Source: a virus
Reading direction: 5' to 3' (one strand)
DNA: 42,820 nucleotides
Virus record (IMG/VR): IMGVR_UViG_3300046009_002946
Coordinates: 1 to 42,820 of that record
Below the pieces are notes generated by a model. It saw nothing but the letters and a program-made list of their open reading frames with translations, was not told where the DNA came from and did no database searches. Shown one piece after another: positions 1 to 42,820 of this stretch. The position numbers were made by a program, and so were the translations under genes. How positions within the stretch are numbered: the first letter of the stretch is position 1; the number at the start of each line of letters is the position of its first letter.

Positions 1-151
1 CTTCCATCGCAACAATACATTCTATTTTACCATTTTTGTAGTGTGGAGGCTCGTTAACCATGTCTTCTTTTTTAGCTTCGTGTACTGAGTCACCCATGTA
101 TAATTGCCCTTGTGTGTATGCATCGTAAATTGTTTTAGGTTTGTCGTTCAT
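1..151 (-). CDS. DUF3310 family protein, 3' end cut by window edge
   Basis: The minus-strand reading frame starts at ATG 151-149 and runs off the left edge after about 50 codons. The visible part contains the motif VNEPPHYKNGKIECI, which matches the conserved start of the DUF3310 domain found in phage proteins, including the nucleotide kinase T7 gp1.7. Its start overlaps the upstream stop as ATGA, so translation is probably coupled. A role in nucleotide metabolism would fit the neighbouring thyX and dut genes, but this is inference because the rest of the domain is not visible. Confidence 0.75.
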   Translation of the reverse strand, partial: MNDKPKTIYDAYTQGQLYMGDSVHEAKKEDMVNEPPHYKNGKIECIVAME

Positions 152-363
152 AGTGTTAGCTCCCAGCCTGTCGGCTTTATTAAATGTTGTTGTAAAAACT
201 TTCTACACATCTTGTTGTCTAGTGAACTAACGTCCCTGCGCTTGCGTCTTTGCAAATGGTCTTGCACTCCTGCTACCACTGCACATCTCTTACATATTGT
301 ACTATCTGTTTTAAATGCTGATTCTTCTTTGATTAAGTTACATACCTCGCATAACCTATTCAT
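148..363 (-). CDS. Small zinc-ribbon protein (71 aa)
   Basis: I place the start at the ATG at 363, which overlaps the thyX stop by 8 nt, rather than at a longer upstream start inside thyX. The protein has a CEVC pair at residues 5-8 and an ICKRC pair about 15 residues later, a four-cysteine zinc-binding pattern, followed by a very basic stretch (LQRRKRRDV). This suggests a small nucleic-acid-binding protein, or the zinc-binding front part of an HNH-like protein without a visible catalytic core. The exact function is unknown. Confidence 0.65.
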   Translation of the reverse strand: MNRLCEVCNLIKEESAFKTDSTICKRCAVVAGVQDHLQRRKRRDVSSLDNKMCRKFLQQHLIKPTGWELTL

Positions 364-940
364 GCTCAAGCTCCTTAAAGATATTTGGTGCAATACCATG
401 TAGCTGGCGGTTAATCTCATGTGCCACTGCGCGTATCTCCCACTGCACTTCTTTACCACTACGCAGTTTAATAAAGTCATACCACGCTTGGAAGTTACCG
501 ACTACCAGTAATTCTGTTGTCGTGCCTTGTGGTAAGATGAATCGTGCATCTTCTTTCTTTACGCCTTCGGCAATTAAATCTTTATAGACTTGAGTTAACT
601 CAGCATACACAGTTTCAACTATTGTCTTATGTTCACCCTTAATTGAGGGGGGTATAACCATTGCTACTTCACCTTCATTGCAATACCTCTGACTACGTTG
701 CAAGAAATCTAAATGCTTACTGCGAACAAACTGATGTGAGCAAATACGACTAATGTCTGCAACTAAGAATGTCGCATGAGCAAAGCGTAGTGTAGATAGA
801 TGACCTTTAGTCACGCAGTGTTCTGCCCGTTTGATGCACTGCTCTGGTGATTGTTCACCTGTCTTACCGTAGCATATACCTGCAAGTAATCCGATGTGTT
901 CCTCTGGGTTAGGTGTGCTTTGCACTAGGGTTACTTTCAT
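356..940 (-). CDS. thyX: FAD-dependent thymidylate synthase ThyX
   Basis: Makes dTMP from dUMP using methylene-tetrahydrofolate and reduced flavin. The 194-residue length and the C-terminal SQRY of the signature region (about residues 73-86, RSKHLDFLQRSQRY) fit ThyX. The classical RHR at the start of the signature is RSK here, a departure from the canonical motif. The ATG at 940 is preferred over the one at 955: GGAGG lies 7 nt upstream and the ATG overlaps the previous stop as ATGA. It sits in an operon with dut and a TSCPD protein, a phage DNA-precursor module. Confidence 0.88.
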   Translation of the reverse strand: MKVTLVQSTPNPEEHIGLLAGICYGKTGEQSPEQCIKRAEHCVTKGHLSTLRFAHATFLVADISRICSHQFVRSKHLDFLQRSQRYCNEGEVAMVIPPSIKGEHKTIVETVYAELTQVYKDLIAEGVKKEDARFILPQGTTTELLVVGNFQAWYDFIKLRSGKEVQWEIRAVAHEINRQLHGIAPNIFKELEHE

Positions 941-1248
941 ATTTTGTCCTCCCATGAGAAGTTGTATCTATCTTTTGCTTTAAATATCAGTAAGCCTCTT
1001 TCATCAACCTCATCAACCTCATCAACCTCATCACACGTAAACTCAGGCATATTACAAAAAGTATAAGGAGATTTCTCATCAGGTACGCTGTCATATAACA
1101 AGCGTAATACCTCTTGCATAATCCAGAACTTATCCATTACTTCTGTAAACTCTTTAAGAAACTCTTCACTAACCTCAACCTCTTTACCAAACCCATCACC
1201 TATATCATATATGGGGTAGAGCTCATCCTCACTAACTTTTAGTTTCAT
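937..1248 (-). CDS. Acidic hypothetical protein with a DEV tandem repeat (103 aa)
   Basis: The start is placed at ATG 1248, which overlaps the preceding stop as ATGA; the longer frame to 1293 would overlap the neighbour more. The protein is strongly acidic. A short run of Asp-Glu-Val triplets near residue 80 is encoded by an in-frame 9-bp tandem repeat, so its length could vary by slippage without a frameshift. I recognise no domain. Its coupling to thyX suggests co-expression only. Confidence 0.65.
   Translation of the reverse strand: MKLKVSEDELYPIYDIGDGFGKEVEVSEEFLKEFTEVMDKFWIMQEVLRLLYDSVPDEKSPYTFCNMPEFTCDEVDEVDEVDERGLLIFKAKDRYNFSWEDKI
1002..1033. repeat. 9-bp in-frame tandem repeat
   Basis: The unit CATCAACCT occurs three times in a row (1002-1010, 1011-1019, 1020-1028), followed by a partial fourth copy. 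It lies inside the coding sequence at 937-1248 and encodes repeated Asp-Glu-Val. Confidence 0.9.
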
Positions 1249-1445
1249 TTCTTCTCTCCAGTAAGTTGATAAGGATGACAGGTTAAATTCCATCTGCCTG
1301 CAAACTGCAAATTTTTAAATGCAAAATCCTGTTTAACTGCCGCGCTTTCACACGATGCCTTATCTGCAAAATCGATTGTTGATTGTGTAAGCTCACCGTG
1401 AGTTGTTACAGCGATAATTAAAATATAGGCTGTTGTACTAATCAT
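1245..1445 (-). CDS. Small exported protein (66 aa)
   Basis: The ATG at 1445 overlaps the dut stop by 8 nt. The N-terminus (MISTTAYILIIAVTTHGEL) is a hydrophobic signal-like segment, followed by a soluble region with two cysteines (SCESAAV and LTCHP) that could form a disulfide outside the cytoplasm. The layout resembles the product at 6557-6805, which also has a hydrophobic start, an Ala-Cys-Asn region and a second late cysteine; the two may be paralogous. Function unknown. Confidence 0.6.
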   Translation of the reverse strand: MISTTAYILIIAVTTHGELTQSTIDFADKASCESAAVKQDFAFKNLQFAGRWNLTCHPYQLTGEKK

Positions 1446-1881
1446 TACCTGTACTCCCAAAGCCACCTGCACCACGCTCAGTCACTGTGCTGAACTCCTC
1501 AACTTCTACAAACTCTGCTCGAATTACTGGAACAAAAAGCATCTGTGCAATCCTGTCTTGTGGGGATATTTTATACAGCCCGTTACCTGTGTTCTTAATA
1601 CTAACTTTAAGCTCACCTTGATAGTCACTATCAATTAAACCAACCGAGTTACCCAACTTGATACCATAGTTATGTCCAAGTCCACTACGAGGCATGATAA
1701 GAGCCGCCGCTTCTACGTCATGGATATTTATTGCAATACCTGTCGGTATCATCGCAACCTCACCTAAATCTAACTTAATCGGTTTTGTGATGTTAGCTCT
1801 TAAGTCTACTGCCGCACTGCCCAAAGTTTCATAGGCAGGAATAACTACATTCTTTGTTAACTTCTTAATTTCAATTTTCAT
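1438..1881 (-). CDS. dut: Deoxyuridine triphosphatase (dUTPase)
   Basis: Hydrolyses dUTP to dUMP and pyrophosphate, supplying ThyX and keeping uracil out of phage DNA. All five trimeric dUTPase motifs are visible: AAVDLRA (23-29), PRSGLG (64-69), GLIDSDYQG with the catalytic Asp (81-89), RIAQMLF (110-116) and the C-terminal glycine-rich RGAGGFGSTG (136-145). The 147-residue length is normal for the family. The gene overlaps its upstream neighbour by 11 nt and its downstream one by 8 nt, so it belongs to the leftward operon. Confidence 0.97.
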   Translation of the reverse strand: MKIEIKKLTKNVVIPAYETLGSAAVDLRANITKPIKLDLGEVAMIPTGIAINIHDVEAAALIMPRSGLGHNYGIKLGNSVGLIDSDYQGELKVSIKNTGNGLYKISPQDRIAQMLFVPVIRAEFVEVEEFSTVTERGAGGFGSTGND

Positions 1882-2092
1882 TTTCTACTCCAATACCGTG
1901 TTCTTTTTCTATTGCTCTGACAAACTTAAAATAGGGGTTATTATCAATGTAACCATACTCGTTTAAAAAGCCGTAGACAGAACCATCATCATCTTTAACA
2001 TGATCAAGAGTGAATCCTGCATTGTATCCAATGTTAAAAATTTCATCTTCACTCAAAGGTTCACGTTTTGGTGGTGCTTGTTCTTTATTCAT
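1871..2092 (-). CDS. Conserved phage hypothetical protein (73 aa)
   Basis: A small acidic protein with a GAGAG ribosome binding site directly before the ATG. The C-terminal segment FVRAIEKEHGI resembles a tail seen in many small phage early proteins of unknown function. It overlaps the start of dut by 11 nt, so the two are likely co-translated. No catalytic motif is visible. Confidence 0.7.
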   Translation of the reverse strand: MNKEQAPPKREPLSEDEIFNIGYNAGFTLDHVKDDDGSVYGFLNEYGYIDNNPYFKFVRAIEKEHGIGVENEN

Positions 2093-2099
2093 CTCTCAA

Positions 2100-2702
2100 T
2101 CACCCACACTTGCTATCGCCACAATTAGTACACGTCATACAGCCATCCATTAGTATCAGAGCTTTGACATTACATTTAGTGCAGAGTTGCATCTCAACAC
2201 CTTTAGCTTCTTCTTTCTTAGCTTCCAAGTACGCTTGTTGATGTGCGTCCACTTCAACTTTAATAACACCTATGCTTATTAAATGTTGCTCGATAACTGT
2301 TCCTATTTCTGCTACGAGCGATGGCATATACACACCACCTTTTTTATAGTAACCACCTTTCGGGTCAAACACATTCTTAAGTTCTTCAACTAAAAACGTA
2401 GAGTCACCACCTTTTCTCCACACTGCGGACACCAAACGCGTTAATGCAAGTACCCACTGAAAGTGCTCCATGTTCTTACTGTTAATAAACATCTCGTAGG
2501 GATGACGCTCGTCACCGTTAAGCACCATATCATTGATAGTGATATACAGAGCGTGTTCGCTTTGTGGCGTTTTTACTTTGTACGTTGTACCCGTCAAATG
2601 CGGTGGGCGAGGAAAATTCTCGTGTATCATCTCAAACACTACTTTTTCTTCTGTCTTATCAACTACTTTGTAGCCTACAATCTTTTGGTCAATTTTATTC
2701 AT
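2100..2702 (-). CDS. TSCPD-domain protein, NrdJb-like
   Basis: The middle of this 200-residue protein (HPYEMFINSKN, then LVSAVWRKGG, then GGYYKKGG and PSLVAEIG) matches the TSCPD domain that forms the C-terminal part of many B12-dependent (class II) ribonucleotide reductases or a separate NrdJb subunit. The C-terminus has a zinc-ribbon-like cysteine cluster (CTKC, then GCMTCTNCGDSKC), also typical of class II reductase tails. No catalytic reductase subunit is visible in the window, so the partner may lie beyond the left edge or in the host. The nucleotide-metabolism context supports a dNTP-synthesis role. Confidence 0.75.
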   Translation of the reverse strand: MNKIDQKIVGYKVVDKTEEKVVFEMIHENFPRPPHLTGTTYKVKTPQSEHALYITINDMVLNGDERHPYEMFINSKNMEHFQWVLALTRLVSAVWRKGGDSTFLVEELKNVFDPKGGYYKKGGVYMPSLVAEIGTVIEQHLISIGVIKVEVDAHQQAYLEAKKEEAKGVEMQLCTKCNVKALILMDGCMTCTNCGDSKCG

Positions 2703-2835
2703 CTATCATGTCCTCTAAAAATTCCCCAATACAATCTAGCAGTATGCTAAGCCCTAATAACATCTGACTTGCTAAGTACAACAAACAGCAAGTACAGAAT
2801 ACAGGGAACTTCAATATGTTTATTAGTGTCTTCAT
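2695..2835 (-). CDS. Tiny membrane protein (46 aa)
   Basis: This frame starts at ATG 2835, overlapping the preceding TGA as ATGA, and ends 8 nt inside the next gene. Residues 10-37 are almost wholly hydrophobic with three cysteines (VFCTCCLLYLA, then LLGLSILL), followed by an acidic tail (EFLEDMIDE). It probably spans the membrane once. The ATGA coupling is the main argument that it is real. Confidence 0.5.
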   Translation of the reverse strand: MKTLINILKFPVFCTCCLLYLASQMLLGLSILLDCIGEFLEDMIDE

Positions 2836-2990
2836 CTCTGATGCTTCACTACGTTAAAAATAGGGCGTTGTTCTTTGCACTTGTCACATTCACGATACCC
2901 ACGACTTTGATACACTCTCCAATGGTCATGCTTACAGTGTACTGCGCTAGTCACAGGAGTTACTGCTTCTACCTTTTTAACTTTGTCCAT
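2832..2990 (-). CDS. Small zinc-finger protein (52 aa)
   Basis: The start at ATG 2990 has GAGG 5 nt upstream and is preferred over a longer frame. The C-terminal half carries a CKHDH and CDKC pattern (Cys-x-His-x-His, then Cys-x2-Cys about 15 residues later) that could bind one zinc ion. The stop overlaps the next ATG as ATGA. Function unknown. Confidence 0.55.
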   Translation of the reverse strand: MDKVKKVEAVTPVTSAVHCKHDHWRVYQSRGYRECDKCKEQRPIFNVVKHQR

Positions 2991-3058
2991 ATAATCCTCA
3001 TCGATAAGCCAAGTAATCCTACATAAGCAACAAGTGCCACCCAATCATCTAAGGTCAT
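2969..3058 (-). CDS. Possible tiny membrane protein (29 aa)
   Basis: The frame from ATG 3058 has an AGGGG-type ribosome binding site about 6 nt upstream. It encodes a hydrophobic helix (VALVAYVGLLGLSM) followed by a basic end (WTKLKR), a normal inside-positive single-span layout. It overlaps both neighbours in other frames. Its size makes it uncertain. Confidence 0.4.
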   Translation of the reverse strand: MTLDDWVALVAYVGLLGLSMRIIWTKLKR

Positions 3059-3137
3059 CGTCATCCCCTTTAGTGTACTCAATCATAAAACAGACCATAG
3101 TAATTCCAATTACAGTCCAATACGTTATCTCAGCCAT
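3045..3137 (-). CDS. Possible tiny membrane protein (30 aa)
   Basis: ATG 3137 lies inside the last codons of the upstream small gene. The product begins with a hydrophobic helix (YWTVIGITMVCFMI) and ends with an acidic tail (GDDDD). It belongs to a chain of overlapping tiny frames between 2695 and 3469. No homology is recognised. Confidence 0.42.
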   Translation of the reverse strand: MAEITYWTVIGITMVCFMIEYTKGDDDDLR

Positions 3138-3279
3138 CTAACACCTCTTGTTCTTCCATCGCTCTGAGCATCAGCTTGAGTTGCTGTATCTCTGCGAGGA
3201 TTTTAAGTTTAACTTTCTTTAATTCTTTCTTGTTCTTCTGCGCCATCTCAAGGCGTTTATACACTTCAGTCTTTGTCAT
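3130..3279 (-). CDS. Short Lys/Glu-rich coiled-coil protein (49 aa)
   Basis: Starts at ATG 3279, overlapping the upstream gene by 14 nt, and ends 8 nt past the start of the next frame. It is a highly charged helix (many Lys, Glu and Gln with regularly spaced Leu and Met), probably one coiled coil. No known family is recognised. Confidence 0.5.
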   Translation of the reverse strand: MTKTEVYKRLEMAQKNKKELKKVKLKILAEIQQLKLMLRAMEEQEVLDG

Positions 3280-3469
3280 CTTCGTCTCCCATATGTTCTA
3301 TATGTGTGATTGCCATATCTAAACTCTCTATGGCACATTTATTACACCATTTAATAAAATCCCAATCGGATTCTTCATCTTCTAGTGGCGTAGGTATTGA
3401 AGTACCCATAACAATAAGTTGATGTATGATGTGCCTACACTGCTCTATTATGTTTTGTTCGGTATCCAT
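3266..3469 (-). CDS. Hypothetical protein (67 aa)
   Basis: An acidic small protein directly downstream of the DNA polymerase, 9 nt after its stop. It is rich in His, Cys and Ile at the front (IIEQCRHIIHQLIVMG) and contains a WCNKC pair in the middle. The pattern suggests a small helical protein, possibly metal-binding. I do not recognise it. Confidence 0.6.
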   Translation of the reverse strand: MDTEQNIIEQCRHIIHQLIVMGTSIPTPLEDEESDWDFIKWCNKCAIESLDMAITHIEHMGDEDDKD

Positions 3470-3478
3470 CTTTCTCTC

Positions 3479-6142
3479 CTAACAATCAGCTATACTTCTA
3501 CCCCAGCCGCCCTCAGCCGCTAGTGGTATACCTTGCATCCACTCTGGTGGTCTGCACATCTCTTCAATTAAAAAGTCTAAGGCTTCCTGCGCCTCATCCT
3601 CTGGCACAACTATATACAGCGCGTCATGAATAGACAGCGCGATTTGATACCTCTTAGCTATGCGAACCATAGCCTCTGACATGATGCATCGTGCCGTACC
3701 TTGCACCAGATTGTTTGTTAACTTACCGCCGTAAAGTCTATCATATCCATTGCGCAGTTTATACTTGTAACCCTTCTCGCCAGACGATTCGTCTATCACA
3801 TTCTCAAGCTGTGGGTACTGCATATATAGACCAGACGGGAACTTCACACCACGCTTACCATCTACTATATACAAACCATTGCGACCAAATGTAAACGTAC
3901 CATCGTCAGCGATTGCCTTAATAGCACTACTACACGTCTTCCAAAACGCTGTCACCCCTGTGTATGTATTGCGGTAGAGGTCTACGATGCGCTTCGCCTC
4001 TGCCTCACCTAAGTCAGTACCTGACTGTGATTTTATAGAGTTTTGGAGTTTAGAATGTCCTACACCAAAGATAAGCCCGAGCTGGCAGTTATGGACAATT
4101 ATAGGACCTCTATTTGTAAGTACTGTAAATCTATTTCTCGTACCTACTGAGTTCAAGTCGTAGACGGGTAACCTCATCTTCGAGGTCATTGACCCTTCGT
4201 TTGTTTCTGTTATTGTCGCTCCTTGAGACGAACCTAATATTCCCCGGCTCGTACCCTCTATTGTTGTCTCTCCTGTCCATATCGTACTCTGGGATGTCCC
4301 ATCCTTCCAAGGTCTGTACATACTTAAGGAATTCCCCTTTGTCATTACGCCACTCATCACATACAGTAATTCCTCTTGCCCCATACGATTTGTACGACCC
4401 ATTAGAGGGTGTATGACATCTAGTAATTGCTGCACATAGCCTATTAAGTAGCCTAGCCCTATGGTCATCGTCTGGCATACTACTAATGTAGTTCCAATAT
4501 CTTTTTGTAGCCCCTGCTTTACGAGCGCACTTAAAGCATCTAGTAGTCTTAAACTCTTTGAAGTTATGCTGGTCCAACGTGTATTCAGGAAACCCACAAT
4601 CACATTTAACAATGAGGGCTTTGAGTCCCCCTTTTGCCCCCAACACGTACCCTGTAACGGTAATTTTTCCGACCCTGCATCCAATACTTGGGATAGGTCG
4701 CACTCTGTTGAACCCACCTGATCTGCTCGTACCCACTTCTGTCCTGACCACACTAGGTGATCTGGAGTTAACCAAATCCCGCAAATCTCTAGCGTTTCTT
4801 TCAAACCGTTCGTAACTAATCCTAGGTGGCATACCCATTCCTCCCCATCCCATACCCTATCATTTATGGAAACTTTTTCTATAGGTTTCCACCCCGATTC
4901 ACATAGTACAGGAGTTCCCTTGGCAAGACAAGTTTTACCGATAAACCGCTGTGCCTTAGTTACCTCCTCGTATGGCACGTTAAACGCAAGGGATGCAAAC
5001 TCCTTATACAAATCCCGACCATCACCTAGTGACTTGAGAGCCTCCATCTCATCACATACCCAAAGACCCACACGCAGTTCAATGTTAGATAAGTCAGCCC
5101 CTACTACGACCATACCATCAGGTGCAATAATAGACTTCTTAAGTGTGCTATCTCTTGGTAAGTTCTGGAAATTTACCTTCTGCCCACCACCTGCTGACCA
5201 CCTGCCTGTTGCCGCACCATAATAGTTTAGCGGTATGGGTAAGTAATTAGTTCGTTTAGCGATTCCAATAAAGCGTTCAGTCCGTGTTTCTTCGATTGTA
5301 CTCTTAACACCAAGTCGCGTTGCGACCAGTACCTGCACATCTGGGTTCTCATGTTCGAGTAAGTCTTTGAGTCCGTCATCAGTCTTTGCGAAGGCATACG
5401 TTAGTTTTCCTGTAGTAGGTGATACTTTCATTGGTACATCAACCCCGTAGCTCTCAAGCAGTGCCGCGAACTTAGGGTTACTCATCAACTCTTTCTTATC
5501 GGCAACCACTCGACTCAGTAAGTCTTCCTTCTTTGTGCGTACTTCATGCAGGTAGGACTCCAGCATAGGCAGGTCGATAGTTAGCGTAGGGTTTGTTGCC
5601 ATCTTAATAGTAATATCAATTAGCGATAGCTCCTGTGTGTTGAAGTGCGGCATCAGTGCATGGAATAGCTTATACGTAACCTCCACATCGTTCACACAGT
5701 ATTCACCATACCTTGCAAGCTCTTCCTCAGTAAAGTCTTTGAGGTGTTTACCCAATGCGTTTACTACCTCCGTACCCTTCGCCCCTAGTTCATAATACTC
5801 TACTAGTTTAGCTAGGCTACCGCCTACTGATATGCCATGTATTGCACGAGCCATAGACAGGGTGTCTATATACCTCTTAGCCGTGATACCAAAATACTCT
5901 GATAGAATCGTTGCATCAAAGAATGTGTTATGGCACAGCAGGATTTGATTAGGTATATCGTATAAGTCTAGGTACGCCTTAAGCTCCTCCTTAGTTCCTG
6001 TGTAAAAGATAGTAGGTTTATCGTCTACCTTGATGCCTACACCAATCACCTCAAACTCATCACCGTTTACATACTCTTCAGTGGTTAGCTTAGATAAGCT
6101 GTAGGTCTTGCTGTAATACGTTTCCATATCTAGCGTAATCAT
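3479..6142 (-). CDS. Family A DNA polymerase with 3'-5' exonuclease, interrupted by an intein
   Basis: Replicative DNA polymerase, about 606 residues once the 281-residue intein is removed. The N-terminal DEDD proofreading domain shows LDMET (4-8), HNTFFD (71-76) and YCVNDVEVTY (148-157). The polymerase domain shows a GRWSAGGG...NFQNLPR region, motif A GADLSNIELR with catalytic Asp350, motif B (QRFIGKT then CQLGLIFG) and motif C SIHDALY with catalytic Asp840. Motif C reads HDA where most family members have HDE. The intein sits inside motif B, the O-helix that contacts the incoming nucleotide, a typical essential insertion site. The start overlaps the preceding stop as ATGA. Confidence 0.96.
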   Translation of the reverse strand: MITLDMETYYSKTYSLSKLTTEEYVNGDEFEVIGVGIKVDDKPTIFYTGTKEELKAYLDLYDIPNQILLCHNTFFDATILSEYFGITAKRYIDTLSMARAIHGISVGGSLAKLVEYYELGAKGTEVVNALGKHLKDFTEEELARYGEYCVNDVEVTYKLFHALMPHFNTQELSLIDITIKMATNPTLTIDLPMLESYLHEVRTKKEDLLSRVVADKKELMSNPKFAALLESYGVDVPMKVSPTTGKLTYAFAKTDDGLKDLLEHENPDVQVLVATRLGVKSTIEETRTERFIGIAKRTNYLPIPLNYYGAATGRWSAGGGQKVNFQNLPRDSTLKKSIIAPDGMVVVGADLSNIELRVGLWVCDEMEALKSLGDGRDLYKEFASLAFNVPYEEVTKAQRFIGKTCLAKGTPVLCESGWKPIEKVSINDRVWDGEEWVCHLGLVTNGLKETLEICGIWLTPDHLVWSGQKWVRADQVGSTECDLSQVLDAGSEKLPLQGTCWGQKGDSKPSLLNVIVGFLNTRWTSITSKSLRLLDALSALVKQGLQKDIGTTLVVCQTMTIGLGYLIGYVQQLLDVIHPLMGRTNRMGQEELLYVMSGVMTKGNSLSMYRPWKDGTSQSTIWTGETTIEGTSRGILGSSQGATITETNEGSMTSKMRLPVYDLNSVGTRNRFTVLTNRGPIIVHNCQLGLIFGVGHSKLQNSIKSQSGTDLGEAEAKRIVDLYRNTYTGVTAFWKTCSSAIKAIADDGTFTFGRNGLYIVDGKRGVKFPSGLYMQYPQLENVIDESSGEKGYKYKLRNGYDRLYGGKLTNNLVQGTARCIMSEAMVRIAKRYQIALSIHDALYIVVPEDEAQEALDFLIEEMCRPPEWMQGIPLAAEGGWGRSIADC
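4088..4930 (-). other. Intein in the DNA polymerase motif B
   Basis: Residues 405-685 of the polymerase precursor form an intein. It begins with Cys405 in block A (CLAKGTPVL), has block B with TPDH (His462), block F (LPVYDLNS...NRFTVL), and ends with VHN followed by Cys686 as the +1 nucleophile. Removing it rejoins motif B as GKT-CQLGLIFG, so protein splicing is needed for an active polymerase. No LAGLIDADG domain is visible in frame. The 130 or so residues between blocks B and F have no recognisable domain in the polymerase frame, because this DNA mostly encodes an HNH endonuclease in another frame. Confidence 0.93.
4131..4832 (-). CDS. HNH homing endonuclease encoded out of frame inside the intein
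   Basis: An open frame of 233 codons lies wholly inside the intein DNA on the same strand, in the -1 frame relative to the polymerase. It has a zinc-ribbon-like N-terminal part (CDCG at 77-80, CFKC at 99-102) and a classical phage HNH core: RCH (139-141), YGARGITVCDEW (150-161), DMDRRDNN and GYEPGNIRF (184-201) and a final NRNKR. A GGGGAGG ribosome binding site 7 nt before ATG 4832 suggests independent translation; ATGs at 4853 and 4838 are alternatives. Its stop lies inside the codons for intein block F. It presumably cuts intein-free polymerase genes (inference). Confidence 0.9.
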   Translation of the reverse strand: MPPRISYERFERNARDLRDLVNSRSPSVVRTEVGTSRSGGFNRVRPIPSIGCRVGKITVTGYVLGAKGGLKALIVKCDCGFPEYTLDQHNFKEFKTTRCFKCARKAGATKRYWNYISSMPDDDHRARLLNRLCAAITRCHTPSNGSYKSYGARGITVCDEWRNDKGEFLKYVQTLEGWDIPEYDMDRRDNNRGYEPGNIRFVSRSDNNRNKRRVNDLEDEVTRLRLELSRYEK

Positions 6143-6342
6143 TTCGTCACCATGTTACCTTGCACATCGCGGGTTAACTCATATACCCCATACATCTTAC
6201 CGTCTCGTAGCATGAACTCACCGATGTTTGTCTTAATGATTTCATGGTAGTGTCTGTGCAATGCGCAGACTGTGAGTGTACCTGCTAGTATACCTGCTAA
6301 AAAGATTGCCACTGCAACCCAAATAAAGTTTTCATCTTTCAT
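6139..6342 (-). CDS. Single-span membrane protein (67 aa)
   Basis: ATG 6342 is preferred over the GTG frame at 6354 because it follows the previous stop by 5 nt. Residues 6-27 form a hydrophobic transmembrane segment (FIWVAVAIFLAGILAGTLTV), followed by a soluble His-containing tail. The stop overlaps the polymerase start as ATGA. No function is recognised. Confidence 0.6.
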   Translation of the reverse strand: MKDENFIWVAVAIFLAGILAGTLTVCALHRHYHEIIKTNIGEFMLRDGKMYGVYELTRDVQGNMVTK

Positions 6343-6347
6343 ATCAA

Positions 6348-6560
6348 TCACCACAATTTTTTAGGACGTCCACGAGGGGACAAATAAGTATTTACCAGCG
6401 ATAACGCTTTTTCTAAATCGTCTAGTGCCCATAGCCATGACATCTTCCCATAGGTATCTACTCCAACAGGAGAAGCATTGAGAGCGATTAACTTCCTTCT
6501 GAGCGTAGCTTGCGACATCCCTGTCTTCTTCGTAAACTGTTTAACCGTCATGGTTTTCAT
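6348..6560 (-). CDS. Small helix-turn-helix DNA-binding protein (70 aa)
   Basis: The first 30 residues (MTVKQFTKKTG, then MSQATLRRKL) look like a winged-helix or excisionase/MerR-type helix-turn-helix. A conserved-looking SPVGVDTYGKMSWLW segment follows, and the C-terminus ends with an RGRPKK AT-hook-like motif. It may act as a small transcription regulator or replication accessory factor. It overlaps the upstream gene as ATGA. Confidence 0.65.
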   Translation of the reverse strand: MKTMTVKQFTKKTGMSQATLRRKLIALNASPVGVDTYGKMSWLWALDDLEKALSLVNTYLSPRGRPKKLW

Positions 6561-6805
6561 TGCACCACTCCCGTAGCTGAGTCGTTACATACTGCTGTGA
6601 TAATACGAGTAGGTCTTTTACTCATCTGATAAGCCCCTATTGCAAGATTCCATTCCTCCTTAGCATTGTTGCAAGCCGTCATGCTGTCATAGGGGATTAC
6701 ACTGGTAGTGTAGGCTATGGTTTCATGGCTCGTTGTGCGTCCTTTCTTGTCGATGTTGGTATCGACAGTTAAAAAACTTAATGTAAGTACAAGTGTTGCG
6801 CTCAT
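6557..6805 (-). CDS. Small exported protein (82 aa)
   Basis: A hydrophobic start (MSATLVLTLSFLTV) suggests a signal peptide, although positive charges before it are lacking. The soluble part has two cysteines (TACNNAKEEW and TAVCND). A good AGGAGA site precedes the ATG. It resembles the product at 1245-1445 in length, layout and cysteine spacing and may be paralogous. Possible role in the periplasm; not established. Confidence 0.6.
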   Translation of the reverse strand: MSATLVLTLSFLTVDTNIDKKGRTTSHETIAYTTSVIPYDSMTACNNAKEEWNLAIGAYQMSKRPTRIITAVCNDSATGVVQ

Positions 6806-6815
6806 GTGTTCTCTC

Positions 6816-7058
6816 CTATGCTTTAAAGACAGCTTGTTTTAGTTCGGGGTGTTTGTTCTTCATCTCTTCCATGTACTCTCTAATCAGAGGGACGACTTCA
6901 GACAATAGTTTTTCTTGATGGTCATCCTCAATCATTAGAATCAATACAGCAATCCCTTTGTGCAATGTAAATGCTAGGTCTGCCATATCCATAGGTGACC
7001 CTGCCGCACCCCTAATAAGTTTGTTTATGGTTTTGATGTACTCGTCTTCTTTGCTCAT
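6816..7058 (-). CDS. Hypothetical helical protein (80 aa)
   Basis: A predicted all-helical, charged small protein with a central hydrophobic helix (GIAVLILMIED). A GGAG site precedes the ATG, which overlaps the preceding stop as ATGA. No conserved domain is recognised. Confidence 0.65.
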   Translation of the reverse strand: MSKEDEYIKTINKLIRGAAGSPMDMADLAFTLHKGIAVLILMIEDDHQEKLLSEVVPLIREYMEEMKNKHPELKQAVFKA

Positions 7059-7222
7059 CGTTTTGACTCCAATACAGCTTTACGTAGCATCTTACGTAGT
7101 CTTGTGTTCTCAGTCTGCGTTGCACTCTGCATAGCCGCTAATACTAAGAATAAAAATAGCATCAGTAAGTACGCTACGTTTGACTCATCGAGCCATGTTA
7201 AATATTCAATTAGCTTTTCCAT
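7055..7222 (-). CDS. Small membrane protein with basic tail (55 aa)
   Basis: The frame from ATG 7222 encodes a single hydrophobic helix (VAYLLMLFLFLVLAAM) followed by a basic helix (NTRLRKMLRK). It is coupled at both ends: its start lies inside the end of the upstream gene and its stop overlaps the next ATG as ATGA. Such i-spanin- or holin-like layouts are common in phages, but no family assignment is possible. Confidence 0.55.
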   Translation of the reverse strand: MEKLIEYLTWLDESNVAYLLMLFLFLVLAAMQSATQTENTRLRKMLRKAVLESKR

Positions 7223-7377
7223 TTTGTTTCTCCAAATGATTTTAGTTGTGATTCTTCTACTAGCGATTGCACTTGCTCTGGTGTTAACCAGTGATACGGT
7301 CTGCGTGCTGTTGGGTAATCTTCTGGGTCATAGTCTGCATCCCAGCTTGCGTCATTGTCGTAATCAAAATCTTTCAT
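7210..7377 (-). CDS. Small acidic hypothetical protein (55 aa)
   Basis: Starts at ATG 7377, which overlaps the VRR-NUC stop as ATGA. The front half is very rich in Asp and Tyr (DFDYDNDASWDADYD), the second half contains PYHWLTPEQVQ. It resembles short, acidic, Trp-containing phage early proteins of unknown function. Confidence 0.55.
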   Translation of the reverse strand: MKDFDYDNDASWDADYDPEDYPTARRPYHWLTPEQVQSLVEESQLKSFGETKWKS

Positions 7378-7667
7378 TGTTTGATATCCAAGTTATTTTT
7401 TAAGTATTCAATATTGTCGGCGTTAACGAGGAGACCTGTTCCCCGTGCTTTCTCGATGTTATCAAGCTCACGTTGTTGCAGAGCTGTGGGTTGTTTACTT
7501 CCTGCCTTACACTCTATACCTACAAAATGTCCACCGATACACGCAATCACATCGGGTATACCAGTGCGACCATATCCGTTAGCCGCAGGGAAAAAGTAAT
7601 ACGCCTTCATCTCATCAAGCACCTTGCGTACTTGGTCTTTAATCTCACCCTCTGGTGTTTTCGCCAT
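7374..7667 (-). CDS. VRR-NUC domain nuclease (97 aa)
   Basis: A small PD-(D/E)XK-type nuclease. The catalytic motif is visible as GIPD (36-39), then IECKAG (51-56) and a conserved Gln in LQQREL (64-65), the arrangement of stand-alone phage VRR-NUC proteins thought to act as Holliday-junction or structure-specific nucleases. ATG 7667 with AGGAG 7 nt upstream is preferred over the GTG at 7670. Its place in the replication operon suggests a role in DNA recombination or processing. Confidence 0.9.
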   Translation of the reverse strand: MAKTPEGEIKDQVRKVLDEMKAYYFFPAANGYGRTGIPDVIACIGGHFVGIECKAGSKQPTALQQRELDNIEKARGTGLLVNADNIEYLKNNLDIKQ

Positions 7668-7887
7668 CACATAGCTCCTTAATTATTCTGTTCACTACTA
7701 CCGTTTTAGTCTGCCCATTGAGTGAGCCAAACCATATCATATGCACTGGGCAGTCGGGGTCACCGTTCCACACCTTGAGCGTTAGCCTATCTATAAATTG
7801 CATGGTAAGTCCCTCACTACTAAGCCTATTGACAGCATCCTCCACAACATTAGACGCATCACTACGAATTTCTACAATCTTAATCAT
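7645..7887 (-). CDS. Hypothetical protein (80 aa)
   Basis: Starts at ATG 7887 with GAGG upstream and overlaps the nuclease start by 23 nt. The sequence alternates strands and helices (MIKIVEIRSDA, then LTLKVWNGDPDCPVHMIWFG), suggesting a compact alpha/beta fold. No catalytic motif is recognised. Confidence 0.6.
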   Translation of the reverse strand: MIKIVEIRSDASNVVEDAVNRLSSEGLTMQFIDRLTLKVWNGDPDCPVHMIWFGSLNGQTKTVVVNRIIKELCDGENTRG

Positions 7888-7985
7888 ATCGACCTCTTGC
7901 TACTTAAATTATTTATGCTAGAGTATTCACACATATCTCTACCTATCCTAGAGTCTTGTGCTTCATGTGTTACTCCTCTCTTAGG

Positions 7986-8009
7986 GATTCCGTACGCAAG
8001 TACGGAATC
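7986..8009 (-). other. Perfect 10-bp RNA hairpin in a leader gap
   Basis: GATTCCGTAC and GTACGGAATC form a perfect 10-bp stem around a 4-nt loop (GCAA on plus, TTGC on minus). It lies in the 128-nt gap between the genes at 8016 and 7887. On the minus-strand transcript no U-run follows, so it is not a normal terminator for the operon; on the plus strand a T-rich stretch does follow. It may be an mRNA stability or processing element. Confidence 0.55.
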
Positions 8010-8015
8010 TTCTTT

Positions 8016-8234
8016 TTACGTCTCACACACTAAAAATATACCGTCACCCCTATTCACACCGACACCACCTACAATCTCACCAACAGGCGCAACTTGCAGT
8101 AAAGCTATGTTATCGGGTACAGGCGGGGTTAATTCGCTAACCTCCTCAAATTGTATTTCTTTCATCTCCCTAGTAGGGAGAGCGTCATCTAATGGTACAG
8201 CAGTTTTCTTACCTAAGTCTACTAATAGCGTCAA
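8016..8234 (-). CDS. Hypothetical protein, paralogue of its neighbour, TTG start (72 aa)
   Basis: The best start is an unusual TTG at 8234, directly after the upstream stop and 5 nt after a strong GGAGG inside the upstream gene's last codons. The next ATG, at 8165, would remove a third of the protein. The C-terminal half (VAPVGEIVGGVGV, then IFLVCET) aligns with the end of the product at 8235-8522 (VASFNEYIEGIGI, then CYICEEE), so the two share a module. Function unknown. Confidence 0.6.
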   Translation of the reverse strand: MTLLVDLGKKTAVPLDDALPTREMKEIQFEEVSELTPPVPDNIALLQVAPVGEIVGGVGVNRGDGIFLVCET

Positions 8235-8522
8235 TTACTCCTCCTCACAAATGTAGCATACCTCAGCCCCCAGTTTAATGCCTATGCCTTCTATGTACTC
8301 GTTAAAAGAAGCAACTCGTAATACTGATACTCTTTCTTGAATGTGTTTAGGCAGTAGCAGTATATGAGTATGCTCACCTCTCTCCCCAAAATACGTAATG
8401 TATCTTGAATCGGGTTCTGGGTTTTTTATAGTGCTATGCACTAATGCTATAGTATATTCATTACACACCCCCTTAACTGTACACTCCCCCGTTTCTTTAT
8501 CTAACCAGTAAAATGCTATCAT
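8235..8522 (-). CDS. Hypothetical protein (95 aa), paralogue of its neighbour
   Basis: A small alpha/beta protein starting MIAFYWLDKETGE, with a C-terminal module shared with the next gene downstream (VAxxxEYIxGIGI, then a short strand and Cys-Glu). It carries four cysteines but no obvious metal-binding spacing. It lies 2 nt after the stop of the VWA gene. Function unknown. Confidence 0.6.
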   Translation of the reverse strand: MIAFYWLDKETGECTVKGVCNEYTIALVHSTIKNPEPDSRYITYFGERGEHTHILLLPKHIQERVSVLRVASFNEYIEGIGIKLGAEVCYICEEE

Positions 8523-8524
8523 AA

Positions 8525-9694
8525 TCAGTCCAACCTAATCACACTACCAAACGGTGGCACAACATCATTGCCGCCAACAATAACCCATATCACAGGGTAC
8601 GTAGGGTGCTCTCTAGGAAAGTCCGTGTAACCGTCAGTGATAATAATCGTACACTCTGGCTTGAGCTTGTTGTCATCTATATACCGCATCACACAGCCTA
8701 CGTCTGTACCACCACCGCCAGCAGGTTTAGTAGAGTTAACTAGACCCGCGTAGTTATCCTCGCGGTACTGCTCATGAGATGCAACATCTGTATCCCAGTA
8801 GAGAAGGTCAACCTTCTCTGGAGTTGTATTGTCGCATATAGCTACCACCTCACTCAAGGCTTTGGTAATCGCCTCGTCATCAATAGAACCCGATGTATCA
8901 ATCGCAACGCACATAGACCCTACTGTTTCGCTAATCTGACTGGGCATATAGATATCTTGAGAGAGCCAACGTCTACTTGGTTTTGCCCATGTGCTGTCAC
9001 CTTTGCCAGCGCAAGCTGATGATACGAACTCACGCAGTTGCTCACGCCAGTCTACTTTCGATTCCATAAGAGCCTCGAAGCTACGGTCTACATCGCCACC
9101 TTGTTTACCTGCCAGCAGTGCGCCAGTGCGGACTGCGCTATCGATTTCACGAGATAACTGTTCCCTCTCTTCGGGCGACAGCGACACGGCATCTTGCCAC
9201 TGATGTTCGTCTAACCCTTCGGGTAATCCTTTACCACCCTTACTCGCACGGCTTTGCTTATCGCCGTACTGCTTCTTGAGCTTGGCATATACCTCAGCGG
9301 TATTCATACCGCGATACTGCTCATCGATACACCCACAAGCAGGTAACTTAATGAACTGCCCACTCTTATCGATGTCTTGTATCTCAAGGTTAATCACAAA
9401 GTCACACGCGGCATTCGTAAGCTCGTGGTCTTCCTCGAATAGTTTCTGCCAGATAAAGAAGTGCTGGTAGAGTTTGTGCTTGGCTTCATGCAGTACAAGA
9501 CCGCGTATCTCTTGGTCAGTTAAGCTGTCAATAAACGCACGACCATAAAATACATCACGTCCATTGGTAGCGGCTGTGTCTATGTCACCTCTGATTTCTG
9601 TCTTACCTACCATGATAATGCCAGAATAGGCTAAGGTGCGAGTGTCTTGCATAAGTGCGATGTGCGCCTTGAGTATACGGTCTTCTGCTTTCAT
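8525..9694 (-). CDS. VWA-like protein with N-terminal metallopeptidase motif (DUF2201-like)
   Basis: A 389-residue protein of two parts. The N-terminal region contains an HEAKH zinc-binding motif at 69-73, in the metallopeptidase-like domain typical of DUF2201 proteins. The C-terminal region is a VWA-like domain starting with DTSGS at 266-270, the MIDAS metal-binding motif, followed by GGGGTDVG and IIITDG. Such proteins work with MoxR-type AAA ATPases, and a MoxR gene lies immediately upstream. In phages the pair is widespread but its substrate is unknown. Confidence 0.88.
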   Translation of the reverse strand: MKAEDRILKAHIALMQDTRTLAYSGIIMVGKTEIRGDIDTAATNGRDVFYGRAFIDSLTDQEIRGLVLHEAKHKLYQHFFIWQKLFEEDHELTNAACDFVINLEIQDIDKSGQFIKLPACGCIDEQYRGMNTAEVYAKLKKQYGDKQSRASKGGKGLPEGLDEHQWQDAVSLSPEEREQLSREIDSAVRTGALLAGKQGGDVDRSFEALMESKVDWREQLREFVSSACAGKGDSTWAKPSRRWLSQDIYMPSQISETVGSMCVAIDTSGSIDDEAITKALSEVVAICDNTTPEKVDLLYWDTDVASHEQYREDNYAGLVNSTKPAGGGGTDVGCVMRYIDDNKLKPECTIIITDGYTDFPREHPTYPVIWVIVGGNDVVPPFGSVIRLD

Positions 9695-9703
9695 GTTGCT
9701 CTC

Positions 9704-10774
9704 CTAGAATAAGTAGCCGTTAGTTACACACCATGAGGTGAATGATTTGTTGCGTACTGCAACGTCACGCTTGGGTGACTTACCGCTCATCACTGACATA
9801 GCAAACATAGCCTGTGCTTCACGGGTCATACGACCTAAGTACGTCATCCACGCATCGAACGTATCAACCTCTACGTTATGGAGTGCCTTAGATACTATGA
9901 GGCAGACTGATGCACCATTGCTGGGTACTTGCGTAGTAGTTGGCTCAGATACAATCTCACGCCATGCGGGCATGGTGTTATCCAGTTTTAATATGTTCAT
10001 CATATCCATAGTCGCACGCTCACCAATCACACCAATAAGCGCATGGTATAGCACGTCTTCGGGTAGGTGACGGCAACGCTTGAGGATATTACTTGCCGCT
10101 TCCATACTGCGTGGTGTAACGAACGCAGGGCGTGGTACTCGTGGGTCGTAGATGTACTCGTTCTGAGTTGGTTTCTCGTAGTCTTCGAACGATGCGAACA
10201 TAGCAGGATACTCGTTAGCTGTCGCAATAACCACTGGGTCAACACCTGCACCCATAGCAAAACCTAAACGCCATTCTTCGCTGGTTGGTTTGCGTACCTT
10301 AACCACGTCTACTCTGTTGCGTGCATGAGGTGGTAGATTGTCGCCGATACCCTCTGCTGACAGATTAGTAGTAGCAAATACTATAGAGCCTTCGGGCAAA
10401 CTATGTGTGCCGAGCTTACGCTCGAGCATTAACCGCAAGCAAGCATTCATCACAGACTTACTAGCCTTGCCTATCTCATCGAGCATAATAATCACAGGCT
10501 TGTTGAGGTGAAAGCCAAACTCCTCGTTGGGTATGAATGAGCAGACAGACGTACCGTCTAGCTGGCGCACCTGTGGTACAAGGAAGTCACCAACATCCTT
10601 AGTCGTGATGTCTACGTAGCAGGTGATGTGGTCGGGGTGTAGCCTAGCTAATGTTTTTAACATACTGCTTTTACCTGTGCCAACTTCGCCTTGTACTAGC
10701 ACAGTTGTTATATCCCCTACCGCACAAATCAAATCTGTAGCTTGAGCTAATGTAATACTGCTAAATGGTTTCAT
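9704..10774 (-). CDS. MoxR-type AAA+ ATPase
   Basis: A 356-residue AAA+ ATPase with Walker A GEVGTGKS (29-36), Walker B IIMLDE (95-100), and a sensor region FATTNLSAEGIG typical of MoxR/CobS-like ATPases. It is co-transcribed with the VWA protein downstream, and probably acts as its chaperone or remodelling partner. The start overlaps the upstream gene by 4 nt. The phage substrate cannot be inferred from sequence. Confidence 0.9.
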   Translation of the reverse strand: MKPFSSITLAQATDLICAVGDITTVLVQGEVGTGKSSMLKTLARLHPDHITCYVDITTKDVGDFLVPQVRQLDGTSVCSFIPNEEFGFHLNKPVIIMLDEIGKASKSVMNACLRLMLERKLGTHSLPEGSIVFATTNLSAEGIGDNLPPHARNRVDVVKVRKPTSEEWRLGFAMGAGVDPVVIATANEYPAMFASFEDYEKPTQNEYIYDPRVPRPAFVTPRSMEAASNILKRCRHLPEDVLYHALIGVIGERATMDMMNILKLDNTMPAWREIVSEPTTTQVPSNGASVCLIVSKALHNVEVDTFDAWMTYLGRMTREAQAMFAMSVMSGKSPKRDVAVRNKSFTSWCVTNGYLF

Positions 10775-11166
10775 TGTTCTTCTCCGAATGTTAATTTATA
10801 AGTTTTTGGTGTTACTATTGTTGTTACTGGATAGAAGTCATCCCAGAAGGGTTCTGTGGTATCGGACTCTGCGTATTCGTCTTCGATATCTTTGGCTTCC
10901 TCACCCACTCGAATGAAACGGTATGCACCTCCCGCCTCGATAGTATCCTTGTATAATTTAGTGAGAGCTTTAACACCCTCGTAGTCGTCATACCACTTAA
11001 TAACCTCTGCGTAATACATAACAGACGCATCGTCCCAAGCGATACGCGAGAAGTTTTTTCTGTCATTTTTGATATGCTCATCTAACAGGCGTGGTGCTAG
11101 ATAGTTGTCGAGCGTTTCTTTATCTTTAAAAGATATTATGAATGCTACTGTGCTTCTGTATCCCAT
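10771..11166 (-). CDS. Conserved phage protein starting MGYRS (131 aa)
   Basis: Begins MGYRSTVAFII, a start shared by a family of phage and plasmid proteins of unknown function. The rest is rich in Tyr, Asp and Glu, with a C-terminal VTTIVTPKTYKL strand. A TAGGAGA ribosome binding site precedes the ATG. It lies between the MoxR gene and the DUF3150-like gene, and may belong to the same functional set. Confidence 0.7.
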   Translation of the reverse strand: MGYRSTVAFIISFKDKETLDNYLAPRLLDEHIKNDRKNFSRIAWDDASVMYYAEVIKWYDDYEGVKALTKLYKDTIEAGGAYRFIRVGEEAKDIEDEYAESDTTEPFWDDFYPVTTIVTPKTYKLTFGEEQ

Positions 11167-11175
11167 CTCTATCTC

Positions 11176-12024
11176 CTAGTTCCATTTGTCGAGCATAGCA
11201 TCGACATCTTTTTTAATTTGTGAGCGCATGAAGTCGCTCTGTTTAATGTCCTTCGTATCAATACCCATGATGGTATCTTCGAGACGCTGGCGCATATCCT
11301 CCAGTTGCGTGTCATTGTTTATATTGAGGTGGCGCAGTAACTCGCACAGCTCGGACGCTGATGAATACACGCTGTCGTATATCTTGCCCTTTGTACCATC
11401 ATCGTTAGTGCGCAAGCCAAAGCTCAGTTGAGTGAGGCTGTCATATAACCTATCCCATGCATCTCGGTTAACCTTAGCGATGTTATATTCGTACATCTCG
11501 TCATACTGACGACGTAACTCAGCTACCTCTTGCTCTTGAATGTCTACACGGAAGTCACCTGACTCTGGCACAGGGGTGAAGTTAATCCCAAAGCTAAACT
11601 TACTGCGGACTTTGTCTTCTTCGGGGTACTCGTCACGGTCAAACAGCTTACCTAATTGAAACGCCGCCGCTGATATCTTAAGACCGTACTGAGGTAGGAA
11701 CGCATCGACCTCATCCCAGAACTTGCGCTCGTAGTCACCCATCGTACGCTTGTACTCAAGGAAGTAAGCGGTGGTCAGCAGTCGCTGACCGTTATCATTC
11801 CAAGGTGATGTGTATCGTGCATGGTAAGTGCGAGCCTCACTCGCAATCTTTTGTATCTTAGCTAGGCTGTCGTCACCTGCCAGCAGGTTCTTGTGATAGT
11901 TCCCTGCCTTAGTCATCGTTGAGTTAGCTGTATCTACATCTTGAGATACTTTTTTATCTAACTTACGAGCTGTCCAGATTGAGATGTTAAGTGTGCAAAG
12001 CATTGCACTAGATGATAGTGTCAT
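11176..12024 (-). CDS. DUF3150-like protein (282 aa)
   Basis: The N-terminus (LNISIWTARKLDKKVS) and the long helical body resemble the DUF3150 family, which often neighbours MoxR and VWA genes in phages and plasmids. This matches the context here. The family assignment is from memory of the N-terminal pattern and needs a profile search. AGGAG lies 7 nt before the ATG. It may be the third component of the ATPase/VWA system. Confidence 0.65.
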   Translation of the reverse strand: MTLSSSAMLCTLNISIWTARKLDKKVSQDVDTANSTMTKAGNYHKNLLAGDDSLAKIQKIASEARTYHARYTSPWNDNGQRLLTTAYFLEYKRTMGDYERKFWDEVDAFLPQYGLKISAAAFQLGKLFDRDEYPEEDKVRSKFSFGINFTPVPESGDFRVDIQEQEVAELRRQYDEMYEYNIAKVNRDAWDRLYDSLTQLSFGLRTNDDGTKGKIYDSVYSSASELCELLRHLNINNDTQLEDMRQRLEDTIMGIDTKDIKQSDFMRSQIKKDVDAMLDKWN

Positions 12025-12040
12025 GATGTTTCTCCTGTTG

Positions 12041-12061
12041 TACCCGTAACGGTTACGGGTA
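12041..12061. repeat. Palindrome copy 1 (ACCCGTAACSGTTACGGGT family)
   Basis: A perfect 21-bp palindrome with a central unpaired G, whose core is ACCCGTAACGGTTACGGGT. It lies in the 38-nt gap between the genes at 12063 and 12024, just upstream of the ribosome binding site of the latter. It is one of four copies within 5.5 kb. Confidence 0.9.
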
Positions 12062-12062
12062 G

Positions 12063-12653
12063 TTACTTAATGATTTCGTTTATGTTTACTGTGTCATTGT
12101 GGCTATAGCACAAACGGCAGGTGTTACACGCACCGTGACAGTTAATATCCTGCGCACCACCTCTAGTGTACGAGGTGAACACTTTGTCAAACCCAGCAGG
12201 CAGGTCAGCCTGTTTGTCTACGACAGGACTGCTATAGATAAGGATTAAATTGTCTGGCTTGGTGCGTGTTAGCAACACCTCTTGCACGATGTCGAGTCGT
12301 TTAGTCCACAGCGTAAAGGTAGTGTGCGGATTGCCAGCCGCTATGTATAAGTAGTTAATGAAGTGAATGAGGTTAATCAATTCACCATACGAGTCGAACC
12401 GTGCGATGTCATCGCTGATTGTAGGTATCTCACCTACCTCTAGGTAACGCTCTGCTAAAAACAAATTGCGCTTGAGTGCCTCGACCAGTGTTGGGCGTAG
12501 CTTCTCGTATCTGAATGCATAACACTTTTTACATATCGCATTAGCCTTAACCTGCCTCATCTTGAGGCAAAACTCGTTTGTTGTAGTGGGTGTGTTGATT
12601 GACTGTATGCCAGTCATCTTGCCTGAGCCTTGTGTGATGTGTACTAAGTTCAT
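12063..12653 (-). CDS. GP88-like cysteine-rich phage protein (196 aa)
   Basis: Has an N-terminal CKKCYAFRY motif (about residues 41-49) and a C-terminal cysteine cluster (CHGACNTCRLC), the pattern of the phage GP88 family. The Cys arrangement suggests a metal or iron-sulfur centre, and such proteins have been compared with radical SAM enzymes, but no function is established. The start overlaps the upstream stop as ATGA. Confidence 0.68.
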   Translation of the reverse strand: MNLVHITQGSGKMTGIQSINTPTTTNEFCLKMRQVKANAICKKCYAFRYEKLRPTLVEALKRNLFLAERYLEVGEIPTISDDIARFDSYGELINLIHFINYLYIAAGNPHTTFTLWTKRLDIVQEVLLTRTKPDNLILIYSSPVVDKQADLPAGFDKVFTSYTRGGAQDINCHGACNTCRLCYSHNDTVNINEIIK

Positions 12654-12961
12654 GGTAATTCCTTATGTGCTTTTTCTACTGTGTAGTGTGGGTACTCACG
12701 CACTGTGCTACTACGAGAATATACTGCGCGAAACTTAGGGTCGCGACCTTTTACTGCGTGGTATGCATTAAAGAACGTGGTTAGGTCGCAGTCTTCTTCT
12801 AGGTACGCATGACCCCTATATAGGTAGCTGTAGGGTGTTATGTCACTTGCTATCTGCAAGGCAAAGAGTTCAAGCACTGGCACTTTAATCCAAGCGTGTC
12901 CTGCATCCTCATATATAACGTAGGTGCGGTTACCTAATACTTTTAGAATGTCTTTAATCAT
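12650..12961 (-). CDS. Conserved phage protein with a GHAYLEEDCD motif (103 aa)
   Basis: Contains HAWIKVPVLEL and the later YRGHAYLEEDCD motif, seen in many small phage proteins of unknown function. I choose ATG 12961 because GGTGA lies just upstream; ATG 12973 and GTG 13003 are alternatives. A consensus promoter lies at 13056-13084, so this is the first gene of a leftward transcript. Confidence 0.68.
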   Translation of the reverse strand: MIKDILKVLGNRTYVIYEDAGHAWIKVPVLELFALQIASDITPYSYLYRGHAYLEEDCDLTTFFNAYHAVKGRDPKFRAVYSRSSTVREYPHYTVEKAHKELP

Positions 12962-13055
12962 TATGTTCACCATGTTTCGGTCTGTGTTTAAGGTGCATTG
13001 CACCCCGATTCAATTTGCAATCCCTTGAGGGGATGACTCTTTACTACTGTGAAAT

Positions 13056-13084
13056 ATTATACGCTAGTTTAGCGTGGTTGTCAA
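13056..13084 (-). promoter_or_regulatory. Consensus sigma70 promoter P1 with operator-like spacer
   Basis: On the minus strand TTGACA (13084-13079) and TATAAT (13061-13056) are separated by exactly 17 nt. Both hexamers match the consensus perfectly. The spacer contains an inverted repeat, ACGCTA-GTT-TAGCGT on the plus strand, placed where a repressor would block RNA polymerase. It drives the genes from 12961 leftward. Confidence 0.9.
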
Positions 13085-13102
13085 GTGTAAGTGTTTGATT
13101 TA

Positions 13103-13123
13103 TATCCGTAACCGTTACGGGTA
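13103..13123. repeat. Palindrome copy 2, one mismatch
   Basis: Same family as copy 1 with a central C and a single mismatch in the left arm (TATCCG instead of TACCCG). It lies about 20 bp upstream of the -35 box of promoter P1, a typical position for an activator or repressor site. Confidence 0.85.
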
Positions 13124-13217
13124 GTGTGGTAGAGCCAGCAACTAAGGATTACAAACTATATAGGCGTCACTCCTCTACCCTCCAGCGTTTTAGCCCACCT
13201 CTGGATGGGGCATTTTA

Positions 13218-13697
13218 TTATAACCAATAAGGCGGTATACGTTTTGTATACTGCAACAAGTGTGTCTTCTCTAACTTATAGTACAGGCGATAGCTAAACA
13301 CAGGGTCATCGCTTTTCAAATAGTCTGGCATGGCTTGTGGTGGCGGTGTGAACTCGCGGTCTACTAAATAGTAATTAAGTAATCCCTGCATCGATACGTC
13401 TTCTAGCATCGCAAAGCTCTTGTGGTCTGTGTCGCGACCAAACCGATACTTATACTCATCGTTGAGTGCTTTTGTCAGGGCGTAGAGCCACTGCGCGTTC
13501 TCTACTGACTGCCCTGCCCAGAGTGTGCATGGGTGGTTCTTGTGCGTTGACTTGTACGGTGTCACTTGCTCGCCGCGTGCTTCATTGATAATAGTGCACA
13601 GGATTTGTGCACTTTCTAAAATCATTTTGATGCAGTGTTTGTCGTTGTGGTAGCGTGCCGCTGTGTTTGGGCACTCGTCTAAGTAAAATATGTTCAT
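13218..13697 (-). CDS. Conserved phage protein starting MNIFYLDECP (159 aa)
   Basis: Belongs to a family common in aquatic phages, with the pattern MNIFYLD, then HNDKHCIKMILESAQ, then THKNHPCTLWAGQS, and a C-terminal PPQAMPDYLK. The many conserved His and Asp residues suggest a metal-dependent enzyme, but no activity is known to me. AAGGA precedes the ATG by 7 nt. It lies between promoters P2 and P1. Confidence 0.75.
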   Translation of the reverse strand: MNIFYLDECPNTAARYHNDKHCIKMILESAQILCTIINEARGEQVTPYKSTHKNHPCTLWAGQSVENAQWLYALTKALNDEYKYRFGRDTDHKSFAMLEDVSMQGLLNYYLVDREFTPPPQAMPDYLKSDDPVFSYRLYYKLEKTHLLQYTKRIPPYWL

Positions 13698-13706
13698 GTG
13701 TGTTCC

Positions 13707-13961
13707 TTAAAACTGCGCTACTACAACCCACCCTCTACGGGGTGTCTTACGACAAACCAAGAAGGCTACGCCTTGATTATTATCAAACTGTGAGCTCCAG
13801 TCTGCTGAACCCTGTGCAAACTTATCTGCATCAACACGTTTATGTGCAATGAAATCTGCTCCATTTACTAAGCCGTTAGAGACAAAGTCTCCTTTTACAC
13901 AGATAGAGCCGATGTGATTCCAGCCACCCATGTTTGTTACTGCTACTTTAAATGCTTTCAT
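13707..13961 (-). CDS. Hypothetical protein (84 aa)
   Basis: The first gene after promoter P2. It starts MKAFKVAVTNMGGW after a GGAGTAACAATC leader. The sequence is strand-rich, with a GFVVVAQF-like hydrophobic end, suggesting a small beta fold. It has no recognisable motif. Confidence 0.65.
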   Translation of the reverse strand: MKAFKVAVTNMGGWNHIGSICVKGDFVSNGLVNGADFIAHKRVDADKFAQGSADWSSQFDNNQGVAFLVCRKTPRRGWVVVAQF

Positions 13962-14021
13962 GATTGTTACTCCAGTTAAGTTGTTGTTTTTGTTAGATAG
14001 TTTTCTTAAACTATGGGTAAT

Positions 14022-14050
14022 ATTATACGCTAGTTAACGCTGGTTGTCAA
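14022..14050 (-). promoter_or_regulatory. Consensus sigma70 promoter P2
   Basis: On the minus strand TTGACA (14050-14045) and TATAAT (14027-14022) are 17 nt apart, both perfect. The promoter is nearly identical to P1 over about 30 bp, including the shared ACGCTAGTT part of the spacer. It drives the genes at 13961 and 13697. Confidence 0.9.
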
Positions 14051-14068
14051 CCCCTTTGTTTTTAGTCG

Positions 14069-14097
14069 CTCACCGTCTTATCGAGGAACAGTTATCA
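14069..14097. repeat. Diverged third copy of the CTCACCGTCTTA direct repeat
   Basis: CTCACCGTCTTA followed by GGAACAGTTATCA matches the two repeats at 15884-15912 and 15951-15979 in order and spacing, with several substitutions. It overlaps the stop codon of the gene at 14078-15331, so the end of that gene is also part of the repeat. Confidence 0.7.
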
Positions 14098-15331
14098 TGA
14101 TGTTGCCATTGCGTAGTGTCTGTCTTGTGCCTTTAATTCTTTTTAGTTGTGCATTAAAGACGGTCACTGCATCCTCCCATGTTGTGCAAGTCGTTGTCTT
14201 ATTCCCTTTACCCATGCTATGCACCGTGTATGTGCCGTTCTCTACTCTTATATTACGCTCTGTGCTGTATGTCATCTTGCGCACCATAGGTTTTGTACCC
14301 GTAACCGTTACGGGTAGCGCGGCTTTTTTATGTGGCGTAGGCACTCTTGTTAGTGTGCTAGTGGTTATCGGCTCGGGTTTTATGTTATCCCATGCATAGT
14401 TTAGTGGGTTGCCATCCCTGCATGGGTATGCACAGGGTTTGTTTGTCTTGGGGTTTATATTGCGCGTACCGTATGGTTCGCACGTTACCTCTTCTTTTAC
14501 TCGCGTGATGTTATCTAAGCCGTTGCTGTAATCAAAGCGACCACCTGCACTCATGTATAGGTAAGCTATCGCCTGTGGCGAGTATGTGGTGTTATTGATG
14601 CTTACACGCGGGCGTACGCAGTGCGCTCTAATATAATAGGGTTTTTGCACTGTTGCATTGATAGATGCTTTGTCTGGGTTGCGCTCGAGATAGTAGCGTT
14701 TAATGCATTGTGCCCGTAAATCGTCATCTAAGAGGGCGTAGGAGTCTGGAGTGTATGAATGCCACCCTTTGTGCACTGGCGGGTTGTTTCTGGCGCGTAG
14801 CGGCAATCTATTGAGGTCTAGGCGTTGCGCTCTAGGCTTTTTAGGGCTTGATGGTGTATAGATTGCACTTTTATCTGCATATGTGCCCTCATTGTGGGTT
14901 ATTTCGCCCGTTTCAAAGTTGTAGTGGAGTTTTGCATGGATGTAGTCCTGTGTGAGCGGCTTGCGTGGCTCAGGGTTTTTTATAGGTGTGTGTGCCTGCA
15001 TAAGCGCATCTAGGGTTTTCTTAACAAAAGGTTTTACTATGGTTATCGTACCCAATGATTTCTTATGCTCTATTTCGTACTCGTAGTGGGTCATTGCATA
15101 TAAGCGGTCATAGACTGCATTTACTTTATCTCGCTTAGTTACCTGCATAAGACGCAATTTTTCTTTCTCGGCACGACGTTGTTCTAATTGATTGGGGGTA
15201 TTGTTTATTGCACGAGAGTATGTTAGGAAGTCTTTGCGGTAAAGACGGTTGAGTCGGTTGGCTTCGAGTAGGGCATTTTTCATCTGTGTGAGGGGCACTT
15301 TTGCCTGTTTTGCTAGGTCTGTTGTTTTCAT
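14078..15331 (-). CDS. HNH/AP2-like protein, catalytic residues unclear (417 aa)
   Basis: A basic protein with features of HNH/AP2 endonucleases: LHYNFETGEITHNEG near residue 140 resembles the start of such domains, DGNPLNYAWDNIKP near residue 305 resembles the HNH asparagine region, and the C-terminus (NGTYTVHSMG, then TTWEDAVTVFNAQL) resembles an AP2 DNA-binding domain. A complete catalytic His pattern is not clear, so it may be a DNA-binding relative. ATG 15331 with AGGA upstream is preferred over the GTG at 15406. A palindrome copy lies inside the gene and encodes LPVTVTGT. Promoter at 15441-15469. Confidence 0.6.
   Translation of the reverse strand: MKTTDLAKQAKVPLTQMKNALLEANRLNRLYRKDFLTYSRAINNTPNQLEQRRAEKEKLRLMQVTKRDKVNAVYDRLYAMTHYEYEIEHKKSLGTITIVKPFVKKTLDALMQAHTPIKNPEPRKPLTQDYIHAKLHYNFETGEITHNEGTYADKSAIYTPSSPKKPRAQRLDLNRLPLRARNNPPVHKGWHSYTPDSYALLDDDLRAQCIKRYYLERNPDKASINATVQKPYYIRAHCVRPRVSINNTTYSPQAIAYLYMSAGGRFDYSNGLDNITRVKEEVTCEPYGTRNINPKTNKPCAYPCRDGNPLNYAWDNIKPEPITTSTLTRVPTPHKKAALPVTVTGTKPMVRKMTYSTERNIRVENGTYTVHSMGKGNKTTTCTTWEDAVTVFNAQLKRIKGTRQTLRNGNIMITVPR
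14296..14316. repeat. Palindrome copy 3, inside a coding sequence
   Basis: A perfect 21-bp palindrome with a central C, located within the gene at 14078-15331, where it encodes PVTVTGT. Its presence in coding DNA suggests either that the element moves or that the protein part is tolerant. Confidence 0.9.
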
Positions 15332-15389
15332 GGTAATCCTGTTGTTTTTTTGGTAAAAAGTTGTTGTTTTTATGGTGAATCTACCGATG

Positions 15390-15414
15390 TTAACCGACTG
15401 AAACACCCGTTCTG
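15390..15414. repeat. Left arm of a 25-bp inverted repeat
   Basis: This arm contains AACCGACTGAAACACCCGTT and matches the reverse complement of 15725-15749 in 22 of 25 positions. The two arms flank about 310 bp of AT-rich noncoding DNA holding the promoter of the gene at 15331. Confidence 0.85.
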
Positions 15415-15440
15415 GAAGAAAATTAGGGAAGGCATTGCAT

Positions 15441-15469
15441 ATTATAATTTCTTACTCCTTGTAGTGCAA
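15441..15469 (-). promoter_or_regulatory. Sigma70 promoter P3
   Basis: On the minus strand TTGCAC (15469-15464) and a perfect TATAAT (15446-15441) are 17 nt apart. It lies between the arms of the inverted repeat and points towards the gene at 15331. Confidence 0.8.
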
Positions 15470-15801
15470 GGTGTGTAGAAGAAAGAGTCGAGTTGAGTAT
15501 TATTTATGCGTAAAAACGAAAAAGAGCGAGAGGAGGCAAAAAAACTATTATAATTACGCACACACAACAAGTATGACAGGGACAAAAAAACATAAAAATA
15601 TATATATTTCTCTCTTATATATATTATTAAATAAATAGTAGTAGTAGTAGTAGTAAAAAATAGAGCCCTTGCATTTTAGGTGCACGAAAAACTTTTAACA
15701 AAAATGCCCTGTGCAAAACTCTCACGGAACGGGTGTTTCGGTCGGTTGACCTTAGTTGTGTAATTTTTGAATACCGTAATACATATACTGTAATTTAAAC
15801 T
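15470..15801. other. AT-rich noncoding region
   Basis: No convincing gene on either strand. It holds A-rich and TATATA runs, a TAG trinucleotide repeat of about six units near 15638-15655, and the right arm of the inverted repeat (15725-15749). Low stability and clustered repeats fit a replication-origin or regulatory role (inference). Confidence 0.6.
15725..15749. repeat. Right arm of a 25-bp inverted repeat
   Basis: The reverse complement of this arm differs from 15390-15414 at three positions, all C in place of T. The conserved centre GAAACACCCGTTC is identical in both. Confidence 0.85.
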
Positions 15802-15868
15802 TTTTTTAAAGTGAGTTCGGTAAACTCGATGTAACATTAACATTTTTTAAAGTAACTTACGTTAACTC
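15802..15868. repeat. 26-bp direct repeat pair
   Basis: Copies at 15802-15827 and 15843-15868, 41 bp apart, both start TTTTTTAAAGT and end TAAACTC or TTAACTC, with a variable middle. They lie directly before another repeat pair, giving an iteron-like cluster. Confidence 0.75.
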
Positions 15869-15869
15869 A

Positions 15870-15979
15870 AATCAACCATGTAGCTCACCGTCTTAAACGG
15901 AAACAGGTATCAGATACGACACCTACGCGCGACCAAAATCAACCTTGTAACTCACCGTCTTAATCAGAAACAGGTATCA
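15870..15979. repeat. 43-bp direct repeat pair
   Basis: Copies at 15870-15912 and 15937-15979, 67 bp apart, share AATCAACC, TGTA, CTCACCGTCTTAA and GAAACAGGTATCA in the same order, with about five substitutions. A third, shorter copy lies at 14069-14097. Likely protein-binding iterons or regulatory repeats. Confidence 0.85.
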
Positions 15980-16040
15980 AAATGACCGCAATTTGTGCGC
16001 TCGGTGATAAATTATTTTTATTGTTTACGTTATTTTAGGC

Positions 16041-16063
16041 AAAAAAATACCCGCATATGCGGG
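16041..16063 (-). terminator. Leftward rho-independent terminator, second of two
   Basis: CCCGCATATGCGGG forms a stem on the minus strand, followed by a run of T (the plus strand shows AAAAAAA at 16041-16047). It lies beyond another terminator and a perfect 20-bp palindrome (16067-16086), giving a strong transcription stop. Confidence 0.8.
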
Positions 16064-16066
16064 CGC

Positions 16067-16086
16067 AATCCGTTTATAAACGGATT
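16067..16086. repeat. Perfect 20-bp palindrome between two terminators
   Basis: AATCCGTTTATAAACGGATT is fully self-complementary. It could be a third hairpin in the terminator cluster, or a protein-binding site. Confidence 0.85.
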
Positions 16087-16106
16087 AAAATGCTAAATTT
16101 TAGGCG

Positions 16107-16131
16107 TAAAAAAGCCCGCGCAAGCGGGCTT
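16107..16131 (-). terminator. Leftward rho-independent terminator, first of two
   Basis: On the minus strand AAGCCCGC-TTGC-GCGGGCTT is followed by TTTT, a strong stem and U-run. It lies 15 nt after the stop of the 54-residue gene at 16146 and ends the leftward transcript from promoter P4. Confidence 0.92.
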
Positions 16132-16145
16132 AATGTGTCAATTGG

Positions 16146-16310
16146 TTATAGTTTTAAAAGCGTATTATATGTTAAAGATGACAGATCATCTTTAATCGAT
16201 TCTAATTCTAACGTGTACTCTAGGCACTCTTTGTAGTTAGATAGATCGATAAGCATATCGTTAACTAATAAAAAACGTTGTTCTAATGTTAAGTGTTCGA
16301 AATTGTTCAT
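16146..16310 (-). CDS. Small acidic helical protein (54 aa)
   Basis: ATG 16310 is preceded by AAGG and follows the coiled-coil gene by 34 nt. The product (starting MNNFEHLTLEQRFLLVNDML) is an acidic, leucine-rich helical protein ending LLKL. A strong terminator 15 nt after the stop supports it as the last gene of the transcript. No family is recognised. Confidence 0.6.
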   Translation of the reverse strand: MNNFEHLTLEQRFLLVNDMLIDLSNYKECLEYTLELESIKDDLSSLTYNTLLKL

Positions 16311-16344
16311 GTGGCTAACCTTATAGTATGTTTAGTGGTGATTA

Positions 16345-17292
16345 TTACGCTTTTGATGATGTGTATCTAGTACGGATTAATTTTGCAAGGCATAACAACT
16401 CAACCTCACTATAATCTGATACTAATACGTCTAAAACGTCTGCCATTTCAGCGCGACAATCTTTACTAAACTCTATATTGTTTAGGTCGGGTTTAGGTTC
16501 AACCTTAGGCGCACTTAGTTTGGCTTTAGCCTTTTCTAATTGTTTAGTTACAGTATCGACTGTTTTTTCTGCAACGGCTTGCACCTTTTCGGCTTGCACC
16601 TTTTCGGCTTGTGCGGCTTTATCTGTTTCAATAGCGTGTTTTTGTAAAAATTCCGCCGCCGTAATTGTGCCTTGTAACTCTTCTTTTATTGCGTCCGCGC
16701 CTTGTGGATTAGTATCGAATACTTCTAGCACGTCATTAACTATTGTTTCGACCTTTGCAACCGTTTCGACTTTATCAGCGGCGGCTTTATCAGCTTTAAC
16801 TTTTGCCTTATCGGCGTCAATTTTAGCCTTGTCTAGTTTAGCTTGTTCCGCTTTTAGCTTTTTTTCTAGTTTATCGATTGCTACCATTACACGTTCCTGT
16901 AACGTGCTTTTTTTGTTGTTCAGCAAATCACCAGTTTCAATATAGTATTTTAATGAGCGGACTTGAAAATCGCGATAGGACTCATATTTTAGATTGAAGT
17001 CTAGTTTTGCTTGTTCAGCTATCAACTTTTTTTCGTTATAAATTGACTCTATAACATTAAAATAAATTACAGCGGGTAATTCACCGGCGGCGGGTTTTTT
17101 ACCTTTACTACGCCCGTCTTGTAACGTGCTATATTGTGCACGTAATGGTTTTAAAAGTTGGATAGCGTTTTCGGTATTGTTAAACCGTGCTACTTCTGCA
17201 ACGTCCGCCGCATCTAATGCTAACAAAAAATTGTGAAGCGTTGCGGTTGTGTCTAGTGTTACTTGTTCAACTTTGTTTGTTTGAGCATTCAT
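16345..17292 (-). CDS. Ala/Lys-rich coiled-coil protein (315 aa)
   Basis: The N-terminal 120 residues look globular; then comes a long coiled coil rich in Ala, Lys and Asp (for example KLDKAKIDADKAKVKAD) from about 140 to 275, and a short globular end. ATG 17292 is preferred over the GTG at 17301. It has its own promoter at 17351-17379 and faces away from the late genes, so it is probably expressed early. Function unknown; a structural or DNA-organising role is possible. Confidence 0.75.
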   Translation of the reverse strand: MNAQTNKVEQVTLDTTATLHNFLLALDAADVAEVARFNNTENAIQLLKPLRAQYSTLQDGRSKGKKPAAGELPAVIYFNVIESIYNEKKLIAEQAKLDFNLKYESYRDFQVRSLKYYIETGDLLNNKKSTLQERVMVAIDKLEKKLKAEQAKLDKAKIDADKAKVKADKAAADKVETVAKVETIVNDVLEVFDTNPQGADAIKEELQGTITAAEFLQKHAIETDKAAQAEKVQAEKVQAVAEKTVDTVTKQLEKAKAKLSAPKVEPKPDLNNIEFSKDCRAEMADVLDVLVSDYSEVELLCLAKLIRTRYTSSKA

Positions 17293-17350
17293 GATAATCA
17301 CCTATATAAGATTAAGTTAAGTTATTCACTGTATTGCTACAGTGGATTAC

Positions 17351-17379
17351 ATTGTACCGCATACCGCTACCCGTGTAAA
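17351..17379 (-). promoter_or_regulatory. Sigma70 promoter P4
   Basis: On the minus strand TTTACA (17379-17374) and TACAAT (17356-17351) are 17 nt apart, about 60 bp before the start of the coiled-coil gene. Confidence 0.75.
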
Positions 17380-17451
17380 CCGTTTATTTTTAGTTAGCGT
17401 TATAAAACAATAACATAGCTAAACAAGTAAACCGCAGTCAATGCGGTTTTA

Positions 17452-17472
17452 TACCCGTAACGGTTACGGGTA
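17452..17472. repeat. Palindrome copy 4
   Basis: A perfect 21-bp palindrome identical to copy 1 (central G). It lies about 75 bp upstream of the -35 box of promoter P4 and directly borders the 11-bp repeat array. Confidence 0.9.
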
Positions 17473-17474
17473 GA

Positions 17475-17610
17475 TATGTATGCTATATGTTAGGTATATG
17501 TATGCTATATGTATGCTATATGTACGCTATATGTACGCTATATGTACGCTATATGTACCTAACATATACCTAACATATACCTAACATATACCTAACATAT
17601 ACGATACATA
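17475..17610. repeat. Dense 11-bp repeat array with a change of orientation
   Basis: About twelve units of 11 bp follow each other without spacers: TATATGTATGC and TATATGTACGC in the first part, then TAACATATACC four times in the second. The first part also holds one reverse complement of the second unit, so the array is partly mirrored. The 11-bp period keeps sites on the same face of the helix. It could be an origin, a partition-like site or a multi-operator. Confidence 0.85.
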
Positions 17611-17870
17611 TTTCAAACAGAAGGCATATTCAGGGCACAGCGACCCCCACCCCCCATTTTTATTATTAGGAGTCCCCCATTTTTCTATACATACTAATAT
17701 GCTCATCGTACCCCCACTCCCACCAAATCAACCTAATACCACATAACTCACAAGGTTATACACAAAACCCCCCGTCACTCACACAGAACACCATCAAAAA
17801 AATTTTTCACAAAAATTTCACAAAGTAAGGTAAGCTATGTGCTCATGTATGTTTATAACAAAGAAAGAAT
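17611..17870. other. Noncoding leader before the late genes
   Basis: No gene is visible. It contains two copies of CCCCCATTTTT (near 17654 and 17683) and A/T-rich runs close to the terminase gene. I could not find a convincing sigma70 promoter, so late transcription may use a phage-specific or activated promoter. Confidence 0.5.
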
Positions 17871-18506
17871 ATGCAGATAGATGACGAATATGACGATTTC
17901 GTGGATTTTGACGAGGTAGAGCCCTTTGATTTTTCCACTGTATGCGGATACACCGCCCCTAGTGTAGCTACAAAACGAAGACTCAACGCAAAAGAAGCCT
18001 TCAAAGACCCTACATTTCTAGATGAGCAAGGAATCCCCCCACTACCAGAGCCTCCATTAACCTATGCAGAGAAGAATGAAGCATTAAATATATTTCTAGA
18101 ACAGCCTGATGCCCCTGTTGCACCTACCACACCCGGTGCGGCTAAAGCTCTTGATAAACTTTTAAAGCGGTTTGACTACACGTTGGCAAATTCTACAAAC
18201 AAGATGCGTCAATATGTGCTCTTTAAGCTGTTTGAACTTGCAGAGAATGAAGACCCAAAACTTCAGATAAAAGCGGTTGAAATGCTAGGAAAAGTGTCTG
18301 AGATTGGCCTCTTTACGACAAAAGTAGAGGTAGCTGCTGCAGATAGACCGACAGGTGACTTAGAGTCTGAGCTTAATGAGTTGATGTCAACGTACTCTGT
18401 AGGTGGTGAGCTTGGTGCTATAGATGTAACTTACGAGCAGATTTCCGATGAAGAGCTTAAAGGTGCACCTACTCAGGAAGAGTTTGAAGAGGTAGACGAT
18501 GAGTAA
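17871..18506 (+). CDS. Putative small terminase subunit (211 aa)
   Basis: An acidic protein directly before the large terminase, overlapping it by 8 nt. The central part (LDKLLKRFDYTLANSTNKM, then ELAENEDPKLQIKAVEMLG) is helical and could form the DNA-recognition and oligomerisation core. No family signature is certain; the assignment rests on position, size and helical content. It is the first gene of the rightward late operon. Confidence 0.6.
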   Translation: MQIDDEYDDFVDFDEVEPFDFSTVCGYTAPSVATKRRLNAKEAFKDPTFLDEQGIPPLPEPPLTYAEKNEALNIFLEQPDAPVAPTTPGAAKALDKLLKRFDYTLANSTNKMRQYVLFKLFELAENEDPKLQIKAVEMLGKVSEIGLFTTKVEVAAADRPTGDLESELNELMSTYSVGGELGAIDVTYEQISDEELKGAPTQEEFEEVDDE

Positions 18507-19995
18507 GTTAGCTCACATACCTCCATCAGATAAAGAGCGTTTAGCGGAGCTCGTGCGCGAGCTTACTCGCAGAAAAGAGAGAGAAAAGGCACAGACGGAC
18601 TTTTTAGCGTTTGTGCAGTCAGTGTGGCCTGACTTTATTTATGGTCGACACCATGCAAGGATAGCCTCTGAGTTTGAGCGCGTAGCTAACGGGCAGTGTA
18701 AGCGGCTCATTATTAACTTAGGTCCACGTCATACAAAGAGTGAGTTTGGGTCGTTTCTTTTGCCAGCATGGTTTCTTGGGCGGTTTCCCAATAAAAAAGT
18801 AATTCAGTGCTCGCATACTGCTGACCTTGCAGTAGGCTTTGGTCGTAAGGTGCGTAACTTAGTAGACTCTCCAGCGTATCAAGAAGTGTTTCCTAATGTA
18901 GGTTTGCGGTCTGACTCGAAGGCGGCGGGTAGGTGGAACACCAGTGCAGGCGGTGACTATTTTGCTATCGGGGTGGGTGGTGCAGTAACCGGTAAAGGTG
19001 CTGACCTGCTGATAATTGACGACCCACACAGTGAACAAGAAGCGGCGATAGCTGCAAGTAATCCTGAGATTTACGATAAAGTGTATGAGTGGTACACGTC
19101 TGGGCCGCGTCAGCGTCTCCAGCCTGGCGGAGCCATAATTATCATTCAGACTCGGTGGTCAAAGCGTGACTTAACTGGACAGGTACTTGAAGCGGCGGCG
19201 CAGAGAGGCAATGAGAATTGGAAAGTAGTTGAGTTTCCTGCCATATTGCCATCGGGTAAACCGCTGTGGCCTGAGTTTTGGAGTCTTGAGGAGCTTGAGG
19301 CAACACGTGAAGCAATTGACGTGTCCAAGTGGCAGGCGCAGTATCAGCAAGACCCGACATCCGAGGAAGGTGCGATAGTTAAAAGAGAGTGGTGGCAGAA
19401 ATGGACTAAAGATGAGCCGCCACCTACAGACTTTATATTGATGACTTGGGATACGGCGTTCGAGAAGTCGCAACGGGCTGACTACAGTGCGTGTACTGTG
19501 TGGGGTGTGTTCTACCAAGACAACGAAGATGGTAAGATGCAGGCTAATATTATTATGTTAGATGCAAAACGTGGGCGGTATGAGTTTCCTGAACTTAAGC
19601 AAGTTGTGCTAGATGACTATAACTATTGGCAACCTGATAGTATAATTGTTGAAAAGAAAGCGTCTGGTGCGCCACTTATATATGAGCTACGTGCAATGGG
19701 TATTCCAGTGATGGAATTTACGCCTACAAGAGGGAACGATAAGATATCTAGGCTCAATGCTGTTGCAGACTTATTCCACTCTGGTAGAGTATGGGCACCG
19801 AACACACGATTTGCGGATGAAGTTATTGAAGAGGTGGCATCATTCCCCGCAGGGCAACACGATGACTATGTGGATACCGTATCAATGGCGATGGCAAGGT
19901 TTAGAAAAGGCGGGTTTATTTCAACTAATTTAGATGAGCCAGAACCAGAGCGAGAGTTTAGAGGGCGGTCATCACGGCGCAATGCATATTACTAA
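18499..19995 (+). CDS. terL: Large terminase subunit (ATPase/nuclease)
   Basis: The DNA-packaging motor. The ATPase domain has Walker A-like GPRHTKS (75-81) and Walker B LLIIDD (170-175), followed by a QTRWSKRDL coupling region. The C-terminal RNase H-like nuclease begins with TWDTAFE, and GQHDDYVDTVSMA near the end supplies the late acidic residues. The 498-residue length is normal. It works with the portal encoded downstream. Confidence 0.96.
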   Translation: MSKLAHIPPSDKERLAELVRELTRRKEREKAQTDFLAFVQSVWPDFIYGRHHARIASEFERVANGQCKRLIINLGPRHTKSEFGSFLLPAWFLGRFPNKKVIQCSHTADLAVGFGRKVRNLVDSPAYQEVFPNVGLRSDSKAAGRWNTSAGGDYFAIGVGGAVTGKGADLLIIDDPHSEQEAAIAASNPEIYDKVYEWYTSGPRQRLQPGGAIIIIQTRWSKRDLTGQVLEAAAQRGNENWKVVEFPAILPSGKPLWPEFWSLEELEATREAIDVSKWQAQYQQDPTSEEGAIVKREWWQKWTKDEPPPTDFILMTWDTAFEKSQRADYSACTVWGVFYQDNEDGKMQANIIMLDAKRGRYEFPELKQVVLDDYNYWQPDSIIVEKKASGAPLIYELRAMGIPVMEFTPTRGNDKISRLNAVADLFHSGRVWAPNTRFADEVIEEVASFPAGQHDDYVDTVSMAMARFRKGGFISTNLDEPEPEREFRGRSSRRNAYY

Positions 19996-20013
19996 CAACA
20001 GCAGAGAAACTAA

Positions 20014-22821
20014 ATGTTTGATAAAAGCCTAAACCAAGCACCACTAGGACTTGAGTCCTTACTCGGCGGCGATGAGCCTGACATCGAGATTGAAATTGAC
20101 GACCCAGAAAGTTTGCATATTGCAATGGGTGGGATGGAGATTGACTTTGACCCTAAAGAAGAAACGGACGAAGATTTTGACGAGAACTTAGCTGAACTCC
20201 TAGATGATGGGGAGCTTTCGTCTATTGCAGCAGATTTGTTGTCTGATTTTGATGATGACGTGGCTTCGCGTAAAGATTGGATTACGACTTATACAGATGG
20301 TTTAGAGCTACTCGGTATGAAGATTGAAGAGCGTACTGAGCCTTGGGATGGTGCGTGTGGTGTGCATCACCCTCTACTTAGCGAAGCATTAGTTAAGTTT
20401 CAAGCTGAGACTATGATGGCGACATTCCCGTCAGCAGGTCCTGTCAAAACAAAGATTATCGGCAAAGAGACTTCTAGTAAGAAGGAAGCGGCGGTACGTG
20501 TTCAAGACGACATGAATCACCAGCTTTTAGACGTGATGACTGAGTACAGACCTGAGCATGAGCGTATGCTTTGGGGTCTTGGGCTATCTGGTAATGCATT
20601 TAAAAAAGTGTACTTTGACCCAAAATTAAACCGCCAAACATCTCTATTTGTCCCTGCTGAAGACATGGTTGTACCTTATGGTGCATCTAACTTAGAAACA
20701 GCAGAGCGTGTAACTCATGTTATGCGTAAGACCGAAAATGATATGCGTAGGCTTCAGGTAGCGGGATTTTACCGCGATATTGACCTAGGTGAGCCTAGTA
20801 GTCAGCTTGATGACGTTGAGAAGAAGATTGCTGAGAAAATGGGATTTAGTGCAACGTCTGATGACCGATATAAAGTCCTTGAAATGCACGTTGACCTCGA
20901 CCTTCCAGGATTTGAGCATACTGATGCAGATGGGGATGAAACGGGAATTGCACTACCTTATGTAGTGACTATTGAGAAAGGAAGTCAAGAGATTCTATCC
21001 ATTAGACGTAACTGGGAGCCAGATGATGAAACCTACACCAAGCGACAACATTTTGTTCATTATGGGTATGTCCCTGGGTTTGGCTTTTATTGCTTTGGCC
21101 TTATTCATCTTATTGGCGCATTTGCTAAGTCCGGTACTTCTCTTATTAGACAACTGGTTGATGCGGGTACGCTAAGTAATCTGCCTGGTGGGTTTAAAGC
21201 GCGTGGTATGCGTATTAAAGGGGATGATACGCCTATCTCTCCTGGAGAGTGGCGCGATGTAGATGTACCAAGTGGTACTATTCGAGATAACCTGCTTCCA
21301 CTTCCATACAAAGAGCCGTCACAAACATTGATGGGACTGCTTAATCAGATTGTAGAAGAAGGTAGACGCTTTGCTAACGCGGCGGATTTGCAAGTATCTG
21401 ATATGTCGGGTAATGCGCCTGTAGGAACGACACTAGCTATTTTAGAGCGTACGCTTAAAGTGATTACTGCTGTTCAGGCACGTGTTCACTATTCGATGAA
21501 GCAAGAGTTAGGACTCCTTAAAGGGATTATTGCCGCTTACGCACCGGAGGATTATGACTATGACCCTGAAGAAGGAAGTAGAAAAGCTAAGAAGTCGGAC
21601 TATACGACTACAGAAGTTATCCCTGTATCTGACCCTAATGCGTCTACGATGGCTCAGAAAATCGTACAGTACCAAGCGGTACTTCAACTTGCGCAAGGGG
21701 CACCTCAACTTTACAACCTGCCCATTCTTCACCGCCAGATGCTTGATGCTTTGGGGATTAAGGATGCGCAAAAGCTGGTTCCATTAGAAGAAGATAAGTT
21801 CCCTGTAGACCCTGTATCTGAGAATCAGAATATCCTTAGACTAAAACCTGTCAAAGCGTTCTTAACTCAAGACCACAATGCTCATATTGCTGTTCATATG
21901 GCGATGATGCAAGACCCCAAGATTATGGGTACGCTACAAGGAAACCCGCTACTTCCACAGATTCAAGCGACAGTCATGTCACACGTAGCAGAGCATTTGG
22001 GCTTCCAGTATAGAAAGGATGTTGAAGTACAGCTTGGTATGCAGATGCCTCCACAAGAGGGTGATGACGGCGAAGATATGAAGCAAGACCCCGAAGTAGA
22101 AGCGGCATTGTCTCCATTACTTGCACAAGCGGCTACACAACTACTTCAACAAAATCAAGCTGGGGCAGCGCAGCAAAAAGCGCAGCAGCAAGCTCAAGAC
22201 CCGCTAATTCAAATGCAGATGCAAGAGCTACAACTTAAAGCGCAAGAAATTCAGAATAAAGCGCAGAGAGACCAAGCTGAGATTCAAGTTAAGATGCAGC
22301 AGATTCAAGTAGACCGTGAGCGTATTGCAGCGCAATCAGCTACAGCAGATAAGCAACGTGAGATTGATGTACTTAAAAACGCAGCGCAGCTCGGCGTCAA
22401 ACAGTCACTTGATAAAGGTAAACAGACCCACGATGAGAAGAAACTGCAAGTAGAAGCGCTTAAAAACGCAGCTGATATGACAATGAAGAAGGAAGACCAG
22501 CAGCGCAAAACAACTGTTCAGGCTCTAAAAGATGCGGCTCAAATTACCGCTAAGAAGACTGAAACCGAAATGGGGTTAGCCCACCAAGCGTATCAAGGTA
22601 TGCTTGAGCGTGAACGCGCACAGACAGAGAAAGCGGAAACTATGGCTCACGAAGCCTATCAAAAAGCCCTTGAGCGAGACCATCAAAGACATCATAAAAT
22701 ACTCGATGTAGCGCACCAAGGCCACCAAGCTGAAGTAAATCGCGAACATCAAAAAGAACAAGCTTTTGCTAAAGGGGGAGAGGTAAAAGGAAAAAAGCCG
22801 AACCCGAAGAAGGAGGACTAA
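20014..22821 (+). CDS. Portal protein with long coiled-coil C-terminus (935 aa)
   Basis: Forms the ring through which DNA enters and leaves the head. The core shows the DGACGVHHPLLSEALVKFQ and GLGLSGNAFKKVYFDP segments typical of P22-like phage portals. From about residue 700 a Gln/Lys-rich coiled coil (QQKAQQQAQDPLIQMQMQE and similar) runs to the end, as in the P22 barrel region. Seven codons before the stop lies an A AAA AAG slippery site in the correct frame, so a fraction may be extended into the next frame as a 1075-residue fusion. Confidence 0.92.
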   Translation: MFDKSLNQAPLGLESLLGGDEPDIEIEIDDPESLHIAMGGMEIDFDPKEETDEDFDENLAELLDDGELSSIAADLLSDFDDDVASRKDWITTYTDGLELLGMKIEERTEPWDGACGVHHPLLSEALVKFQAETMMATFPSAGPVKTKIIGKETSSKKEAAVRVQDDMNHQLLDVMTEYRPEHERMLWGLGLSGNAFKKVYFDPKLNRQTSLFVPAEDMVVPYGASNLETAERVTHVMRKTENDMRRLQVAGFYRDIDLGEPSSQLDDVEKKIAEKMGFSATSDDRYKVLEMHVDLDLPGFEHTDADGDETGIALPYVVTIEKGSQEILSIRRNWEPDDETYTKRQHFVHYGYVPGFGFYCFGLIHLIGAFAKSGTSLIRQLVDAGTLSNLPGGFKARGMRIKGDDTPISPGEWRDVDVPSGTIRDNLLPLPYKEPSQTLMGLLNQIVEEGRRFANAADLQVSDMSGNAPVGTTLAILERTLKVITAVQARVHYSMKQELGLLKGIIAAYAPEDYDYDPEEGSRKAKKSDYTTTEVIPVSDPNASTMAQKIVQYQAVLQLAQGAPQLYNLPILHRQMLDALGIKDAQKLVPLEEDKFPVDPVSENQNILRLKPVKAFLTQDHNAHIAVHMAMMQDPKIMGTLQGNPLLPQIQATVMSHVAEHLGFQYRKDVEVQLGMQMPPQEGDDGEDMKQDPEVEAALSPLLAQAATQLLQQNQAGAAQQKAQQQAQDPLIQMQMQELQLKAQEIQNKAQRDQAEIQVKMQQIQVDRERIAAQSATADKQREIDVLKNAAQLGVKQSLDKGKQTHDEKKLQVEALKNAADMTMKKEDQQRKTTVQALKDAAQITAKKTETEMGLAHQAYQGMLERERAQTEKAETMAHEAYQKALERDHQRHHKILDVAHQGHQAEVNREHQKEQAFAKGGEVKGKKPNPKKED
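22771..22797 (+). promoter_or_regulatory. Predicted -1 ribosomal frameshift site (A AAA AAG)
   Basis: The heptamer at 22791-22797 is the dnaX-type slippery sequence, and its codons AAA AAG are exactly in the portal frame. A purine-rich GGGGGAGAGG lies just upstream (22774-22783), as the stimulatory Shine-Dalgarno does in dnaX. A -1 shift enters the virion-protein frame at 22797, which has no ATG, GTG, TTG or CTG before 22926. A downstream stem was not identified. Confidence 0.8.
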
Positions 22822-23240
22822 CTGAGCAGGATAAGTATTTCCAAAGCAGGTTTAATACTAAGTTATCTCCTAAAGAGGAAGCTAAGTTTCAAGCATGGGC
22901 TAAGGCTGTTAATAAAAATCCCGATATGGAGTCAATAGATTATGATTTGAGAGGTTTTTATAAATCGGACGGTAAACTTGATGAGTCTACTGGTCACAGT
23001 TCAGATAGGTATAAAAAACCTAATCACCCTACATTTAGTAACCAGTCTTTATATCACGGTGCAGTAGATGAGCGTAATGGTAAGTACATAGGCGGTGAAT
23101 GGGGTAATACTGACGAAGGGTTTACTTACACCCCTAGTAGAGAGATGTTAAACTTGACCCATAATCCTGACCAATTGGTAAACTACATTAGAAAGTACGA
23201 GCCAAAAACAAACTTAATATTGCCCAATGAGGAAGAATAA
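22797..23240 (+). CDS. Conserved phage virion protein reached by frameshift from portal
   Basis: The -1 frame encodes 147 residues: a linker, then LSPKEEAKFQAWAK, DYDLRGFYKSDG, KKPNHPTFSNQSLYHG and a C-terminal FTYTPSREM, the signature of a family of phage structural proteins found next to the portal. The family's N-terminal part (PKEEAKFQAWAK) lies before the first ATG at 22926, so translation must begin upstream, most simply by frameshifting from the portal. A short product from ATG 22926 is an alternative. Its stop overlaps the next start as TAATG. Confidence 0.8.
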   Translation, partial: AEPEEGGLTEQDKYFQSRFNTKLSPKEEAKFQAWAKAVNKNPDMESIDYDLRGFYKSDGKLDESTGHSSDRYKKPNHPTFSNQSLYHGAVDERNGKYIGGEWGNTDEGFTYTPSREMLNLTHNPDQLVNYIRKYEPKTNLILPNEEE

Positions 23241-23419
23241 TGGACGCATTTGATGTAGTGCTTAAGCACATTGATGAGAAAGTTATGCAGCTTAAAGATG
23301 CTGTATGTTCTGAGCGAATTGACTCAATGGAAACGTATAAACAGATGTGCGGTGAAATACGAGGACTTCAAACAGCTCGTGGTTATGTACTTGATATAAA
23401 AGATAAATTAGAAGATTAG
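23240..23419 (+). CDS. Small conserved phage protein (59 aa)
   Basis: Starts at ATG 23240, overlapping the previous stop. It is helical and contains YKQMCGEIRGLQTARGYV, a pattern of a small protein family found directly after the virion protein described above. Function unknown; probably a head accessory protein. Confidence 0.7.
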   Translation: MDAFDVVLKHIDEKVMQLKDAVCSERIDSMETYKQMCGEIRGLQTARGYVLDIKDKLED

Positions 23420-23686
23420 ATAACATGGCCTTTCGCTTCGGGGTTTTTTAGAAATCGTTCGATGACAGCTTGGAAAGACAAGCACTATCAAGTATAGGCA
23501 TTGGTTTTGGATATTTGTCATGTCCGGTAAGATAATTTGACTAGTTACACCAGTGTCTGTAGCTTGATAGTACGCGCATAGCGCACCAGTAATGGCCTGA
23601 CGCTCGGAAATAGGAGACTTGGGAACGCTTGAAAGTACAGCGGCGAATACCGAGATTACTATCATGACAGCACGGAAAGACGGCAT
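23408..23686 (-). CDS. Possible minus-strand signal-peptide protein (92 aa)
   Basis: The only candidate gene against the direction of the late operon. Its start (MPSFRAVMIVISVFAAVLSS) is a good signal or membrane segment, followed by a soluble region with four cysteines. The ribosome binding site is weak and no promoter was found, and its end overlaps the upstream gene. It fills an otherwise empty 294-nt gap. It may be a real exported protein or a chance frame. Confidence 0.35.
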   Translation of the reverse strand: MPSFRAVMIVISVFAAVLSSVPKSPISERQAITGALCAYYQATDTGVTSQIILPDMTNIQNQCLYLIVLVFPSCHRTISKKPRSERPCYLIF

Positions 23687-23713
23687 ATTTTAATCCCACA
23701 AACAGGAAACAAA

Positions 23714-24130
23714 ATGTCAAAGATTTTAATTGGGTCAAACCCCAAAAATCCACAAGTTGTTGGTAGCTACGAAACAGAGGCTACTAACGAAGAAAAAGCA
23801 ACGCAACTCCCAATGCCATCAGGATACAGAATCCTATGTGCTATTCCAGAAGCAGATAAAGAATACGAAAGTGGTATCGCAAAAGCTGACGTAACCCTGC
23901 GTAATGAAGAAGTACTTACCACCGTATTATTCGTTGTTTCATTAGGCCCAGAAGCTTATAAAGACACAAACAAATTCCCTAGTGGTGCATGGTGTAAAGA
24001 AGGCGATTTTATCTTAGTACGCCCCAACTCAGGCTCACGCCTGCTTATTCACGGTAGAGAATTCAGATTGTTAAATGATGATTCGGTAGAAGCAGTTGTA
24101 CTCGACCCACGTGGCATCTCACGCAAATAG
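23714..24130 (+). CDS. GroES-like co-chaperonin (138 aa)
   Basis: The middle and C-terminal part follow the GroES fold: GYRILCAIPEADKEYESGI (first strands and mobile loop region), GDFILVRPNSGSRLLIHG and EFRLLNDDSVEAVV, corresponding to the GD-x-VL, G-x-x-x-x-I-x-G and L-x-x-DDI-x-AVI pattern of Cpn10. It likely works with host GroEL in folding the capsid protein, as T4 gp31 does. No groEL-like gene is in the window. Its place between portal and scaffold supports a head-assembly role. Confidence 0.78.
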   Translation: MSKILIGSNPKNPQVVGSYETEATNEEKATQLPMPSGYRILCAIPEADKEYESGIAKADVTLRNEEVLTTVLFVVSLGPEAYKDTNKFPSGAWCKEGDFILVRPNSGSRLLIHGREFRLLNDDSVEAVVLDPRGISRK

Positions 24131-24139
24131 GACAAGACT

Positions 24140-25087
24140 ATGGCAGATTTTGAAAGAACAGAATATAAATTCCCCGATGAAATAGACGATAATGACGATA
24201 ACATCGAGATTGAAATAGAAGACGATACTCCCGAAGAAGACCGTGGTCGGGAACCAATGCCTAAACACATTGTAGATGAGTTAGAAGAAGACGAATTAGA
24301 CTCCTACGATGCAAAAGCACAACAACGCATTAAACAAATGCGTAAGGTATATCATGACGAGCGCAGGGAGAAAGAAGCGGCTCAACGTGAGCACAGAGAG
24401 GCTGTCGCACTAGCGCAACGACTGCTTCAAGAAAACCAACGCGTTAACCAAGTTTTGGGTAATGGTGAAAAAGAGTATATTAATAATATACAGAGTTTAG
24501 CTCAGAAAGAGATGCAAGAAGCCAAGCGTGCTTACAAAGACGCATATGAAATTGGTGATGCCGATGGTGTAGTAGAAGCTCAAGAGCAGATGCAGTTGGC
24601 CACCTTAAAATTGGCTCAAGCACATAATATGCGTACAGGGGCTTTACAAACACCTGATTATGAGGTACAACAGGCGCAAGAAAGGCTACAACGCCCTGCG
24701 GAATCGCAAGTTCCACGGCCTGACGAGAAGGCTTTGGATTGGCAAGAAAAAAATGAGTGGTTTGGTAAAGATAAAGAAATGACCAGCGCAGCTCTTGGAC
24801 TTCATGCAAAACTTGTAGACGAAGGCGTACCAGTAGGCTCTAAAGAATATTACAACGTATTGGACAAAACAATGCGTAGACGTTTTAACGAGTATTTTGG
24901 TGAAACCGAAGATAGAAAGTCGAGTAGGGGCAGACCGTCAAACGTAGTCGCACCCGCTTCGAGAAGTACATCAGCAACAAAGATAAAGTTAACTCAGAGC
25001 CAGGTCAACTTAGCAAAGAAATTTGGCTTAACCCCTGAACAATATGCGAAAGCAGCTTTAGCCTTGGAGAACCAAAATGGCAGATAA
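24140..25087 (+). CDS. Scaffolding protein (315 aa)
   Basis: A very acidic N-terminus (EIDDNDDNIEIEIEDD), a long charged coiled coil (residues 60-180) and a basic C-terminal end, the usual layout of phage scaffolds, with the C-terminus contacting the coat. It lies just before the decoration and major capsid genes. It overlaps the next gene by 11 nt. Confidence 0.75.
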   Translation: MADFERTEYKFPDEIDDNDDNIEIEIEDDTPEEDRGREPMPKHIVDELEEDELDSYDAKAQQRIKQMRKVYHDERREKEAAQREHREAVALAQRLLQENQRVNQVLGNGEKEYINNIQSLAQKEMQEAKRAYKDAYEIGDADGVVEAQEQMQLATLKLAQAHNMRTGALQTPDYEVQQAQERLQRPAESQVPRPDEKALDWQEKNEWFGKDKEMTSAALGLHAKLVDEGVPVGSKEYYNVLDKTMRRRFNEYFGETEDRKSSRGRPSNVVAPASRSTSATKIKLTQSQVNLAKKFGLTPEQYAKAALALENQNGR

Positions 25088-25535
25088 TACAAATGCAAGA
25101 ACAACTCGTGAACTAGAAACCCGTGCACTTGTGGAGCGTCCTAAGCAGTGGATGCAACCAGAATTGCTCCCTGAGCCTGACAAAGAGGCTGGGTTTGCAT
25201 ATAGATGGATTCGCGTAGCAACATTAAATAACAGTGACCCAAGCAACTTAGCGTCAAATCTAAGACAAGGCTGGGAACCCGTTACAATGAGCGAACAACC
25301 TAAATTTAGACTGTTAGCCGACCCGAATAGTCGTTTTAAAGACAATATCGAAGTAGGCGGATTATTACTTTGCAAGATTCCAGCTGAGTTTATGGAGCAG
25401 CGTGCACAACACTTTGCTAACATTACAAGCCAGCAAGCAGAAGCTGTAGATAATAATTTAATGCGCCAAAGTGACTCAAGAATGCCTATCTTTAAAGAGA
25501 GAAGCTCTAAAGTTACCTTTGGTAAAGGTACTTAA
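25077..25535 (+). CDS. Conserved head-region protein (152 aa)
   Basis: Contains EAGFAYRWIRVATLNN, then SNLASNLRQGWEPVT and LLLCKIPAEFMEQR, a pattern seen in phage proteins between scaffold and capsid genes. Basic N-terminal half and helical C-terminal half. Exact role unknown; probably a minor head protein. Confidence 0.7.
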   Translation: MADNTNARTTRELETRALVERPKQWMQPELLPEPDKEAGFAYRWIRVATLNNSDPSNLASNLRQGWEPVTMSEQPKFRLLADPNSRFKDNIEVGGLLLCKIPAEFMEQRAQHFANITSQQAEAVDNNLMRQSDSRMPIFKERSSKVTFGKGT

Positions 25536-25556
25536 TTAATTATTTTAGGAGTTAAA

Positions 25557-26372
25557 ATGGCTTATCCTACAGTACAAGCCCCTTACGGGTTAAAACCTGT
25601 AAATCTAATCGGGGGTCAAGTTTTTGCGGGTTCTACTCGTAACATCCCTATTCAATACGGATACAACACTAATATCGGTTATGGTGACCCTGTTGTAATT
25701 GCGTCTGGTACTATTACTAGAGCTACTATTGCTGCAGCAACTACAGGTAAACAAATTACTGGTATTTTCTTGGGTTGTTCATACACTAACCCAACAACTA
25801 AACAAAAGTTATTCTCTCAGTATTGGCCTGCAGGTACACTTGCTGGTGATGCAGAAGCTGTTGTTACTGATGACCCAGATACTGTATTTAAAGTAGTTAT
25901 GTTGTCTGCGGCAGGCGGTACAGTTACTTCAGGTTCACAAGCATTAGTTGGCTTAAATGTTGCTGGTGCAGATGCTGCGGCTAACGTAAACACAGGTAAT
26001 TCTACTGTGGGTGCTGTTACACCTACTGCAACCCCTACTACAGGTTTAGCATACCGTATTGTTGACTTAGTACCTGAAACAGCGGTTATTACTTCTGTTC
26101 CTAGCACTTCAACAACAACAACAACTATTACTGTCCCTGCATTGACTTCAGCGTTAGTTGTTGGTTCGGATGTATCTTTCATTGCACCTAACGGTCAATT
26201 AGTACAAACAGGGTCATTCTTAACAGCTAACTATGCTGTTGGAGCAACATCTCTTGTTATGAACGCGGCTTCAGGCGTGACCATTCCTGCTTCTGCAACC
26301 TTAGTTATTACTCAGTACCCAGAAGTACTAGTTAAAATTAACTTCGGTATCCATTCATACTACGGCGCTTAA
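25557..26372 (+). CDS. Capsid decoration-like protein (271 aa)
   Basis: The start (YPTVQAPYGLKPVNLIGGQ) and GYGDPVV, GIFLGCSY and DDPDTVFKV blocks match a family of head proteins preceding the gpT-like capsid protein in aquatic phages. The rest is Thr/Val/Ala-rich beta structure, including an inserted stretch (residues 150-245) with STSTTTTTITV. AGGAG precedes the ATG. Confidence 0.72.
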   Translation: MAYPTVQAPYGLKPVNLIGGQVFAGSTRNIPIQYGYNTNIGYGDPVVIASGTITRATIAAATTGKQITGIFLGCSYTNPTTKQKLFSQYWPAGTLAGDAEAVVTDDPDTVFKVVMLSAAGGTVTSGSQALVGLNVAGADAAANVNTGNSTVGAVTPTATPTTGLAYRIVDLVPETAVITSVPSTSTTTTTITVPALTSALVVGSDVSFIAPNGQLVQTGSFLTANYAVGATSLVMNAASGVTIPASATLVITQYPEVLVKINFGIHSYYGA

Positions 26373-26385
26373 GGAGCAATAAAAA

Positions 26386-27297
26386 ATGGCAATTTCTAGA
26401 GCACAGCTATTAAAAGAGTTATTACCGGGCCTTAACGCGTTATTCGGTTTAGAGTACGCACGCTACGGTGAACAACATAAAGAAATTTATGAAATCGAAT
26501 CTTCTGAGCGTTCATTTGAAGAAGAAACAAAACTTTCAGGTTTTGCTGCAGCGGCGGTTAAATCAGAGGGTTCTGCAATTCAGTATGAAGCTGGTCAAGA
26601 AGCTTGGACTGCACGCTATAACCACGAAACAATTGCTCTTGGCTTCTCATTAACTGAAGAAGCTGTAGAAGATAACTTGTACGACTCATTGTCTGCTCGT
26701 TATACAAAAGCGTTGGCTCGTGCTATGGCATACACCAAACAAGTAAAAGCGGCGGCTGTTTTAAACAACGGCTTCAACTCTGCTTATACTGGCGGTGACG
26801 GTTCAGCATTGTTCTCAGCTTCGCACTCATTAGTGTCTGGCGGCACAAACTCAAACATCCCATCAACTCCTGCTGATTTAAACGAAACTTCTTTAGAAGC
26901 GGCTGTTATTCAAATCGCACAATGGACTGATGAACGTGGTTTGTTGATTGCTGCTAAACCTAAAAAATTGATTGTTCCACCTGCACTTCAATTCGTTGCA
27001 ACTCGTTTGCTCGAAACAGAACAACGTGTAGGCACAACCGATAACGACATCAACGCGTTAAAAAACAACGGCTCTATCCCAGAAGGTTACACTGTTAATA
27101 ACTTCTTAACAGACACCAATGCGTGGTTCTTAACTACTGATGTACCAAACGGTTTGAAACATTTCGTGCGTCAATCATTGGTAACTTCATCAGATTCCGA
27201 TTTTGATACTGGGAACATGAGATACAAGGCGAGAGAACGTTATTCTTTCGGCTGGTCTGATCCCTTAGGTATGTACGGTTCATCTGGTTCAAACTAA
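26386..27297 (+). CDS. Major capsid protein, Mu gpT-like (303 aa)
   Basis: Shows the GFSLTEEAVEDNLYDSL and ALFSASHSLVSGG segments and the C-terminal YKARERYSFGWSDPLGMYG typical of the Mu gpT-like major head subunit family (HK97 fold). Length and position after scaffold and decoration genes agree. AGGAG precedes the ATG, and a strong terminator follows the stop, giving a separate transcription end for this highly expressed gene. Confidence 0.92.
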   Translation: MAISRAQLLKELLPGLNALFGLEYARYGEQHKEIYEIESSERSFEEETKLSGFAAAAVKSEGSAIQYEAGQEAWTARYNHETIALGFSLTEEAVEDNLYDSLSARYTKALARAMAYTKQVKAAAVLNNGFNSAYTGGDGSALFSASHSLVSGGTNSNIPSTPADLNETSLEAAVIQIAQWTDERGLLIAAKPKKLIVPPALQFVATRLLETEQRVGTTDNDINALKNNGSIPEGYTVNNFLTDTNAWFLTTDVPNGLKHFVRQSLVTSSDSDFDTGNMRYKARERYSFGWSDPLGMYGSSGSN

Positions 27298-27322
27298 GTA
27301 AAATCAACTACTTAGGTATATT

Positions 27323-27349
27323 AAGGGTCTCTTAGGAGACCCTTTTTTA
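27323..27349 (+). terminator. Rho-independent terminator after the capsid gene
   Basis: AAGGGTCTC and GAGACCCTT form a 9-bp stem around TTAG, followed by a run of T. It lies 26 nt after the capsid stop. Confidence 0.95.
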
Positions 27350-27358
27350 TTATTAATG

Positions 27359-27387
27359 TTTACACGCTGTGTGGTAAGTGGTATAGT
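27359..27387 (+). promoter_or_regulatory. Sigma70 promoter for the GIY-YIG gene
   Basis: TTTACA (27359-27364) and TATAGT (27382-27387) are exactly 17 nt apart. It lies between the capsid terminator and ATG 27419, so the endonuclease gene has its own transcription. Confidence 0.8.
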
Positions 27388-27418
27388 AAGTTTCACTAAA
27401 TTTACACCGGACATTAAA

Positions 27419-28324
27419 ATGAAAGTACCAGTAATCTACAAAATAAGAAATGTTGTTAACCAAAAGTTCTATGTTGGAAGCACAGGTAACAAACGTGAAA
27501 GGTTTAGAACACACAGAAATAAACTGCGCAGTAGCAAACATCACTGCGCTCATTTACAGGCAGCATGGAACAAATACGGGGAGGATTGTTTTGTTTTTGA
27601 AGTTGTAGAAGTAGTAAGTAGTATAGACGAATTACAAAAAGCTGAAGATGTTTGGTTATCTGAATGGGTAGGTAACGAAAACTGTTACAATCATGGACTT
27701 AGATCGGGCGCACCGTGGAGAGGAGTAGCTAAGGAGTTACACCCTAACTTTGGTAGAGTTATGTCTGAAGACCAAAAGGGTGTATTGCGAAAAGCTAGGT
27801 TAGCGCAACCGGACCCTCGTATTGGTAAAAAGCATACAGAAGAAACTAAACAGCGTATCAGTACTGCAAAAATGGCAAACCCTTCAAAATACTGGCAGGG
27901 TAAAACACGTTCTGATGAGACAAAAATTAAAATAAGTGAAGCTCAGAAAGGTGTTAAAAAAGCACCTAGAGTATATACAGAAGAAGGATTACGTAAAGCT
28001 CAAGAGACTATGAAGCGTAACGCCAGACCACAAGAACATACCCCTTTAAATGAGGTACTAGCTAAGTTTCCAGAAGAAGTGCGTAGTAAGTATGATTTTA
28101 CTAATGCCATCTACACAGGGGCGTTAAATAGAATTACAGGGTGTGTATGTCCTACGCACGGAGAGTTCTCTCAATATGCGGCTCAATTTAGAAAAGGGTC
28201 AGGCTGTGCAGAGTGCGGAGCACTTATTAGAAATGAGAAGAAACGTATTGAAATGAAGATGAAATGGTCAACTGAAGAGGGTCGTAAAAAGATGGGTAGA
28301 GGAGCCAATAAAATAGTTGCATAA
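27419..28324 (+). CDS. Free-standing GIY-YIG homing endonuclease (301 aa)
   Basis: The N-terminal GIY-YIG nuclease shows VIYKIRN (5-11) and YVGST (18-22). NUMOD3-like DNA-binding repeats follow (GKKHTEETKQRIS, then GKTRSDETKIKIS). The C-terminal part (YDFTNAIYTG, then CPTHGEFSQYAAQF and GCAECG) resembles the DUF723 zinc-containing module. ATG 27419 is chosen; ATG 27356 lies before the promoter. The gene sits as a cassette between the capsid gene and the next head gene, with its own promoter, suggesting mobility. Confidence 0.92.
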   Translation: MKVPVIYKIRNVVNQKFYVGSTGNKRERFRTHRNKLRSSKHHCAHLQAAWNKYGEDCFVFEVVEVVSSIDELQKAEDVWLSEWVGNENCYNHGLRSGAPWRGVAKELHPNFGRVMSEDQKGVLRKARLAQPDPRIGKKHTEETKQRISTAKMANPSKYWQGKTRSDETKIKISEAQKGVKKAPRVYTEEGLRKAQETMKRNARPQEHTPLNEVLAKFPEEVRSKYDFTNAIYTGALNRITGCVCPTHGEFSQYAAQFRKGSGCAECGALIRNEKKRIEMKMKWSTEEGRKKMGRGANKIVA

Positions 28325-28435
28325 TCAACCAATTGGTGTACTATCAGCCTATATCTAGGAACTTAATTATTTGCGCAGATTGACCTAGCAAGCTTTACAC
28401 AAGACTGCGTATCTTACGTGTATTTGGAGATTAAA

Positions 28436-28927
28436 ATGGGTTTAGCATCACACTTTGGTCCTTGGAGACTTGGAACCGTACCTAACACAACTGGCACAAC
28501 TGCTGGTACTATCAACAATATGGGCGTCACTGAGGTCACTCAAACTATTACCCTACCTTTCGCGTCAATCAATAGTTCGCTTACTGGTACTGCGTTTGTG
28601 CTTCCAGCAGGGGCAATGATTACGTATTTTAAATTCTACGTTACATCCACATTTAGTGGTGCAACAACAGTCAAGTTAAGTATTGGTGCTACTGACGTTA
28701 CAGCTGCTACTACTGTTACAGGTCCCGCTGCTCCAGCTAATATGACAGCTGCAACTGCCGCTGATGCTGTAACATCTTTGTTTAATAATGTCGGTACTAC
28801 AGATGCGATTGTTACTTATACAGCTACTAAAGCAGCAACTTTAACTACGGGGTCTGTGACGCTTCAAGTTACGTACACTGTTCGCTTGTCTGACGGTACT
28901 TACAATCCAACATCGCAAACTGCGTAA
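28436..28927 (+). CDS. Thr/Ala-rich structural protein (163 aa)
   Basis: ATG 28436 has GGAG 6 nt upstream. The product (starting MGLASHFGPWRLGTVPNT) is beta-rich, low in charge and Thr/Ala/Val-rich, typical of head decoration or fibre proteins. A terminator follows. The start motif is found in similar phage proteins, but no function is known to me. Confidence 0.68.
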   Translation: MGLASHFGPWRLGTVPNTTGTTAGTINNMGVTEVTQTITLPFASINSSLTGTAFVLPAGAMITYFKFYVTSTFSGATTVKLSIGATDVTAATTVTGPAAPANMTAATAADAVTSLFNNVGTTDAIVTYTATKAATLTTGSVTLQVTYTVRLSDGTYNPTSQTA

Positions 28928-28936
28928 TTAGTCTGC

Positions 28937-28960
28937 GGGGGAGTTTACCTCCCCCCTTTT
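28937..28960 (+). terminator. Rho-independent terminator
   Basis: GGGGGAG and CTCCCCC pair around TTTAC and are followed by CTTTT. It separates the protein at 28436 from the next gene. Confidence 0.88.
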
Positions 28961-28976
28961 AAATAGGAGATTAATT

Positions 28977-29270
28977 ATGAGTATGCAATATGATGTCAAG
29001 AGTGCGCATAGAAATACGGCAGGTAGTTTTTACGGAAGTCGAGTGCGGCTTAAAGGATTTGTGGTGGTACCAGCTGCTAGTACAGCGACTACAGTTACCT
29101 TTAAAGATGGTAGTGCTACCGGAGCTACTCTATGTGAAATAGACCTACCTTCTAATACAAACCCAATCCCGTTATATGTACCTATCCCTCAAGAAGGTAT
29201 TGTATTTCAGGATGGGATTTATATGGCTCTTAGCGCGGCTTTAACCGGCGTGACTATTTTTTACGGGTAA
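28977..29270 (+). CDS. Small structural protein (97 aa)
   Basis: Contains YDVKSAHRNTAG, then RVRLKGFVVVP and a C-terminal IPQEGIVFQDGIYMA, TIFYG, a pattern of a small phage virion protein family. Predicted beta-rich. Function unknown. Confidence 0.7.
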   Translation: MSMQYDVKSAHRNTAGSFYGSRVRLKGFVVVPAASTATTVTFKDGSATGATLCEIDLPSNTNPIPLYVPIPQEGIVFQDGIYMALSAALTGVTIFYG

Positions 29271-29273
29271 GCC

Positions 29274-29507
29274 ATGATGGACGACCAAATTAAACTTGCA
29301 GTTCATGAAAACGAGATTAAACACTTGCAAACTGATATGGACAAATTGGTTAAAGATATGGAAGAACTTAAAGCTTCCGTTGCTGATATAAGCAAAACTC
29401 TTTCAGAAGCTAAAGGCGGATGGCACGTTTTAATGGTTATGGGTGGTGCAGGTGCAGCTTTTGGTGGTTTAGTTGGCTGGGCGTTTGAACATTTCTCAGG
29501 TAAATAA
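29274..29507 (+). CDS. Coiled-coil plus membrane helix protein, XhlA/holin-like (77 aa)
   Basis: Residues 8-45 form a coiled coil (heptad Leu/Ile), followed by one transmembrane helix (HVLMVMGGAGAAFGGLVGW). This layout matches XhlA-type hemolysin or holin-like phage proteins. It could help lysis or membrane penetration. Two ATGs are possible (29274, 29277). Confidence 0.6.
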   Translation: MMDDQIKLAVHENEIKHLQTDMDKLVKDMEELKASVADISKTLSEAKGGWHVLMVMGGAGAAFGGLVGWAFEHFSGK

Positions 29508-29508
29508 A

Positions 29509-29784
29509 ATGGCAAAGAAAGCTCCAGTATTAGCAGTAGGTAGAGGGGAGAAGCTCCCCGTCTCTAAGGGCGCAGGTCTTACAGCCAAAGGTCGTGCAAA
29601 ATATAATGCGGCTACTGGCTCTAACTTAAAAGCACCAGCACCTAACCCTAAAACCAAAAAAGATGCAGGGAGACGTAAGTCCTTCTGTGCCCGTATGAGT
29701 GGTATGCCTGGTCCTATGAAAGATGAGAATGGTAAGCCTACACGCAAAGCAGCCTCTTTAAAACGGTGGAACTGCGGTGCCTAG
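29509..29784 (+). CDS. DUF6321-like basic protein (91 aa)
   Basis: Shows GLTAKGRAKYNAATGSNLKAP and RRKSFCARMSGMPGPMKDE, the conserved pattern of small, basic phage proteins (DUF6321). It is strongly basic and lacks acidic patches, so it may bind DNA or be packaged in the virion. ATG 29509 is chosen; the longer frame overlaps the previous gene. Confidence 0.78.
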   Translation: MAKKAPVLAVGRGEKLPVSKGAGLTAKGRAKYNAATGSNLKAPAPNPKTKKDAGRRKSFCARMSGMPGPMKDENGKPTRKAASLKRWNCGA

Positions 29785-30217
29785 TACATCACTCAAACAG
29801 AAAAAATTTATGGCAGCTGCCTCTCACAATCCTAGCTTTGCAAAGAAAGCGGGTATACCAGTAAGTGTAGCTAAAGAGTTTAATCAAGCCGATAAAGGCA
29901 AAAAATTTAAAGAAGGTGGCAACGTGGCTAATCTAAAAAAGTTATTTAAAGGTAAAGAAACCTATAGCGAAGAGCTTAAAGAAGGCAAAGCTATTAAGTC
30001 CGGCAAACTCACTCCACAGCAATATGCTAAAGGTGAGAAAATGGAAGATTCTAAAAAGATGAAGAAAGGCGGTGTTACTCGCGGTGATGGTTGCGTAACT
30101 AAAGGTCACACTAAAGGTAAGATGATGGCTATGGGCGGCTCTTGCTATGCTAAAGGCGGTGTTACTCGTGCAGACGGTGTAGCAACTAAAGGTCACACTA
30201 AAGGTAAAATGGTCTAG
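29777..30217 (+). CDS. Basic virion-associated protein with duplicated TKGHTKGK motif, GTG start (146 aa)
   Basis: The GTG start at 29777 gives the conserved N-terminus PSTSLKQKKFMAAASHNP, found in many phage proteins starting at this point. The C-terminus carries two near-copies of a motif: GGVTRGDGCVTKGHTKGK and GGVTRADGVATKGHTKGK. The same motif closes the next protein and, weaker, a third one. Function unknown; its place suggests a minor virion protein. Confidence 0.78.
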   Translation: MPSTSLKQKKFMAAASHNPSFAKKAGIPVSVAKEFNQADKGKKFKEGGNVANLKKLFKGKETYSEELKEGKAIKSGKLTPQQYAKGEKMEDSKKMKKGGVTRGDGCVTKGHTKGKMMAMGGSCYAKGGVTRADGVATKGHTKGKMV

Positions 30218-30226
30218 GGGATTGTC

Positions 30227-31165
30227 ATGGCAAAAGTAAAACGCTTCAGAGGCGGCGGTAGTTCAGTAGCAGCTGCAGCACCAGAAGATAAAGAGCCTAG
30301 TAGACAGCTTAAATCTAAACCTAGACAGATTACCCGTACTTTAGAAACAGCGGATTCAGGAGGTAAATATCCAGTTAAACCCAGTTCAGTTAAAGCTGAT
30401 ACTGCTGGGGGTAATAATATTATCAAACGCCCTGCATCTGAAGTAATGTCGAAAGCATCTAGAGCAGTAGAAGGTGAATTATCAGGTTCACTACCTAGAG
30501 CAGCCTCAGCGGGCGGAGCATCTGGCAATGTATACGAAGGTACAGCATCAAGAATAGCTAAGTATGTACCAAAAGTAGGTGCAGCATCTCGTATTCTTAG
30601 CGGAGCGGGTATGGCTTTATACCCTTCTGAATTAGGCGATTCGTCTTTATCTAAAAGCGCATCTGAGCAAGCTGTTAAAAAAGGTGCATTTAAACAAGAT
30701 TATTCTGATAAAGACTCTTATACTCCTACAAGTGCACGAGATAGAGCTGCTGACTTAATGGGGCAACCTAAAGCAAAACCAGCAGCACCTGATGTAGAAA
30801 TTAAAGCAGTTGAATCTAAAGCACCTGCAGTAAGCAAACCTGCATTAAAGTCAGGTACTAGTAAACCTAAAGGTCCTACTGAAGGTGACCGTGCTAGAGC
30901 GGCGTTAAAAGAGTTTAGAGATTGGAATGCTTCTCGTGCGCCGTTAGATTCAGATTCTACTAAAGCAGAAGACATGAACACGCAAGGTAAGATTGAAGCG
31001 GTTGAGGGCATGAAAAAAGGCGGCATGACTAAACGTCCACCTAAACCTGCTAAGAAAGTACCAGCTAGAAAGTTTGCATCGGGCGGTAGTACATCACGTA
31101 CATCGGCTTCTAAACGCGGTGATGGTTGTGCAACTAAAGGTCATACAAAGGGTAAATACCTATGA
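30227..31165 (+). CDS. Low-complexity basic virion-associated protein (312 aa)
   Basis: Mostly Ser, Ala, Lys and Pro-rich, likely disordered, with FRGGGSS at the start. The C-terminus ends with KRGDGCATKGHTKGKYL, the motif shared with the preceding protein. It overlaps the next tiny gene as ATGA. Function unknown. Confidence 0.75.
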   Translation: MAKVKRFRGGGSSVAAAAPEDKEPSRQLKSKPRQITRTLETADSGGKYPVKPSSVKADTAGGNNIIKRPASEVMSKASRAVEGELSGSLPRAASAGGASGNVYEGTASRIAKYVPKVGAASRILSGAGMALYPSELGDSSLSKSASEQAVKKGAFKQDYSDKDSYTPTSARDRAADLMGQPKAKPAAPDVEIKAVESKAPAVSKPALKSGTSKPKGPTEGDRARAALKEFRDWNASRAPLDSDSTKAEDMNTQGKIEAVEGMKKGGMTKRPPKPAKKVPARKFASGGSTSRTSASKRGDGCATKGHTKGKYL

Positions 31166-31233
31166 GATTCTCTCGCGGAATGGGGTGCATTAACCCTAAA
31201 AAAGTACCTGGACGAAAAGGTAAAAAGAAATGA
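31162..31233 (+). CDS. Tiny basic protein (23 aa)
   Basis: ATG 31162 overlaps the previous stop as ATGA, and its own stop overlaps the next start. It encodes MRFSRGMGCINPKKVPG and a Lys-rich end. The RGMG-x-INP pattern occurs in similar tiny proteins at this place in related phages, supporting it as a real gene. Confidence 0.65.
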   Translation: MRFSRGMGCINPKKVPGRKGKKK

Positions 31234-31970
31234 CAACATCGGGTACAGCAAACTTTAACCTTGATTTAGGTGACCTCGTAGAAGAGGCGTTTGAACGCTG
31301 CGGACAAGAGCTTCGCAGCGGTTACGATATGCGCACAGCTAGACGTTCTCTAAACTTACTCTTAGTAGAGTTTGCAAACAGGGGTATTAATTTATGGACA
31401 ATTGAACAGTGTGCTGTACCCATTTCGCTTATACCGGGTCAAATTGCTTATGACCTACCTATAGACACTGTTGATTTACTTGACCATGTAGTACGTACAG
31501 GCACAGGGCAAAACCAAGTAGATATTAATATTTCTCGTATCTCTGAATCGACTTACTCTACAATCCCTAATAAGAATGCACGGGGCAGACCGATTCAAGT
31601 ATGGATTAACCGCCGCACAGGAGCAACTTACCCTGACGGTGCAACTACAGTTACTAAAGCTCCACAGATTAATATATGGCCTACACCAGACCAAGGCACA
31701 GTCGAAGCACCTTATTATTACTTTGTTTACTGGCGACTACGCAGGATGCAAGATGCTGGAAATGCAGTAAACACACAAGATATCCCGTTCCGTTTATTGA
31801 ATGCGATGGTAGCAGGATTAGCTTTTTATCTTAGTATGAAGCTTGCTGGCGTAGACCCTACGCGTATCCAAATGCTTAAAGGGGAGTATGAGCAACAGTT
31901 AGACTTGGCACTCTCAGAAGACAGAGAGAAAGCAAGTAATCGGTTTGTTCCACGGATTATGCACGTTTAG
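31230..31970 (+). CDS. Head-to-tail adaptor/tail tube-like protein (246 aa)
   Basis: Conserved block patterns: LDLGDLVEEAFERCG, RSLNLLLVEFANRGINLW, then QIAYDLPIDTVDLL and INIWPTPDQ. They are typical of the tail adaptor/accessory proteins of short-tailed phages that bind the portal. Overlaps the tiny gene upstream by 4 nt. Confidence 0.75.
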   Translation: MTTSGTANFNLDLGDLVEEAFERCGQELRSGYDMRTARRSLNLLLVEFANRGINLWTIEQCAVPISLIPGQIAYDLPIDTVDLLDHVVRTGTGQNQVDINISRISESTYSTIPNKNARGRPIQVWINRRTGATYPDGATTVTKAPQINIWPTPDQGTVEAPYYYFVYWRLRRMQDAGNAVNTQDIPFRLLNAMVAGLAFYLSMKLAGVDPTRIQMLKGEYEQQLDLALSEDREKASNRFVPRIMHV

Positions 31971-31972
31971 TT

Positions 31973-32359
31973 ATGTCAGTTAAATACTCGTCAGGTAAGT
32001 GGAGTCATGCGTTTTGCGATAGGTGCTCTCAAAGGTTTCAGTTAAAAGACCTAAAGAAATTAACGATTAAGACTAAAGTAACCAATATTTTAGTCTGCCC
32101 TTCGTGTTGGGACCCTGACCACCCACAGTTACTTCTTGGGCTTTACCCTGTGTATGACCCGCAGGCATTGCGTAACCCGCGCCCTGATACAAGTTATTAT
32201 CAATCGGGCTTAAATACGTTACAATACCCAGAAGACGGAAGTCGTGTATTTCAATGGGGTTGGGCACCAGTTGGGGGCGCTTCACAGTTTGATGCAGTAC
32301 TTACACCTAATTACCTTGTTGCCATCGCGTCTGTTGGCACTGTTACAATCACAACTTAG
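31973..32359 (+). CDS. Zinc-ribbon virion protein (128 aa)
   Basis: Contains FCDRC and CPSCW cysteine pairs (residues 14-17 and 42-45) and a DPDHPQ...DPQALRNPRPD block, the pattern of a phage structural protein family adjoining tail adaptors. The cysteines likely bind one zinc ion. It follows the adaptor gene by 2 nt. Exact role unknown. Confidence 0.72.
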   Translation: MSVKYSSGKWSHAFCDRCSQRFQLKDLKKLTIKTKVTNILVCPSCWDPDHPQLLLGLYPVYDPQALRNPRPDTSYYQSGLNTLQYPEDGSRVFQWGWAPVGGASQFDAVLTPNYLVAIASVGTVTITT

Positions 32360-32368
32360 AGAACTACC

Positions 32369-32506
32369 ATGACAGGCAAAATTAAAACAGAACCTACTCC
32401 TAAAGTAGCAGGCTATCCACAGACAGGCATTAAAACGTCTGGTGTTAAAACTCGTGGAAACGGCGCTGCAACGAAAGGTAAAATCGCACGCGGACCGATG
32501 GCATAA
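32369..32506 (+). CDS. Tiny basic protein ending ATKGKIARGPMA (45 aa)
   Basis: ATG 32369 to TAA 32506. It contains GIKTSGVKTRGNGAATKGK and the end ARGPMA, a pattern of tiny conserved phage proteins. It resembles the TRGDG-x-x-TKG motif of the proteins at 29777 and 30227, so may interact with the same partner. Function unknown. Confidence 0.68.
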   Translation: MTGKIKTEPTPKVAGYPQTGIKTSGVKTRGNGAATKGKIARGPMA

Positions 32507-32509
32507 GCT

Positions 32510-33172
32510 ATGACTTACGCAGAACTGGCAGCAGCAATTCAAGATTATGTGGAGAATACGTTCTCCACAACGCAGATTGATGTCTTTATTAAAGAGGCTG
32601 AACAACGCATATACAATTCAATACAGCTTCCAGACTTGCGTAAAAACGTCACGGGTATAGTTACCCTACACAATAAATACCTGCAATGTCCGGGTGACTT
32701 TTTATCGGCTTACTCTATTGCGGTTATTGACCCTACATCCGGTGAGTACACCTACCTTTTAAACAAAGACGTTAACTTCATTCGCGAAGCTTACCCAAGC
32801 CCAACAAGTTATGGGACGCCTAAGTATTATGCTATCTTTGGACCGCAGTCTAATGATATAAACGAATTGACGTTTATCTTAGGGCCTACACCTGATGTGC
32901 AGTATGAAACAGAGCTTCACTACTTCTACTACCCGCCTTCTATTACAAGTGAAGAGTCTGGCGGTAATACATGGTTAGGTGAAAACTTTGACTCTGCGTT
33001 GCTATACGGTTCTATATTAGAAGCGTATACGTATTTAAAAGGTGATGCAGATATTATGACAAACTACCGTCAACGCTACGAAGAAGCTATGAACTTACTC
33101 AATACATTAGCTACGGGCAAAGACAGAGGCGATGCGTACCGTAACGGTCAAGCAAGGATACCTGTTAGATGA
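32510..33172 (+). CDS. Tail adaptor, P22 gp4-like (220 aa)
   Basis: Starts MTYAELAAAIQDYVEN with IKEAEQRIYNSIQLPDLR and later ETELHYFYYPPSI, the usual pattern of the P22-like tail accessory factor that attaches to the portal. The N-terminal helical part and beta-rich middle agree. It overlaps the next gene by 4 nt. Confidence 0.78.
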   Translation: MTYAELAAAIQDYVENTFSTTQIDVFIKEAEQRIYNSIQLPDLRKNVTGIVTLHNKYLQCPGDFLSAYSIAVIDPTSGEYTYLLNKDVNFIREAYPSPTSYGTPKYYAIFGPQSNDINELTFILGPTPDVQYETELHYFYYPPSITSEESGGNTWLGENFDSALLYGSILEAYTYLKGDADIMTNYRQRYEEAMNLLNTLATGKDRGDAYRNGQARIPVR

Positions 33173-33585
33173 TAGTACAAGGCCAAACAACTAGCTTTAA
33201 AGAAGAGCTTTACGAGGCTATCCATAATTTCACTACGGATACGTTTAAAATTGCTTTGTACACCGCTAACGCTACGCTGAATCAAGATACTATTGCGTAT
33301 ACTGCTACAGGTGAGATTACGGGCACTGGATATACAGCAGGCGGTAAAGCATTAGTAGCTCCAACAGTAAATGCGTCTGATGGTACGGCATACATTAGTT
33401 TTAATAATATCTCGTGGACTTCAGCAAGTTTCACAGTACGTGGCGCGTTGATATATAATAGCTCTAAAGCTAATCGCTCTGTTGCTGTACTGGATTTTGG
33501 TAGCGATAAGGTAACAACCTCAACTTTTACAATAACTTTTCCAGCGAACACAAGCACTTCAGCTATCATTCGCTCATCCAATTAG
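33169..33585 (+). CDS. Small beta-rich tail/virion protein (138 aa)
   Basis: Contains SFKEELYEAIHNFTTDTFKI and ALYTANATLNQDT, then a Thr/Ser-rich beta domain with ARGALIYNSS-like patterns. Similar proteins occur next to P22-like tail adaptors. Probably a tail or decoration protein. Confidence 0.7.
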   Translation: MIVQGQTTSFKEELYEAIHNFTTDTFKIALYTANATLNQDTIAYTATGEITGTGYTAGGKALVAPTVNASDGTAYISFNNISWTSASFTVRGALIYNSSKANRSVAVLDFGSDKVTTSTFTITFPANTSTSAIIRSSN

Positions 33586-33594
33586 GTAAACAAT

Positions 33595-34149
33595 ATGCAC
33601 TCAGAAAAAGTAGATGCTCAAGACTCCACAGGTGTAAATCTTATTCGAGGTGGAGAAGCTGACGAGCAAATTCAAATTACAGGTCACTATGACGTTAAAT
33701 GCCTTGACGCTGACGGTAATGTGAAGTGGGAAGACAATATTAAAAATTTAGTAGTGACTGTGGGTAAAAACGATTTACTTGATAAGTATTTTGCAGGTTC
33801 TGCCTATACAGCAGCTTGGTATATGGGGCTAGTTGACGGCGCATCTTCGCCTACTTATGCGGCTGGAGATACTTTAGCTTCTCATGCGGGATGGACTGAA
33901 AGTACAGCATACTCAGGGTCTAACCGTATTGCCACTACATTTGGTACAGCTTCTGCAGGTTCACTGACTTCTAATTCGGCATCCTTTAGTATTAATGCTT
34001 CAGCTACTATCGCAGGAGCTTTGATGTGCCAAACTCAAGTACGAGCTACAACAACAGGCATTTTGTATTCAGCAGGTAACTTTACTGGTGGAAACCGCAC
34101 GGTAGTATCTGGAGATACAATCGTAGTTACATACACAGCAAGTGCATAG
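33595..34149 (+). CDS. Conserved virion protein (184 aa)
   Basis: Shows the HYDVKCLDADGNVKWEDNIKN block, then LVDGASSPTYAAGDT and SHAGWTE, a family common in tail regions of aquatic phages. Predicted beta-rich and likely part of the tail or capsid surface. Function not established. Confidence 0.7.
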   Translation: MHSEKVDAQDSTGVNLIRGGEADEQIQITGHYDVKCLDADGNVKWEDNIKNLVVTVGKNDLLDKYFAGSAYTAAWYMGLVDGASSPTYAAGDTLASHAGWTESTAYSGSNRIATTFGTASAGSLTSNSASFSINASATIAGALMCQTQVRATTTGILYSAGNFTGGNRTVVSGDTIVVTYTASA

Positions 34150-34156
34150 GTGAAAC

Positions 34157-34609
34157 ATGGCTTTAGTTTTAGCAGATAGAGTTAAAGAAACAACTACTTC
34201 AACAGGTACTACTGCTATTACTTTAGCGGGTGCCGCTACAGGATTTCAAACATTTTTAGCTGCTATCGGTAACGCAAATACCACTTATTACACTATAGCA
34301 GACCAGACAGGTACTAACTGGGAAGTAGGTATCGGCACTTACACAAGCGCTGGAAATACGTTAAGTCGAGATACGGTGTTAGCATCAAGTAATTCGGGTA
34401 GTTTAGTTACATTTACTGCGGGTACTAAAGATGTGTTTGTTACCTACCCTGCTGAAAGGGCTGTTTATATTGGTGGGACATTCTCCCTTGTTGCGGGAAC
34501 CAATGTAACCATTAGCGGCACATGGCCTAACCAAACTGTTAATTCTACAGGCGGTGGTGGTGGCGGTACTACTGGTTTTGAACAAACTTTCCTTTTAATG
34601 GGTGCATAA
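34157..34609 (+). CDS. Tail fibre-type protein (150 aa)
   Basis: Starts MALVLADRVKETTTSTGT and contains GFQTFLAAIGN, then a Gly-rich linker (GGGGGGTTG). This N-terminus is typical of phage structural proteins near tail fibres. Probably a trimeric attachment protein. It ends directly before the next start. Confidence 0.68.
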   Translation: MALVLADRVKETTTSTGTTAITLAGAATGFQTFLAAIGNANTTYYTIADQTGTNWEVGIGTYTSAGNTLSRDTVLASSNSGSLVTFTAGTKDVFVTYPAERAVYIGGTFSLVAGTNVTISGTWPNQTVNSTGGGGGGTTGFEQTFLLMGA

Positions 34610-34936
34610 ATGGCAACAACATATAAAGTCTTAGGACAATCTAATCCAGCGGCTACAACAGCGACAACGCTCTATACCGTACCTTCTGCAACGTCTGCTG
34701 TGTGCAGTACGCTTATTATTACAGCTCTCGGTGCAAGTACGACATTTAGAGTAGCAGTCAGACCGGCTGGCGCAGCTTTAGCAAATCAGCATTATATTAT
34801 TTACGATGCTCCAGTTAACCAATATGACGCAGTGTTTTTTACATTGGGTATCACGCTTGCAACCACTGATGTAGTAACCGTGTATGCAGGTAGTGCTAAC
34901 GTGACATTTTCATTGTACGGTTCGGAGTTAACCTAA
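34610..34936 (+). CDS. Small beta-rich protein (108 aa)
   Basis: A Thr/Ala-rich sequence with the pattern GQSNPAATTATTLYTVP, then VTVYAGSANVTFSLYG, similar to small phage head-fibre or tail proteins. The start touches the previous stop. Exact role unknown. Confidence 0.62.
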   Translation: MATTYKVLGQSNPAATTATTLYTVPSATSAVCSTLIITALGASTTFRVAVRPAGAALANQHYIIYDAPVNQYDAVFFTLGITLATTDVVTVYAGSANVTFSLYGSELT

Positions 34937-36948
34937 TGTCTGCCGGTAGAATAAGCTCAAAGCTGGCAAGCACAAAGAACCTTGGTAATCAACCAACACC
35001 TTGGGTTCGCGATCCTAACTGGACTACACTTCCTGATATTACAGGGCAACAAAAGTTTGTTGGCCTATATGCTATTTTTGAAGAATCTAATTATATTGCT
35101 TTGTCTGCAACCACATCAGCAGGGACTTATACGGTTGATTGGGGTGATGGCTCGTCTACTGTAGCAATAGCATCTGGGACACAAGCTAACTATTTGTATG
35201 ACTATGCAACGGTATCAGGTTCGCCTATCACGCATAATGGATTGACGTATAAACAAGTTATTGTAACGGTAACAGCGACAACAGCTAATTTAACAGGTGT
35301 AAATTTAAATTTAAAAAATACTGCAACAGGATTAACAACAGGGTACGGTACCGGATGGCTTGATATAGCAGTTAATGGAACAAACTTAACAAGTATAACT
35401 ATAGCGGGATCAACAAATAACGTCACGCATAGGTTATTAGAGTCAGCTACAATAGGTCAGCACTCGGCATCTTTTGTTGATTACTCATATATGTTTAGCG
35501 CATGTACAAATTTACAAAATGTCAGTATATCGTCATCATCGAGTGTTGTTACAAATATGAGTAGTATGTTTTCTAGTTGCACAGCATTAACGACAGTACC
35601 GTTATTCAATACAGCGGCTGTTACAAATATGAGTAGTATGTTTTCTAGTTGCACAGCATTAACAACAGTACCGTTATTCAATACAGCGGCTGTTACAAGT
35701 ATGAGCAGTATGTTCAACAATTGCAGTTCCTTAACAACAGTACCGCTATTCAATACAGCGGCTGTTACAAGTATGAGCAGTATGTTCAACAATTGCAGTT
35801 CCTTAACAACAGTACCGCTATTCAATACAGCGGCTGTTAACACTATGAGCAGTATGTTCAATGGTTGCGCAGCATTAACGACAGTACCGCTATTCAATAC
35901 AGCGGCTGTTACAAGTATGGGCAGTATGTTCAATGGTTGCGCAGCATTAACGACAGTACCGCTATTCAATACAGCTTCTGTTACGGCTACTATGCTCAGT
36001 ATGTTTTCTGGTTGCACATCATTAACAACAGTACCGCTATTTAATATAGTCGCTGCTACAAATATGACTAGTATGTTTCAAAATTGCACATCATTAACAA
36101 CAGTACCGCTATTCAATACAGCTTCTGTTAACACTATGAGCAGTATGTTCAACAATTGCAGTTCCTTAACAACAGTACCGCTATTCAATACAGCTTCTGT
36201 TAACACTATGAGCAGTATATTCAATGGTTGTTCAAGTTTAACATCTTTACCAGCATTAAATGCGGCATCATTATTATCCTTAACCACTATGTTTTCAACA
36301 TGTGCAAGCCTGACCAAAATAGCGATGACAGGATTTAAGTACACTTTTTCTGTCGCAGGACTAAAACTATCACGAGTGGCGTTAGAACTTTTGTTTTCAA
36401 ATTTAGGTATCGGTACATCCCAAACGCTGACGATTACATCAAATCCCGGTGCAGATACAGCCGTTAGTTTTACATTAAGAGCAACAACAGCTCAATCAAC
36501 TACTATTTTAATGGCTTCAACAACTGGACTTTCAACAGGTATGTCAATAAGTGGTACAGGCACAGGGATTACAACAGGCGCACCCGTGACGTTTCAAGAT
36601 GCAGGAGATACGGTGACACTCGCAAATCACGGTATGTCTAATGACGATATGATTTCATTTTCAGTAATTACAACGACTACAGGAATTGTAATCAACACCA
36701 TTTATTATATTATCAGCGCAACAACAAACACATTCCAAGTAGCATCTACTTTAGGCGGTGCAGCGTTACCGTTAACAACAAATGGCTCTGGCACAATGAA
36801 GTATAATGCAAAAATTGTAACGATTAACACCAATATATCGGTTGTTTTAGATAGACCTGCTGCTACTACAGTAGCCTCAACAACACTAGCATTTAGAGTC
36901 CTTAATACAGCACAAGCCAGATTGCGTGGTTGGACAATTTCGGGGTAA
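34936..36948 (+). CDS. BspA-type (DUF285) repeat adhesin (670 aa)
   Basis: Probable receptor-binding protein. Residues 40-90 (TYTVDWGDGSS) resemble a PKD-like domain. Residues 208-448 hold ten repeats of about 24 residues, each of the type MSSMFSSCTALTTVPLFNT, matching BspA/DUF285 leucine-rich-like repeats known from surface proteins of Mycoplasma and other bacteria. The C-terminal part is beta-rich. The DNA of the repeats is highly similar (see repeat entry), suggesting recent duplication and exchange. Confidence 0.85.
   Translation: MSAGRISSKLASTKNLGNQPTPWVRDPNWTTLPDITGQQKFVGLYAIFEESNYIALSATTSAGTYTVDWGDGSSTVAIASGTQANYLYDYATVSGSPITHNGLTYKQVIVTVTATTANLTGVNLNLKNTATGLTTGYGTGWLDIAVNGTNLTSITIAGSTNNVTHRLLESATIGQHSASFVDYSYMFSACTNLQNVSISSSSSVVTNMSSMFSSCTALTTVPLFNTAAVTNMSSMFSSCTALTTVPLFNTAAVTSMSSMFNNCSSLTTVPLFNTAAVTSMSSMFNNCSSLTTVPLFNTAAVNTMSSMFNGCAALTTVPLFNTAAVTSMGSMFNGCAALTTVPLFNTASVTATMLSMFSGCTSLTTVPLFNIVAATNMTSMFQNCTSLTTVPLFNTASVNTMSSMFNNCSSLTTVPLFNTASVNTMSSIFNGCSSLTSLPALNAASLLSLTTMFSTCASLTKIAMTGFKYTFSVAGLKLSRVALELLFSNLGIGTSQTLTITSNPGADTAVSFTLRATTAQSTTILMASTTGLSTGMSISGTGTGITTGAPVTFQDAGDTVTLANHGMSNDDMISFSVITTTTGIVINTIYYIISATTNTFQVASTLGGAALPLTTNGSGTMKYNAKIVTINTNISVVLDRPAATTVASTTLAFRVLNTAQARLRGWTISG
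35557..36279 (+). repeat. 72-bp tandem repeats (10 units) in adhesin gene
   Basis: Ten in-frame units begin at 35557, 35629, 35701, 35773, 35845, 35917, 35992, 36064, 36136 and 36208; unit 6 is 75 bp. Several units (for example 3 and 4, and the first part of 9) are almost identical, while others combine the same variants differently, a mosaic pattern. Confidence 0.9.
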
Positions 36949-36950
36949 TT

Positions 36951-37130
36951 ATGAGCTTTTTTAAAATAGACGGTGATTTGCTTGAAGCGCCAAACTCGGT
37001 ATTTGGTGCAGACTATTTACTGCTTGCAGACCACAAAGAAGACTACACATTACCTGTAGAAGGTTGGTATTGGTTTGACAGTGAAGATGAAGCAAGAGTG
37101 TTTTTTAATTTACCTAAAGTGATTGAGTGA
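36951..37130 (+). CDS. Small acidic conserved protein (59 aa)
   Basis: ATG 36951 lies 3 nt after the adhesin stop. The product (MSFFKIDGDLLEAPNSVFG, then VEGWYWFDSEDEARVFF) resembles small proteins found beside phage tail fibre genes, possibly chaperone-like. It overlaps the next start. Confidence 0.68.
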   Translation: MSFFKIDGDLLEAPNSVFGADYLLLADHKEDYTLPVEGWYWFDSEDEARVFFNLPKVIE

Positions 37131-37747
37131 TGTTTGGATTCTCTGCATTTGCTGACGCGCCATTTGCTAGTTTATCTACCCCATCAGCGCCTAGCTATTT
37201 TGAATCAGTATCAGAGCCTATTACGCTTATAGATTCGTATGGTAGTTTAGTATCATATGTTTCAGCATTATCAGAGCCTATTACTTTATCCGACTCGAGT
37301 CTTTCCACTGTTTCTATAGATAAAAGTGTATCAGAGCCTATTACTTTATCTGAAAGCTATACTGTTGAGTTAAGTTATTTAGTAGATTTAAGTGCTGTAT
37401 TAACTCTATCAGATACTTACGCACCTATATCGTCTTATGGGGTAGCTCAAAATGAGATTATCGCGATATTAGATACTCAGTCCCCACTTACAAGTTACGG
37501 TGTATCGCTTTCTGAACCTAATATTTTATCTGATGGATACAGTGCAGCAGGGAGTATATACTATACTGCAAGTGCAAACAGCATCACCTTAGCTGATAAC
37601 TATGCGTTTAGGTTCTTATGGGAACCTATTGATGATACCCAAACGGCTAACTGGGCTAATATAACAAACACACAAACCCCTAACTGGGCTAATATAACAA
37701 ACACACAAACCCCTAACTGGACACCCGTCATAACTTATCAGGAATAA
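37130..37747 (+). CDS. Repeat-rich surface protein (205 aa)
   Basis: Built from six or seven degenerate repeats of about 24 residues containing SEPITLSDSY. The C-terminus has a tandem repeat of 33 bp encoding TQTPNWANITN (from about 37648). No known domain. Ser-rich, low-charge and beta-rich, so probably a tail or fibre surface protein. ATG 37130 is preferred over the GTG at 37127. Confidence 0.7.
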   Translation: MFGFSAFADAPFASLSTPSAPSYFESVSEPITLIDSYGSLVSYVSALSEPITLSDSSLSTVSIDKSVSEPITLSESYTVELSYLVDLSAVLTLSDTYAPISSYGVAQNEIIAILDTQSPLTSYGVSLSEPNILSDGYSAAGSIYYTASANSITLADNYAFRFLWEPIDDTQTANWANITNTQTPNWANITNTQTPNWTPVITYQE

Positions 37748-37749
37748 AT

Positions 37750-38820
37750 ATGAGTATTACTTACACAGCGCTTTTAGGGTTAGCTCAACCTACACCGGGT
37801 ACAGAATCGGGTACTTGGGGTACCACAATCAATGATAGTTTAACTGCTTTACTTGAAACAGCTATCGCAGGTTCTAAAACAGCGGACGTTACCTCTAGTA
37901 ATTGGACACTAACTGATATTGATGGTGCAGATGATACTGCGCGAGCGGCGGTGCTTATTCCTACAGGGACTAATGGGGCTACTACACGTTCAATCCTTGC
38001 ACCTAACCAAAGTAAAATATACGTTATTATCAACCAAGCATCGGGGTCAGTTGTTATCAAAGGGGTTACAGGACCTACTACTGGTGTGACTATCCCTACA
38101 GGTAAAACAACTTTAGTGGCTTGGAGCGGTTCTGATTTTGTCGAGATTGCGCCAGGTACATCGGTTACTTCAGTAACTGGTACATCCCCTATAGTATCAA
38201 GCGGTGGATTAACTCCTGCAATTAGCATCTCACAAGCTACCACTTCGGTTAGCGGGTATTTAACTAACACAGACTGGAACACGTTTAATGGTAAATACTC
38301 AACAGGCGGTGCGCTCGGTACGCCTTCCAGTGGCACGCTAACTAATTGTACATTCCCAACACTTAATCAAAATACCACAGGTACAGCAGCTAATTTAACT
38401 GCGGCAACTACATTGCCTAGTGGTATGACTTTAGTTGCGCCCTTATTAGGAACACCTGCAAGCGGCACGCTAACTAATTGTACAGCAGACGGAACAAACG
38501 CGGTTGGGTATAAAAACATCCCTAAATCTGGTAGTGATAAGGTAACTTCATATCCTTTGGTAACAACAGACGTTGGTAAATATATTAGTGTTGGCTCTAG
38601 CGGCTCTATTACGGTGCCAGATGCTACATTTGCTGCTGGTGATGCAGTGTCTATTTTTAATAATACTTCTGGCAATATTACACTGACGATGAGTATTACG
38701 ACAGCTTATATCAGCGGTACAGATGCAGATAAAGCAACCATTACATTAGCAACTCGCGGTATTGCTACAATTTTATTTTTGAGTGGAACGGTATGCGTAG
38801 TATCTGGGAATGTGTCATGA
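37750..38820 (+). CDS. Tail fibre-like protein with GTPxSGTLTNCT repeats (356 aa)
   Basis: Starts SITYTALLGLAQPTPGTESGTWG, typical of tail fibre or structural proteins in this gene position. Contains the fibre repeat LGTPSSGTLTNCT and LGTPASGTLTNCT near residues 195-245. The end is beta-rich. It overlaps the next gene by 4 nt. Confidence 0.75.
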   Translation: MSITYTALLGLAQPTPGTESGTWGTTINDSLTALLETAIAGSKTADVTSSNWTLTDIDGADDTARAAVLIPTGTNGATTRSILAPNQSKIYVIINQASGSVVIKGVTGPTTGVTIPTGKTTLVAWSGSDFVEIAPGTSVTSVTGTSPIVSSGGLTPAISISQATTSVSGYLTNTDWNTFNGKYSTGGALGTPSSGTLTNCTFPTLNQNTTGTAANLTAATTLPSGMTLVAPLLGTPASGTLTNCTADGTNAVGYKNIPKSGSDKVTSYPLVTTDVGKYISVGSSGSITVPDATFAAGDAVSIFNNTSGNITLTMSITTAYISGTDADKATITLATRGIATILFLSGTVCVVSGNVS

Positions 38821-39872
38821 CAGGTATTATGCAGGTTATCCTTGCAGGGGTTAATAAACTGTTTGGGTTTACTACACCAGCACTTATGAACGGTAGTTCG
38901 ACAATCGCGCAAATGATTTCAGTAACAGTTAATAGCTCAGGACTATTTGTCGCAGTTGGGTATGACGGCGGTTATTCCCCAGTATATGCAACTTCAACTA
39001 ACGGTTCTACATGGACTACACCAGCACTTATGAACGGTAGTTCTGTAGCTGCATCAATGTTTTCAGTAACAGTTAATAGCTCAGGACTATTTGTCGCAGT
39101 TGGAATTAACAGTAGTGCTTATCCGGTATATGCAACTTCCAGTGACGGTTCTACATGGACTACACCAGCACTTATGAACGGTAGTTCTGTAGCTGCATCA
39201 ATGTTTTCAGTAACAGTTAATAGCTCAGGACTATTTGTCGCAGTTGGAATTAACAGTAGTAATTACCCAGTTTATGCAACTTCCAGTGACGGTTCTACAT
39301 GGACTACACCAGCACTTATGAACGGTAGTTCGACAATCGCGCAAATGATTTCAGTAACAGTTAATAGCTCAGGACTATTTGTCGCAGTTGGAATTAACAG
39401 TAGTGCTTATCCGGTATATGCAACTTCCAGTGACGGTTCTACATGGACTACACCAGCACTTATGAACGGTAGTTCTGTAGCTGCAACAATGCGTTCTGTA
39501 ACAGTAAATTCATCGGGATTATTTGTAGCTGTTGGAAGTAACAATATTGCCAGTAGTTATCCGGTATATGCAACTTCCAGTGACGGTTCTACATGGACTA
39601 CACCAGCACTTATGAACGGTAGTTCTGTAGCTGCAACAATGCGTTCTGTAACAGTTAATAGCTCTGGATTGTTTGTCGCTGTTGGGTATGACGGCGGTTA
39701 TTCCCCAGTATATGCAACTTCAACTAACGGTTCTACATGGACTACACCTGCGCTTATGAATAGTAGTTCCGCATTTGCTATTATGCTTTCAGTAACAGTA
39801 AACAGTTCTGGGTTATTTGTAGCTGTAGGGTATAACAGTAGTACTTATCCACTATATGCAACATCAACTTAA
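38817..39872 (+). CDS. Asp-box beta-propeller protein (351 aa)
   Basis: After a short hydrophobic N-terminus come seven repeats of 48 residues (one of 50): TTPALMNGSS, then SVTVNSSGLFVAVG and YATSSDGSTW. The SSDGSTW part is an Asp-box, so seven blades likely form a seven-bladed beta-propeller, a fold used for sugar binding. The DNA repeats are nearly identical. It probably binds host or surface glycans as part of the tail. ATG 38817 is chosen because it overlaps the previous stop as ATGA. Confidence 0.82.
   Translation: MTGIMQVILAGVNKLFGFTTPALMNGSSTIAQMISVTVNSSGLFVAVGYDGGYSPVYATSTNGSTWTTPALMNGSSVAASMFSVTVNSSGLFVAVGINSSAYPVYATSSDGSTWTTPALMNGSSVAASMFSVTVNSSGLFVAVGINSSNYPVYATSSDGSTWTTPALMNGSSTIAQMISVTVNSSGLFVAVGINSSAYPVYATSSDGSTWTTPALMNGSSVAATMRSVTVNSSGLFVAVGSNNIASSYPVYATSSDGSTWTTPALMNGSSVAATMRSVTVNSSGLFVAVGYDGGYSPVYATSTNGSTWTTPALMNSSSAFAIMLSVTVNSSGLFVAVGYNSSTYPLYATST
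38871..39872 (+). repeat. 144-bp tandem repeats (7 units) in propeller gene
   Basis: Units begin at 38871, 39015, 39159, 39303, 39447, 39597 and 39741; the spacing is 144 bp except once 150 bp. Units share long identical stretches but differ in small blocks, with the first and sixth sharing the GYDGGYSPVYATSTN variant, a mosaic pattern. Confidence 0.9.
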
Positions 39873-39884
39873 TAGGATTGATAA

Positions 39885-40073
39885 ATGAACAAAATACTTA
39901 AAGCATGGAACTATATCCAAGCAAGATTAAAAGAACCTTCAACACACGCAAGTGTGGCGGCACTGGCTACGATGGCGGGTATGAATATTGAAGCGGGTCC
40001 TATCCATGATGGAATGACTGCAGCAGGTGTGGTGTTTGGTATGATTGGGTTGTTTGTTTCAGAAGGTAAATAA
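39885..40073 (+). CDS. Holin-like small membrane protein (62 aa)
   Basis: Has an N-terminal amphipathic helix (WNYIQARLKEPSTHA), then two hydrophobic segments (SVAALATMAGM and AAGVVFGMIGLFV). Position directly before the endolysin supports a holin role. It lies 1 nt before the next start. Confidence 0.72.
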   Translation: MNKILKAWNYIQARLKEPSTHASVAALATMAGMNIEAGPIHDGMTAAGVVFGMIGLFVSEGK

Positions 40074-40074
40074 T

Positions 40075-40428
40075 ATGGCTAACTACTTCAAACCAGAAGA
40101 ATTTGAGTGTCACTGCGGGTGTGGTGAAAAAGACGTTAACCCTAAGCTAGTAGAGCTACTTAACCGCATCCGTGAGTCGTTTGGTAAACCAATTACCATT
40201 ATGAGCGGTAGAAGATGTGAAGCACACAACACGAAAGTGGGAGGTGCAAAGCATAGCCAGCACGTCTTAGGTAACGCAGCCGACATTAAAGTAAAAGACG
40301 TACCGCCCAAAGAAGTGCAAGAATATCTCATGAAGCATTTTGATGACGGATGCAAAGGTCTTGGACGCTACAATTCTTTTACCCATATTGATGTTCGTGA
40401 TGGTAAAATCGCACGTTGGAACGGATAA
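40075..40428 (+). CDS. Peptidase M15 endolysin (117 aa)
   Basis: Cleaves peptide bonds in the cell wall during lysis. The M15A zinc site is visible as SQHVLGNAAD (61-70; His63 and Asp70) and HIDVR (104-108; His104), with PITIMSGRRC before it. Length is normal for stand-alone M15 phage endolysins. ATG 40075 directly follows the holin-like gene; the longer frame is not needed. Confidence 0.93.
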   Translation: MANYFKPEEFECHCGCGEKDVNPKLVELLNRIRESFGKPITIMSGRRCEAHNTKVGGAKHSQHVLGNAADIKVKDVPPKEVQEYLMKHFDDGCKGLGRYNSFTHIDVRDGKIARWNG

Positions 40429-40444
40429 TAAACAGGACTAAATT

Positions 40445-42550
40445 ATGCCATCAATAGGCCTTAAAAAACTTGTATTTAAGTCGGGAGTTAACCGAGAGAA
40501 TACCCGCTATTACACAGAAGGCGGATGGTATGATTGCGACAAGATTCGTTTTCGTCAAGGCTCACCTCAAAAGATAGGAGGCTGGAATCGCATCTCTAGT
40601 GCTACTTTTGATGGGGTATGCCGCTCACTATGGGCTTGGCAAACACTTGCTCAAATACCGCTTATAGGGGTTGGGACTAATACAAAGTTTTATATCTCTC
40701 GCGGAGGTAGTTACTACGATATCACTCCTATTCGCACAGCAACTAACTTAACTACGCCTTTTGCAGCTACGACAGGCTCAACGGTTATTACGGTAACAGC
40801 ACCTTCACATGGATGCGTTAATGGGGACTTTGTTACTTATAACGGTGCAACAACTTTAGGCGGAGCTATCACTGCTGCAGTACTTAATACCGAGCATCAG
40901 ATTACTTATGTTAACGCAAACTCTTATACAATCTCAGTTAGTATAGCGGCAACCAGTGGAGACACTGGGAACGGCGGTACAGTGCGAGCTGTATACCAGA
41001 TGAATAGTGGCCCTGCATATCAGTCCCCTATAACAGGGTGGGGTGCGGGCGGTTGGGGTTTTGGTGTATGGGGTACAGGCGTTGCGACTACGGACTCTCT
41101 TCGCGTTTGGTCTCAGAGTAATTATGGGGAAGACCTTGTGTTTGGTCCACGCACGGGGGCGATGTATTACTACTATGCAGGTAGAGGGGTTTCGTCTACC
41201 ACAGCAACTATCCCAGTAGCATCTCCAGCAGTTATCACTACTACAAATCAGTATACAGAAGGCGCACCGATAGTTTTTGAAACATCAGGCGCACTACCTA
41301 CAGGGCTTGAAACGGGTACAACTTACTATATCCGCAACTATGTTGCTGGTGTATTTAATGTCTCAGCTACGCCATCAGGTGCTCTAATTAACGCTACTGT
41401 AGCAGGGTCAGGTACTCAGTCTATTTCAGCACGCGCAGTAAATTTAAATACTATTGCTGGAGCTTCAGATGTCCCCGTTATTCAGAACTACATTACAGTA
41501 TCCGATACTTTCCGCTTTGTATTTGCTTTTGGTGCTAATGACTACGGTGTATCTGCTCAAAGTCCACTGTTAATACGTTGGTCTGACCAAGAGAATGCTG
41601 CTGATTGGACACCGTCTACTACTAACCAAGCAGGGTCACTGACACTAACTCGCGGGTCTCAGATTATTACGGCACTTCAAACACGCCAAGAGATTCTAGT
41701 TTGGACGGATTCTACGCTTTACTCCATGCAGTACTTAGGTTATCCACTCGTGTGGAATGCACAGCTTCTAGGCGATAACATCTCTATCGTAGGTGAAAAC
41801 TCAGCCGCCCTTGCTTCAGGTGTAGTTTACTGGATGGGGCGAGATAAATTTTATAAATACGATGGTCGTGTGCAAACACAAAACTGCGACTTACGGGAGT
41901 ACATATTTAATGACTTCAATGCACAACAAGCAGAGCAAGTCTTTGCCAGCACCAATGAAGGATTTAACGAAGTCTGGTGGTTCTACTGCTCTGCCGGTAG
42001 CACTGTGGTGGACAAATATGCAATCTATAATTACGCTGAAGATATATGGTATTACGGCACGATGGGTCGCACCGCTTGGCTTGACTCTGGGATTTTAGAA
42101 TTCCCTCTTGCAGCTACTTACTCAAATAACTTAGTTAACCACGAAAGTGGTCTTGATAATAACGAAACAGCTACGCCCACAGCTATTGAGTCTTACATTA
42201 CAAGTTCTGAAACTGATATTGATGACGGGCACAACTTTGTGTTTATTCGCAGAATCCTGCCTGATATGACGTTTAGGGGTTCTACAACAGAGAACCCAAC
42301 AGCAACACTTTCTATCATCCCTTTGATGAACGCAGGGAGTGGGTATACAGACCCAGCGTCTGTTGGCGGAACATATGAAGCGGCGGTAACGCGCACAGCG
42401 ACTGTGCCTATTGAGAAGTTTACAGGACAAGTATTTATCCGCGTACGCGGTAGACAGTTTTCTTTTAAAGTATATAACAATCAGTTAGGGTCTATGTGGC
42501 AGTTGGGTGCTATGCGACTCGAAATTAAGCAAGACGGGCAAAGAGGATGA
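40445..42550 (+). CDS. Tail hub, P22 gp10-like (701 aa)
   Basis: Starts with KLVFKSGVNRENTRYYTEGGW and DKIRFRQGSPQKIGGW, the conserved start of P22 gp10-like tail hub or packaged-DNA stabilisation proteins. Repeated beta segments across the middle suggest a propeller-like body. The end (GRQFSFKVYNNQLGSMWQLG) matches the family. Its stop overlaps the next gene as ATGA. Confidence 0.82.
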   Translation: MPSIGLKKLVFKSGVNRENTRYYTEGGWYDCDKIRFRQGSPQKIGGWNRISSATFDGVCRSLWAWQTLAQIPLIGVGTNTKFYISRGGSYYDITPIRTATNLTTPFAATTGSTVITVTAPSHGCVNGDFVTYNGATTLGGAITAAVLNTEHQITYVNANSYTISVSIAATSGDTGNGGTVRAVYQMNSGPAYQSPITGWGAGGWGFGVWGTGVATTDSLRVWSQSNYGEDLVFGPRTGAMYYYYAGRGVSSTTATIPVASPAVITTTNQYTEGAPIVFETSGALPTGLETGTTYYIRNYVAGVFNVSATPSGALINATVAGSGTQSISARAVNLNTIAGASDVPVIQNYITVSDTFRFVFAFGANDYGVSAQSPLLIRWSDQENAADWTPSTTNQAGSLTLTRGSQIITALQTRQEILVWTDSTLYSMQYLGYPLVWNAQLLGDNISIVGENSAALASGVVYWMGRDKFYKYDGRVQTQNCDLREYIFNDFNAQQAEQVFASTNEGFNEVWWFYCSAGSTVVDKYAIYNYAEDIWYYGTMGRTAWLDSGILEFPLAATYSNNLVNHESGLDNNETATPTAIESYITSSETDIDDGHNFVFIRRILPDMTFRGSTTENPTATLSIIPLMNAGSGYTDPASVGGTYEAAVTRTATVPIEKFTGQVFIRVRGRQFSFKVYNNQLGSMWQLGAMRLEIKQDGQRG

Positions 42551-42820
42551 GTAATACAGTCCAAACCCCTAAAGCACCAAGTTTACCTTTCGCTGAGGTG
42601 CAGTATAGCCGTAACTACCTTGACCAATTAAACAACGTACTGCGCTTATACTTCAATCAACTCGATAATACGTTCCAATCCCTGCTGAGTATTGCAGGGG
42701 GAGCTGCTTTTAAATTTCCTGTTGGTAGTTTTTATTTGACTACGCAGCAGACGATACCTGTTATAAATACAGCTTACGCCATACCGTTTAACAATACGGC
42801 TATATCAAATCAAGTTGTTT
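42547..42820 (+). CDS. Conserved virion protein, 3' end cut by window edge
   Basis: Begins at ATG 42547 and runs off the right edge after about 91 codons. The start (PSLPFAEVQYSRNYLDQL, then NVLRLYFNQLDNTF) belongs to a family found after the gp10-like hub in short-tailed phages, probably a tail protein. Function unknown. Confidence 0.7.
   Translation, partial: MSNTVQTPKAPSLPFAEVQYSRNYLDQLNNVLRLYFNQLDNTFQSLLSIAGGAAFKFPVGSFYLTTQQTIPVINTAYAIPFNNTAISNQVV

Follow-up and report, generated by a model that had tools for sequence, protein, structure and literature searches.

Canonical inteins, such as PI-MtuI and PI-SceI, contain a homing endonuclease as a nested, in-frame domain. Group I introns encode HNH homing endonucleases as well (e.g. 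I-HmuI and I-PfoP3I). An HNH intein was reportedly identified by Dalgaard et al. in 1997, and Dassa et al. in 2009 are said to have described fractured genes, in which a free-standing endonuclease gene lies between the halves of a split intein.

A further related system is the ShiLan domain, an insertion without stop codons in the host frame that hides a zinc-finger HNH gene in a different frame (PMC11855218). Its authors found no intein splicing motifs, no intein fold and no ribosome binding site, they consider the insertion to be retained in the protein and not to be an intein, and the disjunct distribution of the domain was taken as homing (PMC11855218).

Here we analyzed a viral DNA stretch of 42,820 nt (IMG/VR record IMGVR_UViG_3300046009_002946, positions 1 to 42,820; hereafter the window), for which a first-pass annotation had proposed an intein with a complete HNH endonuclease gene overlapping it out of frame, an arrangement of which it knew no described example. 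In the literature that we could read, we found no description of an intein with an out-of-frame HNH gene, and in this exact form the novelty claim stands, but with ShiLan a near relative had been published (PMC11855218), and a preprint on actinobacteriophage intein architecture (10.1101/2025.01.02.630785) may hold earlier examples. The features of the locus are as follows (a slash in a motif marks the intein boundary).

3479-6142, minus strand: intein-containing gene for a family-A DNA polymerase precursor of 887 aa (Pfam DNA_pol_A, 4.1e-27; DNA_pol_A_exo1, 1e-9)
4088-4930, minus strand: class-1 intein, 281 aa, Cys405 to Asn685, with Cys686 as the +1 residue (splicing motifs)
4652-4930, minus strand: N-terminal splicing half, intein residues 1-93, blocks A and B (C1, WDGEEW, TPDH); predicted ordered, pLDDT mostly 88-97
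4187-4651, minus strand: intein-frame linker, residues 94-248, with the HNH body in the other frame; predicted disordered (pLDDT ~30), near-neutral in the intein frame
4088-4186, minus strand: C-terminal splicing half, residues 249-281, blocks F and G, HN/C; w_host 0.46 over residues 248-266
4840-4846, minus strand: Shine-Dalgarno sequence GGGGAGG, from the intein codons for Gly-Glu-Glu, 7 nt before ATG 4832
4830-4832, minus strand: HNH start codon ATG, formed by intein GTA/TGC (Val-Cys; here the slash separates codons)
4131-4832, minus strand: gene of an HNH-family endonuclease, read in the -1 frame (233 aa if started at ATG 4832, 240 aa if at ATG 4853; PHROG matches)
4527-4604, minus strand: zinc ribbon of the HNH protein (C77, C79, C99, C102; residue conservation)
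4197-4394, minus strand: HNH core YKSYGARGITV...DMDRRDNNRGYEPGNIRFV...N..N (motif conservation, PHROG)

Elsewhere in the window, a GIY-YIG-type homing endonuclease gene (PHROG_314, 1.6e-37; 27356-28324, plus strand) lies directly after a capsid-like gene and is a second homing gene of this phage. PHROG matches also identified a ThyX-like thymidylate synthase (356-955, minus strand) and a dUTPase (1438-1881, minus strand), and two ORFs are built of repeats (34936-36948 and 38793-39872, plus strand; LTTVPLFNTAAV... and SVTVNSSGLFVAVG..., respectively).

The intein itself was called correctly in the first pass, both in its coordinates and in its motifs: Cys1, WDGEEW, TPDH in block B, block F and VHN before Cys686. 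Hence, it has the marks of class 1, namely Cys/Ser as the first residue, TxxH in block B and a C-terminal HN followed by Cys/Ser/Thr, and C1, T55, H58, H280 and N281 are invariant among 54 intein relatives. The insertion point is in the R..GK(T)/..LGL.YG motif of the polymerase, which from its position we take to be the O-helix. In an AlphaFold2 model built from an alignment of 54 sequences, residues 1-93 and 249-281 have a pLDDT of mostly ~95 (95-97) and residues 94-248 of ~30. The PDB matches of this model are Hint domains and mini-inteins, including DnaX (7cfv), RecA (3ifj) and DnaB (best E 4.4e-3), except for one insignificant last match. A search of Pfam and NCBIfam with the intein product gave one intein_Nterm match and otherwise nothing useful. 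The model points to a Hint fold formed by the splicing ends, and the motifs suggest that the window intein splices.

The layout of the HNH gene was also confirmed: the ORF is offset from the polymerase frame by 2 mod 3 (-1), covers 702 of the 843 intein nucleotides from ATG 4832, and ends at TAG 4133-4131 inside block F. Searching profiles with both frames, we found the phage HNH families PHROG_374 (E = 7.5e-34), PHROG_3377 (4.7e-23) and PHROG_2081 (1.1e-22) for the HNH product and a match to PI-MtuI (E 7e-4) for the intein. In Pfam and NCBIfam, the HNH product matched no HNH family, and the only hit was the CapR homology domain, a zinc ribbon, in 20 members. Among 55 HNH relatives, C77, C99 and C102 of the zinc ribbon are invariant and C79 is kept in at least 90%. 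The catalytic motif is Asp-Arg (D186 in at least 90%, R187 invariant; 55 members) rather than the canonical Asp-His, so Arg takes the place of the catalytic His that would close the first strand, and we use the label HNH-family for this reason. The same Asp-Arg was seen by inspecting the free-standing phage relatives L061 and L178. The AlphaFold2 model of the HNH protein has a mean pLDDT of 86.6 and gave 90 matches in a viral structure library at E <= 1e-3, some of them named HNH or homing endonuclease; the best is an uncharacterized 247-aa protein of Salmonella phage LPSE1, apparently the same ORF annotated on its own. A PDB search of this model with Foldseek matched no structure. Given its family membership and the selection described below, we call the product a putative endonuclease.

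To judge whether the two open frames coincide by chance, we shuffled codons among positions with the same residue, which keeps both the protein and the codon usage. With the HNH protein kept, the intein frame was open in none of 20,000 permutations (mean 7.8 stops), and with the intein protein kept, the HNH frame was open in 2 of 20,000 (mean 7.3 stops); the third frame of the window intein has 35 stops. Thirty further loci (4,000 permutations each) gave the same outcome, for a total of 31 loci beyond chance, and L030 alone was weak (180/4,000 in one direction, 0/4,000 in the other). Hence, codon permutation and the third-frame control rule out a chance second ORF.

We found that the arrangement is not unique to the window phage. 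By tblastn, the HNH protein matched Jerseyvirus polymerase genes at ~47% identity, and phages Ent1, SE2, EnJE6 and Ijeoma have the HNH ORF inside the intein in the same -1 register as the window; the record of Salmonella phage Ent1 labels the segment only as an intein 'encoding splicing domains'. Scanning viral contigs and genome contigs for relatives, we found that in 162 of 167 HNH loci (a set with some duplicate or near-identical isolates, so that counts are loci and not independent events) at least 95% of the match is enclosed by an open frame in a different register, with the same arrangement of registers as in the window in 88 loci and the opposite one in 74. A recognizable HN-Cys/Ser/Thr splice junction is present in 157 loci, and a simple pattern detects PolA motifs in the host ORF of 152/162; most of the other 10 are visibly PolA or PolA fragments, and L214 is not. 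Outside the 167-locus set, 4 of 13 genome-contig relatives (L047-L049, L052) are not within such a frame and, together with L058-L064, are free-standing. The loci come from phages and prophages, with cultured carriers among phages of Salmonella (Jerseyvirus) and Streptococcus and in APSE-4. Two compensating frameshifts in L036/L137 (SETP3-like) and one in the C-extein of SE2 are probably sequencing errors.

A quick tree of the HNH core, built from short sequences and with many weak forks, has three clades that match register: clade 1 is that of the window, clade 2 includes Allobaculum and Streptococcus, and clade 3, with APSE-4 and SFCi1, lies among free-standing relatives. The insertion sites include GK(T)/C...C-LGLG, GKTTILG/C...C-GYGMG (four codons further), AELA/C...C-GYGG and one near YGG.L/C...C-EN. 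Over 150 loci share the arrangement, in several registers and at several sites. One reading, though not a proof, is that HNH genes and inteins became associated at least three separate times in PolA.

Some loci show further features. The inteins of L093 and L094 (and L073) are 81% identical in DNA and their flanks only 61-66%; these inteins occupy two positions of one PolA motif, separated by four codons, and the insertion site may have shifted. The polymerases of L041 and L088 carry two inteins, the one overlapped by the HNH gene and one of ~157 aa near EN/C..C-VQA (ORF residues 425-703 and 843-1000), and that of L042 has a second short intein-like segment (CLTAETLVTV...LVHN/S) that ends at residue 279, ahead of the HNH-overlapping one. 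In Escherichia phage PGN829.1 (L053), a free HNH gene at 2540-3196 interrupts the gene annotated as DNA polymerase I, which is left as two CDSs.

The element is very probably a mini-intein that is mobile and has its homing endonuclease encoded by a distinct gene nested within it. Judging from the sequences, the polymerase mRNA would be translated in the polymerase frame into a precursor, and the Hint domain made of both intein ends would splice itself out by the class-1 Cys/Asn-Cys route, so that the conserved polymerase motif is made whole again. Ribosomes would also enter this mRNA internally, where the intein codons for WDG-E-E-W-V-C provide a Shine-Dalgarno sequence and an ATG, yielding a free zinc-ribbon HNH protein. 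This protein would cut intein-free polymerase alleles of a co-infecting phage, and repair would copy the element in. The HNH gene would thereby occupy the usual endonuclease slot between blocks B and F, but in the other register; hence, the polymerase frame would read it as a disordered linker that strictly needs only to lack stop codons.

Mobility of the element is suggested by relatives with and without it. Intein-free alleles with uninterrupted flanks are present in Jerseyvirus S120 (95.9% identical to intein-bearing flanks), dunkel (96.2%) and Streptococcus Javan181 (85.8%), and these vacant alleles, seen in relatives of the window phage, lack exactly the intein segment. Most pairs of close relatives differ less in their intein DNA than in either flank; for example, the Allobaculum loci L050/L051 have inteins identical at 927/927 positions beside flanks at 92.3% and 91.2%, and L125/L132 have inteins at 99.6% beside flanks at 88% and 81%. 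The pair L087/L143 shows the reverse pattern. Slow evolution of dual-coding DNA could explain part of the high intein identity, but hardly 927/927 beside flanks that differ by 8%. The first-pass annotation had counted an intein kept beside a broken HNH frame as evidence against the arrangement. Five loci are of this kind (L011, L089, L175, L177 and L180), among them L011, where deletion of the HNH body has left a natural mini-intein of 144 aa, but they do not refute it because the homing cycle predicts such loci. The raw count of stops in the HNH frame overstates this decay, as the stops of clade 2 are mostly natural or late C-terminal ends.

Alternatively, the HNH protein might be expressed without being the homing enzyme of this intein, acting elsewhere, for example on the DNA of competitor phages, while sheltering in the intein. 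The existence of free-standing HNH relatives, the replaced catalytic His and the presence of one intein lineage at two sites (L093, L094) fit this idea, but the HNH gene lies in the position usual for an intein endonuclease, and both the vacant alleles and the contrasts between intein and flank identity point to mobility of exactly the intein segment. We therefore consider this alternative improbable and homing by the nested gene the better reading.

For translation of the HNH gene, ATG 4832 is a likelier start than ATG 4853 because GGGGAGG lies 7 nt ahead of it. This sequence, which the first pass had named as the gene's own ribosome binding site, was confirmed at 4846-4840, and its anti-SD energy is -11.5 kcal/mol compared to a mean of -7.2 kcal/mol for synonymous recodings. 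The p values for both signals are overstated, as the relatives share ancestry: where Val/Ile-Cys occupies intein positions 33-34, A is the last base of the Val/Ile codon, creating the ATG, in 37/37 distinct relatives (19.6% expected from the exteins; p 6e-27), and the relatives' anti-SD pairing is -8.6 kcal/mol compared to -7.1 kcal/mol for synonymous recodings, with 0/200 as strong. Without that Cys, an A-ending codon precedes TGG in 24/28, creating an alternative ATG.

These signals bear on whether the HNH product could instead arise by ribosomal frameshifting from the polymerase frame, as a fusion of polymerase, N-intein and HNH protein made with no internal initiation. The -1 register is the one that -1 frameshifting uses, and a few relatives (e.g. 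L028 and L030) have a longer open HNH frame upstream. However, a stop stands directly ahead of the HNH start in the window and in many relatives (TAG GGT ATG), and for this reason frameshifting is disfavored; in addition, the start codon and Shine-Dalgarno sequence are kept at synonymous sites, and the two other HNH clades are in the opposite register. Hence, frameshifting has little chance of being the route, and internal initiation of a separate gene is favored.

Selection was measured frame by frame using separate pairs of relatives, with substitutions classed by their effect in both frames against the mutational expectation. Within the family that has the window register, the linker (residues 80-245; 1,432 changes) has w_HNH 0.24 (p 6e-125) and w_host 0.76 (p 3e-4). 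In comparison, the N-terminal splicing segment (residues 36-75) has w_host 0.33 and w_HNH 0.67, and the C-terminal one (residues 248-266) has w_HNH 0.48 beside the w_host listed above. In the opposite register, the linker has w_HNH 0.27 and w_host 1.42, and as a control, putting the third frame in place of the HNH frame gave w above 2. Mean identities between the window and 69 relatives agree: 0.53 in the host frame and 0.34 in the HNH frame for the N-terminal splicing segment, 0.27 and 0.57 for the linker (third frame 0.25), and 0.53 and 0.24 for the C-terminal splicing segment. Hence, the DNA is mostly partitioned, with the ends selected in the intein frame and a middle of ~155 codons almost only in the HNH frame, where the intein frame is near-neutral and stop avoidance is its sole strict need; the AlphaFold model, with ordered ends and a disordered middle, is consistent with this. 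The first-pass statement that the same DNA is selected twice therefore holds at the splicing ends but not in the middle, and each frame is conserved in its own region, the intein frame not being so in the linker.

These values also decide against the HNH frame as a relic or by-product, in which function would reside in the intein frame alone and conservation of the second frame would follow from that of the first. Overlap does make each frame conserve the other to an extent, and the five loci with a broken HNH frame kept their inteins, but in the linker it is the HNH frame that is conserved, its zinc Cys and core residues are invariant, and the host-frame product there is predicted to be disordered. 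Two-frame selection thus rules out the relic, which we regard as very improbable, and argues for a functional nested gene. A group I or II intron carrying the HNH gene beside coincidental intein motifs is extremely improbable and was rejected, although HNH endonucleases are common in phage introns, as the host frame is open in 162 loci, C1/TxDH/HN/C (the first two slashes merely separating motifs) are conserved, the Hint prediction is of high confidence, and an Rfam search of 3479-6142 at E <= 1 gave no match to an intron RNA.

Beyond the window, we lean towards out-of-frame nesting being a recurrent and hitherto unrecognized architecture of mobile inteins, with at least three marriages of HNH gene and intein in PolA, two opposite registers and several sites. 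In this view, the Shine-Dalgarno sequence and start codon come from the intein frame, and the endonuclease, being translated separately, is freed from protein splicing. This would be a new way for an intein to carry an endonuclease, and a homing gene inside a core replication gene would cost little more than the avoidance of stops. It would also explain annotations of splicing domains only, as in Ent1, since the gene's own frame does not reveal the endonuclease and the Pfam and NCBIfam models tested miss it. The element offers a natural system of overprinting, in which constraint can be measured frame by frame, and cultured phages with and without it make homing testable.

Compared to canonical inteins, the locus likewise has the endonuclease between blocks B and F of a Hint domain, presence/absence alleles and mini-inteins that arise by loss; however, the canonical endonuclease is an in-frame portion of the intein protein that is spliced out, whereas that of the window would be a separate polypeptide opposite an unstructured linker. 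In fractured genes, the endonuclease is also a separate gene, but there the host gene and intein are split, while the window has an unbroken intein and two overlapping genes. Group I introns such as those of I-HmuI and I-PfoP3I resemble the locus in that a self-splicing element of a phage polymerase gene carries an independent HNH frame, but these introns splice at the RNA level and are not translated in the host frame. With ShiLan, the locus shares a hidden, out-of-frame zinc-finger HNH gene in an insertion that is open in the host frame. Unlike ShiLan, where splicing motifs are missing and the insertion is thought to stay in the protein, the window element does not belong to that type: its insertion, a class-1 intein complete in its splicing motifs and with a predicted Hint fold, has its own Shine-Dalgarno sequence and sits in a conserved polymerase motif.
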